Of a stretch of DNA of 53,111 nt, positions 1 through 53,111 are shown piece after piece. Source of the stretch: Pirellulales bacterium (GTDB lineage: Bacteria > Planctomycetota > Planctomycetia > Pirellulales > DATAWG01). Both the position numbers and the translations under genes were made by a program. Each line of letters starts with the position of its first letter. Position 1 is the first letter of the stretch. The stretch lies in the NCBI GenBank assembly GCA_035939775.1, contig DASZFO010000065.1, positions 1 to 53,111 on the forward strand. Direction: 5' to 3'. The notes under the pieces are model-generated. The model saw only the letters and a list, made by a program, of their open reading frames with translations, was not told the origin of the DNA and did not search any database.

Positions 1-257
1 CAATTCGGCCGCAAGAGCGCCAGGGCCACAATCGCCAGCAGGAGAAGCTGCAGAAATAACAGCAGACTCTGCCGCATCCGCTGCCAGAGGCTGTTCACCC
101 GCAGGTCTTCGATCGAGCGCGTCCAAAGAAAAGTGCTCGGCACCTCGAGCGGCTCGCGCTTCAGCTTCAGGAAATAGAGCGCGACGACAATCGCCGGCGG
201 CACGGCCGCAAACGCTCCCCATGCCCACCAGGATGGAAGCATGTTGATGAACTGCAT
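1..257 (-). CDS. BatA-like N-terminal membrane domain protein (partial, runs off left edge)
   Basis: The first 85 residues are visible; the rest lies outside the window. The start MQFINMLPSWWAWGAF is followed by a membrane segment, a short conserved linker (YFLKLKREPLEVPSTFLW) and a second hydrophobic segment (LLLFLQLLLLAIVALALL). This two-helix arrangement with the K-R-x-P linker is the BatA/aerotolerance N-terminal domain, which normally precedes a VWA domain facing the periplasm. It starts 7 bp after the DUF58 gene ends, so the two are probably co-transcribed. Such proteins usually act with MoxR ATPases and DUF58 proteins in envelope maturation. The family call rests on the N-terminal domain only, so whether a VWA domain follows cannot be seen. 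Confidence 0.8.
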   Translation of the reverse strand, partial: MQFINMLPSWWAWGAFAAVPPAIVVALYFLKLKREPLEVPSTFLWTRSIEDLRVNSLWQRMRQSLLLFLQLLLLAIVALALLRPN

Positions 258-264
258 TCAAACC

Positions 265-1155
265 TCATCGTACCAAGCCTCGAGTGCGCAGGTAGCGTGT
301 GACGAGTTGCTCCACGGGCAGGTCGTTGCGGGCCATCAGATACGACATGCCGCGGCGATTGCAGAAGGTCTTCGCCCCATCGACGAAGGCGGCCAGTGTG
401 CGCCGGTAGCGGGCCAAAAGCGGCGCGCTCACCGTGATCTCCGCCGCGTCCCCGTCCTCGCAATCCACCAGCCGCAAGTCACCCTTGATCTCCGGCTCGA
501 TCTCCTCGGCGCTAAGCACCTGGATTACATACACATCCATCTCCCGGGCGACCAGATACCGCAGCGCCGATTCATAGCCCTGCTTGTCCATCAAATCGCT
601 AATCAGGATCAGGATGCCCTTGCCCGAATTGCGGATGCAGAAATCCTTGACTCCATCGGCCAGCGACGTCGTTTCTACAGGTTCGATCGCTTCGAGATGG
701 GCGAGCATCCGCCACAAGCTCTGCCGACCGCGAAGGACCGGAGCCGCATTGCGGGCCGGCTGGCCGAGCGTTTCGACCCGCACGCGGTCGCCGCGCACCA
801 GACCGATGAATCCCAGCGCCGCGGCCAGTTGCTTCGCGCATTGCAGCTTCGTCGGGTCGCCAAAGGCCATCGACGGACTGGCGTCGATCAACGAATAGAA
901 ATGCAGGTCCTCTTCCTCGAGAAACATCTTGAGGAACAAGCGGTCCAGCCGGGCGTAGGTGTTCCAATCGATGAACCGCAGGTCGTCGCCCGGCACATAG
1001 CCTCGGAAATCGGCGAACTCGACGCTCTGCCCTTTCCGCTTGCTCCGCCGTTCCCCCTTCATTCGACCGCGAAAGATCTTGCGGCTGATTAACTCCAGCC
1101 GTTCGAGTTGAGCGAGCAGCTCTGGGCTGAGCAGGGGAGCTGAGACAGCAGGCAT
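265..1155 (-). CDS. DUF58 domain-containing protein
   Basis: This 296-residue cytosolic protein belongs to the DUF58 family, a VWA-like fold found beside MoxR ATPases. The diagnostic N-terminal stretch is clear: GRMKGERRSKRKGQSVEFADF at about residues 30-50, then YVPGDDLRFIDWNTYARLDRLF, which carries the R-x-IDW-x-x-x-AR signature. The MIDAS-like segment is LIDASPSMAFG (D-A-S-P-S). The start ATG at 1155 is preceded by the repeat-rich spacer described separately. In related systems MoxR is thought to act as a chaperone-like ATPase loading metal or remodelling the VWA partners. Here the likely partners are the MoxR at 3397-4401, the downstream BatA-like protein and the large VWA protein at 4542-7619, although SppA and an isomerase intervene. 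Confidence 0.93.
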   Translation of the reverse strand: MPAVSAPLLSPELLAQLERLELISRKIFRGRMKGERRSKRKGQSVEFADFRGYVPGDDLRFIDWNTYARLDRLFLKMFLEEEDLHFYSLIDASPSMAFGDPTKLQCAKQLAAALGFIGLVRGDRVRVETLGQPARNAAPVLRGRQSLWRMLAHLEAIEPVETTSLADGVKDFCIRNSGKGILILISDLMDKQGYESALRYLVAREMDVYVIQVLSAEEIEPEIKGDLRLVDCEDGDAAEITVSAPLLARYRRTLAAFVDGAKTFCNRRGMSYLMARNDLPVEQLVTRYLRTRGLVR

Positions 1156-1175
1156 CGGAAAATCATGCTCGGGTT

Positions 1176-1302
1176 AATGACGAATGCCTAATGTCTAAAG
1201 AATGACGAAGCACGAATGTCGAATGGGCCATGACTACTGCTTGCGATTAGTCATTTGGACATTCGAGCTTCTTTAGTCATTAGGATTTCGTCATTCGTCA
1301 TT
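1176..1302. repeat. Inverted AATGACGAA-type repeat cluster
   Basis: The spacer between the DUF58 gene and the isomerase gene is made of degenerate copies of AATGACGAA / TTCGTCATT words. The left half (1176-1225) reads mostly AATGACGAA and CACGAATG; the right half (1249-1302) contains the reverse complements (TTCGTCATTCGTCATTT). A related block lies at 7630-7680 upstream of the VWA gene. The base composition is clearly lower in GC than the neighbouring genes. It could form a long imperfect hairpin between the two genes. Confidence 0.7.
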
Positions 1303-1318
1303 TGGCAAGTCCAGCGCA

Positions 1319-2065
1319 TCACAACAGACTTTCCAGCAGCAGCCGCATTTTCCGCATCTCGCCGATGTGATCCACTTCGTCCGTCGGAGCGATGTGGACC
1401 GACAAGGCCCGATTGTAATGCACCATGGCCAACTGCGTGATCAGCCGACCGTATTCGATTTCGCCCTGACCGACACGGACCTGAAACTTGTCTTTCCGCG
1501 TGTCGCGCAGATGCGTGTGATAAACGTGCTTGAACACTTGATCGTAACTATTCCCTTTGTGCGGTCCGCAAATGAAATGGCTCGGGTCGAGCGTGATCCC
1601 CAATCCTTTCACGTTGCTGCACAACACGACGGCCGTGTCGGGATCCTGCGTGATCCGCCCGACTTCCGTCTTCACGCCGACGAGCACGCCATCTCCCGAG
1701 GCGATCTTCACCAACTCCTGCAGACGTTCGATCTCGGCGTTGAACGGCGTGCCCAATTCGGCCCCTGGCACGGCGATGGTCACCACCTTCGTCGCCTTCG
1801 CCAGGCGGCAGCACGCGGCGAACTGCCGGTAGTAATCGTCTCCCGGCGCGATGTCGACGGAATAGGCCACCGGTGTCAACCGTTGCGTGTCGCGGCAGAT
1901 GGCCACCGCCTTGTCGGTGTCGGCGAGCACCTCGGAGGGTTTCAGCCCATTGCCGGTTTCGTTGATCGCGATCTCGACGCTGGTAAATTCAAGATCGACC
2001 AGCCGCTGCAAAGCGTCGTTCAGCGAAAGATCGGGAAAGCACTCGGTCGAAGCGGTGACAAACAC
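1319..2065 (-). CDS. Sugar phosphate isomerase/epimerase (xylose-isomerase-like TIM barrel)
   Basis: This 248-residue protein has the AP-endonuclease-2/xylose-isomerase-like TIM barrel pattern. Visible metal-site elements are VGVKTEVGR, GITLDPSHF (Asp and His), HTHLRD (His) and GQGEIEYG (Glu) near the C-terminus. The length suits the short sugar phosphate isomerase/epimerase subfamily. GTG at 2065 is preferred as start because an AAGGAG sequence lies 8-9 bases upstream. The exact substrate cannot be read from sequence; inositol catabolic or ketose-3-epimerase roles are both known in this superfamily. It sits between SppA (divergent) and DUF58 (same strand), with no obvious functional link to either. 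Confidence 0.88.
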   Translation of the reverse strand: MFVTASTECFPDLSLNDALQRLVDLEFTSVEIAINETGNGLKPSEVLADTDKAVAICRDTQRLTPVAYSVDIAPGDDYYRQFAACCRLAKATKVVTIAVPGAELGTPFNAEIERLQELVKIASGDGVLVGVKTEVGRITQDPDTAVVLCSNVKGLGITLDPSHFICGPHKGNSYDQVFKHVYHTHLRDTRKDKFQVRVGQGEIEYGRLITQLAMVHYNRALSVHIAPTDEVDHIGEMRKMRLLLESLL

Positions 2066-2275
2066 TCGCGAAACTCCTTTTTCAAACGGAACAGCGTTGG
2101 TCGCATTGTCATATCAGCCTCCGTAGCTTACCGCTGGCGGATGGTTTCTGGCAACACCCTGCGGGCCGCGTTGCTTGCGGCGGGTGCGGCACTAGAATGA
2201 GGTGGCCGATCCGATTCCCGGCCGCTCCATCGAGGCCGTTTCCGCACGCCATCACACGCCATAAGGAGTCCCGCC

Positions 2276-3391
2276 ATGTCTGCCGCTGCTCCCAATCCGA
2301 ATCCGCCCGGCCATTTCGCCTCTTCGCCGCGTCCGCCCGAGCCGCCGCACTGGCAGCCGCCGACGCGGATCGTGCTCGAGCAAGGGGGCTTCTTCGGACG
2401 CTGGGGTGGCCGGCTCGGCTGGCTGGCATTCTTGATTGCCCTGATCGTCATTTATTCGATGTACAGCAAGTACCAGAGCTATTTTCAGACAAGTCCCGGC
2501 CTGGAAGAGCGGTATTACTCCCTCTCGCCGATCGCGACCGACAAAGTGGCGATCATCGACATCGAAGGGGTCATCATGCACAGCGACGGTTTCGCCAAGT
2601 GGCAAATCGATCGAGTGCGCCACGATCCGAGCATCAAGGCGGTCGTGGTGCGGATCGATTCGCCTGGCGGCACCGTGACCGGCAGCAACTACCTCTATCA
2701 TCAATTGATGGAATTGGCGAAGGAGCGCAACATCAAGCTCGTCGTGAGCATGGGTGGTATCTGCGCCAGCGGAGGCTACTATACGGCAATGGCCGTGGGC
2801 GCCACGCCCGACAGTATCTTCGCCGAGCCGTCCACCTGGACCGGCTCGATCGGAGTGGTCATCCCGCACTACGATCTCACCGGGCTGCTCGAAAAACTGG
2901 CCGTGACCGACGATTCGATCGTGAGCAATCCGCTCAAGCTCACCGGCAGCCCGACGCGCAAGTTTCCCCCCGAGCTGGCCGAAAAGGAAAAGGCCATTTT
3001 GCAGGGTCTGGTGGACGATAGCTTCAAGGAATTCAAGGACATCGTTAAATCCGGCCGTCCGAAATTCCAAAACGACGATAAAGCCCTCGATGCTGTCGCT
3101 ACCGGGCAGGTCTTCTCGTCCAGTCAGGCCCTCGACAAGGGACTGGTCGATAAGACCGGCTACATCGAAGACGCCATCGATCGGGCGATCGCGCTCAACA
3201 ACTTGAGCAAAGACAGCGTGCGGGTGGTGAAATACTCGCGGCCGAAGGGCCTGCTGGATGACGTGCTCGGCGGCCCGCTCGGCGAAAACCAGCGCGCCCG
3301 GCTCGACTTGGCCACGCTGCTCGATCTCACGGCCCCGCGAGCGTATTACCTTTGCACTTGGCTTCCGGCAATCGCGGCGACGCGCGAGTGA
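2276..3391 (+). CDS. sppA: Signal peptide peptidase SppA (S49 family)
   Basis: This 371-residue serine peptidase of family S49 is predicted to degrade cleaved signal peptides and membrane fragments. A proline-rich cytosolic tail is followed by one membrane helix (about residues 47-62), then the ClpP-like protease fold. [10 protein letters not shown] is the conserved oxyanion-region strand. The nucleophile is Ser165 in [10 protein letters not shown], and the general base is probably Lys221 in NPLKLTGSP, a Ser-Lys spacing of 56 that is close to other single-domain SppA enzymes. The start ATG has AAGGAG 8 bases upstream. It converges on the MoxR gene, with only 5 bp between stops. It is the short (36K-type) form rather than the duplicated E. 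coli form. Confidence 0.95.
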
Positions 3392-3396
3392 AACGC

Positions 3397-4401
3397 CTAC
3401 CCCTCCGCCTTCTCCGGCAGCTTCTCCAGGATTTCCAGGAGGACGTGGTCGGTGGTGATCCCTTCGGCTTGGGCCTCGAAGTTGAGGATCACGCGGTGGC
3501 GCAGGGCGGGGAGGTAGACGCGGCGGATGTCTTCGAAGCTGACGTTATAGCGGCCTTCGAGCAGCGCGCGGACTTTCGCCGCCAGCGCCAGTGTTTGCGC
3601 GCCGCGCGGGCTGGCGCCCCAGCGGAGATATTGGTTCGTGATCGGCAGGGCGAACGGGCCTTCGGGATGCGTCGCCAGCGTCAGCCGCACGATATAGTCG
3701 CGCACGTGCTCGGCCAGAATCACCTCGCGGATCAGTTCCTGCCAACGCATGATCTCCGGGCCGTCCATCACCTTTTCCGGCTCGAGCTTCACGCCGCCCG
3801 TTGTCCGATCGACGATCTTCGCCAACTCCTCGCGGCTGGAATAGCCGACGACGAGCTTGAACAGGAAGCGGTCCAATTGAGCCTCCGGCAACGGATACGT
3901 CCCTTCCTGCTCGATGGGATTCTGAGTGGCCAGCACGAAGAACGGCTGCTCCATTTGATACTGATGCCCGGCGATCGTTATTGAACCCTCCTGCATCGTT
4001 TCGAGCATCGCCGACTGGGTTTTCGGCGTGGCCCGATTGACTTCATCGGCGAGACAAATCTGCGTGAAGATCGGCCCGCGCTGGAACTCGAAAAACCGCT
4101 TGCCGTCGGGAGCTTCCATGACCATGTTCGTGCCGAGGATGTCGGCGGGCATCAGGTCGGGAGTGAACTGAATCCGCGAAAAGTCGAGATCGAGCGTTCG
4201 AGCGAGAGTGCGGATCAGGAGCGTCTTGCCCAGGCCGGGCACGCCTTCCAACAGGCAATGCCCGCCGACGAACAGGCAGGTGAGCACGCCGTGGACAATT
4301 TCCTCGTGACCGACGATCACGCGGCGAATCTGTTCGGCGACGGAATGATAACGGCGGACGAATTCTTCCGCCCGCTGCTGCATAGTTTCGGCTAGGGACA
4401 T
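3397..4401 (-). CDS. MoxR-family AAA+ ATPase
   Basis: This 334-residue AAA+ ATPase of the MoxR group shows Walker A GVPGLGKT, Walker B with sensor context [18 protein letters not shown], and the family-specific [25 protein letters not shown] stretch covering sensor 1 and the arginine finger. MoxR proteins act as chaperone-like partners of VWA/DUF58 proteins. ATG 4401 is chosen; a GTG at 4416 in frame would add five residues and would lie next to the G/C-rich repeat at 4417-4449. Neither start has a strong ribosome binding site. It follows the 1025-residue VWA protein on the same strand after a 140-bp gap flanked by inverted GGCCAGGGGCC repeats. Confidence 0.94.
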
Positions 4402-4416
4402 GCTCGCTTTGCTCAC

Positions 4417-4577
4417 AGGGGCCAGAGGCCAGGGGCCTAGGGCCAGGGACGGGATGCCGCCCGATGGACGGCATGAAAACAGATCATGGTTTAGCAGTTC
4501 TCAGGATCATGCGGCGCTATGGTCGGCAATCGCTTGCGCGTTCACTGGCCTCCGGCCTCTGGCCCCTGGCCCCTCTC
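4417..4577. repeat. Inverted pair of GGCCAGGGGCC-type repeats
   Basis: Two G/C-rich blocks made of reiterated GGCCAGAGGCC / GGCCAGGGGCC words sit in inverted orientation at 4417-4449 and 4544-4577. They flank the approximately 100-bp gap between the VWA gene and the MoxR gene. The right block overlaps the last codons of the VWA gene, encoding its terminal REGPEAGGQ-like residues. It could act as a processing or termination hairpin in the mRNA. A similar arrangement occurs between flhA and flhF. Confidence 0.7.
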
Positions 4578-7500
4578 TCTCCACACTTTCTTCTTCGCTT
4601 TCAGCAGCCGACCGGTGTACGTATCTTCTTCGGCCGGCTGGTCGGAAGCAATCGGGGCGCCGGCGGGTTTGTCGGTTCTCGGTTTGTCGAGCGGTTCGGA
4701 GAGAGTTTCGGCGATTTGGGCCTGCTCGACCGGGGCGTCGGTGGCCGGCTCGAAGCGGGCCGCCGCGCGGCGCTGCTCGAGCGACTGCGTCACCTCCGCC
4801 TTCCGGCTCCGCAGGCGAGCCATGACGGGGCTTGGCGCGAGTTCCGCTGGCCGGCGAAGAATCGTTCGCGCGACCGCCGTCGCCAGCGGAATCGCCCAAG
4901 CGAAGCTCACGTGGACCCGGCGGATGAACACGTCACCCAAAAACAGGCATGCCGCAAGGAGCGCCGCCAAATGCCAAACCGCCTGCGAGCTGGTCGCCTC
5001 AGGCAGGTCGCGGCGGAAGGTGTTAAAATCGAGCCACCTTTTCACGACAGCGCTGGCGGTGGTTGACTCGGTCGCTTTTGGTTCCTGAATCACGACGCCC
5101 GGCTGCCCGCCGCGCGGGGCGAGGCTCGCCAGCGTGCGCAAGAATTCCTCGTTCGGCTCGCGGTCGAGGAATTCGGCCGAGTATGGCACGTTCACCCCCG
5201 TCAAGATCTGCGCCATTCCGGCGCCGGGCGAGAGCATCAGCATATAGCTGCCGGCATCCTTGGCGTCGAATTCGCCGACATATCGGCCCGGCGCGACCTG
5301 ACTGATCTTCGCGTCGACCGGCTTCATGTCCGGCCCGACCGCGCTGGCCGACATGTTGAGGAAGTTCAGAAAGTCGTCGTCTTTATCGAGCGCGGTGACG
5401 ACCATCCGAACTTTGCCGTCTTGCGCCTCGGTCGTGAGCGTGAACTTCCCTTGATCGCCGGCCGGGCGCATCGACCAACGAACGATCTGGCTGAACAGCT
5501 TGTCGTAGCCCGGCCAGTTGGTCCAGGCGGTGGCCCAGCGGCGGCCGGCGTCGCTCGTGAACGCGACCGCTTTGCCCAGCCCATAGGTCCAGCCGGCCAA
5601 GAGCGTGTTATACTTCGCGTCGTCGATGGGTACCGGATTCGTAAGCGCCACTTCTACCAGCGGGCTTTCCTTCAAGCTCGTCAGCACGTAGCCGGTCAAG
5701 GCCGGGAAATCCGTTCCCAATCCCTGGATCATCTCGTGCGGGAATTTCACCTGCGGCTGAAAGCCCGGCTCGCGCTCATAGACCAACGGCCGCGAGACGC
5801 TGCGGGCTTCCTTCTGATAAATCCGCGGCAGAAGCTGGGCCGTCTGGTTCGGTTGGATGACGTAATATTTTCCGCCGGTGGCCGAAGCGATGCTGCTGAG
5901 CGTAGTGCTCCCGGCACCGCCGTGCGCTCCGACCGCGACGGTCGAGATCGTCACTTGTAAGTTCTTGAAGGCGGCGAGCGTGCTGTTCGTCGGCGGACCC
6001 GGATCGCCGTCGCTGATGATGATCATGTGCTTCACGGCGGCGTCGGGCACGCCGCCGAACGCCTGCACGGCCGAGCGCATCGGGCCGTCGAAATCGGGCA
6101 TGTCGCCGGGCTGCATCTTATCCACGCGGGCGTGCATCCGCTCGCGGAGCGGGCCGACCTTCGCCATCATCGGGCTCCAAAGCCATTGCGTCGTTCCCTC
6201 CCAATGCAACACTCCGCAATAATCCTGGCTCCCCAGCGACTTGATCGCCTCCTGGGCGATCTTCTTCTGCCAATAATTCCCCTGGGCCATTTCCGAGGCG
6301 TGCATCAACATCGCTAGCGCCCCGACGGGCACCACCTTCGAATTCTTGATCTGGAAATCGACCGGCATCGCCTCTTCGACGGGCGTATTGGTCCAGCCGC
6401 CGGCGCCGAAGCTGTTCGGCCCGCCAATCATCACTAGCCCCGAGCCCATCTGCTGCGTGTTGCGCACCAGCATCTTCATCTGCTCTTCGGTGAAGCCTTC
6501 GGCCGGCGCGTCGGCCAGGATCACCGTGTCGTAGGGCTGCAATTCGGCGAGCGAGGAGAATGTTTCACGAGAGGATTGCACGGTCACTTGCAGGTTCTCG
6601 TGCCGCAGCCGATCGACGAGAAAATCGAATTGTCCGCGCTCGTCCTGGTCTTCGATTAATAGCACCTGGCCCTGGCCGCGAACGTTCGTGAAGGCGGTCG
6701 CGAGCTTGTTTTGCTTCACGGGATCGCGGGCGACGTCGTCGGGGAAGAACCCGGCCTCGTAGGTGTAGAAGTCGGGGTTTTCGATGTTCTCGCGGATCGT
6801 GAAAACTTTCTTGCCGGGCTCGAGCGTCACGGCGTCGTCGGCGAGCACCTGATTGCTATCGCGAGTTTTTCGCGTGATCTTGAGCCGCCCTTTGACCGCC
6901 GCGGCGTCCTTCGCGTCTGGCGGAATCACGTTGTTCAGCACCACGCGCAGGTCGAACGGCTGGCCTTTATGGATGTCGGGAGGGATCGTAACCTTCTCGA
7001 CGACGACTTCCGCCCGCGGCTCATACCGAATCGGCACCACGTCGATGCCGATGCCCGATTCGGCCAGCACACGGGCTTGCTCGAGGCCGTCGCCGACGTT
7101 CTGGTTCCCGTCAGTGAGCACGACCACGCGGCGCGACGAGTCCTCGGGAAACGTCGCTTGCGCCAGCCGTAGCGCCGCGGCGATATTGGTGTGCTCGCGA
7201 TCGATCCGCGTCTCCGTGTTGTAAGTGAGCGGAATATCCTCGTCGTAGGGCGGGTGCTCGATGGCCGGCTCGCCGCCGAAGACGATCGCCCCGGCCCGAT
7301 CGCCGCGCGGCTTGTCGCGATGCTTCACGATCTCCTGCCGGACGTAATCGACCATCACCGGCTTGAGCTGCTCGGGCACGCTCAGCGATTGATCGAGCAG
7401 ATACATCACGGTGACTCGATCGCTGATCCGCTTCCACTGCAACTCGGCCAGCGCCGCGATCACCAACAGCAACACGATCGACCGCACGGTAATCGCCATC

Positions 7501-7619
7501 ACCCGCCGCACATTCCCCAATGCCGCCAAGCTGCGAAAGCTCAGCCACCACAGCACGGGCAGCAAGCCGAGCAAGGCCAGCCAGCCGGGAGAATCGAAGC
7601 TGAGGCGGAAGTTGAACAT
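4542..7619 (-). CDS. Large membrane protein with VWA and glutamine-amidotransferase-like domains
   Basis: This 1025-residue protein begins with two membrane helices (FDSPGWLALLGLLPVLWWLSF and a second near residues 42-60). A VWA domain follows with MIDAS residues in YLLDQSLSVP (DxSxS), TNIAAALR and VVVLTDGNQN. The middle has a class-I glutamine-amidotransferase-like fold without an obvious catalytic triad (DTVILADAPAEGFTEEQ, then GLVMIGGPNSFGAGGW). A second VWA-like stretch contains HMIIISDGDPGPP. The C-terminal region has a beta-rich domain and a membrane helix near QAVWHLAALLAACLFLGDVF. This architecture is common in planctomycetes near moxR/DUF58/batA. The role is inferred to be periplasmic or envelope-assembly scaffolding. 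The last residues are encoded by a dispersed G/C-rich repeat. Confidence 0.9.
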   Translation of the reverse strand: MFNFRLSFDSPGWLALLGLLPVLWWLSFRSLAALGNVRRVMAITVRSIVLLLVIAALAELQWKRISDRVTVMYLLDQSLSVPEQLKPVMVDYVRQEIVKHRDKPRGDRAGAIVFGGEPAIEHPPYDEDIPLTYNTETRIDREHTNIAAALRLAQATFPEDSSRRVVVLTDGNQNVGDGLEQARVLAESGIGIDVVPIRYEPRAEVVVEKVTIPPDIHKGQPFDLRVVLNNVIPPDAKDAAAVKGRLKITRKTRDSNQVLADDAVTLEPGKKVFTIRENIENPDFYTYEAGFFPDDVARDPVKQNKLATAFTNVRGQGQVLLIEDQDERGQFDFLVDRLRHENLQVTVQSSRETFSSLAELQPYDTVILADAPAEGFTEEQMKMLVRNTQQMGSGLVMIGGPNSFGAGGWTNTPVEEAMPVDFQIKNSKVVPVGALAMLMHASEMAQGNYWQKKIAQEAIKSLGSQDYCGVLHWEGTTQWLWSPMMAKVGPLRERMHARVDKMQPGDMPDFDGPMRSAVQAFGGVPDAAVKHMIIISDGDPGPPTNSTLAAFKNLQVTISTVAVGAHGGAGSTTLSSIASATGGKYYVIQPNQTAQLLPRIYQKEARSVSRPLVYEREPGFQPQVKFPHEMIQGLGTDFPALTGYVLTSLKESPLVEVALTNPVPIDDAKYNTLLAGWTYGLGKAVAFTSDAGRRWATAWTNWPGYDKLFSQIVRWSMRPAGDQGKFTLTTEAQDGKVRMVVTALDKDDDFLNFLNMSASAVGPDMKPVDAKISQVAPGRYVGEFDAKDAGSYMLMLSPGAGMAQILTGVNVPYSAEFLDREPNEEFLRTLASLAPRGGQPGVVIQEPKATESTTASAVVKRWLDFNTFRRDLPEATSSQAVWHLAALLAACLFLGDVFIRRVHVSFAWAIPLATAVARTILRRPAELAPSPVMARLRSRKAEVTQSLEQRRAAARFEPATDAPVEQAQIAETLSEPLDKPRTDKPAGAPIASDQPAEEDTYTGRLLKAKKKVWRERGQGPEAGGQ

Positions 7620-7629
7620 CGTTGGGCAA

Positions 7630-7680
7630 ATGACGAAAATCTAATGACGAATGTCTAATGAACGACGAAGCACGAATGAC
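7630..7680. repeat. AATGACGAA-type repeat block
   Basis: Directly upstream of the VWA gene lies a 50-bp AT-richer block of ATGACGAA / CACGAATGAC words, clearly related to the left half of the cluster at 1176-1225. It occupies the expected 5' leader of the VWA gene. Confidence 0.65.
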
Positions 7681-7724
7681 GGAGGTCCGCGGTGGCGGGA
7701 TGAACCGCGAGCGGAAACGACGGC

Positions 7725-7823
7725 GTAGGGTGCGTCAAGTCCGCGCGGACGCACCGGAACCCGCCACCGAGCGGGCCTCGGCGCTAAATGCATGGTGCCT
7801 CTGCGCAAAACCTTAACGCACCC
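7725..7823. repeat. Family A palindromic repeat, copy 1
   Basis: This approximately 100-bp element begins GTAGGGTGCGTCAAG and ends with an imperfect inverted copy (TTAACGCACCC). The internal words GCGCGGACGCACC and GGTGCCTCTGCGC are also inverted. Related copies are at 17181-17276, 37846-37937 and 40810-40904. The architecture is like a REP or MITE-type intergenic hairpin; no coding capacity is seen. Confidence 0.75.
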
Positions 7824-7910
7824 AACACGGACTAATCCGGCGTGTGCTGACAATGACGACGCAGCTTGATATTATGCTCTATCTAGTGGACATTGGAATC
7901 AGGTTGCAAC

Positions 7911-8243
7911 GTGAGCAAGATCACGAAGACGCTGGATAGGGTTCTTCGCGGCAATGCGGACGCCAACATCCGTTTCAGTGACTTGTGCGCGTTGCTGCAC
8001 AGTATGGGGTTCAACGAACGTGTTCGCGGCGACCACCATATCTTCACACGCGATGGCGTGGCGGAAATTCTAAATCTACAGCCGCTCAGTGGAAAGGCAA
8101 AGGCATATCAAGTCAAGCAGGTGCGCGGCGTGCTCACCCTTTACCGACTCGCGGATCAACCTGAATCGAAACGGTCTATCCCTGAAGGACAATCCGACGA
8201 AGAACACGGCCGCACACCAGAGGAGGAAGATGATGGCGGATGA
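7911..8243 (+). CDS. hicA: HicA-family toxin (mRNA interferase) of a type II toxin-antitoxin pair
   Basis: This 110-residue protein starts at GTG 7911 (MSKITKTLDRVL); an in-frame TTG at 7893 is possible but less likely. HicA toxins are small dsRNA-binding-fold RNases with one catalytic histidine. The family segment is visible as LCALLHSMGFNERVRGDHHIFTRDG, where the usual G-S-H is G-D-H-H, and AYQVKQVRGVL corresponds to the conserved K-x-x-Q-V-R helix. After about residue 80 there is an extra polar, acidic tail (about 30 residues, ending PEEEDDGG), longer than usual for HicA and largely overlapping the hicB leader. The stop overlaps hicB by 11 bases, which suggests translational coupling. The toxin-first order is normal for hicAB. 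Confidence 0.88.
   Translation: MSKITKTLDRVLRGNADANIRFSDLCALLHSMGFNERVRGDHHIFTRDGVAEILNLQPLSGKAKAYQVKQVRGVLTLYRLADQPESKRSIPEGQSDEEHGRTPEEEDDGG
8221..8226 (+). promoter_or_regulatory. Ribosome binding site of hicB inside hicA
   Basis: A perfect AGGAGG lies within the 3' end of hicA, 6 bases before ATG 8233. It favours that ATG over the adjacent in-frame ATG at 8230. Confidence 0.75.
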
Positions 8244-8451
8244 CGTCAAATACGAGATCATTTTGTATTGGAGCAAAGACGATAGGGCGTTCATCGCCGA
8301 AGTTCCCGAGCTACCCGGCTGCGCAGCGGACGGCGCAACCTACCGGGAAGCCGTGGCCAACGTCGAGGTGGTGATTCAGGAGTGGATTCAGACCGCAAAG
8401 GAACTCGGTCGCACGATACCAACACCACGGGGAAGACTGTTGTACGCCTGA
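8233..8451 (+). CDS. hicB: HicB-family antitoxin
   Basis: This 72-residue protein starts MADDVKYEIILYWSKDD. It shows the partial RNase-H-like HicB fold: FIAEVPELPGCAADGATYREAVANV, followed by a helix (IQEWIQTAKELG) and the conserved IPTPRGRL end. There is no room for a C-terminal DNA-binding domain, so it is the short HicB form and autoregulation would need another mechanism. It is predicted to neutralise the HicA encoded immediately upstream. The two reading frames overlap by 11 bases and share one transcript. Confidence 0.9.
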   Translation: MADDVKYEIILYWSKDDRAFIAEVPELPGCAADGATYREAVANVEVVIQEWIQTAKELGRTIPTPRGRLLYA

Positions 8452-8474
8452 ACTGGCTTCATTGCGCCTCGCGC

Positions 8475-9425
8475 CTACAATCGAATTCGTTGGACCCGGT
8501 GGTTACTCGAATCGACGATATGAATTCTCCCCTGACTATCGCGCACTAGACCCCAGGGGTTGTAAAGCTGGCCCGGCGCGCGGCCGCAGGAGCCCCAGCA
8601 GGCGAGCGATTTGCCGTCGAGCGTGAATTTTTGGATGCGGCTATTGCCGTATTCGCAGATGTAGACGTGCCCTTGGCCATCCAGCTTTAGCCCGTAAGGA
8701 TACGATAATTCGCCGGGGGCCGCTCCTTCGTGCCCCCAGAGGAACTGCAGCTTCCCTTGGCCGTCGAAAACTTGCACGCGATGGTTGGCGGCATCGGCCA
8801 CCCAAACGCGGCCCTGATCGTCGATGTCCAAGCTTTGCGGGCGGACGAACTGACCGGGCTGATCGCCGTGGCTGCCCCATTGGAGCAGGAATCTGCCGTC
8901 GTGGGTGAACTTCTGAATCCGATCGTATTCGCCGTACTCGCCAATATAGTAGCAGCCATCTTTGCCTTCGACGGCGTTGGTGACGAAGCCGAATTCTCCC
9001 GGCCCGTGCCCGCTGGTGCCGCCGATCTTGCGGAGTAGATTTCCGTCGGGGGAGTAGATCAGAAGCTGAAAGTAGTGCGTGTCGGCGACGAGCAGATTTC
9101 CGTCGTGGTCGAAGTTCAGCCCAGTGGGCCGGCCGTTGTCGTGGACGGGCGTTTCCCATTGACGCAGATAATTCCCGTCGGCGTCGAACACCTGGATGCG
9201 GGCCGTCATATCGACGATGTAAAGGTGGTCGCTCGAATCGATGGCGATTGCCCGCGGCTTGACGAACCGCCCTTCGGAGATTCCATGCCGGCCCCAGACT
9301 TTGTCCAAATCTCCGGCCGAACCTGGCGAGCCAGTGCAGCCGCCCGCGGCGATTGCCAGCCAGGCGAGGAGCAATCCGTCGAGAATTGCATGTTTCAAGT
9401 TGAGGCGCGATACGTTCGATAACAT
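8475..9425 (-). CDS. NHL-repeat lipoprotein
   Basis: This 316-residue exported protein starts MLSNVSRLNLKHAILDG, with a hydrophobic signal segment and a lipobox ending AIAAGGC, so it is likely a lipoprotein anchored at Cys of the GGC. The remainder is a run of about six NHL repeats with recurring PRAIAIDSSDHLYIVD, GRVWVADAANHRVQVFD, GHVYICEYGNSRIQKF and GRIHIVDSSNHRVQRI units, predicted to form a six-bladed beta-propeller. NHL propellers generally mediate binding; no catalytic residues are apparent. It is isolated on the minus strand between hicAB and a repeat-rich gap. Confidence 0.92.
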   Translation of the reverse strand: MLSNVSRLNLKHAILDGLLLAWLAIAAGGCTGSPGSAGDLDKVWGRHGISEGRFVKPRAIAIDSSDHLYIVDMTARIQVFDADGNYLRQWETPVHDNGRPTGLNFDHDGNLLVADTHYFQLLIYSPDGNLLRKIGGTSGHGPGEFGFVTNAVEGKDGCYYIGEYGEYDRIQKFTHDGRFLLQWGSHGDQPGQFVRPQSLDIDDQGRVWVADAANHRVQVFDGQGKLQFLWGHEGAAPGELSYPYGLKLDGQGHVYICEYGNSRIQKFTLDGKSLACWGSCGRAPGQLYNPWGLVRDSQGRIHIVDSSNHRVQRIRL

Positions 9426-9538
9426 TCGTGTCTTTGGCGAACATCCGGGCTGGCCGTTTCCAAAAGCACGATTCTAGCCTACTTGGCGCTGCGCGGCTCG
9501 ACTCCGAACAAGTTGCGGACAAATAATCCTCGCGGTCG

Positions 9539-9618
9539 GTGGCATTGGCCAGCAACGCCGGCCAGTGCCGTGGTGTCGCCGGATCCCGGCACTGGCCGAC
9601 TGCGCTGGCCAGTGCCAC
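9539..9618. repeat. Nested palindromic element (GTGGCAYTGGCCAG arms)
   Basis: The outer arms GTGGCATTGGCCAG (9539-9552) and CTGGCCAGTGCCAC (9605-9618) match as an inverted repeat with one mismatch. Inside is a perfect 12-bp inverted pair CGGCCAGTGCCG / CGGCACTGGCCG. The same words therefore occur four times in alternating orientation and could form alternative cruciform pairings. A simpler relative is at 18904-18934. Confidence 0.78.
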
Positions 9619-9646
9619 GCGCGCCATCGCCTTATCGCGGCTCTGC

Positions 9647-9796
9647 TCAGTGCCGCTTGAAGTACTGCACCTCGCGCTCGTGCTTCTCGGCGGCTTCGCG
9701 GGTGTCGAAGGTGCCGAGGTTGCGACGATGACCGGTTTTCGGGTTGAGCTTCCGAGAGTAAAGGCGGTATTCGCCCGAACGAAGTCTGCGGATCAT
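9647..9796 (-). CDS. Small basic conserved protein, 49 residues
   Basis: A 49-residue, Arg/Lys-rich protein starting MIRRLRSGEYRLYSRK. ATG 9796 is preceded by AGGAG with good spacing, which favours it over the longer 65-residue frame. The sequence ends EAAEKHEREVQYFKRH and contains NPKTGHRRNLGTFDTREAA, a short beta-strand pattern reminiscent of AP2/Arm-type DNA-binding folds seen at the N-terminus of phage integrases. I recall similar short proteins in diverse bacteria but no assigned function. A DNA-binding role is inference. It has no operon partner. Confidence 0.72.
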   Translation of the reverse strand: MIRRLRSGEYRLYSRKLNPKTGHRRNLGTFDTREAAEKHEREVQYFKRH

Positions 9797-10044
9797 GGCA
9801 ATCTCTCCTTTGAAGTCGTAATCTGGCGATGCCACACCAATCACGAATGGGGTGTGTGCACCTGTCGTGCCAGTCTGGCAACGGACTTATCCAAAGCCGG
9901 AAGTTGACTGCAAAGTGTTCTGGATGGCTCGGCACTGTCCAGTCGTGCAGAAGACAAACGCCCGACTCGCCATAAAGCTCGAGTGACCGAGCGAAGGGAA
10001 ATCGCGGAATTGGAAGTACGAAAAGTACGGGGCTGCGCAAAAGA

Positions 10045-10470
10045 TCAAGATGTGGGGATTGGCAGCGAATCGCGAGGCTCGAGAATTACCTTTTGCTCGG
10101 GCCCCATAAATGTACAGTGGAAGTATTCGAGGAAGCCGCGCGTTCCCAAGTGGATCAGGCTCAATGGGTCGTCGGCAAACGCGACCTTCGTTTTCCATCG
10201 CACGACCGAAACGGCCGTCCGCAACTCCAAGACGACTTCACCCAAGCGATACTCGATAACGACGCCGCCAGCCGTCTTGGTCGCTCCATCGGCAGTTCTT
10301 GGCAACCGGGCACCAACTACCTTGGCTTCGCGGCGAGGAAAAATGGTTCGATCGGACCCAGTATCCAAAAGACCATCGAGCAACCGTCTGCGTTTTGTCC
10401 CCTCGATCACGACGGCGACCATTGGCCGTGTAACACCGCCTGGGAGTTGCATGTACGGAAACTCAAGCAC
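10045..10470 (-). CDS. Retropepsin-like aspartic protease
   Basis: This 141-residue protein begins at GTG 10470 (MLEFPYMQLPGGVTRPMV). The single-domain retropepsin fold is indicated by LLDGLLDTGSDRTIFP, which carries the catalytic D-T-G-S motif at about residues 37-40, followed by the flap and a C-terminal strand region. Retropepsins of this size work as homodimers with one Asp per subunit. It overlaps the DUF5678 gene by one base (TAGTG), so the two are translationally coupled; such pairs occur in many bacteria, with unknown substrate. The psi-loop hydrophobic-hydrophobic-Gly motif is not clear. Confidence 0.82.
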   Translation of the reverse strand: MLEFPYMQLPGGVTRPMVAVVIEGTKRRRLLDGLLDTGSDRTIFPRREAKVVGARLPRTADGATKTAGGVVIEYRLGEVVLELRTAVSVVRWKTKVAFADDPLSLIHLGTRGFLEYFHCTFMGPEQKVILEPRDSLPIPTS

Positions 10471-10670
10471 TACAACATTCCTGAGATTTCCGAGTCTCGC
10501 GGTAGCACATGATGAATTCGCAGCAGATGATCAGTCTGATAATGTTCTGCTTGGTCCTCTACTGCGTCCAGCGTGGGGGCAAAGCCGACCACTGTTTTGG
10601 CATCCTGGTCCCAGACGATCCAATTTCCCTCGTATTGTTCGAGAATCGAAACCGGGATCTGGTCAAACAT
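10470..10670 (-). CDS. DUF5678-family small protein
   Basis: A 66-residue protein with an AGGAGG ribosome binding site 6 bases before ATG 10670. The stretch ILEQYEGNWIVWDQDAKTVVGFAPTLDAV matches the DUF5678 pattern (Y-x-G-x-W-[IV]-[AV]-hydrophobic core followed by a helix). It has no signal peptide. It is the first gene of a two-gene unit with the retropepsin-like protease and may be its regulator, inhibitor or substrate; that is inference from gene order. Confidence 0.78.
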   Translation of the reverse strand: MFDQIPVSILEQYEGNWIVWDQDAKTVVGFAPTLDAVEDQAEHYQTDHLLRIHHVLPRDSEISGML

Positions 10671-11088
10671 CTTGAACCTCCTATTGCACCTCGACTCAAT
10701 TCTAGCCCGATGGACTGCTTGCTGCCATGCCCGAAGAAGAATCGTGGATCTGCGTGGTCAGGCGTAAAATGCCTCTTGACGCATGCCGAGTACGATTAAG
10801 GCGACCATTCCTCGAGCCACAATCAGCAACATCCTCAACGGCACGCGCGGCATTAGCAAGTTGAACGCGATGCGGTTGGCCGAGTTCTTTCATGCCACAA
10901 AAACGGCGTTCCTCGGCGAGCCGTCGTAGCGCCGGCCCACCGGATACGGGCGTGCTAGCACTGCCAGTCCGCCGATCTTGGCTCGGGCGCGGTAATCTGG
11001 TAAAAGATTCGCTCGAATCGTAGCGGGCCGGCCCTCTCGGGGCTTGCTCTGATCTGCAACGAGCCCCGTGCCATGGATGGCCCCGCGG
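10671..11088. other. 418-bp non-coding gap
   Basis: This is the divergent gap between the DUF5678 gene and the ABC exporter. It should contain both promoters. I see no convincing small gene, repeat family or RNA gene; short frames on both strands lack codon bias and start signals. Confidence 0.5.
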
Positions 11089-13086
11089 ATGAAGAACTTC
11101 TTTCGAGTGCTCCGCCTGACTCTGCGGTATCGCTGGAGCCTGGCGGCCGCAATGATCAGCGCCGTGGTGGTCGCCCTGCTGTGGGGAGCGAATATCGGCG
11201 GGCTGTACCCCATCGTGCAGGTCATCTTTCGCGGCCAGTCGTTGCAGACGTGGATCGACTCCGAAATCCACGATTCCGAGGGCCGGATCGCCAAATGGGA
11301 AGCGGACGACGCCCAGCTTCTCAAAGATTTGCCCACGCTCCCGCCAGAGCAGCAGCGCGCGACGACCGTTCAATTGGCGGGAAATGAATCGCAAATCGCG
11401 ACCGAAAAGGATTTTCTCGAGCACCGCCAGCGATGGAAGCCATTCATCGACCGTTACCTGCCCAATGATCCGTTTCAAACGCTGGTCCTGATTGTCGCTG
11501 TCCTAATGGTCGCCACTGCCGTGAAGGACCTGTTCCTGGTGATGAGTTCAATCCTCGTCGATCGGCTGATGCACCTCTCGACGATGGCGCTGCGCAAGCA
11601 ATTCTATCGCCGCACGTTGCAATTGGATTTGGCCGGCTTCGGCGAGAGTCATTCGAGCGAGTTGATGAGCCGCTTCACGTACGACGTCGAGAGCGTCGCG
11701 GGGGGCGTACAGACGCTGCTCGGCCGGACCGTGCTCGAGCCGCTCAAGATGCTGGTTTGCCTCGTTGGCGCCGCCTGGATTTGCTGGCGGCTGCTCGTGG
11801 TCTCGCTCGTGATCGCTCCATTGGCGGCGTACCTGATCAACCGGCTCGGAAAAACGCTCAAGCGGGCCAATCGCCGCGCGATGGAAGAAATGTCGCAGCT
11901 TTATACGATCCTTCAGGAATCGTTCGGCGGGATCAAAGTGGTGAAGGCGTTCACGATGGAGCGCTACGAACGGCGGCGGTTGCATTACAACAGCAAGCAA
12001 TTCTTCCGCCGCGCGATGAAGATCGCCCGCTACGACGCTCTCAGCCATCCCATCGTGGAGGTGATGGGGGTGGCCACGATCTGCCTGGCGATTCTCACCG
12101 GCGCCTATCTGGTGCTCAATCAGGAGACGCATCTGTTCGGCATTCGGATGAGCGATCGCCCGCTGGGCCTCGCCAGCTTGCTCGTGTTCTACGGGATGCT
12201 GGTCGGGGCGAGCGATCCGGCCCGAAAGATGTCCGAGGTTTTCAACCGGCTGCAACGGGCCTCCGCCGCGGCCGACCGAATTTATCAGATGTATGATCGG
12301 GAGCCGACCGTGCGGAATCCAGCGCGGCCGAAAACGGTCCGCCGCCATTGCCGCGACTTGGTCTTCGATCAAGTCGCGTTTGCCTATGTCCCAGACCAGC
12401 CGGTGCTCGACGAAATCGATCTGCGGATTCCGTTCGGCGAGTCGCTGGCGATCGTCGGCCCGAACGGTTGCGGGAAGACGACGCTGGCGAATCTGATCCC
12501 GCGATTCTTCGACCCGGCAAGCGGCTCGATCCAGCTCGACGGCGTCGATCTCCGCGAGCTGCGGCTGCGCGATTTGCGGCGGCAGATCGGCATCGTCACG
12601 CAGGAGCCGCTCCTATTCGACGACACCGTGTTCAACAACATTCGCTACGGGGCACCAGACGCCACGGCAGACCAAGTCTACAGCGCCGCCAAACAAGCCC
12701 ACGCCCATCGGTTCATTGAAACGCGCTTGGAGCATGGCTACGATACGTACGTCGGCCAGCTTGGCGGTCGAGTCTCCGGCGGGCAGCGGCAGCGGATCGC
12801 GCTCGCCCGAGCCATCCTTCGCGATCCGGCGATCCTGATCCTAGACGAAGCCACGAGCCAGATCGATTTGGAAAGCGAGCAACTGATCCACAAAGTGCTC
12901 GAGCAATTCAAACGCGACCGGACGACGATCCTGATCACGCACCGTCTGGCTACGCTGGCCTTGGCTGATCGGATTCTGGTGATGCAAGCCGGCCGAATCG
13001 CAGACATCGGCACGCATGACCAACTGCTGGGCCGTTGCGAACTCTATCGCCGGCTCCACCAGATTCAGTTTCGCGAGATCGCGTGA
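11089..13086 (+). CDS. ABC exporter, MsbA-like (fused permease and ATPase)
   Basis: A 665-residue half-transporter. The ATG at 11089 (MKNFFRVLRLTLRYRWSL) is chosen because this start resembles planctomycete relatives; GTG 11068 and ATG 11077 are in frame. Between TM1 and TM2 is a long, charged, probably helical insert (about residues 45-115) not found in standard MsbA. Six membrane helices are followed by the ATPase: Walker A GPNGCGKTTL, signature VSGGQRQRIALARAIL, Walker B ILILDEATSQID (usual SALD is SQID) and H-loop LITHRLATLA. Likely substrates are lipids or glycolipids, by family. Upstream is a gap and downstream a long non-coding region, so it is probably monocistronic. Confidence 0.93.
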   Translation: MKNFFRVLRLTLRYRWSLAAAMISAVVVALLWGANIGGLYPIVQVIFRGQSLQTWIDSEIHDSEGRIAKWEADDAQLLKDLPTLPPEQQRATTVQLAGNESQIATEKDFLEHRQRWKPFIDRYLPNDPFQTLVLIVAVLMVATAVKDLFLVMSSILVDRLMHLSTMALRKQFYRRTLQLDLAGFGESHSSELMSRFTYDVESVAGGVQTLLGRTVLEPLKMLVCLVGAAWICWRLLVVSLVIAPLAAYLINRLGKTLKRANRRAMEEMSQLYTILQESFGGIKVVKAFTMERYERRRLHYNSKQFFRRAMKIARYDALSHPIVEVMGVATICLAILTGAYLVLNQETHLFGIRMSDRPLGLASLLVFYGMLVGASDPARKMSEVFNRLQRASAAADRIYQMYDREPTVRNPARPKTVRRHCRDLVFDQVAFAYVPDQPVLDEIDLRIPFGESLAIVGPNGCGKTTLANLIPRFFDPASGSIQLDGVDLRELRLRDLRRQIGIVTQEPLLFDDTVFNNIRYGAPDATADQVYSAAKQAHAHRFIETRLEHGYDTYVGQLGGRVSGGQRQRIALARAILRDPAILILDEATSQIDLESEQLIHKVLEQFKRDRTTILITHRLATLALADRILVMQAGRIADIGTHDQLLGRCELYRRLHQIQFREIA

Positions 13087-13110
13087 CGTCGGAAATCGGC
13101 GGTCGCCCGC

Positions 13111-13138
13111 GTTAGCCCCGTCGCTTGCGACGGGATGG
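13111..13138. repeat. CCCGTCGC-TT-GCGACGGG repeat, copy 1
   Basis: A 28-bp sequence that is identical to 45454-45481. Its core is an 8-bp perfect palindrome (CCCGTCGC TT GCGACGGG). In both places it is surrounded by GTCGGAAATCGG-like words, so the repeat unit is larger than the identical core. Confidence 0.8.
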
Positions 13139-13544
13139 CTTCTGTTTCGCGAATGCTCGCGCCGGTCATTCCGACGTCCGACCACTCTGGCACGCTAGTT
13201 GCTAATTCCTGCGCCCACGTCTAGCGGGGCCGAGATAAAGAAGAGGCACTTCCTTGTATTCGGGGCCGGCAAGAAGAAGAGACGCAGTTAGCCCGGCAGA
13301 AGAAGTGGCAACGGGCGGGAAAAGCGGCGCTGCACGGAATTACGGTAAGAACCGTTAAGTGCGGCAAGAATCAGATGTAGTTGGATTGGCGATGAGAGGC
13401 CTTGGGCCGATCTCTCGGAACATTTAAGAGGCAATCGCCGAAGGACTCTCACGCTCAATCGACCTTGGATAATGACAGGCGAGCTGGAAACAATGGAACG
13501 GTTTCCCGCCCGCCTGCTTTCTTTTGCGTGTTGCAAAATAGTAC

Positions 13545-13567
13545 AAGTGTATCGAAAGGATACACTT
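13545..13567. promoter_or_regulatory. Perfect 9-bp inverted repeat, possible operator or hairpin
   Basis: AAGTGTATC and GATACACTT are exact inverted repeats separated by GAAAG. The site is AT-rich compared with its surroundings and is about 340 bp upstream of the DUF1549 gene. It could be a dimeric regulator site or an RNA stem-loop with a GNRA-like loop. Confidence 0.45.
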
Positions 13568-13910
13568 ATACCCCTCTTGATTTCCCTGACTTGCGCATCG
13601 CCAGAACCGAGTTCGAATAATTCTTCACGGGTCTGGGATGAACAACCTGAGTTCGAATCAAAGAGCTTCGCGCCCTAGTTTATTGAGTGCTGCTCGCGAC
13701 AGGAATAATTTCGGCGCGGCGGACCGAATCATTCGCAGGCGTGGCGGCCTGAGGTCGGGCCTCTCACTGGCGATTTTTGCCGATGGAAGCGGATCGGCCG
13801 CGGGATTTATTTGACACCACGCGCTGCAATGTTACGATGACCTCTTGGCCTGTATCTTGCCTATTGGCGGACCTCGAGATTCAACGCTCAGCGCTTGGGG
13901 GACAATTCCA

Positions 13911-15746
13911 ATGACTAAGCGACAAACGATATTCCACGGATGCGCTGGCCGGCGAGTCGCGGTTTGGGGGCTCGGGCTCAGTGGCGGGCTATTGGCGTTT
14001 TCGATGTGGGTTTCAGCCAATGCTGCCTCTCCGACCACCGTTTCAGAGGAACTCTCGAGCAGCTCGAGTGCGAGGGCGGGCGACACGGAAAAGCCGGCCG
14101 CCACTGCGAGTGCGACGACTAAGCCCGCGACGGGCCGAGTCTTGCCTGGATCGAGCATGCCGCAAGTCGAGATCATCAACGAGGCGCTGCGGAAGAGTTG
14201 GACCGATCATCATCTCACCCCATCCCCTTGGGCCGCCGAAGGGGAATGGTGCCGGCGCATCTTTCTCGACGTTATTGGGCGTATTCCGAGCGTCGAGGAG
14301 TTGAATCGCTTCCTGGGAGATAAATCGGCTAATCGCCGGATGAATTTGGTCGATCGTTTGCTCGGCAAGGATTACGTCGAGGAATATGCCCGCAATTGGA
14401 GTGGCATTTGGACGAACCTGCTGATCGGGCGTCCCGGGAACAAGCGCCAAGATGAACGGCTCCCGACGGATCGTGATGGGATGGAGCAGTACCTGCGGCG
14501 GGCGTTCGAATTGAACAAGCCCTATCGCAAGATGGTCTATGAATTAGTCTCCGCCACCGGCGCGACCAAGCCCGGCGAAGACAACTACAACGGCGCCGTG
14601 AACTTCCTCGTCGGCAAAATGGACGATGGCGGGCTCCAGGCCACCGCCAAGACGGCGCAGATCTTTCTCGGGCTCTCGGTGCAATGCACCCAATGCCACG
14701 ATCATCCATTCAACGAATGGAAGCAGAACCAATTCTGGCAGATGAATGCCTTCTTCCGGCAGACCAAAATCAACAAGACGATGGGCCCGAAGCGAACGGT
14801 TGAGCACGCGGTGCTTTCCAATCAAGATTACCGCGGCGAGCAGGGAGGGATGGAGTCGGCCGAAGTCTACTACGAGCAGCGCAACGGGATCATGAAGGTC
14901 GCCTATCCGATCTTCGTCGATGGCACCGAAATCAGTCGTAGCGGCTCGCTCAGAGAGAACGACCGACGGACCGAGCTGGCCAAGATGATCGTCAAATCCG
15001 ATTACACGGCCAAGGCGATCGTGAACCGAATGTGGGGGCACTTCTTCGGCTACGGGTTTACCAAGCCGGTGGACGACATGGTCTCGAACGAGCCGCCCTC
15101 CAATCCGGAATTGCTCGACCAGTTGGCCGCCGAATTCTCGAAGCATCGCTACGAAGACGATGGCTACGATCTAAAGCAATTGATCCGTTGGATCGTGCTC
15201 AGCGAGCCGTACGCGCTTTCCAGCCGCTTCAACCGCACGAATCGGGTGGACGATCCGATGCTCGGTGAAAAGCCGCAGTTCAGCCACTTCTACATCCGCC
15301 AGATGACGGCCGAGCAGCTTTACGAATCGATGCTCACCGCCACGGGTCTCGACGCGACCCAAAGCGAGAATGAGCGCGGCAAATCCAAACTGGATTGGCT
15401 CCAACAGTTCGTCATTACCTTCGGCACCGACGACGGCGGCCAGGCCAGCACATTCAACGGCTCGATTCCGCAGACGCTGATGATGTTCAACGGCAACATG
15501 ATGCAAAAGGCGACGATGGGCGAGAAGGCGACGTTCCTCGATTTCGTGGTCAACAATCCCAAGCTGTCGCCAGAAGCAAAGGTCGATTACCTCTACCTGG
15601 CCGGATTATCGCGTCGCCCCAATATGGCCGAAAAGGCCGCGCTGAGATCCGATCTTGTTGACCTGAAGCGAGGGGAGGCGCTCGCCCCGTATCAAGACCT
15701 TTGGTGGGCGATCCTGAACAGCAATGAATTCATCCTCAACCATTAA
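13911..15746 (+). CDS. DUF1549/DUF1553 domain-containing protein
   Basis: A 611-residue exported protein. ATG 13911 (MTKRQTIFHGCAGRR) gives a signal-like hydrophobic segment near residues 19-35; an upstream in-frame start at 13845 is rejected. The DUF1549 part runs from about residue 85 (WCRRIFLDVIGRIPSVEELNRFL, YARNWSGIWTNLLIGR) and contains LSVQCTQCHDHPFNEW with a C-x-x-C-H motif. The DUF1553 part is C-terminal (VNRMWGHFFGYGFTKPVDDM, IRWIVLSEPYALSSR, LWWAILNSNEFILNH). No cytochrome c domain precedes it, unlike many planctomycete PSD1 proteins. It is followed 41 bp later by the DUF1501 gene, the usual partner. Function is unknown; roles in polysaccharide or sulfatase-linked systems are only inferred from genomic context elsewhere. 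Confidence 0.93.
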   Translation: MTKRQTIFHGCAGRRVAVWGLGLSGGLLAFSMWVSANAASPTTVSEELSSSSSARAGDTEKPAATASATTKPATGRVLPGSSMPQVEIINEALRKSWTDHHLTPSPWAAEGEWCRRIFLDVIGRIPSVEELNRFLGDKSANRRMNLVDRLLGKDYVEEYARNWSGIWTNLLIGRPGNKRQDERLPTDRDGMEQYLRRAFELNKPYRKMVYELVSATGATKPGEDNYNGAVNFLVGKMDDGGLQATAKTAQIFLGLSVQCTQCHDHPFNEWKQNQFWQMNAFFRQTKINKTMGPKRTVEHAVLSNQDYRGEQGGMESAEVYYEQRNGIMKVAYPIFVDGTEISRSGSLRENDRRTELAKMIVKSDYTAKAIVNRMWGHFFGYGFTKPVDDMVSNEPPSNPELLDQLAAEFSKHRYEDDGYDLKQLIRWIVLSEPYALSSRFNRTNRVDDPMLGEKPQFSHFYIRQMTAEQLYESMLTATGLDATQSENERGKSKLDWLQQFVITFGTDDGGQASTFNGSIPQTLMMFNGNMMQKATMGEKATFLDFVVNNPKLSPEAKVDYLYLAGLSRRPNMAEKAALRSDLVDLKRGEALAPYQDLWWAILNSNEFILNH

Positions 15747-15787
15747 CGATTGACACCCTTTTTGCGGCCGATGGCCGGGAGAAAGCC

Positions 15788-17101
15788 ATGAGTTTCTTAA
15801 GAGTTCCCGACGGGATGACGCGCCGTCATTTCATGACGCACCTGGCCGGCGCTTCGGCGATGATGGTCCCGGCGATGTCATTCACCAACTCGGTGCTGGC
15901 CAATGCCACGGACCTCCGCCGCCGTCACAAGTCGTGCATCATGTTGTGGATGGGGGGCGGCCCCGCCACGATCGATATGTGGGACTTGAAGCCCGGCCAA
16001 CCCACCGGCGGCGAGTTCAGGAACCCGATCAGCACCTCGCTGCCCGGCCTTGAGATCTGCGAGCACCTCCCGCTGATGTCCAAGCAGATGCACAATCTGG
16101 CCGTCGTGCGGTCGATGAGCACCAAGGAGGCCGATCACAATCGTGGCCGGTACTACATGCACACCGGCTACGTGCCCAATCCCAATATCGAGCACCCCAG
16201 CTACGGCGCGGTGATCGCGCACGAGTTGGCTGCCAAGGTGCCGGAACTCGAAATCCCGCCGTTCGTCTCCGTCGGCGGCGGCAGCGAGGGACCGGGCTTC
16301 CTGGGAATGACTTGGGCGCCGTTTGTGGTGAGCCAAAATGGCGATGTCCGCGATCTGCGGATGGGCGTCGATCAGAATCGTCTCCAACAGCGAATGGCGA
16401 TGCTGAAGACCACCGAAACGAGCTTCATGAACCAAGTTGCCGGCGGGGACTTGAGATCGTTGGACAACGGCGGTCCGACAACTCCGGCCGGAGACCACGC
16501 CAAGATTATCGAAAAGACCATCAAGCTAATGACCAGTAAGCAAATGGAGGCCTTCAAGGTCGGCATGGAGCCGAAGGCAGTTCAGGATCGTTACGGCCAG
16601 ACGGGATTCGGCAAGGGTTGCTTGATGGCTCGGCGGCTCGTCGAGCTGGGCGTGCCGTTCATCGAAGTGGATTTGGGCGGCTGGGACACGCACGCCAACA
16701 ACTTCACGACGCTCAAGAACCAGAAGCTGCCCGAGTTGGATAAGGCATTTGCGGCCCTGGTGGCCGATTTGAAAGAGCGCAGCCTGCTCGACGACACGGT
16801 GATCGTCTGGCTCGGCGAATTCGGCCGCACCCCGCGGATCAACGGCGGCGCCGGCCGCGACCACTGGGCGCGAAGCTGGAGCGTGGTGGTCGGTGGCGGT
16901 GGATTCAAGCGCGGCACGGTGGTCGGCAAGACCAATGCCGATGGCACGTTGGTCGAGAGCGAACCCTACACCTCGCAAGACCTGATGGCGAGCGTCTGCA
17001 AAGCGATGGGCATTTCGCTCGACACCACCTTCACCAGCAACAACGGCCGGCCAATGAAGATCGCCAACAGCGGCAAGGTCATCAAGGAGCTGTTTGCCTA
17101 A
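15788..17101 (+). CDS. DUF1501 domain-containing protein, Tat-exported
   Basis: A 437-residue protein beginning MSFLRVPDGMTRRHFMTHLAG. The twin-arginine segment TRRHFM followed by a weak hydrophobic stretch ending SVLANA indicates a Tat signal. The DUF1501 fold, related to alkaline-phosphatase-like sulfatases, is shown by CIMLWMGGGPATIDMWDLKPG, FIEVDLGGWDTHANNF, VIVWLGEFGRTPRINGGAGRDHW and the C-terminal QDLMASVCKAMGI. Asp and His in GWDTH and GRDHW are candidate metal ligands. A GGGAGA ribosome binding site precedes the ATG. It is paired with the DUF1549/DUF1553 protein; the two presumably act together in the periplasm. Confidence 0.95.
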   Translation: MSFLRVPDGMTRRHFMTHLAGASAMMVPAMSFTNSVLANATDLRRRHKSCIMLWMGGGPATIDMWDLKPGQPTGGEFRNPISTSLPGLEICEHLPLMSKQMHNLAVVRSMSTKEADHNRGRYYMHTGYVPNPNIEHPSYGAVIAHELAAKVPELEIPPFVSVGGGSEGPGFLGMTWAPFVVSQNGDVRDLRMGVDQNRLQQRMAMLKTTETSFMNQVAGGDLRSLDNGGPTTPAGDHAKIIEKTIKLMTSKQMEAFKVGMEPKAVQDRYGQTGFGKGCLMARRLVELGVPFIEVDLGGWDTHANNFTTLKNQKLPELDKAFAALVADLKERSLLDDTVIVWLGEFGRTPRINGGAGRDHWARSWSVVVGGGGFKRGTVVGKTNADGTLVESEPYTSQDLMASVCKAMGISLDTTFTSNNGRPMKIANSGKVIKELFA

Positions 17102-17180
17102 GCCGTTCTGAAACGAATCGACGCGGCTTTCCTCGACATAGCGCGGCCGAGCGGGTAGTGTGACCCGCTCGGCTGTTTTT

Positions 17181-17276
17181 GTAGGGTAAATCAAGTCCGC
17201 CGAGACGCATCCGAACCCTCCGGAGCATTTGACTGTCCAGTGCTGGACGGTGCGTCTGCGCAAGCCCTTGACGCTT
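17181..17276. repeat. Family A palindromic repeat, copy 2
   Basis: Starts GTAGGGTAAATCAAGTCCG and ends with GGTGCGTCTGCGCAAGCCC. It is the most degraded of the four copies. It lies just after the DUF1501 stop and about 40 bp upstream of the MATE gene. The central palindrome TCCAGTGCTGGA is local. Confidence 0.7.
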
Positions 17277-17318
17277 CCTTAAGCAACGACGGCTCGTCAC
17301 TTCGCTCGGCGTCATACC

Positions 17319-18728
17319 ATGCTCCGTCCCGCTCCTTCCATCGCCGCATCGGGGACCGTTCGGCCGATGCTCCGGCTCGCCTTGCCGGTGCTGGCCGGAC
17401 AATTGCTCGACATGATGATGGGGTTCAGCGACAAATGGCTGACGGGGCATTTTCTTCCGGGAGACAAGTATCTGGCGGCCATAACGCTCGTCGCCTATTT
17501 GCTCGGCTTTCTGCCCAGCTTGTTTGCCGCGGTCTCGATCAGCACGACTGCGATGGTTGCTCGATTTGTCGGCGCTGGCGATACGGCGATGGCGCGCCGC
17601 GTGGCCAATCAAGCGCTCGTGGTCGGAGCGATCCTCGCCATCGCTGTCTTGGCTCTGGGCTTCTCGTTCGGGACCCAGTTCATAGCAATCGTCGGCTTGC
17701 GAGGCGAGGCCGCCGACTTGACGATCCAGTATCTTGCCATCGTGCTGCCGGTGGTTCCCGTCATGATGATCGAGCAGGTCGGCGTGGCGGTGCTGCGCGG
17801 CGCGGGAGATACCGTGACCGGCCTGGTCGCGATGGTGTTTCAGAACGTCGTGAACATCGCCATCGCGGTTGCCCTGGTGCGCGGTTGGGGACCGTTTCCG
17901 GCGATGGGCTGGCGAGGGTTGGCGATTGGCGCGGCGGCCGGCTATTGCAGCACGGCCGCGATCATTTTCATTCGGCTTCTCGTCGGCCGCTTCGGTATTC
18001 GATTCGAGTGGCGGTTGCTGCTGCCCGACTTTCATTTGATCCGCCGCCTGCTGCGAATCGGCATTCCCGGCGGGATCGATCTGCTCTCGATCTCGGCCTG
18101 TCAGTTCTGGTTTCTGTCGATCGTGAATCGGCTCGGCAATGTCGCGGCGGCGGCGCACGGCGTGGCGATCACGATCGAATCGCTCTCGTACTTGCCGGGG
18201 TTTGCGTTTTCCGTGGCGGCCACCACGCTCGTCGGCCAGCATCTCGGCGCTCGCGACGAGCGCGGTGCGGTGCATTCCGTTCGGGCCGCATCACTCGCCG
18301 CTCTGGGCGTCATGTCGCTCTCGGCAATCGGCTTCTATTTCGGTTCGGATTGGCTCGCGGTGCAGTTCGTCGGTCGCGAGCAGCCGGAAATTGCCGCCCG
18401 CGCGGCGATGTTGGTCCGGATCGTGGCGTTCGGCCAGCCGCCATTGGCGCTGCTCATGGTGCTCAGCGGCGCGCTGCGCGGCGCGGGAGACACTCGGTGG
18501 ACGCTCGTGACCACCTGCATCGGATTTCTCCTCGTGCGGATTCCGCTTGCTTATCTGCTAGCCTGGAACCGCATCGAGTTGCCGCTGCCGGGGTTCGATT
18601 GGTCGATCGCGGGTTGGGGACTCGGTGTGCGCGGGGCGTGGTATGCGATGCTGGCCGATCTGATCGTGCGTTGCCTGCTGATGGTCTATCGCTTTGTGGG
18701 CGGCGCGTGGAAGCGAATTGAAGTGTAA
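17319..18728 (+). CDS. MATE-family efflux transporter
   Basis: A 469-residue polytopic membrane protein with about 12 hydrophobic segments in two similar halves. The family signature region PVLAGQLLDMMMGFSDKWLTGHFLP (N-half) has its counterpart at GIPGGIDLLSISACQFWFLS (C-half). The repeated VAVLRGAGDTVTGLVAM and LSGALRGAGDTRWTLV motifs, one per half, are hallmark MATE elements. It is predicted to export cationic compounds using Na+ or H+. A repeat element occupies its upstream region and another follows its stop, so it is probably transcribed alone. Confidence 0.94.
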   Translation: MLRPAPSIAASGTVRPMLRLALPVLAGQLLDMMMGFSDKWLTGHFLPGDKYLAAITLVAYLLGFLPSLFAAVSISTTAMVARFVGAGDTAMARRVANQALVVGAILAIAVLALGFSFGTQFIAIVGLRGEAADLTIQYLAIVLPVVPVMMIEQVGVAVLRGAGDTVTGLVAMVFQNVVNIAIAVALVRGWGPFPAMGWRGLAIGAAAGYCSTAAIIFIRLLVGRFGIRFEWRLLLPDFHLIRRLLRIGIPGGIDLLSISACQFWFLSIVNRLGNVAAAAHGVAITIESLSYLPGFAFSVAATTLVGQHLGARDERGAVHSVRAASLAALGVMSLSAIGFYFGSDWLAVQFVGREQPEIAARAAMLVRIVAFGQPPLALLMVLSGALRGAGDTRWTLVTTCIGFLLVRIPLAYLLAWNRIELPLPGFDWSIAGWGLGVRGAWYAMLADLIVRCLLMVYRFVGGAWKRIEV

Positions 18729-18751
18729 CCTGACTGCGCCGACGGCGCATT

Positions 18752-18816
18752 CACCAGCCCGAAGCGCTAGTGAGGGAGCGGCGGCGGTTGTCCCTCGCTG
18801 GCGCTTCGGGCTAGTG
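18752..18816. repeat. Family B palindromic repeat, copy 1
   Basis: Arms CAC-AGCCCGAAGCGC-AG-GAGGGA and their inverse pair over 26 bp with three mismatches around a 13-bp loop. It lies 24 bp after the MATE stop, where it could act as a terminator or RNA-stabilising stem. A second copy is at 52383-52453. Confidence 0.8.
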
Positions 18817-18903
18817 TCCCTCGCGAAACTTTAACGCATTTGCAGGTCATCCGGGGATACCATCGGAGGCCAATGCAGTTACAATATGGTGTTTGTTTCG
18901 AGT

Positions 18904-18934
18904 TGGCGCTGGCCCACTTCGCTGGCCAGCGCCA
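18904..18934. repeat. TGGCGCTGGCC hairpin
   Basis: A perfect 11-bp inverted repeat, TGGCGCTGGCC ... GGCCAGCGCCA, with a 9-base loop. It is 38 bp upstream of speA and related in wording to the element at 9539-9618. It could influence speA expression. Confidence 0.75.
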
Positions 18935-18971
18935 CCCAGTTGCAAGCGCCATCCATTGGGAGTGCTGATTG

Positions 18972-20894
18972 ATGCTCGAACTTGAGGTCGAACCGTGGAC
19001 TGCGGTGGACGCCGCCGAGCTGTACGAAGTCGCCCGCTGGGGCAACGGCTATTTTTCGGTCAACGACGCGGGCCACGTCTGCGTGCATCCGGCCAAAGAC
19101 CACAGCCGCTCGATCGATTTGAAGCAATTGGTCGATCGGCTACAGCTTCGCGGGATCGATCTGCCAATCTTGATTCGCTTCGCCGAGATTCTCAAGCACC
19201 GGCTCGGCGAGATTCATAATGCCTTTCAAGCCTCGATCGCCGAGCACAAGTATCAAGGGAACTATTGCTGCGTCTATCCGATCAAGGTGAACCAGCAACG
19301 GCAGGTGGTCGAGGAGGTGCTGCAATTCGGGCGGCCGTACAAATTCGGGATGGAGGCCGGGAGCAAGCCGGAGCTGCTGGCGGTCGTGGCGATGGCCTCG
19401 AACGACACGCCCATCATCTGCAACGGCTTCAAGGACGCCGAGTTTATCGAGACGGCGATGCTGGCCCATAAGATCGGCCGACAGATCATCCCCGTCGTCG
19501 AGAAGTACACCGAGCTGGGACTGATCCTGGACTACGCCGAGAAGGTCGGCGTGCGCCCGCAGATCGGCATGCGCGTCAAGCTGGCCACCCGCGGCTCGGG
19601 GCGCTGGCAATCGTCGGGGGGCTTTCGCTCGAAGTTCGGCTTGACCGTGAGCGAGATCCTCCGCGGCTTGGAGGAACTTAAGCGCCGCGGCATGGCCGAT
19701 TGCTTCAAGCTCTTGCACTTCCACCAAGGGAGCCAGATCACGAACATCCGCCAGATCAAGGCGGCGCTGAACGAGGCGGCCCGCGTCTATACGGAACTCG
19801 CTCGCCGCGGGGCGGGGCTGGAATATCTCGATGTCGGCGGCGGCCTCGGCGTCGATTACGATGGCTCGCAGACCAACTTTGAATCCAGCAGCGTCAACTA
19901 CACCCTCCAGGAATATGCCAACGACGTGGTCTATCACGTCCAGCGGGCCTGTGAAGACGCGGGGGTCAAGCATCCCACGATCATCTCCGAGAGCGGCCGG
20001 GCGGTGGTCGCCTATCATAGCGTACTCGTGTTCGGAGTGCTGGGAGTCTCCGAACAAGGGGAGAATGGCGTGCCGCCGCAGCTTGCCGACGACGTCGAGC
20101 AGCCGCTCATCGACATGATGGAGACCTACCAGAATCTTTCGGTGCGCAACATCCTCGAAAGCTACCACGACGCTCAGCAAGCGCTCGACACGGCGATGAA
20201 CCTGTTCTCGAGCGGCTATCTGCCCCTCGATCAGCGCAGCTCGGTCGAAAACCTGTATTTCGCGATCTGCCATAAGATCAAGCGGCTCACGAAGCAATTG
20301 GAATTCATGCCCGAGGAATTGGATGGGCTGGATTCGTTTCTCTCAGACACGTATTTCTGCAACTTCTCGCTGTTTCAATCGATCCCCGACAGTTGGGCCA
20401 TCAAGCAGCTTTTCCCGTTGATGCCGATCCATCGGCTCAAGCAGCGGCCGACGCGGAACGCCGTGCTCGGCGACATCACCTGCGATTCAGACGGCAAGAT
20501 CGATCAATTCATCGACCGCCGCGACGTGAAGCGCACTTTGCCGCTACATCCCTATGAAGGGAAGCCGTATTACCTGGGGGCGTTTCTGATCGGCGCCTAT
20601 CAGGAAATCCTCGGCGATCTGCACAATCTGTACGGCGACACGAACGCCGTGCACGTCAGCCTCGACGACAACGGCGAGGTGGTGCTCGAAGCGGTGATCA
20701 AGGGAGACACGGTGCGCGAGGTGCTCGACTACGTCGAATTCGATTCGAACGCGTTGGTGCGGCAGCTTCGCGATTCGGTCGAGATGGCCGTTCGCGAAGG
20801 GCGGATCGGTTACGAGCAGGCCGGCCGCTTCCTCAAGTTCTACGAAGAAGGCCTCGGCGGCTACACCTATCTCGAAGAGCCGGATGAGAAATAG
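18972..20894 (+). CDS. speA: Biosynthetic arginine decarboxylase
   Basis: A 640-residue PLP-dependent enzyme that converts arginine to agmatine in polyamine synthesis. The fold-III PLP lysine is Lys105 in CCVYPIKVNQQRQ, a segment highly characteristic of SpeA. KFGMEAGSKPELL, FHQGSQITNIRQIK, YLDVGGGLGVDYDGS (phosphate-binding glycine loop), SESGRAVVAYHSVLVF and LGDITCDSDGKI (active-site cysteine region) are all present in order. Length and motif order match full-length SpeA. ATG 18972 is used; a TTG one codon upstream is possible. Downstream agmatine-processing genes are not in the window. Confidence 0.97.
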   Translation: MLELEVEPWTAVDAAELYEVARWGNGYFSVNDAGHVCVHPAKDHSRSIDLKQLVDRLQLRGIDLPILIRFAEILKHRLGEIHNAFQASIAEHKYQGNYCCVYPIKVNQQRQVVEEVLQFGRPYKFGMEAGSKPELLAVVAMASNDTPIICNGFKDAEFIETAMLAHKIGRQIIPVVEKYTELGLILDYAEKVGVRPQIGMRVKLATRGSGRWQSSGGFRSKFGLTVSEILRGLEELKRRGMADCFKLLHFHQGSQITNIRQIKAALNEAARVYTELARRGAGLEYLDVGGGLGVDYDGSQTNFESSSVNYTLQEYANDVVYHVQRACEDAGVKHPTIISESGRAVVAYHSVLVFGVLGVSEQGENGVPPQLADDVEQPLIDMMETYQNLSVRNILESYHDAQQALDTAMNLFSSGYLPLDQRSSVENLYFAICHKIKRLTKQLEFMPEELDGLDSFLSDTYFCNFSLFQSIPDSWAIKQLFPLMPIHRLKQRPTRNAVLGDITCDSDGKIDQFIDRRDVKRTLPLHPYEGKPYYLGAFLIGAYQEILGDLHNLYGDTNAVHVSLDDNGEVVLEAVIKGDTVREVLDYVEFDSNALVRQLRDSVEMAVREGRIGYEQAGRFLKFYEEGLGGYTYLEEPDEK

Positions 20895-21037
20895 TTGCAA
20901 CTGACCTAGGGCCTGCCAGCAGTTCTTGCTACAATCGCCGCCCGCTCCGGCGACGGTAGGGGCAATGCGCCCCCGCCCGAAGCGCCTCGTGGTCAAATTC
21001 CGTGGCTCCCTCCGCGATCGAGAGGATCGGGCTTCCG

Positions 21038-22075
21038 ATGGCTAATCGAAACTACGTATTTGTCGCGCTGGTGGCGGCGATTGTCTTCTGCGCCGCCGAA
21101 GCCTCATTTGGCCAGGGCGATCCCGGCGCTCGGCAGTACCAAAGCAATAGTGCGAACCCGAGCGGCTATCAAAATGCCTACTCCGACCGCGGCACTCCAC
21201 CCCCCGACAGCGCACCGCAACAGCAACCACGACAGGACGTTCCGCGCGGCCCCGCCGCGCCACAACGCCCTCCCGCTCCGCCGTTCCAACTCAGTCCCCA
21301 GGAACAGGCCGACCTGGACAAAATCCTCGATGCTTGGGAGAAACAGAACGGGCAGATCAAGACGTTCAAGTGCACTTTCAATCGCTGGCAATATGATCCA
21401 GTGTTTTTCAAGCCCCGTCCGGGCGAAGACGAGCAACCTAGGCAGACGAGCCGTGGGGAAATCAAGTATTCCGCACCCGACAAAGGCTTGATTCGCGAGA
21501 CGGATGGCGAGACCTGGTCGATGAGTCCGACGTCGCAGAAATGGGAAAAGAAAAAGCTCGAAGCGCTTGAGCATTGGGCCTGCGACGGGAAGCAGATTTA
21601 CAAGGTCGATTATCAGCAACGCACCGTGGAGGAAATTCCAATCCCTCCGGAATTGCAAGGGCAGGGAATCACGCAAGGGCCGCTGCCATTTGTGTTCGGA
21701 GCGAAGGCAGCCGAATTAAAGGCGCGCTATTACATTCGTTTTGATCCGGAGAAGCCTCCTATCGCCAAGGGACAATCGTGGCTGGAGATTCGGCCAAAGT
21801 ATCGCCGGGATGCGGAAAACTTCGCCAAGGTCAGGCTCGCTCTCCGCACGAACGACATGTTTCCAATCGGGATTGAAATCTACGGCACCAACGGACAAGA
21901 TCGCGACGCCTTTGCGCTCGAACCCAAGGGCTTCGACCCGCGCGACATCTTCGGCGGCGATTTCAACCCCTCGCCATTCGGCTACAAGCACATCAAGCAC
22001 GATCCGCAAGGCGCTCCCGCGCCACAACCCGGCGGCCAAGCGCAGCGGATGACGCCGGAACCGGGGCGGAGATAG
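21038..22075 (+). CDS. TIGR03009-like planctomycete exported protein
   Basis: A 345-residue protein with start MANRNYVFVALVAAIVF and signal peptide ending near SFGQG. After a Gln/Pro-rich linker (about residues 25-95), the folded part reads LDKILDAWEKQNGQIKTFKCTFNRWQYDP, which is typical of the TIGR03009 family of planctomycete proteins, a lipoprotein-carrier (LolA-like) relative. It continues with GEIKYSAPDKGLIRE, HWACDGKQIYKVDYQQRTVEEIPIP and a C-terminal beta-rich part. The GTG at 21002 would add 12 residues ahead of the signal peptide and is less likely. Function is unknown; transport of lipid or lipoprotein in the periplasm is a weak inference. Confidence 0.85.
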   Translation: MANRNYVFVALVAAIVFCAAEASFGQGDPGARQYQSNSANPSGYQNAYSDRGTPPPDSAPQQQPRQDVPRGPAAPQRPPAPPFQLSPQEQADLDKILDAWEKQNGQIKTFKCTFNRWQYDPVFFKPRPGEDEQPRQTSRGEIKYSAPDKGLIRETDGETWSMSPTSQKWEKKKLEALEHWACDGKQIYKVDYQQRTVEEIPIPPELQGQGITQGPLPFVFGAKAAELKARYYIRFDPEKPPIAKGQSWLEIRPKYRRDAENFAKVRLALRTNDMFPIGIEIYGTNGQDRDAFALEPKGFDPRDIFGGDFNPSPFGYKHIKHDPQGAPAPQPGGQAQRMTPEPGRR

Positions 22076-22343
22076 TTACCGAACCGATTGCTCTGTTTCC
22101 TGCGCTGCCTCCGTTCTCGGATCGTGTTTCGATCTTCGCCATGCGCGAAGCGGAAGTTGCTTGCCCAAAAACGCTTCCGCCGCCGGTCGGGACCGGCGTC
22201 ACGCCTTCGATTGGCCGGCGAATTGACTGGGCCGAACGCCACTCTATAATCAGTGTGACGCCAGCGCAATCGAAGCGCTAGCGGGCAAAGCACTTGCGCA
22301 ATCTGTGCACGGCGTTTTGCGCGGAGCGGAGATAGGTTGGCCT
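22076..22343. other. 268-bp gap before the nfeD operon
   Basis: It must contain the promoter for the long NfeD gene. A ribosome-binding-site-like GGAGCGGAGATAGG precedes ATG 22344. I see no repeat or small gene here. Confidence 0.45.
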
Positions 22344-24599
22344 ATGGTTCGAATGCCCCAATCGGCACCGACGGGAAGTCGGCACGCACAGCGTGCCCTA
22401 CGCCATCGGCTATTGCGTCTATTCGTTCTTCTTTTCGGCACGATTGCCGCCGTCAGCCGGGCCGCCGCGGACGAACCGCATGCAAAGCCCGACGCGGCCG
22501 AGCCCGCCAAACAGCCTGCCAAGCCCGCGGTTGGGCATCTGGTGCGAATCTCGCTGCCGATCGATGGCGACATCTATGCGCAGGTGCATAACGCGGTCTC
22601 GAAAGTGAACAGCAACTTGCCCCGCGGCGGTCCGCGCCCGATCATCATCTTCGAATTCTCTCCGGGGCAATCGGATTCCGGCCGCGGCAGTTCGTTCGGC
22701 AGTTCTTTGGATCTGGCAAAATTCATTGCCCACGAATTGAACGGCGTCAAGACGGTTGCCTACATCCCGCACACGATCAAAGGGCACGCGGTGCTCGTGG
22801 CCATGGCCTGCGAGGAGATCATCATGGCCCCCGACGCCCTGATCGGCGAGGCGGGCATCGACGAGACGACCATCGACCCGACTACGCGCAGTGCCTACGC
22901 GGACATCGCCAACGCCCATAAAACGGTCCCCGCCGCGATTGCACTGGGGATGCTCGACAAGAGCGTGAAAGTAGACAAGGTGGTGACCGAGGTCTCCACC
23001 GAGTTCATTCTTTCGACCGAACTGGAGGAACTGAAGAAGCATCATACGATCCAGAGCGTCGAAGAACTCTCGCCGACTCCCGGCCTGTTCAGCGGACGGC
23101 AAGCCCGTTCGCAACTTGCGATCGCCAGTTATCTGGCGAAGGACCGCGTGGAGGTCGCCGGCGCGCTCGATTTGCCACTCGAGGCCGTCCGCGACGATCC
23201 GTCGCTGGGTGGCGGCTGGCGACCGGTCCAGGTGCCAGTGAAGGGCCTGATCACGACGGCCCTGGTGACCGAAACGCAGCGGAAGATCGGCGAGCAAATC
23301 GACAGCGGAGTGAACTTCGTTTGCGTCTGGATCGATAGCGCCGGAGGCTCGGCCGAAGACAGCATGAACCTGGCCAACTATCTGGCCTCGTTGGATCCGA
23401 GCAAGGTCCGCACGGTGGCCTATATCCCCAAACGGGCCCGCGGCGATGCGGCGCTGATCGCCGTGGCCTGCGATCAAATCGTGATGGGACGCGACGCGAT
23501 TCTCGGCGGCTCGGGGGATTATCAAATGAAGCCCGAGGAGATTGTCGCCGTGGGCAGCACGCTGCGCCGCTCGTTCTTTGAGAAGAAGGGCGCGCACTGG
23601 TCGTTGCCGGTCGCGCTGATCGACCCCGGCCTCAGGGTGTTTCGTTACACGAATCAGAACAACGGGCAGAAGGAATGCTTCAGCGAGGAGGAGATCGGCC
23701 CCGATGCCGGCGCATGGAAGCAAGGCGAACTCGTCACGAGCAATACCGGGCCGCTGAAACTGACCGGCGACAAAGCGGAAGAATTGGGATTGGCCTATCA
23801 CACGGCCCGCGATTTCACGCAGTTCAAGCAGTTCTACGGCATCGAAAACGAGTTGCCCGTGGTCGAGCCGGGCTGGGCCGATTTCTTGATCGGGGCGATG
23901 TCGTCTCCCAGCATGCTCGGATTCTTGTTGTTCCTCGGCTTGGCCGGGATCATCGCCGAGACCTACGCGCCGGGGCACGGCGTCGGCGGCTTCATCGCCC
24001 TAGTGTCGTTCATGCTCTATTTCTGGATCGAGCACTTGCACGGCACCGCAGGCTGGCTCGAGGTGCTGCTGTTCCTGGCCGGGGTCGGCTGCGTGCTGTT
24101 GGAAATCTTCGTTCTGCCGGGATTCGCCATTTTCGGCCTGGGGGGCGGGTTGATGATCATCGCCTCGCTCGTGCTCGCCAGCCAGACGTTTATCATTCCA
24201 CGCAACGACTATCAATGGGAGCAGATGAAGACCACGCTGATGACTATCAGTGGGGCGGTGGTCGGGGCGACGGTCGCCGCGTTCGTCTTCCGGCGGTATT
24301 TGCCGCACACTCCGGGACTCAATCGCATGCTGCTCGCGCCGCCGTCGGGGGCTGAACTGGAACACATCGCCACGCGCGAGGCCCTGGTTGATTTGAGCGC
24401 CCTGCTGGGGCAAACCGGCACGGCCACGACTCCCCTCATGCCGTCGGGCAAGGCGCGATTCAGCGGACGGTCGGTCGATGTGATGGCCCGCGGCGAGATC
24501 CTCGACCGCGGAGCGGCGGTGGTCGTCGTCGAGGTCCGCGGCAATCACGTGATCGTGCAGTCCGTGCCAGCGCAGTCCTCTGGATCGTCGGCGACGTGA
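22344..24599 (+). CDS. Long NfeD-family protein with two tandem ClpP-like domains
   Basis: A 751-residue protein, starting MVRMPQSAPTGSRHAQ, with a signal-like segment (LLRLFVLLFGTIAAVS). Two ClpP-class domains follow: domain 1 about residues 50-180 (YIPHTIKGHAVLVAMACEEI, MAPDALIGEAG) and domain 2 about 300-400 (VWIDSAGGSAEDSMNLA, YIPKRARGDAALIAVACDQI). In active NfeD proteases a Ser lies just before the [AG]-hydrophobic-I-A helix; here the positions are G/H and G/D. Four or five membrane helices (FLLFLGLAGIIAET, FIALVSFMLYFWI, VLLFLAGVGCVLLEIFVLPG, GGGLMIIASLVLAS) and a C-terminal OB-like NfeD domain (GKARFSGRSVDVMARGEIL) follow. It leads the nfeD-nfeD-floA run; the next ATG is 3 bases after its stop. 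Confidence 0.9.
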   Translation: MVRMPQSAPTGSRHAQRALRHRLLRLFVLLFGTIAAVSRAAADEPHAKPDAAEPAKQPAKPAVGHLVRISLPIDGDIYAQVHNAVSKVNSNLPRGGPRPIIIFEFSPGQSDSGRGSSFGSSLDLAKFIAHELNGVKTVAYIPHTIKGHAVLVAMACEEIIMAPDALIGEAGIDETTIDPTTRSAYADIANAHKTVPAAIALGMLDKSVKVDKVVTEVSTEFILSTELEELKKHHTIQSVEELSPTPGLFSGRQARSQLAIASYLAKDRVEVAGALDLPLEAVRDDPSLGGGWRPVQVPVKGLITTALVTETQRKIGEQIDSGVNFVCVWIDSAGGSAEDSMNLANYLASLDPSKVRTVAYIPKRARGDAALIAVACDQIVMGRDAILGGSGDYQMKPEEIVAVGSTLRRSFFEKKGAHWSLPVALIDPGLRVFRYTNQNNGQKECFSEEEIGPDAGAWKQGELVTSNTGPLKLTGDKAEELGLAYHTARDFTQFKQFYGIENELPVVEPGWADFLIGAMSSPSMLGFLLFLGLAGIIAETYAPGHGVGGFIALVSFMLYFWIEHLHGTAGWLEVLLFLAGVGCVLLEIFVLPGFAIFGLGGGLMIIASLVLASQTFIIPRNDYQWEQMKTTLMTISGAVVGATVAAFVFRRYLPHTPGLNRMLLAPPSGAELEHIATREALVDLSALLGQTGTATTPLMPSGKARFSGRSVDVMARGEILDRGAAVVVVEVRGNHVIVQSVPAQSSGSSAT
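22381..22397. repeat. GGCACGC-ACA-GCGTGCC hairpin within the NfeD 5' coding region
   Basis: A perfect 7-bp palindrome with the same surrounding words (TCGGCACGC..GCGTGCC.TAC) as the one at 50117-50133. It falls in codons 13-18 of the long NfeD. A repeat inside a coding start suggests either that the repeat has extended the N-terminus or that translation begins downstream, for example at TTG 22413. Confidence 0.55.
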
Positions 24600-24602
24600 G
24601 AT

Positions 24603-25193
24603 ATGGAACCGCTAGTCTGGGCAGGTCTGCTTTTGCTGTTGGGCATGCTCCTCGTGCTGCTGGAGGTCTTTGTACCGACGGCCGGCGTGCTCGGCTTCTT
24701 GGCGGTGGCGGCGATTCTTTCGGGCATCGGACTGGCGTTCTACAACGGCGGGTTGACGATCGGTTTCGGCTTTCTATTCGGCACGGCGGTCGTCCTGCCG
24801 ATCGTGTTGGCGGTGGCGTTTCGGTGGTTTCCCGAAACTCCGATCGGCCGCCGGCTATTACCGAATCTGCCGACCAGCGACGAAGTGCTGCCGGACAACG
24901 AAGAGCGCCGCGTGCTGCGGGGATTGCTCGGCAAGGTGGGGCAGGCCAAATCGCAGATGCTCCCCAGCGGCAGCGTCGTTGTCGAGGGGCGGATCATCGA
25001 CGCCGTGAGCGAGGGCCTGCCCATCGACGCTGGGCAGAACGTGCGCGTGATTGAAGTCCGTGGGAGCCGGGTCGTCGTCCGGCCCCTCGAGGACGGCGAG
25101 GCGGCCACCCCGGCCCGCCCCGAGTCCGAAGACCCGCTGTCGCGGCCTTTCGACAGTCTGGGGATCGAGTATCCCGACGACCCGCTTGCTTGA
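24603..25193 (+). CDS. Short NfeD-like membrane protein
   Basis: A 196-residue protein with no protease domain. The N-terminal half is membrane: [41 protein letters not shown] and a third helix to [10 protein letters not shown], the standard NfeD membrane module. The C-terminal part (residues 95-150) is an OB-like NfeD domain: [47 protein letters not shown]. It starts 3 bases after the long NfeD stop and ends 34 bases before floA. NfeD proteins interact with flotillin-like proteins in membrane microdomains; this one probably works with the adjacent FloA. Confidence 0.93.
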
Positions 25194-25227
25194 CAACCGC
25201 GCGCGGGTTGGTAAGACTGCGCTTACT

Positions 25228-26286
25228 ATGCCTATATTTGCCGATAACGGTATCGTCGAGGTCGTTTTCATTGCCGCTGCGTTCATCGTCCTGATCTTGG
25301 CGGTGATCGTGATCGCCGTGCTCGGGAAGTATCTGCGGCTCTGGATTCGCTCGGTGGCGAGCAGCGCCGGGATCGGCATCTTCGATCTGTTGGGCATGAC
25401 GTTTCGCAAGGTCGATCCCAACGTGATCGTGCGGAGCAAGATCATGGCCGTGCAATCCGGCCTGGGTGATGAAACCGGCATCACCACCAAGGCGCTCGAG
25501 GCCCACTACATGGCGGGCGGGAAGGTCCCGCTGGTAATTCGGGCCATCATCGCCGCCAACAAGGCTAAGATCATCAACCTCGATTACAAGCTGGCCACGA
25601 CGATCGACCTGGCCGGCCGCGACGTGCTCGAAGCCGTGCAAACGAGCGTTTATCCGAAGGTGATCGATTGCCCGGCCCGCGGCTCGGGAAAGGACTCGCT
25701 GGAGGCCGTGGCGAAGAACGGCGTGCAGCTCAAGGTGAAAGCGCGCGTCACCGTGCGGGCGAATTTGAATCAATTAGTCGGCGGCGCCACCGAGCAGACG
25801 ATCATCGCCCGCGTCGGGCAGGGGATCGTCAGCGCGATCGGCTCGGCCGACAAACATACCGACGTGCTGGCGAATCCGGATCGGATATCGAAGGCGGTGC
25901 TGGCCGGGCGGCTCGATTCGCAGACGGCGTTCGAAATCGTCTCGATCGACATCGCCGACGTCGATGTGGGAGACAACATCGGCGCTCGCCTCCAGGCCGA
26001 TCAGGCCGAGGCGGTCATGCGCGTCGCCCGCGCGAAAGCCGAGGAGCGCCGGGCGAACGCCATCGCGCGCGAGCAGGAGATGGTGGCCCAGATGGAGGAG
26101 AGCCGGGCGAAGTTGGTCGAGGCCGAGGCGCAGGTCCCCAAGGCGATCTCCGAGGCGATTCGCAACGGCACGCTCGGAATCATGGATTACTACAAATTGC
26201 GCAATGTGCAAGCCGATACCGACATGCGCCGCAGCATTGCCGGCAGCACGATCGCGCCGATGGCGCAGATGAACCCGAGTTCTTGA
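25228..26286 (+). CDS. floA: Flotillin-like protein FloA
   Basis: A 352-residue protein beginning [20 protein letters not shown] single membrane hairpin (residues 9-33) is followed by the FloA-specific [34 protein letters not shown] and an SPFH/PHB domain ([38 protein letters not shown]). The charged coiled-coil region [29 protein letters not shown] and the EA-rich ending complete it. It localises to membrane microdomains and scaffolds signalling and secretion proteins. ATG 25228 is chosen over an upstream in-frame GTG/ATG that overlaps the NfeD gene. The order NfeD-NfeD-FloA parallels yqeZ-floA in Bacillus. Confidence 0.96.
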
Positions 26287-26293
26287 TTTGGCC

Positions 26294-27016
26294 ATGATTT
26301 CGCTCGATCTTATACCGTTGGCGGCGTTTGATCCGAGTTGGATTTTTCCGATCATCGTTATTTTGGTGTTCGTGCTGAGGATCATCGGCGCGGCGGCTGG
26401 CGGCGCCAATAATCCAAACGTCCCCAATCGGCGTCCGCCGGGCCAGATACCTCGCGTGCCTGGCCCGCAAGGAAACGACGACGACGCGTTGAAAGGCGAG
26501 ATTGAAGAGTTTCTCCGCCGCGTCTCGAATCGTCGCGAGGGACAGCCCCAGCAGCGCACGGCCGCCAATCCGCCCCGGCCCACACAGGCCATGCGGCCGC
26601 CTGCGCCGGCGAGCCCGCAAGAGCGCCGCCGTAAACCGGCCCCCGTGATCATCGCCACGGCGGGCGCTCCACTTGTCGCCGAGGTCGTTGAGACGCCGCG
26701 CGACGACATCGACGACCACGTCAAGCGCTACATGAACACGCGCCAGTTCGATCAACGGGCCGGCCAGCTCACTTCGATCGATCAAAAGGAGCGGCAGTTC
26801 GACCAGCAGGTCCAGCAGACGTTCGCTCACGAGGTCCGACACCTCCGTCCCGGCTCGCTCGCCCCCGCGGCCGACGAACGCTCGGTGAGCGACACGGCCC
26901 CGCGGGTCATCGAGGACGACAAGCAGAACAAGTCGTACACCTTGCTCACCGGCTCGAATCTGATCAACGCCGTGATCGTCAGCGAAATCATGCAGCGCCC
27001 CGAACACCGCTGGTAA
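26294..27016 (+). CDS. Membrane-anchored hypothetical protein in floA operon
   Basis: A 240-residue protein with one N-terminal membrane helix (LIPLAAFDPSWIFPIIVILVF). The rest is soluble, Pro/Arg/Gln-rich and disordered-looking, with a helical EIEEFLRRVSNRREGQPQQR stretch, a central ETPRDDIDDHVKRYMNTRQFDQRAGQL motif, and a short hydrophobic C-terminus SNLINAVIVSEIMQRPEHRW. I recall similar proteins in planctomycetes after floA but no function. It starts 7 bases after the floA stop, and the next gene begins on its stop (TAA-ATG). An accessory role in FloA assemblies is inference. Confidence 0.8.
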   Translation: MISLDLIPLAAFDPSWIFPIIVILVFVLRIIGAAAGGANNPNVPNRRPPGQIPRVPGPQGNDDDALKGEIEEFLRRVSNRREGQPQQRTAANPPRPTQAMRPPAPASPQERRRKPAPVIIATAGAPLVAEVVETPRDDIDDHVKRYMNTRQFDQRAGQLTSIDQKERQFDQQVQQTFAHEVRHLRPGSLAPAADERSVSDTAPRVIEDDKQNKSYTLLTGSNLINAVIVSEIMQRPEHRW

Positions 27017-27967
27017 ATGGCCGAGCCAGTCCCCACCATCGCGCCCTTTGTCGCCGGAAAGACCCGTCTGGGCTGGATTGGCACGGGCGTGATGGGAACG
27101 AGCATGTGCTCCCATCTGATTCGCGCCGGATTCGCGATGACGGTCTTCAACCGCACGCGCGCGAAGGCCGAGCCGCTCGTGGCCCTCGGGGCGCAATGGT
27201 CTGAAAGCCCAAAACAAGTCGCGGAATCCTCCGACGGCGTCTTTTCAATCGTCGGCTTTCCGGCTGACGTGCGGGCCGTGACGCTCGGTCCCGACGGCTC
27301 TCTGGCTGGCAGCCGGCCGGGCATGGTTCTCGTCGACATGACCACGAGCGATCCATCCCTGGCGATCGAGATCGCCCAGCAAGCAGCGGCGCGCGGCGTG
27401 CAGACCATTGATGCCCCTGTCTCCGGCGGCGACGTGGGAGCGAAGGAGGCCCGGCTGTCGATCATGATCGGCGGCGATCGGCAAGCCGTTGAGGCGCTGC
27501 GCCCCTGTTGGGAAGCGATGGGACGCACGATCGTGCATCAAGGCGGTCCAGGAGCGGGGCAACACGCCAAAATGGTCAATCAGATTCTAATCGCTTCCAA
27601 TATGATTGGCGTCTGCGAGGCCCTGCTCTACGGCTACAAAGCCGACCTCAACTTGACCACGGTCATGGAATCGGTCGCGTCGGGAGCGGCAGGGAGTTGG
27701 TCGCTCTCGAATCTCGGCCCGCGAATCATCGGCGGCCGCTTCGAGCCGGGCTTTTTCGTCGAGCACTTCATCAAAGATATGGGCATCGCGCTGGCCGAGG
27801 CCGAGCGCATGGGCCTTTCGCTTCCCGGCCTGGCCCTAGCCAATCAGCTCTACATCGCCTTGCGTAGCCAAGGCCATGGCCGAGACGGAACGCATTCGCT
27901 GATGCTGGCGCTGGCCTCGCTCTCAGGGATTGATTGGAAAAAGGAGGCAGTGGGCAGGAAGCAGTAG
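27017..27967 (+). CDS. NAD(P)-dependent beta-hydroxyacid dehydrogenase
   Basis: A 316-residue enzyme of the 3-hydroxyisobutyrate dehydrogenase-like group (tartronate semialdehyde reductase, glyoxylate/succinic semialdehyde reductase). The Rossmann start is [13 protein letters not shown] (GxGxxG at about residues 22-27). The substrate-site signature [19 protein letters not shown] and the lysine-bearing [18 protein letters not shown] helix are present. Its ATG directly follows the stop of the membrane-anchored protein (TAAATG), so it appears to share the floA operon; a metabolic link to FloA is not obvious. The physiological substrate cannot be distinguished by sequence. Confidence 0.93.
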
Positions 27968-28025
27968 GCAGGGTGCCACAAGCAATCTGCGCGCTGGCGC
28001 CGACTGCCACCCGCCGACTTCTTCT

Positions 28026-28115
28026 TCATCCCTTGCGATGGCGGATCTTCGCTCTCATGCGGCGCTTCTTGCGACCCAGCTTGCGCCGCCCCTTGCCTGT
28101 TTTCTTGACGCCCAC
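28026..28115 (-). CDS. 29-residue highly basic protein
   Basis: A very short gene read from GTG 28115, with an AGGAG ribosome binding site six bases upstream. The product is MGVKKTGKGRRKLGRKKRRM followed by a helical Arg/Lys tail ending RHRKG; about 19 of 29 residues are basic. The pattern K-x-R-R-x-R-M-x-x-K recalls the small ribosome-associated proteins of the mS38/bS22 (DUF1713) group and other very basic ribosomal peptides. It could therefore be a small ribosomal subunit protein, but no homology search was possible. It is flanked by long non-coding DNA and has the opposite strand to its neighbours. Confidence is moderate because the sequence is short. Confidence 0.6.
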   Translation of the reverse strand: MGVKKTGKGRRKLGRKKRRMRAKIRHRKG

Positions 28116-28393
28116 GTCGTGCTCCTGGTGAGGAATTTACCGAATACGCACGCATAGCCTACCCAACAGCCATCTCGCGAGACGACCATCATACCAAAGT
28201 GGCTTAGCGCGGCAAGGGAGATAGGCGCCCGACGCGTGCTGTAAGCCCTCCCTGAATGCCGCCTTCCGTCTGCCTTCGACAGAATTGTGGCAAAAAAGCC
28301 ACCGTTGCGTTTGCACATCACCGGATGCGAGCTATGGTTGCATAGCCACGACAAAGTGGCGAAGCAATTCCAGTTCTTCCGAAAAGGTGGGCC

Positions 28394-28957
28394 ATGCGCA
28401 AGTTGCTGTTGTTGACGATTGTGACTCTCACGGCCGCTGTCGGCCCTGGCTGTTGCTCCTGCCTCACCGGCGGCTGCTCCTGCTTGCAGCACTGCGGAAC
28501 GTGCTTCCACTCGTTCTGCCGATTTGAGGACTGGAAGCTGCAATCGCTGTGCGGCACGCGCACGCCGGCGCCGTTCGTGCCGGCGCCGGTCGCGGCCCCA
28601 ATTTATAGCGCTCCGTACGTTGTGCCGCCGGCCGCCGCGCCCTGCGCGACGCCCGCCCCGATCGTGACTCAACCGCTCAGTGCGGGCGCCGCCTGTCAGC
28701 CGTGCGCCCCCGCTCCGGTGATGACGCAGCCGCTCAGCATGCCGGCCCCGGTCCAGCCGTATGCTCCCGCGCCGATTTGTGCTCCGATTCAATGCGATCC
28801 ATGTCCCTGCCCCTGTCAGCCGGTGAATCCCTGCGATCCGTGCGCGACGACGGATGGCGCACCGGTGCTGAACGGCATGCCGGTGTTCACTACGCCCGGT
28901 CCGGTGGCGCCCGGGGCTCCGACGATCGCGCCGCCGACTGGCGTTCCGTCGCTGTAG
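28394..28957 (+). CDS. Cys- and Pro-rich exported protein
   Basis: A 187-residue protein with a signal segment MRKLLLLTIVTLTAAVGPGC; cleavage after the GPGC cysteine would give a lipoprotein. The N-terminal half is rich in cysteine (GCCSCLTGGCSCLQHCGTCFHSFC). The rest is a Pro/Ala/Cys repeat with PIVTQPLSAG and PVMTQPLSMP, several APAP units and CDPCPCPCQPVNPCDPC. No known domain. It resembles the low-complexity surface or cell-wall proteins of planctomycetes. An independent transcription unit upstream of the YXWGXW gene. Confidence 0.78.
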   Translation: MRKLLLLTIVTLTAAVGPGCCSCLTGGCSCLQHCGTCFHSFCRFEDWKLQSLCGTRTPAPFVPAPVAAPIYSAPYVVPPAAAPCATPAPIVTQPLSAGAACQPCAPAPVMTQPLSMPAPVQPYAPAPICAPIQCDPCPCPCQPVNPCDPCATTDGAPVLNGMPVFTTPGPVAPGAPTIAPPTGVPSL

Positions 28958-28988
28958 GCGCGGCAGCCGCATCGGAATTCGGTCGTTG

Positions 28989-29047
28989 AACCCGGAGCCA
29001 TCGGCGCCGGCCGGTTTGCCCAACGCCGTCGCCGTAGGCTCCGGGTT
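28989..29047. terminator. AACCCGGAGCC hairpin after the Cys/Pro-rich gene
   Basis: Perfect 11-bp inverted repeats AACCCGGAGCC (28989-28999) and GGCTCCGGGTT (29037-29047) enclose a GC-rich loop. It is about 32 bp after the stop codon, but no U-run follows, so an intrinsic terminator is uncertain; it may instead be an RNA stabiliser. Confidence 0.5.
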
Positions 29048-29445
29048 AAACGATTCGATGGGGCACTCCTCGCGCCGGCCGGATTCTCTTGTTCCATTTC
29101 GCGAGACGAATGCGTTAGAATTGATCTCGGCGATCGGAAAAGATTTCAAACAGTTTGTAACCAGGTTGCCGGCGGCTTGCCCGGCGGACTATCGGGCCGA
29201 TTGCAACTTGCGGCTGCCACATGATTTGGGGCTCCGATTCGATCGCAATCGAATGTGACGCCTGGAACGGGATTCGGCAACAAATCGTTCGGCATACAAG
29301 ATGCGGAAGGAACTTGCGACGGTCGTGCAGCGTTAGAATGATGTGGTGACCCAAGCCCGCCGTGATCCCAGAGCATCACGAACAGGTGCCCTCCAAAGTC
29401 GGACCCCACCCACCTGTTCGATTCAAACTATAAGGAACTCGAGCC
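29048..29445. other. Approximately 400-bp leader of the YXWGXW gene
   Basis: No gene supported. It must contain the promoter of the 743-residue protein. A purine-rich AAGGAACTCGAGCC precedes its ATG. Confidence 0.45.
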
Positions 29446-31677
29446 ATGTCAATCAAGCATTTGGCCTTCACATCGGTCGCGCTGTTAGCGGCATCGATTT
29501 GGGCATTTCCCAACGCTCCCCTGCGAGGGCAAGACCCCGCCGGCGGACCGGATCAAGAAGTCTTGACGCACGGACCGGTCCATGAGGCCTACGCCGAACC
29601 GACCGTGTCGAATCCGACAGAGCCGCTCGTCGTCCCGAAGCAGGCGCCCGCGCCGATCGAAGAGATGCCGCCCGATGTGAAGCCCGACGGTGCGAATGTT
29701 GTCTGGATCGCCGGCTATTGGGCCTGGGACGACACGCGAAACGACTTCATCTGGGTTAGCGGCATTTGGCGCGACACGCCGCCGAACTACGTTTGGGTCG
29801 CCGGCTATTGGAGCCAGGTGGCCAACGGCTTCCAATGGACTCCCGGCTTCTGGTCGCCCGCCGAACAGCAGCAAGTGAGCTACCTGCCCGAGCCGCCGCA
29901 ATCGCTGGAATCCGGGCCGAATACTCCGCAACCGTCGGCCGACGATTTCTGGGTGCCGGGGAACTACCAATACGTCGAGACGCGCTACGTTTGGCGGCCC
30001 GGCTATTGGACGGTCGCCCAGCCGGACTGGATCTGGACGCCCGCGCATTTCGTTTGGTCGCCGAGCGGCTATATCTTCATCCCGGGGCACTGGGATTATG
30101 TGCTCGCCCGCCGCGGCGTGCTCTTCGCGCCGGTTTATTTCTCGGCGCCGATCTATGCCCGGCGGCATTTTGTCTTCGCGCCGAGCGTCGTGATCGATTC
30201 GAATCTACTGACGGTGAACTTCTTCGTCCGCCCGAATTATTGCCACTACTACTTTGGCGATTATTACGGCGAGAACTTCGTCGCGCTGGGTTTCAATCCC
30301 TGGTTCTCGGTGGGTGTGCGGTTTGGGCCCGATCCGCTGTTCGCTTATTATCGCTGGGACCATCGCGACGATCGCCGCTGGGCCGAGGGGCAGCGCGAGC
30401 ATTTCGCTTACATGAACTCCCACCCGGAGGCCCGGCCGCCGCGCACCTACGCCCAGCAGACGACGATCATCAACAACAACATCACGATCAATAAGAACAC
30501 GAACAACATCGCCATCGGCGCGCCGCTGAATCAATACGTGAAGAACGTCAACAACAGCGGCGGGAACAATGTGAAGTTCGTGAATGTCTCGACGCAGCAG
30601 CGGGAGCAATTCGCCCAGCAGGCCGTGCAGACTCACGACATGGCTCGCGAGCGGGCCAAGCTCGAATCGCCGAGCGGCGGTCCCAAGAACGGCCCATTGA
30701 CGGGCGGTCCAAATCTCGGCGGCACGCCAAAGACGCTGAATCTGCGCAATTTGGCACAGTCCGGCGGCGGCCAGTTGCCGGGAAGCAATCCGACCGGCGC
30801 CGGCGCAAATGTTCGTACGAACACGAACATCAATTCGCAAACTGGAGGGCCATCCAATGAACGAACGGGGGCCGGCGGCAAGACATTCGGCGGCCCGAAC
30901 ACCGCCAATCCCGGCGCCGGAACGATTCCTGGCAACCTGAACTACGGGCGAACTGGAACTGGATCGGGAACTCTGCCTGGCGGCACGACCGGACCCGGGA
31001 CCGCCGGGGGAACAACGTCGGGCCGCGGGCCCTCCGGCGCGTCCGGCCCAAGCACTGATATATTCCGGGCGAGAACGGGAGAGGCGCTCAAGAGCGGCTC
31101 GGGATCGAGCAACGGACCGGGTCCCGGTGGACCGAGCGGCTCGGGTTCGAACGCCAAGAAATTTGAGGACTTTAATAACAAAGGCCCGTCATTCTCGCCC
31201 CCGAGCGGTCGCGGCGGCGGCCCGCCACCATCGCCCACTCCCAGCGATCGCGGCAGATCGTCGTCGGGCGATTCGCGCGGCAAGAAACCGGACGACAGCA
31301 AAGGCGGCTCAAATGGGCCGGGCGGCGGGCGCGCATTTTTCGCGCCCGGCAATTCTCGCGGCTTGGCCGACGCGCAGAACGCGGTCGAAGAACCCGTCGA
31401 CAGTCGCGCGAAGGACCCGATCCGGCCACTGACGCTCAATCCATCGCTCGCGCCGACCAGCCGTACCGCGAACGGCTTGGCGGCGAGCCGCTCGTCGTTC
31501 GACCTCCAGCCACAGCAGTCAGTCAAAGACCCCGTTCGTCCGCTGAACCTGCTGCCGCAATCGCAGCCCCGTTCATCGACTGGGCCGGTTCCAGCGAACG
31601 GACCAGCGCCGCGGGGCAATTCCGATCCGAGAGGCAAAGACCCGATTCAACCGTTGCGGCTCGCGCCGAACAATTGA
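29446..31677 (+). CDS. Large YXWGXW-repeat surface protein
   Basis: A 743-residue exported protein (signal MSIKHLAFTSVALLAASIWA). The N-terminal part (residues about 75-250) is an array of aromatic repeats of the YXWGXW type: VWIAGYWAWDD, FIWVSGIWRDT, YVWVAGYWSQ, FQWTPGFWSP, DFWVPGNYQY, YVWRPGYWTV, WIWTPAHFVW, YIFIPGHWDY. A short aromatic domain with RHFVFAPSVV follows, then a Gln/Asn segment with TTIINNNITINKNTNNI. The last 350 residues are Gly/Ser/Pro low complexity. The end carries three spaced KDPIRPLTL, KDPVRPLNL and KDPIQPLRL motifs. It is likely an outer surface or peptidoglycan-less wall component; function is unknown. Confidence 0.87.
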   Translation: MSIKHLAFTSVALLAASIWAFPNAPLRGQDPAGGPDQEVLTHGPVHEAYAEPTVSNPTEPLVVPKQAPAPIEEMPPDVKPDGANVVWIAGYWAWDDTRNDFIWVSGIWRDTPPNYVWVAGYWSQVANGFQWTPGFWSPAEQQQVSYLPEPPQSLESGPNTPQPSADDFWVPGNYQYVETRYVWRPGYWTVAQPDWIWTPAHFVWSPSGYIFIPGHWDYVLARRGVLFAPVYFSAPIYARRHFVFAPSVVIDSNLLTVNFFVRPNYCHYYFGDYYGENFVALGFNPWFSVGVRFGPDPLFAYYRWDHRDDRRWAEGQREHFAYMNSHPEARPPRTYAQQTTIINNNITINKNTNNIAIGAPLNQYVKNVNNSGGNNVKFVNVSTQQREQFAQQAVQTHDMARERAKLESPSGGPKNGPLTGGPNLGGTPKTLNLRNLAQSGGGQLPGSNPTGAGANVRTNTNINSQTGGPSNERTGAGGKTFGGPNTANPGAGTIPGNLNYGRTGTGSGTLPGGTTGPGTAGGTTSGRGPSGASGPSTDIFRARTGEALKSGSGSSNGPGPGGPSGSGSNAKKFEDFNNKGPSFSPPSGRGGGPPPSPTPSDRGRSSSGDSRGKKPDDSKGGSNGPGGGRAFFAPGNSRGLADAQNAVEEPVDSRAKDPIRPLTLNPSLAPTSRTANGLAASRSSFDLQPQQSVKDPVRPLNLLPQSQPRSSTGPVPANGPAPRGNSDPRGKDPIQPLRLAPNN

Positions 31678-31850
31678 GATCACGTTTCACTCGGTACCAG
31701 GCCCTGCCTGGGACTACACGGCCGCGAAGGCCCTACCTTCGCATTTTTATGGATGGTGCAGTCGCTCGCGAAGGATCGCGAGGCAGAGCCTCGCTCGCAG
31801 CGCGTTCCCAGGCAAAGCCTGCAATCGAGGGAATTGCCGCTTCGCGAGAT
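31678..31850. other. Gap with CCAGGCA/TGCCTGG inverted words
   Basis: The convergent gap between the YXWGXW gene and the TolC-like gene contains CCCTGCCTGGGA (near 31700) and TTCCCAGGCAAAGCCTG (near 31806), inverted copies that could form a bidirectional terminator stem. Confidence 0.5.
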
Positions 31851-34271
31851 CTAATTCTTCGCGTGCCAATTGGAGCTGGATGTCGAGGCGATCGGTAGCG
31901 TTGACGTTTCGGCGCCGGCACTGTCGCCTGCCGCGCCGCCGCCGGTGTTGGAAGCGCTTCCCCATCGCAGCGATTTCGCCCCGTTAGTCGATCTGCTTTC
32001 GGACGGCTGCGGCGCATCGCTGGCCGGGCCGATCGCCGACAGAGGGCGAATCGATCCGGCATCGTCTATTCCGTCCGCCGAACCGAGCATGGGACCGTCG
32101 CCCCTCAGCGCCTTCGGCTTGCGGACCGACGACGGACTCTTCTTCGGCTCTTCGCCGCTCGGCATCGCGCCATTTGGTGCCGCGCCGCTCGGCTGCGTTT
32201 CGGACGGCTGCCCGGGGCCGATTTGCTCTTCGGCCGGCGTCGGCGTGCCGGGGACCGTTTCCGAATCTCCTCCGAAATCGGCGTGCTGGGCGATCGGGCC
32301 CGTGCTGAAAACACTGGGCCGCGAGTAGCCGTAGTTGATGTTCATGCCGGCGTCGCGGGCCCGCGCCAAGCGATGGGCATCGAAGTAGGCCTTGCCCGGC
32401 CACGGACCTTCGGCCAGGAACACGTCGTCGTATTCGAGCAGCGAGCCCTTGACGAAATGCACCTGCGCGATGCCGCGATTGTAGTCGATGAGCGAGCGAT
32501 AATAGGCCGCCTCGGCGTCGGACCGCCGCTGCTGGGCCTGCAAGAGGAGATCGAGCGTCACGGTGCCGGCGTCGTAGGCGACCGTCACGGCCGCCACTTC
32601 CTGCTCGCTCGCCATGCGCCGATTGAAGTTGGTCTCCATCAAGCGATAATTCAGATCGAGGTTTCGGATCGCGTCGGTAATCTGATGCGAGAGTTCCAGC
32701 TCCTGGTCTTGCATGATGTTCTTTTCACGCGTCAGCAGGAGCTGCTGGCTGCGGATTTGCGTGAGTTCCTTGCGGAAGCCGAGCGGCATGCTGAAATTCA
32801 AGCCGAGATTCCATTCGCGGAAGCTGGCGTTGGCCATGGTCGCGGTGGCGTCGGTGCCGATGATCGATTCGCTCGGCGTGCCGCGATACGAGGTGCCGTC
32901 GTTGCGAATCAAGTCTTCGCCCAGGCCGAAGAGCCGATAACGGCCTTCGAAGTCGAGGTTCGGCAGCAGCAGGTTCTTCGAGGCGATCAACTCCAGCTCG
33001 AGCTGCTTGATCTTCCACTTCTCCTTGCGCAGCTCGACGCTGCGGGCCAGGGCTTCTTCGTGAACGTCGTGCCAATCGAAGACCACTTTCGCGGTGGTTG
33101 GCTCGTCCTTGGGCCGGATCAGCCGCCCATCGGTCGCTGCCAGGCCCATCAAATAGCGGAGCCGGTTCTCCATTCGGTAAAGGTCGGTCAGGGCCTGTTC
33201 GACCTGGGCGCGGAAGGTGAAGTATTGATTGCGCGATTCGGCCTCCTTGTCGGCCTCGCCCCCCTTCGCGTTCACGTCGGACAAGGCCTTGATCTTCTGC
33301 CAGGTGGTCAGCGCGCTGTCGCGTCCCACCTCGGCCGCCGCCAAGGCGCGATAGGCAAAATAGACTTCCCAGTAGGCGTTTTCCGTGTCGTCCACCAGGT
33401 TCCGCACGCCGGCCTCGAAATCGGCCAGGCTGATGTCCATGTTGATCCGCGAGATCATCACGCCGCGGAATGCCGGCAGCGTGTTGCCCGCGTTGCCGAC
33501 GCCTATGGGCCCCGCGTCGAGCGGGCCGTTGATCTCGTTGAATAGCAAGCCGCCGCCGCGGAGCAGCCGTTGCTGCAAGGTGAAATCGAGGATGTTCTGA
33601 TTGTCGTGCGCCGATTCGCGCAGCGGGCTGTTGCTGTCGGTATAGATCTGTTGCGACGTGATCGCGTAGGTCCCGCCGACGGCGCTTCGTTTGGATAGGC
33701 CGGTGGTCATCGTGTCGATGTCTTGCAGCGAGATGCGCTGCTGAATGGACCCGACGGAGAGCAGGGCGTTTTGCGGCTGATTGTCGTGTTCCCAGGTGAA
33801 GCTGCTGGCGAGCACGGCGTCGAAATTGCTCAGCGCGCCCTCCACGCCAAGATTGGGGTTCGTTTCGATGATGGCCGGATCGTAGACGCTCGTGACCGAT
33901 TGCGGCGTTGTGAGCAAGACGGAGGGCGCATCCCCGACTTGCGGCCGCGTGCCCCCTTGCGAGGCGAACCGCGCTCCGAGCGTGCGCATGATCTTGCTGT
34001 TTTCCAGCGCGGTGTGCACCGCTTCCTCGAGCGAAAGGTCCCAGACCTTCTCGTATTTGCTGTTGGTGAGCGTCAGCGGCGCCTCGGCATCTTGCACTTC
34101 GGCCAGGCTGGCATTCTTGACGTCCGGGGCCTCAATCTTGGTCGCCATACCGACGTAGTGTGAGAGGTCTCCCTTCTCGAAGAAATAGAACGGCTGCGTC
34201 GGCGCGCAGCCGGCTGCCAGCAGCAGGAGAGACGCGGTCGCGATCCAGGGCAAATGGCAAGGCCGGCTCAT
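31851..34271 (-). CDS. TolC-family outer membrane lipoprotein
   Basis: An 806-residue protein. ATG 34271 gives signal MSRPCHLPWIATASLLLLAAGC, with lipobox LAAGC, so it is a lipoprotein; the longer frame starting at 34454 is not needed. The OEP/TolC helices appear as VWDLSLEEAVHTALENSKIM near residue 75, then long helical pairs (FEAGVRNLVDDTENAYWEVYFAYRALAAAEVG, RNQYFTFRAQVEQALTDLYRMENRLRYLMGL) and AQQRRSDAEAAYYRSLIDYNRGIAQVHF. The C-terminal 150 residues are Pro/Ser/Gly-rich and non-conserved. It is likely a channel component of a tripartite export system whose inner-membrane parts are not nearby. Confidence 0.9.
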   Translation of the reverse strand: MSRPCHLPWIATASLLLLAAGCAPTQPFYFFEKGDLSHYVGMATKIEAPDVKNASLAEVQDAEAPLTLTNSKYEKVWDLSLEEAVHTALENSKIMRTLGARFASQGGTRPQVGDAPSVLLTTPQSVTSVYDPAIIETNPNLGVEGALSNFDAVLASSFTWEHDNQPQNALLSVGSIQQRISLQDIDTMTTGLSKRSAVGGTYAITSQQIYTDSNSPLRESAHDNQNILDFTLQQRLLRGGGLLFNEINGPLDAGPIGVGNAGNTLPAFRGVMISRINMDISLADFEAGVRNLVDDTENAYWEVYFAYRALAAAEVGRDSALTTWQKIKALSDVNAKGGEADKEAESRNQYFTFRAQVEQALTDLYRMENRLRYLMGLAATDGRLIRPKDEPTTAKVVFDWHDVHEEALARSVELRKEKWKIKQLELELIASKNLLLPNLDFEGRYRLFGLGEDLIRNDGTSYRGTPSESIIGTDATATMANASFREWNLGLNFSMPLGFRKELTQIRSQQLLLTREKNIMQDQELELSHQITDAIRNLDLNYRLMETNFNRRMASEQEVAAVTVAYDAGTVTLDLLLQAQQRRSDAEAAYYRSLIDYNRGIAQVHFVKGSLLEYDDVFLAEGPWPGKAYFDAHRLARARDAGMNINYGYSRPSVFSTGPIAQHADFGGDSETVPGTPTPAEEQIGPGQPSETQPSGAAPNGAMPSGEEPKKSPSSVRKPKALRGDGPMLGSADGIDDAGSIRPLSAIGPASDAPQPSESRSTNGAKSLRWGSASNTGGGAAGDSAGAETSTLPIASTSSSNWHAKN

Positions 34272-34616
34272 TGATTTTGTTCCCTCGCGAGACTCCATGG
34301 CATCCACTTGGCGACACGTTGCAAATGACCCGAGCGCAAACCAAGCTTGGCTGGCAATCGCAGCAGAGCTTCCGGTTCCCCCCGGGCCGTTTGCAGCCGT
34401 TTCAGTGGAGGCGCGCGAGGCGCAAACCGCTAATGCGGAGCAATCGGCAAGCAATGTATCGACCGGCTCGCCATTAAACTTTGGCGAATTGATGCAATCG
34501 CTGCGATCGGAAGAGATTTTAGAAGATTCGCAAACTTCGCAGATTGCGCAAACGACGATCCGCAGATGCTAGCAGCGCGAATGCGAGGTTTTCCCCCGCT
34601 CGCGGTTTAGCTGCCA
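34272..34616. other. 345-bp gap upstream of the TolC-like gene
   Basis: Holds the TolC-like promoter on the minus strand. I see no repeat family or small gene here. Confidence 0.4.
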
Positions 34617-35093
34617 CTACAAATACATCCCCACGTAGCCGCCCGTTTGGTCGGCTTTGGCTTGCAGTGCGGCGATGCGCCTTACTGTTTGCGCCAGGTC
34701 GCCCGCTTCGATGTAGCGATTGAATTCCACCATGACGGCGCGAGAAACCGTCTCGCGAAACCAGGCCACGACCGGCTCCGTGAGCCATTCGCATGTTTCG
34801 CGCACTAGCGTGGCATCCACGTCTGCTAGCAGAGTCTCGCGATCGGCCGAATCGGTGAGCACGGTTCCTTCGAAGCTGAATTCGAGAGTGCCCAAATCGG
34901 CGTGATTCGTGAGATGGAAGACGCAGTTGGCATCGTATAGAAAATAGGAATTATGCGAGCCGTGCTTTTCCAAAGCGGCCTTGATCCGCTCGCACCGCGC
35001 GCGATACCTCGGCGAGGCGTCGATGGGTATATCGAGCCGGCCCACCGACCGCAGCGGCAGGCAATCGAACGCAATCTCGACGAACCGGCTCAT
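34617..35093 (-). CDS. Hypothetical protein, 158 residues
   Basis: A soluble protein without a signal peptide: MSRFVEIAFDCLPLRSVGRL at the start, a central CVFHLTNHADLGTLEFSFEG beta stretch, and a helical end (AVMVEFNRYIEAGDLAQTVRR). I recognise no domain. Its ATG is one base after the stop of the preceding 447-residue gene (TGACATG), so the two are translationally coupled. It may be a cytosolic partner of that secreted protein. Confidence 0.75.
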   Translation of the reverse strand: MSRFVEIAFDCLPLRSVGRLDIPIDASPRYRARCERIKAALEKHGSHNSYFLYDANCVFHLTNHADLGTLEFSFEGTVLTDSADRETLLADVDATLVRETCEWLTEPVVAWFRETVSRAVMVEFNRYIEAGDLAQTVRRIAALQAKADQTGGYVGMYL

Positions 35094-35094
35094 G

Positions 35095-36438
35095 TCATTT
35101 ATTCCAACCGACCGTCAACCAGCCCTGGTCGGAAGACAATTGCGATGATACCAGCTTGCCGGCCTTGCTAAAAGGCGCCTTCTGGAACTCGAGTCCCTGG
35201 AACTCGAACGTCTCCTTGAACATGTTCTCGAATCGGTGGAGCAGCTTGCCGCGGTCGATCGCCCGCTGCGCCGGTTTTCCGCCGCGCGACTCGACCTTGA
35301 TTTCGCCGATCCGTTTGGCTTGCTTGCCTTCGATTTTATAGTCGGCCGAGATGGTCCACGGATAGTCGATGTCGATGTCGGGATTGGTGGATGTGAACCG
35401 CGTCGCATTGAGGGCGACGGAGAACCCACCTCCCGCAAAATGAACGTCCACGGGATGTTCCTTGGCGAACGTGATCGTCCAGTGCTTGTCGTTCTCCTCG
35501 TCAGCTTTCTCTCCGGGAGGGTCCTCGCCGAACATGTCCTTGTAACCCTTGACGAATTCCTCTCGCGAAATCTTGCGGCCGCCGAGCGTCTTGGCGGTGA
35601 TGTTGTTGGCGAACGATTCATGCACCCGCAGCCCGATCATCGGATTGCCGACGATCGCCGGCGGAGCGATCGTGGCCATGGGTTGCGCACCGGTTTCGCG
35701 GCCCACCATGTAGAGAGCCGCCGGCGTCGACGAATAATGCAGCTCGGGCATCGCGCCCCAGCGCTCCAACGGCTGGCGAAGTTTCTCCTGATAGTTCTTG
35801 TTTTGGTTCGCGATTCCCTCGCCGGCATTCGACTTGATGCGGTCGCGGACACGTTGCTGGGCGTGCTGCGAGGCGATGCACTCCGCTTCCGGCTTGCTCT
35901 GGTAGACGCGTTTGGTGGCGATTCGCTGCACAAGCCGTCCGCCGCAGATGCAAAGGCTATTGATCGTCGTGTGCGTGCAAGCCCAAGCGGCCGGCTCGGA
36001 GGCCATATATCCAGCGGCATCCACGGCAACTCGCAGCGCACCCGTGAATTGAGTCGTTCCCGTAGCGCGAATCGTCACCGGCGGATGGACGCCGATGGTC
36101 TGCGACGTGGTGGTCCCGCGCAACTGGACTTCCATCAGCACGTGGTCGGGACTGTCGACAAGGACCGACGTCCGCTGGCCGACCGTGTGGGTCGTCCCGG
36201 AGACGGAGGTCCCCATGATATTGTCGCTGAAGTGCGGATCATTTTCGTCAATGTCTTCGGCGCTGATTGCAGTGACGAAGTCGCCAGACGCCTGGACCAA
36301 TAGATTGGGCTGATCGGGTTGGACCGGCGACGAGGGGGCAGCCGCGGTCGCGACCGCAGAGGTATTCGTCTTTCCCAGCGCCAGGAAGCCGGGAAACAGG
36401 CAGGCCGATGCCGCGAGAACTCGAGTAATGTATCGCAT
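35095..36438 (-). CDS. Exported hypothetical protein, 447 residues
   Basis: ATG 36438 (MRYITRVLAASACLFPGFLA) with GGAGG eight bases upstream; the longer frame to 36543 is not used. It has a signal peptide and a short Ser/Ala linker, then a body with no known domain. Features are HTTINSLCICGGRLVQRIATKRVY, a Cys in EAECIASQHAQQRVRDRIK, and a C-terminal part with GKLLHRFENMFKETFEFQGLEFQ and GWLTVGWNK. It is reminiscent of planctomycete secreted proteins seen before but I cannot assign function. Coupled to the 158-residue gene downstream. Confidence 0.78.
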   Translation of the reverse strand: MRYITRVLAASACLFPGFLALGKTNTSAVATAAAPSSPVQPDQPNLLVQASGDFVTAISAEDIDENDPHFSDNIMGTSVSGTTHTVGQRTSVLVDSPDHVLMEVQLRGTTTSQTIGVHPPVTIRATGTTQFTGALRVAVDAAGYMASEPAAWACTHTTINSLCICGGRLVQRIATKRVYQSKPEAECIASQHAQQRVRDRIKSNAGEGIANQNKNYQEKLRQPLERWGAMPELHYSSTPAALYMVGRETGAQPMATIAPPAIVGNPMIGLRVHESFANNITAKTLGGRKISREEFVKGYKDMFGEDPPGEKADEENDKHWTITFAKEHPVDVHFAGGGFSVALNATRFTSTNPDIDIDYPWTISADYKIEGKQAKRIGEIKVESRGGKPAQRAIDRGKLLHRFENMFKETFEFQGLEFQKAPFSKAGKLVSSQLSSDQGWLTVGWNK

Positions 36439-36898
36439 CTGTTTAGCCCTCCGTAACTTAGAGCGTCCGCCAATTGCACCACCAGAACCTTGGTTGCCGC
36501 CCGGCGCGCCTCCCAGAATACACCAATTTGCGCCTCCTGCCACTACCTATACCCTATTGAATCGGAAAAAACTGTGGATTCGCGTTAGTTATCCCATTCT
36601 CTCATTTTTTTCAGATTCAAAATGCGATTCGGATGTGGCGAATAGGAAATAACTTAGAGACTTTTTCGTCGCTAAATCCTTTACATATTTTCCAAATTCT
36701 CAATCTCACCCCTTGAATTCGTGCGGCTCGTCGGCATAAATGGCACCCTGTTGATCCTGCCCGCAACTCTGCCAGCTCACCCACGGCAAGTTGCGATTAT
36801 ATCCTGCCCAATCGCACCCACGACCACGGCGTCGTCGGAGCGAGCGTATGGTTCGCGTCTTTGCCGCTAGCTTCGCAACTTGAACAGGAGGGTGACTC
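36439..36898. other. 460-bp divergent promoter region, AT-rich
   Basis: It separates the exported hypothetical (minus) from the secreted CAP-like gene (plus). A section at about 36540-36710 is markedly AT-rich for this genome (CATTTTTTTCAG, TTTACATATTTTCC), as expected for divergent promoters. A minus-strand frame ending near 36706 reads ...SCGQDQQGAIYADEPHEFKG with two nearby Trp, but no start or ribosome binding site fits. Confidence 0.5.
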
Positions 36899-37828
36899 AT
36901 GTCGAGACGGTCCTGGATCGCGCTGTCACTGTTGGCTTTGTCAGTCTGCTTCACGCTGGGCAGCAAGGCGGACGCGGTTGAATTCAAGACGGCCATTCTC
37001 AGAAACGCGATCATTTGGCAAACGGATTACTACGAGGCCTATCGGACGGCGCAGCACGACAAGAAGCTGCTGCTGATTTATTTCGACCCGCACCCGCCGA
37101 TTCGAACGACGGGGATGGCCACCGGAACCACGGATGACGCGATCGACCGCACCCTTGCCGCGACCGAAGACCGCGAGCGGCTGGCTGACTATGTATTCGC
37201 CCGATTGCCGCTTAACGTGACGATCGCAGAGAATAGCAAGCCGGTGCGGCTTGTGGACCATCCGGCATTTGCCGACATCCGCAACGGCGGGGGGCTGGCC
37301 ATCATCGATCTGGCCCATCCCAACACGCCCTATTACACGTTCGTCGTGAGCGCGCTGCCGCTGAGCAACGGAAAATACTATCGTTTTCATCCGGAATACG
37401 TGCCGGTGCTGCTCGATCTTCCCGAGGGAACCTTGACGCAGCGGACGATGATCTTCGCGGTGCGCATTCATCCGGAGTCTCCCGCGAGCACGCGCAGCAA
37501 GCAGAGCCCGATCTTGAGCGACGAGGCCGCGAGCCATTCCCACTATCAGGCGCAGATCGGCGTGCAAGGACACCATCAATGGGAAAGCCGTTTTCAGCGG
37601 ATCATTTCCCGCTTGTTCGGCAGGGGAACGCCGGCCCTGCCAAAGGAGATCGTCGCCGAGAGTTGGCCGAATCAGAACCTGATCGATTCTTGCATCGACT
37701 GCGTCGATAGCTGGCGGCAATCGTCGGGGCATTGGGCGGCCGTGAAATCGACCCACGATAGCTATGGCTACGACATCCAACGCGGCTCGAACGGAATTTG
37801 GTACGCCACCGGCATCTTTGCCAATTGA
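36899..37828 (+). CDS. Secreted protein with thioredoxin-like and CAP-like regions
   Basis: A 309-residue exported protein (signal MSRRSWIALSLLALSVCFTLG). Residues about 35-170 have a thioredoxin-like pattern (AYRTAQHDKKLLLIYFDPH, LADYVFARLPLNVTI, GGLAIIDLAHPN) but no CxxC. Residues about 180-309 resemble a CAP/SCP domain: HSHYQAQIGVQGHHQWESRF, PKEIVAESWP, DSWRQSSGHWAAV, GSNGIWYATGIF. CAP domains are often extracellular proteases or binding modules; the G-H-W and E residues of the family cavity are visible. The fusion is unusual. The ATG follows AGGAGGGTGACTC, a good ribosome binding site. Confidence 0.75.
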   Translation: MSRRSWIALSLLALSVCFTLGSKADAVEFKTAILRNAIIWQTDYYEAYRTAQHDKKLLLIYFDPHPPIRTTGMATGTTDDAIDRTLAATEDRERLADYVFARLPLNVTIAENSKPVRLVDHPAFADIRNGGGLAIIDLAHPNTPYYTFVVSALPLSNGKYYRFHPEYVPVLLDLPEGTLTQRTMIFAVRIHPESPASTRSKQSPILSDEAASHSHYQAQIGVQGHHQWESRFQRIISRLFGRGTPALPKEIVAESWPNQNLIDSCIDCVDSWRQSSGHWAAVKSTHDSYGYDIQRGSNGIWYATGIFAN

Positions 37829-37845
37829 GCAGTGTTTTTGCCGCT

Positions 37846-37937
37846 GGGTGTGTCAAGCGAAGCGCAGACGCTCTGCTGTCGACTGTGAGATCGAAGCAAC
37901 GGTGCGTCGGCGCGGAGTACCGCTGGACACACCCTAC
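37846..37937. repeat. Family A palindromic repeat, copy 3
   Basis: Begins GGGTGTGTCAAGCGAAGCGC and ends with TGGACACACCCTAC, so the ends pair as an inverted repeat. It lies 18 bp after the CAP-like gene stop, in a position consistent with a 3' RNA structure. Confidence 0.75.
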
Positions 37938-38112
37938 GATCTGGTGCCGTCTGCACCGATTAATCCGGTCGCGCTGGCGGTGATGCATTCTTGCATCATG
38001 CGTGTTGCCGAACGGCAACACGTCGCCAATTCGCGTGCTAGGCTTTAGCCAGCGGAATAGTTTGCCTGGGCGTACCACGGCGATCCAAGACAGCACGACC
38101 GGATTGATCGAC

Positions 38113-40740
38113 ATGGCTGGGTCATCGGCCCGCGAACGGCGGTGGACCGCGGCGCTTGCGCTGGGGCTGCTCGCTGTTTGCGCGCTGACGCAGAGTGGTT
38201 GTCTGCGCCCGCCGGTGACACCGGCCGAATCGCTGGGCCAACAGCTCTATACGATTCAACCCGGCACTCCCGTCGCGGCGGCGCCGGTGGCGCCGGGTGC
38301 GATCGATCCGAACGCTCTTCCCTTGGCGCAGCCGGCCGCGCCCGTTATGCCGGGGCCGACAACCGTCGCTCCCCTGGCAACCGCTTTGCCAACTGCGCCG
38401 CCAATTGCCGCGCCCGCGCCGAATCCGGCGGCGGACTCCGGCCTGCTGCTCAGCCCCGGCGTTGTGGTGGCGCAGGTGGGTTCGAATGTCGTGATGGTCG
38501 CAAGCGTATTCGGGCCGGGTCGCGCGATCCTCGAGGGTCGGCGCGTGGAATGGATGCTCGCTCCCGGCGGCGTCGGCGAGATTACCGCGGTGGGGACCGC
38601 TCCTAGCGGGTTCCTGGGGTTGGGATCGTCTCCCGCCGCCAAGGTCAATCCGCTGTATGCCGTCGGCGAAACTTTCTCGCGCAGCATCGTCGTTACGCAT
38701 GGCGCGGGTACCCAGCTTGGCGATCTCACGATCGCCCGCGGGCAGACTTGGATTACCGTCAGCTCGCCGAACGAAGGGGCGAGCTATGTCACGGCACTCG
38801 CCCCCGAGCTGGAGAACTGGGCGAGTCGGCAGCAAACGGCCGTGATTCATTGGGTCGATGCGCAATGGTCGGCAGCGCCGCCGGGAGTTGATCCGGCCGG
38901 ATCGCGGCACACGTTCACGACAACCATCACGCGCCGCACCACCGGCGAACCGCTGGCCGGCTGGCGCGTCCGTTATGAAATCACTGGTGGCCCAACCGCC
39001 GGATTCGCACCCGACGCCGGACAGGCAATCGAAGTGCCGACCAACGATCTCGGTCAAGCCAGCGCCGAGATCTTTCAACCCAAGCCAGAAGCCGGGGTCA
39101 GCCCAATCCTGATCCAGGTAATCCGCCCGGCCGGAATTGTTCCTGGCGGGCAGCGCCTCGTCGTCGGCACCGCGGCGACCGAGCAATCTTGGACCGGTGC
39201 GGCGCTGGCGATTCCGAGTAGCCCAGCCATTCCGATCGGCCCGAGCAGTCCGACGGGCCCGACCAATCCGACCGGCCCGGCGCCGGCACCCGCCGCGCGA
39301 ACCGCATTGCACCTCACCGGCCCGGCGCAGGCGTCGGTCGGCGCGACCGCCAGCTATCGCATCGAGGTCACGAACGCGGGCGATCAACCGGCGACAGGCG
39401 TGATTGTCGCCGATCCGTTGCCAGATGGATTAACGTATCTCCGCAGCACTCCGCCAGCGGACAATGCGGCGCCGGGGTCTGGCGCGGGAGGTCAGGCGAC
39501 CGGCGTCGCGGCGAACCTGCAATGGAACCTCGGCACGCTGCAACCCGGCGAGAGCCGCGCAATCGCGTTGGATGCGCGCGTCGAGCGCGCCGGTGCTTTC
39601 AATCATTGCGCGTCGGTCAGCACGGCCGACGGCGTGACTGGGCAAGAGTGCGTGACGACAACCGCTCGCGCCGCCGCAATCGAGCTTCGACAAACGGGTC
39701 CCGACAAAGCGGCCGTCGGCCAGCAAGTGCGATTCGAGGTCGAAGTCGTCAATCGGGGCGATACGCCCGCCACGGGCCTCGTGCTGACCGATCGCTTCGA
39801 CGACGGCTTGATCAATGCCCGACAACCCAGCCCCATCTCGGGCGCGTTGGATCCGCTCCAGCCCGGTCAATCGCGCAAGGTCGGGATCACGCTGAAGGTG
39901 GCCAAGCCGGGCCGCCTCTGCAACACCTTCGAGTTGACGGGTCCGGGCGTTCACGAAACGACGCAGGCCTGCCTCGACGCGAGCGAGGCCGCGCCGCCGC
40001 CGAAGCCAGCCCTCTCTTTGAAAGTCACCGGCCCTGCGTCGGCCCGCGTCGGCGACGTCGCGTCCTTCGTCATCGACGTCAAGAACACTGGCGATGCGAA
40101 GATCGCCAACGTTCGCGTCACGAATAAATTCGACGCCAGCTTGCTGCAAGCGAAAGACGCCAGTCAGGGTTACGAGCAAAACGGAACCGAACTCTCGTGG
40201 ACGATCGCCAACTTGGATCCGGGGCAAACCGCCGAGCGGCGAGTCAATTGCACTTGCCTTGTCGCGGTCGCCCGGACTTGCGATGTGGCGACCGTGAGCG
40301 ACGGGCGCGATTTGACGCTGGGGGATCAAGCCTGCTTGGAGATCGTGCCGGTCGAGCCGCCGCTGGCCGCCGGCGGCAAGTTGAGCCTCGCGGTCGCCGC
40401 CCGAGCCAATCCGATCAACGTCGGCGGCGAGACCTCGTTCGTCATCACGTTGAGCAACGCCGGGCCGAACCCCGAGCGGAAGGTCGCGCTCTCGGTGACG
40501 ATCCCCGAACTCATGCAATATATCGAAGGCGCGACGCAGAATCCAACTCGGGCTAACGTGGACGGCCAAAGCATCCGTTTCGAGCCGATCGTACAACTCG
40601 AGCCGAACAAGCCCGTGCAATTCGAGATTCACGCCAAGGCGAATCGCGCCGGCGACGCCACGCTCCACGCTGAAGCCATCAGCCAGACCACGACCCAGCC
40701 AGTGGTCGGCGATGCGACGGTTAAAATCGTCGCCCAATAG
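38113..40740 (+). CDS. Large lipoprotein with DUF11 repeats
   Basis: An 875-residue protein. ATG 38113 starts MAGSSARERRWTAALALG; the lipobox QSGC follows the hydrophobic segment, giving a lipoprotein. After a Pro/Ala linker and an Ig-like first part (LLSPGVVVAQVGSNVVMVASV), there are about four DUF11 units: LHLTGPAQASVGATASYRIE, LRQTGPDKAAVGQQVRFEVE, LKVTGPASARVGDVASFVID and a final LSLAVAARANPINVGGETSF. DUF11 domains are surface or adhesion Ig-like repeats. The start at 38002 in the same frame would lack a signal peptide. Probably an outer-membrane surface lipoprotein. Confidence 0.9.
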   Translation: MAGSSARERRWTAALALGLLAVCALTQSGCLRPPVTPAESLGQQLYTIQPGTPVAAAPVAPGAIDPNALPLAQPAAPVMPGPTTVAPLATALPTAPPIAAPAPNPAADSGLLLSPGVVVAQVGSNVVMVASVFGPGRAILEGRRVEWMLAPGGVGEITAVGTAPSGFLGLGSSPAAKVNPLYAVGETFSRSIVVTHGAGTQLGDLTIARGQTWITVSSPNEGASYVTALAPELENWASRQQTAVIHWVDAQWSAAPPGVDPAGSRHTFTTTITRRTTGEPLAGWRVRYEITGGPTAGFAPDAGQAIEVPTNDLGQASAEIFQPKPEAGVSPILIQVIRPAGIVPGGQRLVVGTAATEQSWTGAALAIPSSPAIPIGPSSPTGPTNPTGPAPAPAARTALHLTGPAQASVGATASYRIEVTNAGDQPATGVIVADPLPDGLTYLRSTPPADNAAPGSGAGGQATGVAANLQWNLGTLQPGESRAIALDARVERAGAFNHCASVSTADGVTGQECVTTTARAAAIELRQTGPDKAAVGQQVRFEVEVVNRGDTPATGLVLTDRFDDGLINARQPSPISGALDPLQPGQSRKVGITLKVAKPGRLCNTFELTGPGVHETTQACLDASEAAPPPKPALSLKVTGPASARVGDVASFVIDVKNTGDAKIANVRVTNKFDASLLQAKDASQGYEQNGTELSWTIANLDPGQTAERRVNCTCLVAVARTCDVATVSDGRDLTLGDQACLEIVPVEPPLAAGGKLSLAVAARANPINVGGETSFVITLSNAGPNPERKVALSVTIPELMQYIEGATQNPTRANVDGQSIRFEPIVQLEPNKPVQFEIHAKANRAGDATLHAEAISQTTTQPVVGDATVKIVAQ

Positions 40741-40809
40741 CGTCATTCTTGACGTGTGCTCGCTGGGCTGCCTAGCATAGAAACGGTGACGCGTGTTCGC
40801 GAAGTTCGC

Positions 40810-40904
40810 GTAGGGTGCGTCAAGCGGTCCTCCGCGCAGACGCACCGTTGGTCCTGGTCCACGGTCACTGCCGGTGCGTCTGCGCTTTGTTTGACACACC
40901 CTAC
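40810..40904. repeat. Family A palindromic repeat, copy 4 (most complete)
   Basis: GTAGGGTGCGTCAAGCGG at the left pairs with CGCTTTGTTTGACACACCCTAC at the right, and CGCAGACGCACCG pairs with CGGTGCGTCTGCG. The whole element is one long imperfect hairpin with a 25-base centre. It sits 20 bp upstream of the Gly/Tyr-rich gene. Confidence 0.82.
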
Positions 40905-40938
40905 AGCCAGGACTGGCCCGGAAATGCGTGGGATTCAG

Positions 40939-41427
40939 ATGAAATCCGTGGCTTGGACATCTCGACTCGCGCTGACCGCGATTTGGCTCGCGGCCGGTTC
41001 GCTTGCGATGCCGCGACTCGCCGCGGCGGATGACGAGGCGCCCTGCTGCCGCGAGCGGCGGTTTGGTCCCTATATTACGCCCGATCCCCGAGCAACCGCG
41101 CCAACTTTGGCGCAAGCGATCGATACTGGCTTGCTGCCGCCGTTCGGGTGGGGTTGGTATGGCGTCGGCTTTCCGGGTGTCTGGGGCTGGGGCGGCTACT
41201 GGCGTCCGTATGCAGGCTACTATCCCTATCCCTATGGATACTCCGGCCGATTCTGGTATCCAAACGGTCCCGCGGTGCCGTATGCACCATTCGGTGCGTA
41301 CGGCGGACCGGGCTATTTCGGCCCATTTTCCTCGCCCGGCTATTCGCCGTATTCATTCCAAACTTCTTATGGCACCGGCGCTGCGCCCGACGGCGGAGCG
41401 GCTCATCCTGGCCAATATTATTGGTAG
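40939..41427 (+). CDS. Gly/Tyr/Pro-rich exported protein, 162 residues
   Basis: The start MKSVAWTSRLALTAIWLAAG is chosen for its signal peptide and a GTGGGATT upstream; ATG 40924 would add five residues. Mature part: a Cys pair (APCCRERRFGPYIT), then a Gly/Tyr/Trp/Pro array (FGWGWYGVGFPGVWGWGGYW, YYPYPYGYSGRFWYP, AYGGPGYFGPF). It has no enzymatic domain and looks like a structural surface peptide. It is followed 140 bp later by another short aromatic exported protein. Confidence 0.72.
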   Translation: MKSVAWTSRLALTAIWLAAGSLAMPRLAAADDEAPCCRERRFGPYITPDPRATAPTLAQAIDTGLLPPFGWGWYGVGFPGVWGWGGYWRPYAGYYPYPYGYSGRFWYPNGPAVPYAPFGAYGGPGYFGPFSSPGYSPYSFQTSYGTGAAPDGGAAHPGQYYW

Positions 41428-41566
41428 CCCGTTCAACCTCGGTCGGCCGAAGAAAAGAATGTGTCGCACGGATGCCCCGTTGCGGAATTCGCCAGAATTC
41501 CGGGATCGACTGCGGGAATCGGCAACGGAATCCTTGCGAATTCCGCTACGAAGTAGGAGACGGACC

Positions 41567-41803
41567 ATGAAGCGTTGGCTGCTCGGCGCCGTCGGCGCGT
41601 GCGTTCTCGCCGCCGCGGTTTTTCTCTCCGCGCGTCGCGCGCAAGCCGACTATCCGCAGTATCTCTTCATCCAGCCGACCTACGGCGGTTATGGAAACGT
41701 CCAGCCGGCGCAGACCTATGCCTACGGCTGGTTCGGCGTCGCGCCGCGCCAGCAATGGACTTGGCACTGGGATTACTACGGCGACCGCTGGATTTGGCGC
41801 TAG
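41567..41803 (+). CDS. Small aromatic exported protein, 78 residues
   Basis: ATG 41567 follows TAGGAGA with 7-base spacing. The signal MKRWLLGAVGACVLAAAVFL ends near RRAQA. The mature part is a short aromatic, YXWGXW-like stretch: DYPQYLFIQPTYGGYGNV, TYAYGWFGVAPRQQWTWHWD and YYGDRWIWR. It is likely a small surface/wall protein related to the large YXWGXW protein in this window. Convergent with bamA. Confidence 0.75.
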   Translation: MKRWLLGAVGACVLAAAVFLSARRAQADYPQYLFIQPTYGGYGNVQPAQTYAYGWFGVAPRQQWTWHWDYYGDRWIWR

Positions 41804-41824
41804 CGGTGCACAAAACTGAGTTGT

Positions 41825-41923
41825 CGGGTGCCCTGGCCACTGCTCTGAGTGGCCATGCGTCAACTCCAGTTCCATGCCCACGCCGACCTGCTGGCGTCGG
41901 TGCCCGCGTGGGCATGGCACCCG
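41825..41923. repeat. Complex palindromic element between convergent genes
   Basis: The ends GGGTGCC and GGCACCC pair; inside are two hairpins: GGCCAC TGCTCTGA GTGGCC, and CATGCCCACGC ... GCGTGGGCATG (11 bp perfect), the latter with a CCGAC/GTCGG inner pair. It separates the small aromatic gene from bamA and could terminate both. Confidence 0.78.
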
Positions 41924-41977
41924 GCTTGTTACGCTTTCACGTGACGTTTTTCGTCACGACGGAGCGTGACAAGTACA

Positions 41978-44900
41978 CTACCGCGCCAAGCCCACGAAGA
42001 AACTGAAGATTTCTTCGCGGTCGCCGGGAGCGTGGTGGATCGGCACGGCGAAATCCAGGGCGATTGGGGCCGGCCCGAGAGCGGGGATGGAAATCCGCAA
42101 GCCGAGGCCGGGCGCGATCCGGTAGTCGCGCCATTTGACTTCCGTATCTCGCTCGACGGTCCCGTAATCGACAAACGCCACGCCACGGAGCACGTCATCG
42201 GCGGTGATGGGGAAGATGTATTCCGCCGAGTTGAGCCACTCGAAATTGCCGCCGACCTGCACTCCCTCGTCCAACGGCGATGCCCCGCGGAAGGTGAAGC
42301 CTCGGAGCGTGGAAAATCCGCCGGCGAAGAAGGCGTCGTAAATCGGAGTGTTGCCTCCGGAGAAACCGATTTGGCTGCCGAGCCCGAGCACGTGCCGCCC
42401 CGAGCCGTCCGGCCGCTCGGCAATCTTGTAGTATTGCCGCCCTTCGAGAGTGACCTGCGGATAGGTGAAGCTGCCGAAGACCTGCTCGTAGTTCACTCGG
42501 ATCAAATGCCCTTCAGTCGGCAGGAAGCCATTGTCGCGCGTGTCGTGGGAGAACCCGGTGCTGACCCCGTAGGCCTCGTTGTGGCCGAGCACTCGCTCCA
42601 ACTCCGGCGGCGTCGGCGTGGTCGGATTGTAGATTCGGATGTTCTCGGCTCGCAGCCCGACGTTGCCCGCCAGATCGGGAGTAAAGAAGTAGCCCAAGCC
42701 GATCCGGCCGCCGACGCGGGCTTCGCTCCAGTTCTCGTAGATGCGCGTGAAGTACGAGGCGCTCGTGCTGAGGCTGACTGGCGTGTCGAACAAGTAGGGA
42801 TTCTGGAAGCTGATCACGTACCGCTGCACGAGCGTGCCAGGCGAAGCCTCGACGCGAAACCGTTCGCCCATCCCGCGGAAGGCCGTGCCGTCCCGAAAGT
42901 CCTCCCAGCTAGAGGGCCAGCGGTTGATGTCGAAGTTTTGCTCGTCGATCACGATATTGCCGATCAGCCCGGCATCCGAGTTCACCCCGACGCCGACCAT
43001 CAGCTTGCCGGTTTGAGTTTCGTTGGTGTACACATCGAGCGGCAGCATCGGCTGCACGTCGACGTATGGCTGGGCGCCCCCGACGATCTGACCAGGCCCG
43101 GCGGGAACTTGCTCCGGTGCGATCCCGCCGCCGGGAAGTTGCGCTAAGCGCGGATAGCCATCGGCACTCGGGGCTGCTGCTGGGGGAGCGCCGTACGCGG
43201 GGCTCGCGCCATAAACGTTCGGCTGCCCTGGCGGCGCGGCGTAGGTGCCGTTGTATGCGTTTGCCGGAGTCGCCGCCGGATATGCGGCTGGTTGCCCGTA
43301 CTGCGGGTTAGCATACTGCGGAGCGGCTGTCGGCGGCCCGTAACTGGTTGGCGGATACCCGGCTGGAGTCGTCGGATCGGGCTGATAGCGTACCACGCGC
43401 GACATCGAATCGGGATCGGTCGGCTGCATCGCCCAACCGCCGCTCGGGGCTTGGCCGCGAACCACCATCGCTTGGCGTTGTGGCACGGCGTCGGGGCATT
43501 GTCCGCGAACGATCGGCTGCCGGTCGCCTCGCGGGACCTCCGCCGCGTGAAGCTGGCCGGCGACTCGTTGCCAGACGTTATCGTCGATCCACGTGTCGGC
43601 GTCTTGTGAAGCCGGGCGCGGAACCGGCGCGGCTTCCGCCGGCATCGGATCGAGGTCGGGCCGTCGATCAGCTCCGGGCAGCAAGGTCCCATCGACATTG
43701 ACCGAGACAAAGACGTCGCCTCCGTCCGCTACGTCGGGGCTCTGGCCGCGATAGTTGTCCGGCGTTGACGAACTCGATGACGAGCCGCCCGTCGCGCCGA
43801 AGCGTTTACGTCCCTCGGGCCGTTCGGCGATCGCTTTGTCCGGATCGTCGCCATTGACGGGGCTGAAGTTGATTTTCGGGCCTTTGATCGGATCGGCGGC
43901 GAAGATCTGACTCGCCTTCAGCCGTCGCTCGGCGCTGCGGAGCTTCCGAGTGTCGATAACGTCGCCGGGATAAATTGCGAGCCGATCGTAAATGGTGCTG
44001 CTGTGCGTATGGGTGCTGTCCCCTTGAATGTTGATGTTGATCTTGCCGACTCGATAGCGGTTCCCCTCCTTGATGTTGTAGATCAGATCCATTTCTGGCT
44101 GACCTTCGAGGAGCCGCGGGTCGGGCTGAATATCGGCAAACACATATCCTTTGCCGCCATAGAGATCGCGGACGATGTTGAGATCGTGGTTCATCGCGCC
44201 CTGATTGAACCACTGGCCGCTGGTCAGCTTGAGGTCTTTGCTCAGCTTGTCGTTGCCGATCTTGTCGTTGCCGATGAAGGAGACGGTGCGGATTTTGAAG
44301 CGCGGGCCTTCACTGATCACGAAGGTGGGAGTGACCCAAGTCTGCTTCGCGTCAACCTCTATCTCTCGGTCGACCGTGGCCTGGAAAAAACCGAGGCCGC
44401 GGTAGTAGGCGGTCAGCTTGCTTACGTCTTCGTCGATCTTTTTGCGATCGGCATAGCCCTTGAAGATCCAACCGATCGGAGGTTTGGTTTCGATTTGCGT
44501 GCGGAGCCGGCCGGAGCTGACGATCGTGTTGCCGACGAATCTGGTCCACCAGATTTTCTGCGCCCGTCCCTCGTCGATCAGAAAGATCGCCCCGCTGTCG
44601 CCGGGCTTGTTGCCCTCGATGATCGTGACGCGGGCTCGGTCCCAGCCATGCTCGAGATAGTAGGCCTCGAGCTTGTCGCGCGCTTCCTTGATAGAATACG
44701 GGTCCATCCCGTCGTTCACCTTCAGATCGGTCTTGCCGATCAGATCGCTCGTGAGGACGCCTTGGTTTCCGACCATCTTGATATAATGAATGATCGGGCG
44801 CTCGACGACGTGGAAGATGACCACGACCCCGGAGGGCGTGTTTTGGAAATCGGCGCGGACGTCGATAAACTTCCGGCTCTTCATCAGTTTCCGGACGTCG

Positions 44901-45262
44901 TCTTCGACGATTTGCGGATCGTAGGGTTCGTTCTGCCGGGTGCCGAGCTTGGGGAGCTGGCCGCGGCGCGTGGAGTGCATCCCGTCGAAGACGACATCGA
45001 CGACGCGGGTTTCGCCGAGGCGCGGAGCGGCCGCGGCCGACGGCGGACCTATGCCTTCCGGCGTCGTCGGGCGATAGGGCACGGCGCTTCCCGGCGCTCC
45101 GGTCGGCGGCGGCACGTATTGCGGCGCGGCCTCCGCGGGCATGGCGCCGGCGGGCGAGAGCGCCGGCCCCTGGGCGGCGGCAATGCCGCTCACGCACGAC
45201 GCCAACACCAGCGCCCAGCCAGCGCTGCGGCGGATCAACGGGTCGCTAGGGACGCCGGCCAT
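41978..45262 (-). CDS. bamA: Outer membrane protein assembly factor BamA with low-complexity insertion
   Basis: A 1094-residue protein, ATG 45262 (MAGVPSDPLIRRSAGW), with signal peptide and a Pro-rich leader. POTRA domains span about residues 84-490: RVVDVVFDGMHSTRRGQLPK, FHVVERPIIHYIKMVGN, GAIFLIDEGRAQKIWWTRFVGN, FVISEGPRFKIRTVSFIGN and YNIKEGNRYRVGKININI. The last POTRA is followed by about 250 residues of Ser/Pro/Gln/Tyr-rich sequence. The beta barrel (about 750-1094) includes the L6 motif GFSTLRGFTFRG (R-G-F). It is needed for inserting outer membrane proteins. It is convergent with the small aromatic gene, so no bam partners are adjacent. Confidence 0.93.
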   Translation of the reverse strand: MAGVPSDPLIRRSAGWALVLASCVSGIAAAQGPALSPAGAMPAEAAPQYVPPPTGAPGSAVPYRPTTPEGIGPPSAAAAPRLGETRVVDVVFDGMHSTRRGQLPKLGTRQNEPYDPQIVEDDVRKLMKSRKFIDVRADFQNTPSGVVVIFHVVERPIIHYIKMVGNQGVLTSDLIGKTDLKVNDGMDPYSIKEARDKLEAYYLEHGWDRARVTIIEGNKPGDSGAIFLIDEGRAQKIWWTRFVGNTIVSSGRLRTQIETKPPIGWIFKGYADRKKIDEDVSKLTAYYRGLGFFQATVDREIEVDAKQTWVTPTFVISEGPRFKIRTVSFIGNDKIGNDKLSKDLKLTSGQWFNQGAMNHDLNIVRDLYGGKGYVFADIQPDPRLLEGQPEMDLIYNIKEGNRYRVGKININIQGDSTHTHSSTIYDRLAIYPGDVIDTRKLRSAERRLKASQIFAADPIKGPKINFSPVNGDDPDKAIAERPEGRKRFGATGGSSSSSSTPDNYRGQSPDVADGGDVFVSVNVDGTLLPGADRRPDLDPMPAEAAPVPRPASQDADTWIDDNVWQRVAGQLHAAEVPRGDRQPIVRGQCPDAVPQRQAMVVRGQAPSGGWAMQPTDPDSMSRVVRYQPDPTTPAGYPPTSYGPPTAAPQYANPQYGQPAAYPAATPANAYNGTYAAPPGQPNVYGASPAYGAPPAAAPSADGYPRLAQLPGGGIAPEQVPAGPGQIVGGAQPYVDVQPMLPLDVYTNETQTGKLMVGVGVNSDAGLIGNIVIDEQNFDINRWPSSWEDFRDGTAFRGMGERFRVEASPGTLVQRYVISFQNPYLFDTPVSLSTSASYFTRIYENWSEARVGGRIGLGYFFTPDLAGNVGLRAENIRIYNPTTPTPPELERVLGHNEAYGVSTGFSHDTRDNGFLPTEGHLIRVNYEQVFGSFTYPQVTLEGRQYYKIAERPDGSGRHVLGLGSQIGFSGGNTPIYDAFFAGGFSTLRGFTFRGASPLDEGVQVGGNFEWLNSAEYIFPITADDVLRGVAFVDYGTVERDTEVKWRDYRIAPGLGLRISIPALGPAPIALDFAVPIHHAPGDREEIFSFFVGLAR

Positions 45263-45453
45263 CGTGGGGATTTTCCCAAGGCTAGAGATGTAAGTGCAGA
45301 CAAGAATTTGCGGCAGCCGAACGGGCGCACTGAAAGGGCCGCTAGAAATACAAGAACCCGTCCCTCGCGACAAGGTGAGTTGCAGAAAAACTGAGGTCGG
45401 AAATCGGAGTTCGGAAGTCGGAGGTCGGAAATCGGATGTCGGAGTTCGCCCTC

Positions 45454-45481
45454 GTTAGCCCCGTCGCTTGCGACGGGATGG
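45454..45481. repeat. CCCGTCGC-TT-GCGACGGG repeat, copy 2
   Basis: Identical over 28 bp to 13111-13138. Flanked by reiterated GTCGGAAATCGG / GTCGGAAGTCGG words. Confidence 0.8.
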
Positions 45482-45509
45482 CCCGCGCCGGACGTCGGAA
45501 GTCGAAATG

Positions 45510-45559
45510 TTGGAGTGCAGCCCTAGGCTGCGGCCGGCAGGCTAAAGCCTGAACTCCAA
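45510..45559. repeat. TTGGAGT...ACTCCAA hairpin
   Basis: The outer 7-bp TTGGAGT / ACTCCAA inverted ends enclose CAGCCCTAGGCTG and CAGGCTAAAGCCTG, each a local palindrome. It lies about 100 bp upstream of the dinG start. Confidence 0.7.
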
Positions 45560-45655
45560 CTGCCCATAGGATTCAAATGGCGAAGGTGGTAGCTTGGGAT
45601 AATTGAAGAACGAACGACCGAGCGCGCCCGCCGGTAGCAACCAAACAGATCTTTC

Positions 45656-47704
45656 ATGCTAGCTGCGGCCGACATTCTGGGTTCCACCGGCCGCGTCGCG
45701 GCGCGGCTGGAGAACCGCTATGAGCAGCGGCCCGAGCAACTGGCGATGGCCGATGGAGTAAGCCGGGCGATCCAGCGCGGAAATCATCTAATAGTCGAGG
45801 CGGGCACCGGCGTCGGCAAGAGCTTTGCCTATCTCGTGCCGGCGATTCTCGCGGCGACTGGCGAATTGCCGCTCGACAAGCCTCCCGCGAAGCGTTCGAA
45901 GAGTGCCGACGAAGAAGACGACAAGCCGCCGCTGCCGCGGGTGATCGTCTCGACCCACACGATATCGCTTCAGGAGCAATTGATCCAGAAGGACCTGCCC
46001 CTATTGCGAAGCGTCATGCCGCAGGAATTCACGGCCGTGCTGGTTAAGGGGCGGAGCAATTATCTGAGCTTGCGACGGATGGAGACTGCCGTTGGCCGCG
46101 CGGCGAGCTTGTTTCACGACGAAGCGGAGTTCACGCAACTTCGGCAGCTCGTTCAATGGTCGAAGGCCACCAGCGACGGCAGCTTGAGCGATCTGGAGCT
46201 TCGCCCGAATCCGGCCGTTTGGGATGAGGTAGCCAGTGACAGCGGCAACTGCATGGGGCGAAATTGCCCGACGTACAAGAAGTGCTTTTACTATCAGGCT
46301 CGCCGCCGCGCGCAGCACGCCCATATTCTTGTGGTCAATCACGCGCTGTTCTTCAGCGATCTCGGCCTGCGCCGCTCCGGGGTGAGCATCTTGCCGGACT
46401 ACGACATCGTGATTTTCGACGAGGCCCACACGATCGAAGCGGTCGCCGGCGATCATCTGGGACTCAGTGTCACCTCGGGCCAGATCGATTTCGCGCTCAC
46501 GCGGCTCTACAACGACCGCACCAATCGCGGCTTGCTCGTTCACTACAAGATGAAAGAGGCGGAGCAGGAAGTCGATCACTGCCGCCGCCGCGCGGAAGAG
46601 TTCTTCGAGTCCCTCGCGGATTGGCTCGCCGCCCGCCCGAACTCGAACGGCCGCGTCGCTGCGCCCGAGATCGTGCCGAACCGGCTCACGCCGTCGCTCA
46701 AGAAGTTGGCCCGAATGCTCAAGGACAAGGCCGACACGCTCAGAGACGAAAAGGAAAAGCACGATTTCCTCTCGGCCTACGAGCGGCTGCTGTTGCTCGG
46801 GGGCGAGATCGAGCAATGGCGCACGCAGGGGTTGCCCGATTCGGTCTATTGGATCGAGCGGACCAGGTCGCGCCGCGGCCGGCCCCGGCTCGAATTGGCG
46901 GCCGCGCCGATCGACGTCGGTCCGCTGCTGCGCGAGCTGCTCTTCGACGAGACGCCCACCGTCGTGCTCACCAGCGCCACGCTTTCGATCGGCAAGACGG
47001 CTTCGTTCGATTTCTTCAAATCGCGGATTGGGCTGACGAAATCCGACAGTCAACGATTGGGAAGCCCGTTCGACTATCAGCGGCAGGTCGAGTTGATCTT
47101 GTTGGACGGCATGCCCGACCCTTCGGACAAGCAAAGTTACGACCGAGTAGCGATCGAGATGATCCGCCGCTACGTGGAGCGGACCGACGGCCACGCCTTC
47201 GTGCTCTTCACGAGCTACGACATGATGCGCCGCGCCGCCGCGGCCCTCGCCCCGTGGCTCGCCCAGAAAAACATGCCTCTGTATTCTCAGGCCGAAGGGC
47301 TTTCGCGCACGCAGATGGTCGATCGTTTCAAAACCGATCCGCGGGCGGTTCTGTTTGGGGCGGATAGCTTCTGGCAAGGGGTGGATGTGCCGGGAGACGC
47401 TTTGCGAAACGTGATTATCACCAAGCTCCCCTTCAGCGTCCCCGACCGCCCGCTTCTGGAAGCTCGGCTCGAGGCGATCCGCTCCAACGGCGGCAATCCA
47501 TTCGCCGACTATCAACTTCCCGAAGCCGTGCTCAAGCTCAAGCAAGGCTTCGGCCGCCTGATCCGCACGCAAACCGACACGGGGCTGGTCGTGGTCCTCG
47601 ATCCGCGCGTCCGCACCAAGCCCTACGGCAAAGTGTTCCTCGACTCGTTGCCCAACTGCCGGCGGACGGTCGAGCGCGTGGACGAGTCGAAACAGTTGTT
47701 TTGA
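45656..47704 (+). CDS. DinG/XPD-family ATP-dependent DNA helicase
   Basis: A 682-residue superfamily-2 helicase. Walker A is EAGTGVGKS (Lys55), motif II is IFDEAHTIEA (255-258), and the C-terminal motifs FVLFTSYDMMRRAA, FKTDPRAVLFGADSFWQGVDVPGD and GFGRLIRTQTDTG are present. The Fe-S domain has Cys199, Cys204 and Cys210 in GNCMGRNCPTYKKC, with the DinG spacing C-x4-C-x5-C. The expected first cysteine, in the VKGRSNYL-x-LRR motif, is Ser138 (codon AGC). The enzyme probably unwinds R-loops or DNA structures in repair. The start is the first ATG of a long open frame without a strong ribosome binding site. No lexA-type box was evident. Confidence 0.93.
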   Translation: MLAAADILGSTGRVAARLENRYEQRPEQLAMADGVSRAIQRGNHLIVEAGTGVGKSFAYLVPAILAATGELPLDKPPAKRSKSADEEDDKPPLPRVIVSTHTISLQEQLIQKDLPLLRSVMPQEFTAVLVKGRSNYLSLRRMETAVGRAASLFHDEAEFTQLRQLVQWSKATSDGSLSDLELRPNPAVWDEVASDSGNCMGRNCPTYKKCFYYQARRRAQHAHILVVNHALFFSDLGLRRSGVSILPDYDIVIFDEAHTIEAVAGDHLGLSVTSGQIDFALTRLYNDRTNRGLLVHYKMKEAEQEVDHCRRRAEEFFESLADWLAARPNSNGRVAAPEIVPNRLTPSLKKLARMLKDKADTLRDEKEKHDFLSAYERLLLLGGEIEQWRTQGLPDSVYWIERTRSRRGRPRLELAAAPIDVGPLLRELLFDETPTVVLTSATLSIGKTASFDFFKSRIGLTKSDSQRLGSPFDYQRQVELILLDGMPDPSDKQSYDRVAIEMIRRYVERTDGHAFVLFTSYDMMRRAAAALAPWLAQKNMPLYSQAEGLSRTQMVDRFKTDPRAVLFGADSFWQGVDVPGDALRNVIITKLPFSVPDRPLLEARLEAIRSNGGNPFADYQLPEAVLKLKQGFGRLIRTQTDTGLVVVLDPRVRTKPYGKVFLDSLPNCRRTVERVDESKQLF

Positions 47705-47824
47705 GCAAGCGGGGCAAGACGAACCCGCCTCCTGCTCGAAACCGCCCTGGACAGTCGCCGCGCTTTCGATTACCTTCCGCCCCTCTTCTGCACGGCTATT
47801 CAGTCGCAATTTCGTTTCCATTTA

Positions 47825-47926
47825 GGAACGCCTAACAAATCCGGCCGGGAGAAGGGGACAGTCCCCGTTTTGCTCCGCGGACTGCGCAAAAGGGGGACAG
47901 TCCCCGCCGGATTTGTTAGGCGTTCC
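47825..47926. repeat. Long hairpin element, copy 1 (flhA leader)
   Basis: Perfect 21-bp terminal arms (47825-47845 and 47906-47926; outer words GGAACGCC / GGCGTTCC) enclose a core with GGGGACAGTCCCC in both arms and TTTTGC ... GCAAAA around a CCGCGG centre. The whole 102 bp folds as one hairpin. It lies 22 bp before flhA. The core, but not the arms, recurs at 52924-53017 in the opposite orientation. Confidence 0.88.
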
Positions 47927-47948
47927 AAGTAACTTCCCGGAGATGCGG

Positions 47949-50048
47949 ATGGCTTCAGCGGCCATACCTCGCGCCAGCGGTGTGTCGCTCGGGCGTTGGC
48001 AAGACCTGATCCTTCCGGTCGGGATCATTGCCAGCGTGCTGGTGATCATGGTCCCGATGCCGGCGGCCTTGATGGACATCCTGCTGTCGGCGAACGTCAC
48101 CGTGGCCGTCATCATTTTGTTGACGACGATCTACGTGCGCACGCCGCTGGAATTCAGCATCTTCCCGTCGCTGCTGTTGGCCACGACGCTCGCCCGGTTG
48201 GTGCTGAACGTCGCCACGACGCGGCTGATCCTCACCCATGCGGGCACCGAAGGATTGCTGGCCGGCGGACACGTGGTGAAGGCTTTCGGCGAGTTCGTCG
48301 CGGGCAACGAGTTGGTAGTGGGGATCATCATCTTCGTGATCGTGATCGTGATCCAGTTTCTCGTGATCACCAAGGGGGCGACGCGCATCAGCGAAGTCGC
48401 GGCCCGTTTCGCTTTGGACGGCATGCCCGGCCGGCAAATGGCGATCGATGCCGACCTGAATGCCGGGGTGATCGACGAGAACGAGGCCCAGCGCCGCCGC
48501 CAGGAGATCACCCGCCAGGCCGACTTTTTCGGAGCGATGGATGGTGCCAGCAAGTTCGTCCGCGGCGACGCCATCGCTGGCATCTTGATTACGCTGATCA
48601 ACATCATCGGTGGGCTGGTGATCGGGGTGGTCGAGTCCGGAATGTCGCTTTCGGAAGCCGGCTCGATCTTCACGAAGCTCACGATCGGCGACGGCCTGGT
48701 GAGCCAAGTCCCGGCGTTCTTGATCTCGCTGGCCGCGGGCTTGATCGTCACGCGCAGCAGTTACGAAGTGAATCTGCCGGTCGAGTTCATCCGGCAACTG
48801 TTCTCCCGGCCGCAAGCGCTGGCGGTGACCGGCGGGTTTCTGTCGGTATTGGTCTTCACAAATCTGCCGACGATCCCATTGGTGCTGATCGGCGGAAGCT
48901 GCATCGGCATGGCCGTGATGCTCTCGCGGCAAAAGCAGCGCGACACGGTTGCCGAGGAGAATAAAGTCAAAGCCGCCGCGAAAAAACCGGCCGAGGAGCG
49001 GATCGAAGACTATCTCACGACCGACCCGATGGAGATCGAACTCGGCGTCGGGCTGATTCGCCTGGCGGACCCCAAGCGCGGCGGCGATCTGCTCGAGCGC
49101 ATCCAGCGCGTGCGGCAGAATATCGCCGCCGAGATGGGCATCATCATGCCCAAGGTTCGCATTCGCGACAACATGCGACTCGAGCAAAATCAATATCGCC
49201 TGAAGATCGCCGACGTCGCGGTCGGCGGCGCGAACGTCGAGCCGACCGGCCTGCTCGCCATGGATTCCGGAACGACGACCGGCAAGGTCCGCGGCATCGA
49301 GACCCGTGAGCCGGCTTTCAACACCCCGGCCATCTGGATCGATGCCGGTCAGCGGAGCCAGGCCGAAATCTACGGCTATACGGTGATCGAGCCGGCGAGC
49401 GTGCTGGCCACGCACCTGACGGAAACGGTCCGCAAACATGCCGACGAGCTGCTCACTCGCGATGCCGCCAAGCACCTGATCGATCAGCTCAAGCAAACGC
49501 AGCCGGCGGCGGTCGAAGAATTGATCCCCGGCCAGATGAAGCTGGCGGAGGTGCAGCGCGTGCTGCAAATGTTGCTCCGTGAGCAGGTGCCGATCCGACA
49601 GTTGGCGCCGATCCTCGAAACTCTCGGCGACTATGCCTCGCGCACGAAGGATCCGATCTTGCTCACAGAATATGTCCGGCATCGCTTGGCCCGCACGATC
49701 TGCACCCGCTATCGCGATAAGCAGGGCCGATTGCACGTGGTGACGCTCGACCCCGCGCTCGAAGATCGGATTCGCGCCGGCATCGACCACGGCGAGCGCG
49801 GTATGTTCATCCGCATGTCGCCGCAGGCCGTCGAGACGACCTGCCGGCTGATCGCAACCGAAATCGAGAAGTTGGCGAGGGCCAATCATCCGCCGATCGT
49901 GCTAGTAAGCCCGCAGATTCGCGCCGGCCTGAAGCAGATGACCACGCCCCATCTCCCGCGGCTCGTCGTGCTGAGCTTCAACGAAATCACCCGCGACACG
50001 CAAATCGAATCGGCGGCGCTGGTGACAGACGTGGGGGCGAGGGCCTAG
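47949..50048 (+). CDS. flhA: Flagellar type III export protein FlhA
   Basis: A 699-residue protein; ATG 47949 (MASAAIPRASGVSLGRW) is preferred because GGAG lies 6 bases upstream, though ATG 47943 is close. The N-terminal half has about eight membrane helices (LPVGIIASVLVIMVPMP, VVGIIIFVIVIVIQFLVI and others). The cytoplasmic FHIPEP signature RFALDGMPGRQMAIDADLN is exact. The C-terminal half is the export-gate cytoplasmic domain (RIRDNMRLEQNQYRLKI, YVRHRLARTICTRYRDK). It forms the nonameric gate for flagellar protein export. It leads flhA-flhF-flhG. The last codons (ending VGARA) lie in a G-rich repeat. Confidence 0.98.
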   Translation: MASAAIPRASGVSLGRWQDLILPVGIIASVLVIMVPMPAALMDILLSANVTVAVIILLTTIYVRTPLEFSIFPSLLLATTLARLVLNVATTRLILTHAGTEGLLAGGHVVKAFGEFVAGNELVVGIIIFVIVIVIQFLVITKGATRISEVAARFALDGMPGRQMAIDADLNAGVIDENEAQRRRQEITRQADFFGAMDGASKFVRGDAIAGILITLINIIGGLVIGVVESGMSLSEAGSIFTKLTIGDGLVSQVPAFLISLAAGLIVTRSSYEVNLPVEFIRQLFSRPQALAVTGGFLSVLVFTNLPTIPLVLIGGSCIGMAVMLSRQKQRDTVAEENKVKAAAKKPAEERIEDYLTTDPMEIELGVGLIRLADPKRGGDLLERIQRVRQNIAAEMGIIMPKVRIRDNMRLEQNQYRLKIADVAVGGANVEPTGLLAMDSGTTTGKVRGIETREPAFNTPAIWIDAGQRSQAEIYGYTVIEPASVLATHLTETVRKHADELLTRDAAKHLIDQLKQTQPAAVEELIPGQMKLAEVQRVLQMLLREQVPIRQLAPILETLGDYASRTKDPILLTEYVRHRLARTICTRYRDKQGRLHVVTLDPALEDRIRAGIDHGERGMFIRMSPQAVETTCRLIATEIEKLARANHPPIVLVSPQIRAGLKQMTTPHLPRLVVLSFNEITRDTQIESAALVTDVGARA

Positions 50049-50238
50049 GGGCGAGGGAGTTGGCCATGGTTCGCGTGCCGGAGGGTTTGGAATAACGATC
50101 GTTGCCGTTTGATTTCGGCACGCAAAGCGTGCCTTACCAGGTAAAGGAGCAGGAACAGCGAACGGCGTCGATGGAGCCGAGCGGCCGGGACCGAAATCCA
50201 CGTCCCTTTCCCCTCACCCCTCGTCCCTCGCCCCTCTC
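50035..50238. repeat. Inverted G-rich/C-rich repeats between flhA and flhF
   Basis: GGGCGAGGGCCTAGGGGCGAGGG (50035-50061) contains the flhA stop, and CCCCTCACCCCTCGTCCCTCGCCCC (50210-50238) ends 5 bases before the flhF ATG. At least 12 bp (AGGGGCGAGGGA) are exactly inverted. The hairpin GGCACGC-AAA-GCGTGCC is inside, at 50117-50133. Confidence 0.75.
50117..50133. repeat. GGCACGC-AAA-GCGTGCC hairpin
   Basis: Perfect 7-bp palindrome in the flhA-flhF gap; a related 17-bp copy is in the start of the long NfeD gene at 22381-22397. Confidence 0.7.
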
Positions 50239-50243
50239 ACCAC

Positions 50244-51407
50244 ATGGATGTAAAAACCTATCGCGCCCGGACGATGCAGGAAGCGCTCAATCTGGTGCGC
50301 CGCGAACTCGGACCGAATGCGGCCGTTTTGCAGACGCGCGACGTGCGGACCGGCGGATTGTTTCGCCTGTTGCCCGGCATGAGGCGCGTCGAAGTGACCG
50401 CGTCGGCCGATGTCACCGTTCCCAGCCGAATGCCGTCGCGCACTCGGGAAGCTGACTTCAACGATGCGGCCGGGCTGGACCTTTCCTCGGCGCCGCGGCC
50501 AGATTCGCAGGAATATCGCCGCAAGTTCCGCGACGAACTGCAAGGGCAGTTGACCGATCTGCACTCGATGGTCGAGGACCTTTGCCGCCGATCGCAAAGT
50601 TCGCCGCCGCGCGATCTGCCGCGATCGCTGTTCCACTTGTTCACCGATCTCATCGAGGCGGACGTCAGTGAGGAGCTGGCCCGCGAGCTGATCGAACGCA
50701 TTCGCGGCGAATCGCCGGGGGACGATCTGGCCGACGAGGTGCTCGCCAAGGCCCGCATCGCTCGGATGGTCGAAGACGAGATTCAGGTCACGGGACCCAT
50801 TCGCGCCGAGCCGGGGCGGCGGCGGCTCGTCGCGCTCGTCGGTCCGACCGGGGTCGGCAAGACCACCACGATCGCCAAGCTGGCCGCCAATTTCCGCCTG
50901 AAAGAAAAGCGGAAAGTCGGGTTGATTACGGTCGACACGTATCGCATCGCGGCCGTCGAGCAGCTTCGCACCTATGCCGACATCATCGATCTGCCGATGG
51001 CCGTCGTCTCGACGCCGCGCGAGATGCGCGACGCAGTGGCCCGGATGAGGGATCTGGAATTGATCCTGATGGACACGGCCGGCCGCAGCCCGCGCGACGA
51101 AGTGAAGATTCAAGAATTGAAGTCGATGCTCTCCGAAGCCGCGGCCGACGAGGTGCATCTCGTGCTCAGCAGCACGGCTGGGGCCGCGAGCCTCGTGCGC
51201 ACCGCAGGGCAATTCGCCGCGGTTGGCGCCACGACGCTGGTGCTCACGAAGCTCGACGAAGTGAACGGGCTCGGGAATCTCTTGCCGCTGTTGCGGTCCT
51301 GCAAATTGCCGCTGAGCTACGTGACCGACGGACAGAATGTCCCCGATGACATCGAACCGGCCGACCGACGGAAATTGGCACGCATGGTTTTGGGAATGGA
51401 GGTCTGA
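50244..51407 (+). CDS. flhF: Flagellar biosynthesis GTPase FlhF
   Basis: A 387-residue SRP-type GTPase. The conserved N-terminus MDVKTYRARTMQEALNLVRRELGPNAAVL is followed by a variable linker, an N domain (LFHLFTDLIEADVSEELARELIERIR) and the G domain: G1 LVGPTGVGKTTTIAKLA (about residues 198-215), the LITVDTYRIAAVEQLRTYAD motif, G3 ILMDTAGRSPRD and G4 VLTKLDEVNGLG. With FlhG it controls flagellar number and position. The start is immediately after a C-rich repeat, leaving no ordinary ribosome binding site. flhG starts 8 bases after its stop. Confidence 0.97.
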   Translation: MDVKTYRARTMQEALNLVRRELGPNAAVLQTRDVRTGGLFRLLPGMRRVEVTASADVTVPSRMPSRTREADFNDAAGLDLSSAPRPDSQEYRRKFRDELQGQLTDLHSMVEDLCRRSQSSPPRDLPRSLFHLFTDLIEADVSEELARELIERIRGESPGDDLADEVLAKARIARMVEDEIQVTGPIRAEPGRRRLVALVGPTGVGKTTTIAKLAANFRLKEKRKVGLITVDTYRIAAVEQLRTYADIIDLPMAVVSTPREMRDAVARMRDLELILMDTAGRSPRDEVKIQELKSMLSEAAADEVHLVLSSTAGAASLVRTAGQFAAVGATTLVLTKLDEVNGLGNLLPLLRSCKLPLSYVTDGQNVPDDIEPADRRKLARMVLGMEV

Positions 51408-51414
51408 CGCCGTA

Positions 51415-52302
51415 ATGCACGATCAAGCCGACGAACTGCGAATCCTGGCCCGACAGTGGGCCACCGATGCTAAACCCGCCGCGCAAGGTCCGAGAAAGAT
51501 CGTGGTCTCGGCCGGCAAAGGGGGCGTGGGAACCACGACCGTTGCCGTGAACCTGGCCGCGTCGCTCGGGCGGCAAGGCTGCCGCACGATCCTAATCGAC
51601 GCCGATTTCAGCGGCGCCGATGCGGCGATGCTGTGCGGCATCGAATCGCGCGACACGATCGCCGACGTGCTCTCCGGCCGGCGCTCGGTTCACGAGGTGC
51701 TGCAGCCCGGACCGGCCGGCATTCAAGTCGTCCCCGGGATTTGGTCGCCGGGCTCGATTCCCGATTGCTCGCCTGCCGCGCAGCAACGCTTGCTGCGAGA
51801 AATCGATCAACTCGCGCGCCATGCCGAAGTAGTCGTGCTCGACGCGGGGAGCGGATTGAACCACATCGTTCAGAAGTTCTGGCGAGCGGCTGATGAAGTG
51901 CTGGTGGTGACGACCGCCGAGGCCGTTTCGATCATGGACGCTTACGCGGCGATGAAGCTGTTCCTCGCCGGGCATTCGGCGATCAACGTGGCGACGGTCG
52001 TCAATCAATCGCCGCAGCCCGACGTGGCGGTAGGCGTGCATGCCCGGATTGCCCAGGCCTGCCAGCGGTTCTTGGGAATGCGAATTCATCGCGCCGGATC
52101 CGTGCCTTGGGATTCAGCAGTGGCGATCGCCAATCGCAGCGGCAAGCCGCTGGTTCTGGAAAACTCGGAATCGCCCGCCGCACGTGGAATCGATCAATTG
52201 GCGGAACGAATCCTGACGCCGAACGGAGCGACCGACGACGGCGATGCGGAAGATATTTTAGATGCAAGCATGACACGGATTGCAGACAACATTGCGGCGT
52301 GA
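51415..52302 (+). CDS. flhG: Flagellar number regulator FlhG (MinD/ParA-like ATPase)
   Basis: A 295-residue MinD-family protein with ATG 51415 (MHDQADELRILARQ); the longer frame beginning in flhF is not needed. The deviant Walker A is VSAGKGGVGTTTVAVNLA, with the MinD signature lysine Lys35 kept but the P-loop lysine replaced by Thr40. Next comes ILIDADFSGADAAMLCGI (Walker A' region), VVVLDAGSGLNHIVQKF (Walker B) and a C-terminal helix that is acidic (DDGDAEDILDASMTRIADNI), whereas MinD has an amphipathic membrane helix. It antagonises FlhF and sets flagellar number. The order flhA-flhF-flhG is standard. Confidence 0.94.
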   Translation: MHDQADELRILARQWATDAKPAAQGPRKIVVSAGKGGVGTTTVAVNLAASLGRQGCRTILIDADFSGADAAMLCGIESRDTIADVLSGRRSVHEVLQPGPAGIQVVPGIWSPGSIPDCSPAAQQRLLREIDQLARHAEVVVLDAGSGLNHIVQKFWRAADEVLVVTTAEAVSIMDAYAAMKLFLAGHSAINVATVVNQSPQPDVAVGVHARIAQACQRFLGMRIHRAGSVPWDSAVAIANRSGKPLVLENSESPAARGIDQLAERILTPNGATDDGDAEDILDASMTRIADNIAA

Positions 52303-52312
52303 GCGCGCCTTA

Positions 52313-52350
52313 GCCGACGCTGCCAGCGTCGGCAGGGCTTTTTACTTTTT
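52313..52350 (+). terminator. Intrinsic terminator of the flhAFG unit
   Basis: GCCGACGCT-GCC-AGCGTCGGC is a perfect 9-bp stem with a 3-base loop, followed by AGGGCTTTTTACTTTTT. It is 11 bp after the flhG stop. Confidence 0.82.
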
Positions 52351-52382
52351 CACACCACCAGGTTTGGGGCGACCACTTTAAT

Positions 52383-52453
52383 CACTAGCCCGAAGCGCTA
52401 GCGAGGGAATTCTCTTGGAAAGCCAGAACCCTCGCTGGCGCGTCGGGCTAGTG
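52383..52453. repeat. Family B palindromic repeat, copy 2
   Basis: CACTAGCCCGAAGCGCTAGC at the left pairs with CTCGCTGGCGCGTCGGGCTA at the right, with an approximately 20-bp loop. It matches copy 1 at 18752-18816 in both arms. Confidence 0.8.
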
Positions 52454-52480
52454 TGCGGTTCCCAAATTAAAAAATGAAAC

Positions 52481-52502
52481 GCCCTGCCAGCATCGGCAGG
52501 GC
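52481..52502. repeat. GCCCTGCC-AGCATC-GGCAGGGC hairpin
   Basis: Perfect 8-bp stem with 6-base loop; its words resemble the flhG terminator (GCCAGCGTCGGCAGGGC), so it may be a second copy without a U-run. Confidence 0.6.
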
Positions 52503-52657
52503 GAGCTACAAAACAATTTGGAGAATCAACAACCGTCATAAGGAACAATTCAATTGTGCGGATCGCGCGGCCGATAATAAGGAAGACCGTCGGCACGCGA
52601 CGGGTCGTTAAAATACACCGATTACGGCAAGTTTGACGGCAGCCGCGAGATTCGCTC

Positions 52658-52918
52658 ATGGGACGCGCCTATGCCGGAGTCATGGGATCGCTCGCGTTTT
52701 CAACGGTCATGCTGCGGTGCGTGCTGCGATCGAGCGCCGTCGAAGCGGCGGTCGGACAAGCGGTGATTGGCCTGTTCGTCTTCGCGGCGATTGGCGCCGC
52801 GATCGGACAACTAGCCGGCTGGATCGTTGACGACTCGGTTCGCGCTCAACTGGCGGCCGAGATGGCAGCCAGTGCGAATGCAAACAACAAGGCGGCGGCT
52901 GGGACGGTGAAAAAGTAG
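52658..52918 (+). CDS. Small membrane protein between flhG and next gene
   Basis: An 86-residue protein beginning MGRAYAGVMGSLAFSTVMLR. It has two hydrophobic segments (GVMGSLAFSTVMLRCVL and AVIGLFVFAAIGAAIGQLAGWI) and a short charged, Ala/Asn-rich C-terminus. I recognise no domain. It follows flhG and is followed by the long hairpin element. By position it could be flagella-related, but no sequence evidence supports that. Confidence 0.68.
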   Translation: MGRAYAGVMGSLAFSTVMLRCVLRSSAVEAAVGQAVIGLFVFAAIGAAIGQLAGWIVDDSVRAQLAAEMAASANANNKAAAGTVKK

Positions 52919-52923
52919 TTAGG

Positions 52924-53017
52924 AGCTGTTTCAAAACCGCCGGGGGCTGTCCCCATTTTGTGCAGTCGCGGAGAAAAATGGGGACCGTCCCCTTTTCTTG
53001 GCGGTTTTGAAACAGCT
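52924..53017. repeat. Long hairpin element, copy 2
   Basis: Perfect 18-bp terminal arms AGCTGTTTCAAAACCGCC (52924-52941) and GGCGGTTTTGAAACAGCT (53000-53017) enclose the same core as 47825-47926, reversed: GGGG-CTGTCCCC, TTTTG.GCAGTC, GCGGAG.AAAA and GGGGACCGTCCCC. Starts 5 bp after the small membrane gene stop. Confidence 0.88.
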
Positions 53018-53086
53018 TCGAGTGATGCGTCACGCGAGATGGATCTCGCGGTCAAGATCGACGCGCGAACAATCACGGAGGATTGC

Positions 53087-53111
53087 ATGGCGACGACGCT
53101 CGCACCTGAGG
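53087..53111 (+). CDS. Start of an unidentified gene (partial)
   Basis: ATG 53087 follows CACGGAGGATTGC, with GGAGG 6-7 bases upstream. Only MATTLAPE is visible. In many planctomycete flagellar clusters a sigma factor of the FliA/WhiG type follows flhG, but nothing in eight residues supports or refutes that. Confidence 0.45.

Follow-up and report, generated by a model that had tools for sequence, protein, structure and literature searches.

The window, that is, the whole stretch of 53,111 nt that was analysed, comes from a draft genome of the order Pirellulales and holds two long hairpins next to flagellar genes, both at the places given by an earlier sequence-only reading. Hairpin 1 is found between a gene for a DinG/YoaA-like helicase and flhA, and the start codon of flhA follows about 17 bp further on. 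Hairpin 2 is located behind an 86-residue reading frame which comes after flhF and a MinD-like gene, and it is likewise intergenic. Both fold more stably than dinucleotide shuffles of their sequence (z-scores of -9.5 for hairpin 1 and -8.4 for hairpin 2), and none of 200 shuffles was equally stable.

Based on its architecture and its A-type arms, which are as in 35 A-family copies of the genome, hairpin 1 (47826-47925, forward strand, 100 bp) was classed as a probable composite MITE. Its left arm (47825-47845, forward strand) is an A-type terminal inverted repeat (TIR), GAACGCCTAACAAATCCGGC, and its right arm (47906-47926, reverse strand) is the perfect complement of the left, which gives 21 fully paired bp. 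The core between them (47854-47905, reverse strand) consists of two GGGGACAGTCCCC palindromes around GTTTTGCTCCGCGGACTGCGCAAAAG, with core words at 47854-47866 and 47893-47905. Hairpin 2 (52922-53019, forward strand, 98 bp) was likewise classed, from its sequence and fold, as a probable composite MITE with C-type arms. The left arm (52922-52941, forward strand) has one mismatch to the right arm, GAAGCTGTTTCAAAACCGCC (53000-53019, reverse strand), and the 20-bp arms contain 18 perfect pairs (52924-52941 with 53000-53017). The core of hairpin 2 (52942-52992, forward strand), identified from the sequence and by pattern search, contains GGGGGCTGTCCCC and GGGGACCGTCCCC around ATTTTGTGCAGTCGCGGAGAAAAAT, and its core words lie at 52942-52954 (one mismatch) and 52980-52992. 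The sequence-only reading was therefore right that a core of about 50 bp is present in both hairpins in opposite orientation, and that it is flanked by perfectly paired arms of 21 and 18 bp. It had also given the core a CCGCGG centre, whereas the centre of hairpin 2 is actually GTCGCGGAG.

Two other kinds of repeat were seen in the window. An imperfect palindrome family (CACTAGCCCGAAGCGCTAGCGAGGG / CCCTCGCTGGCGCNTCGGGCTAGTG) is found at 18752-18816 and 52383-52453, the second copy being near hairpin 2. A direct repeat containing a GTCGCTTGCGAC palindrome is found at 13089-13139 and 45432-45482, with 90% identity between the copies.

Arm families, IS5-family ends and target sites

The arms belong to at least four repeat families (A, B, C, and D). 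Exact 14-mer matches to the A arm of hairpin 1 number 72 in the genome, and for arm B (GAGCCTATCCGAGAACCGCC) an 18-base degenerate word was matched exactly at 78 places. A and B words are commonly paired in inverted orientation, about 80 or 96 bp apart. Within the genome the exact word of arm C was found in hairpin 2 only, and three copies of arm D (GAACCCCTCACAAAACCGCC) were seen. Compared pairwise, the four arms are identical at 10 to 16 of 20 positions, with a GA tip and a CCGnC inner end common to all. Hairpins 1 and 2, whose arms had been described as unrelated, do carry arms of different families; however, these are not wholly dissimilar, as in an ungapped alignment 12 of 20 positions of A and C coincide (binomial p about 9e-4), and both show the pattern GA...CAAAnCCGnC.

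Perfect pairing proved to be the exception, as only 19 of 91 A and B copies have perfectly paired arms. One-sided mutations affect 153 arm cells in these copies, compared to 35 cells changed alike on both sides, and the two-sided changes fall mostly at one polymorphic position per family (A position 3 and B position 13). From the exactly paired arms the sequence-only reading had suggested that arms are regenerated or that a structured stem is under strong selection. Instead, the arms are conserved across copies within each family, which is an outcome that this reading had itself named as refuting it; A and B have more than 70 exact words each, and the arms match the TIRs of IS5-family elements. 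One form of regeneration would be template copying, for example hairpin-mediated gene conversion, which would supply new arms around a kept core. The few positions that change in step on both sides could be taken in its favour, but they are subfamily polymorphisms shared between copies, decay is one-sided overall, and the same arms are seen in one copy after another and match IS ends, so that this explanation is scarcely credible. Since one-sided decay is general and few copies are perfect, the perfect pairing of the window hairpins need not reflect selection, and relative youth of these copies would be compatible with it.

The source of the arms is suggested by IS relatives, whose TIRs were computed from DNA. 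In the same order, the element at locus L179 is 917 bp long; it has B ends, is flanked by a TAA/TAA duplication and contains a transposase reading frame. This transposase matches NF033580 with 194 bits (cut-off 110) as well as PF13340 and PF01609, and its use as a query found relatives in 104 of 246 genomes. Arm B is identical to the TIR of L179 at 18 of 20 positions, and further B-type ends were found at L202-L205. C-type ends are present at L225 and at L228, where the TIR (GAAGCTGTTTCAAAAC) is identical to the first 16 bases of arm C (16/16). A-like ends (CCTAACAAAA) are present at L208, L210, L212, and L215, with identity to arm A of up to 13 of 17 (L208). NF033580 scores above its cut-off at L179, L202, and L212, and the frames of L228 score slightly below it. 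Full IS elements of about 900 bp with these ends and an NF033580 transposase are thus found in related genomes. The hairpins have their TIRs in common with autonomous IS copies from those genomes, not from this draft, and the presence of an IS5-family transposase between such ends is established at family level. From the C-type match to L228 and L225 and the A-like ends of the L208 group, it seems best to assign the arms of hairpins 1 and 2 to the termini of two distinct lineages within the IS5 family.

An intact IS5 element with such ends was not found in this draft assembly, which yielded only one distant transposase fragment close to a contig end (C193), and the PF13340 profile found no match in it. 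Multi-copy IS elements often break draft assemblies, so the missing intact copy is weak evidence. Four PF01609 matches in the genome were considered as the arm source and rejected, as the arms are not at their ends.

Further analysis revealed an exact 3-bp duplication, mostly TTA or TAA, next to the arms of 46 of the 91 A and B copies, a fixed-length duplication as in MITEs; exact duplications of 4-9 bp were absent from these copies. The three bases outside the arms are identical in 34 of 56 B copies and 12 of 35 A copies, against means of 10.3 and 4.9 when partners were shuffled. For the A arms the observed 12 equals the maximum of 5000 shuffles (12), an excess weaker than that for B. On the left the flanks follow the consensus C-TWA and on the right TWA-G, which places the target, mostly TTA or TAA, in CTWAG. 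As non-palindromic duplications (TTC, TGA, TTG, TCC, and CGA) are also present, the duplication is more than an extension of the palindromic arms. At the window's own two copies an exact 3-bp duplication is absent (TAG/CAA at one and TTA/GAG at the other). The IS1031 and IS427 groups served as comparison for NF033580-type elements, and for ISLxx6 a 3-nucleotide insertion site is reported, a feature said to be common among IS1031-group elements (PMC2516522).

The core and its separation from the arms

The draft genome (6.39 Mb in 384 contigs) contains 407 copies of the core word GGGGACNGTCCCC and none of the same pattern read backwards. In the sister genus G001 the core word was found 37 times, and in most other genomes of the order 0 to 3 times. 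The search of the genome and its relatives that had been proposed for the core thus found it well outside the window. With one or two core words in most elements, the number of elements per genome extrapolates to very roughly 250. Copies sampled by search and by stretches of sequence are about 55-138 bp long, non-coding and dispersed over many contigs, as expected of MITEs, and some lie inside reading frames. A scan of genome contigs with a long core pattern gave no match. The shorter word GCAAAAGGGGACNGTCCCC was also seen in unrelated phyla, among them Bacteroidales, Coriobacteria, Omnitrophota and others (L260-L339), where it is sometimes self-overlapping on both strands as GCAAAAGGGGACNGTCCCCTTTTGC.

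These numbers bear on the idea that the stems function as conserved RNA or DNA signals, such as terminators, attenuators or regulators of flagellar genes. The very stable folds, the intergenic position of both hairpins and the short distance of one of them to flhA would agree with such a role. On the other hand, an Rfam search returned no family above the gathering threshold, and neither a curated match nor the compensatory changes of a structured RNA family were found, the decay of the arms being one-sided. In 19 relatives, G001 included, neither the core nor arm A is present in the region before flhA (0/19), and hundreds of copies exist across the genome, some of them within reading frames. 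One-sided arm decay and the absence of a hairpin before flhA in relatives argue against a conserved RNA or flagellar signal, which is therefore very unlikely. The sequence-only reading had also pointed to the bracketing of the flagellar genes, and with hundreds of copies across the genome this needs no special cause. Rather than flagellar control signals, the hairpins are ordinary genomic parasites of an unusual, mix-and-match build.

Core and arms were each found without the other. At least one arm could be recognised in 28 of 32 sampled core clusters of the genome itself, compared to 1 of 20 in G001 and 16 of 400 random places. A bare core of G001 (GGGGACTGTCCCC-TTTT...AAAA-GGGGACCGTCCCC) lies in frame within mutS (L153:385-434), between the ND and ITGPNMAGKS motifs, and the insertion covers query residues 116-154 in place of 9 residues of E. 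coli MutS. B arms without a core are found in other families of the order, as a 44-bp pure palindrome at L174 and as 66-68-bp elements at L182, L198, and L199, and arm-only copies of 55 bp are still present in the genome itself (L037 and L078). G030, G051, and G220 are three further genomes in which B arms come with a core, which in G220 is the variant GGGGACAGGCACATTTTGC. Inner loops vary as well. Arm A and both B spacer types are each found with loops of class I (AGTCCGCGG type) as well as with loops of class II (ACCATCG...CGATGGT type), and in a third class the widespread CCCTCTCCC...GGGAGAGGG repeat takes the place of the inner loop (L007 and L133). As arms, spacers and loops occur in most combinations, the simplest reading is exchange between copies or repeated assembly of modules. 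Separately, a B-type element was seen in frame in a reading frame for a PQQ-like beta-propeller (L078:1983-2120), where the added peptide is rich in GLSPF/GPVPL.

The core resembles repeats that adjoin RAYT transposases, although the link is putative. Four Y1_Tnp proteins are encoded in the genome. REP-like heads (AAAGGGGAC) number 21 in total and are spread over 9 of 34 RAYT loci, frequently in inverted pairs adjoining the gene; about 144 kb of control loci of the order, mostly from other genomes, contain none. Moreover, a CAAAAGGGGAC head is present in the core too. If the entire hairpin were a REPIN, a RAYT (Y1/HUH) transposase would move two REP sequences in single-stranded form, and the arms would be hitch-hiking flank. 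However, none of the 34 RAYT loci contains the core word, only the shorter head, so that the repeat was not found beside a RAYT gene of its own, and the AAAA lies inside in the core and outside in the RAYT pairs, which is the opposite geometry. Duplication of the target is not known for RAYT/IS200-type insertion, yet 3-bp duplications abut the arms here, and the arms match IS5 TIRs. As an account of the entire hairpin a REPIN is thus improbable, while a RAYT origin of the core would be plausible. Inspection of the listed copies showed no conserved GTAG or CGTC tag adjoining the core words. At L245, a RAYT gene was seen with several AAAAGGGGACATTCTACTTTTTC inverted pairs on both sides.

Composite elements and known mobile DNA

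The resemblance of the arms to IS5-family TIRs, together with the 3-bp target duplications, identifies the hairpins as MITEs. Very probably they are composite, with several IS5-family end types (of the NF033580 transposase type) placed around a separable palindromic core. The modular non-autonomous mobile element put forward by the sequence-only reading is borne out in this form, one core being combined with several arm families. In the proposed mechanism, the arms of about 20 bp act as TIRs of several related IS5-family insertion sequences, whose transposase would cut and paste in trans anything with its ends and duplicate 3 bp of target. Inside lies a repeat unit of its own, about 50 bp long and made of two GGGGACNGTCCCC palindromes around a TTTTGC...GCAAAA hairpin. 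This core probably entered small arm-only palindromes, and arms and inner loops would then have been exchanged between copies. The core may itself have been mobilised by RAYT-type transposases. A fuller version, put forward only tentatively, is a parasite of two transposases, in which the core spreads by a single-strand (RAYT-type) mechanism, repeatedly enters arm-only IS5 MITEs and is carried by several IS5 transposases, with the ends swapped as the lineage gains and loses IS elements.

A MITE is usually taken to be a reduced form of a single IS. The hairpins are like IS-derived bacterial MITEs in being short and non-coding, in their IS terminal inverted repeats, target duplication and high copy number, and in occasional in-frame insertion into genes; they differ in that one common core is found with several TIR families and also without TIRs. 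They share TIR sequences with IS5-family elements of the NF033580 type, and with L179 also the 3-bp duplication, but have kept the ends alone and carry no transposase. Palindromic words in inverted pairs and high copy number are features of REP, BIME and REPIN sequences with RAYT (PMC2817692, PMC3116915, PMC3733652), as is the head common to the core and the repeats beside RAYT genes of the order. Unlike these, the core has no GTAG/CGTC tag, its word lies beside no RAYT gene examined, and most copies here are within IS5-type ends with target duplications.

In the open-access literature on planctomycete MITEs and on modular or chimeric MITEs, no description of this element was found. Its unusual part is the mixing of ends, with the same double-palindrome core inside several arm families. 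Composite MITEs explain a very large set of hairpins and the odd in-frame peptides in these genomes, and they caution against reading such hairpins as regulatory RNAs. Moreover, one core that moves both bare and within the ends of several IS lineages would illustrate how a change of ends lets a non-autonomous element persist after its source of transposase has gone.
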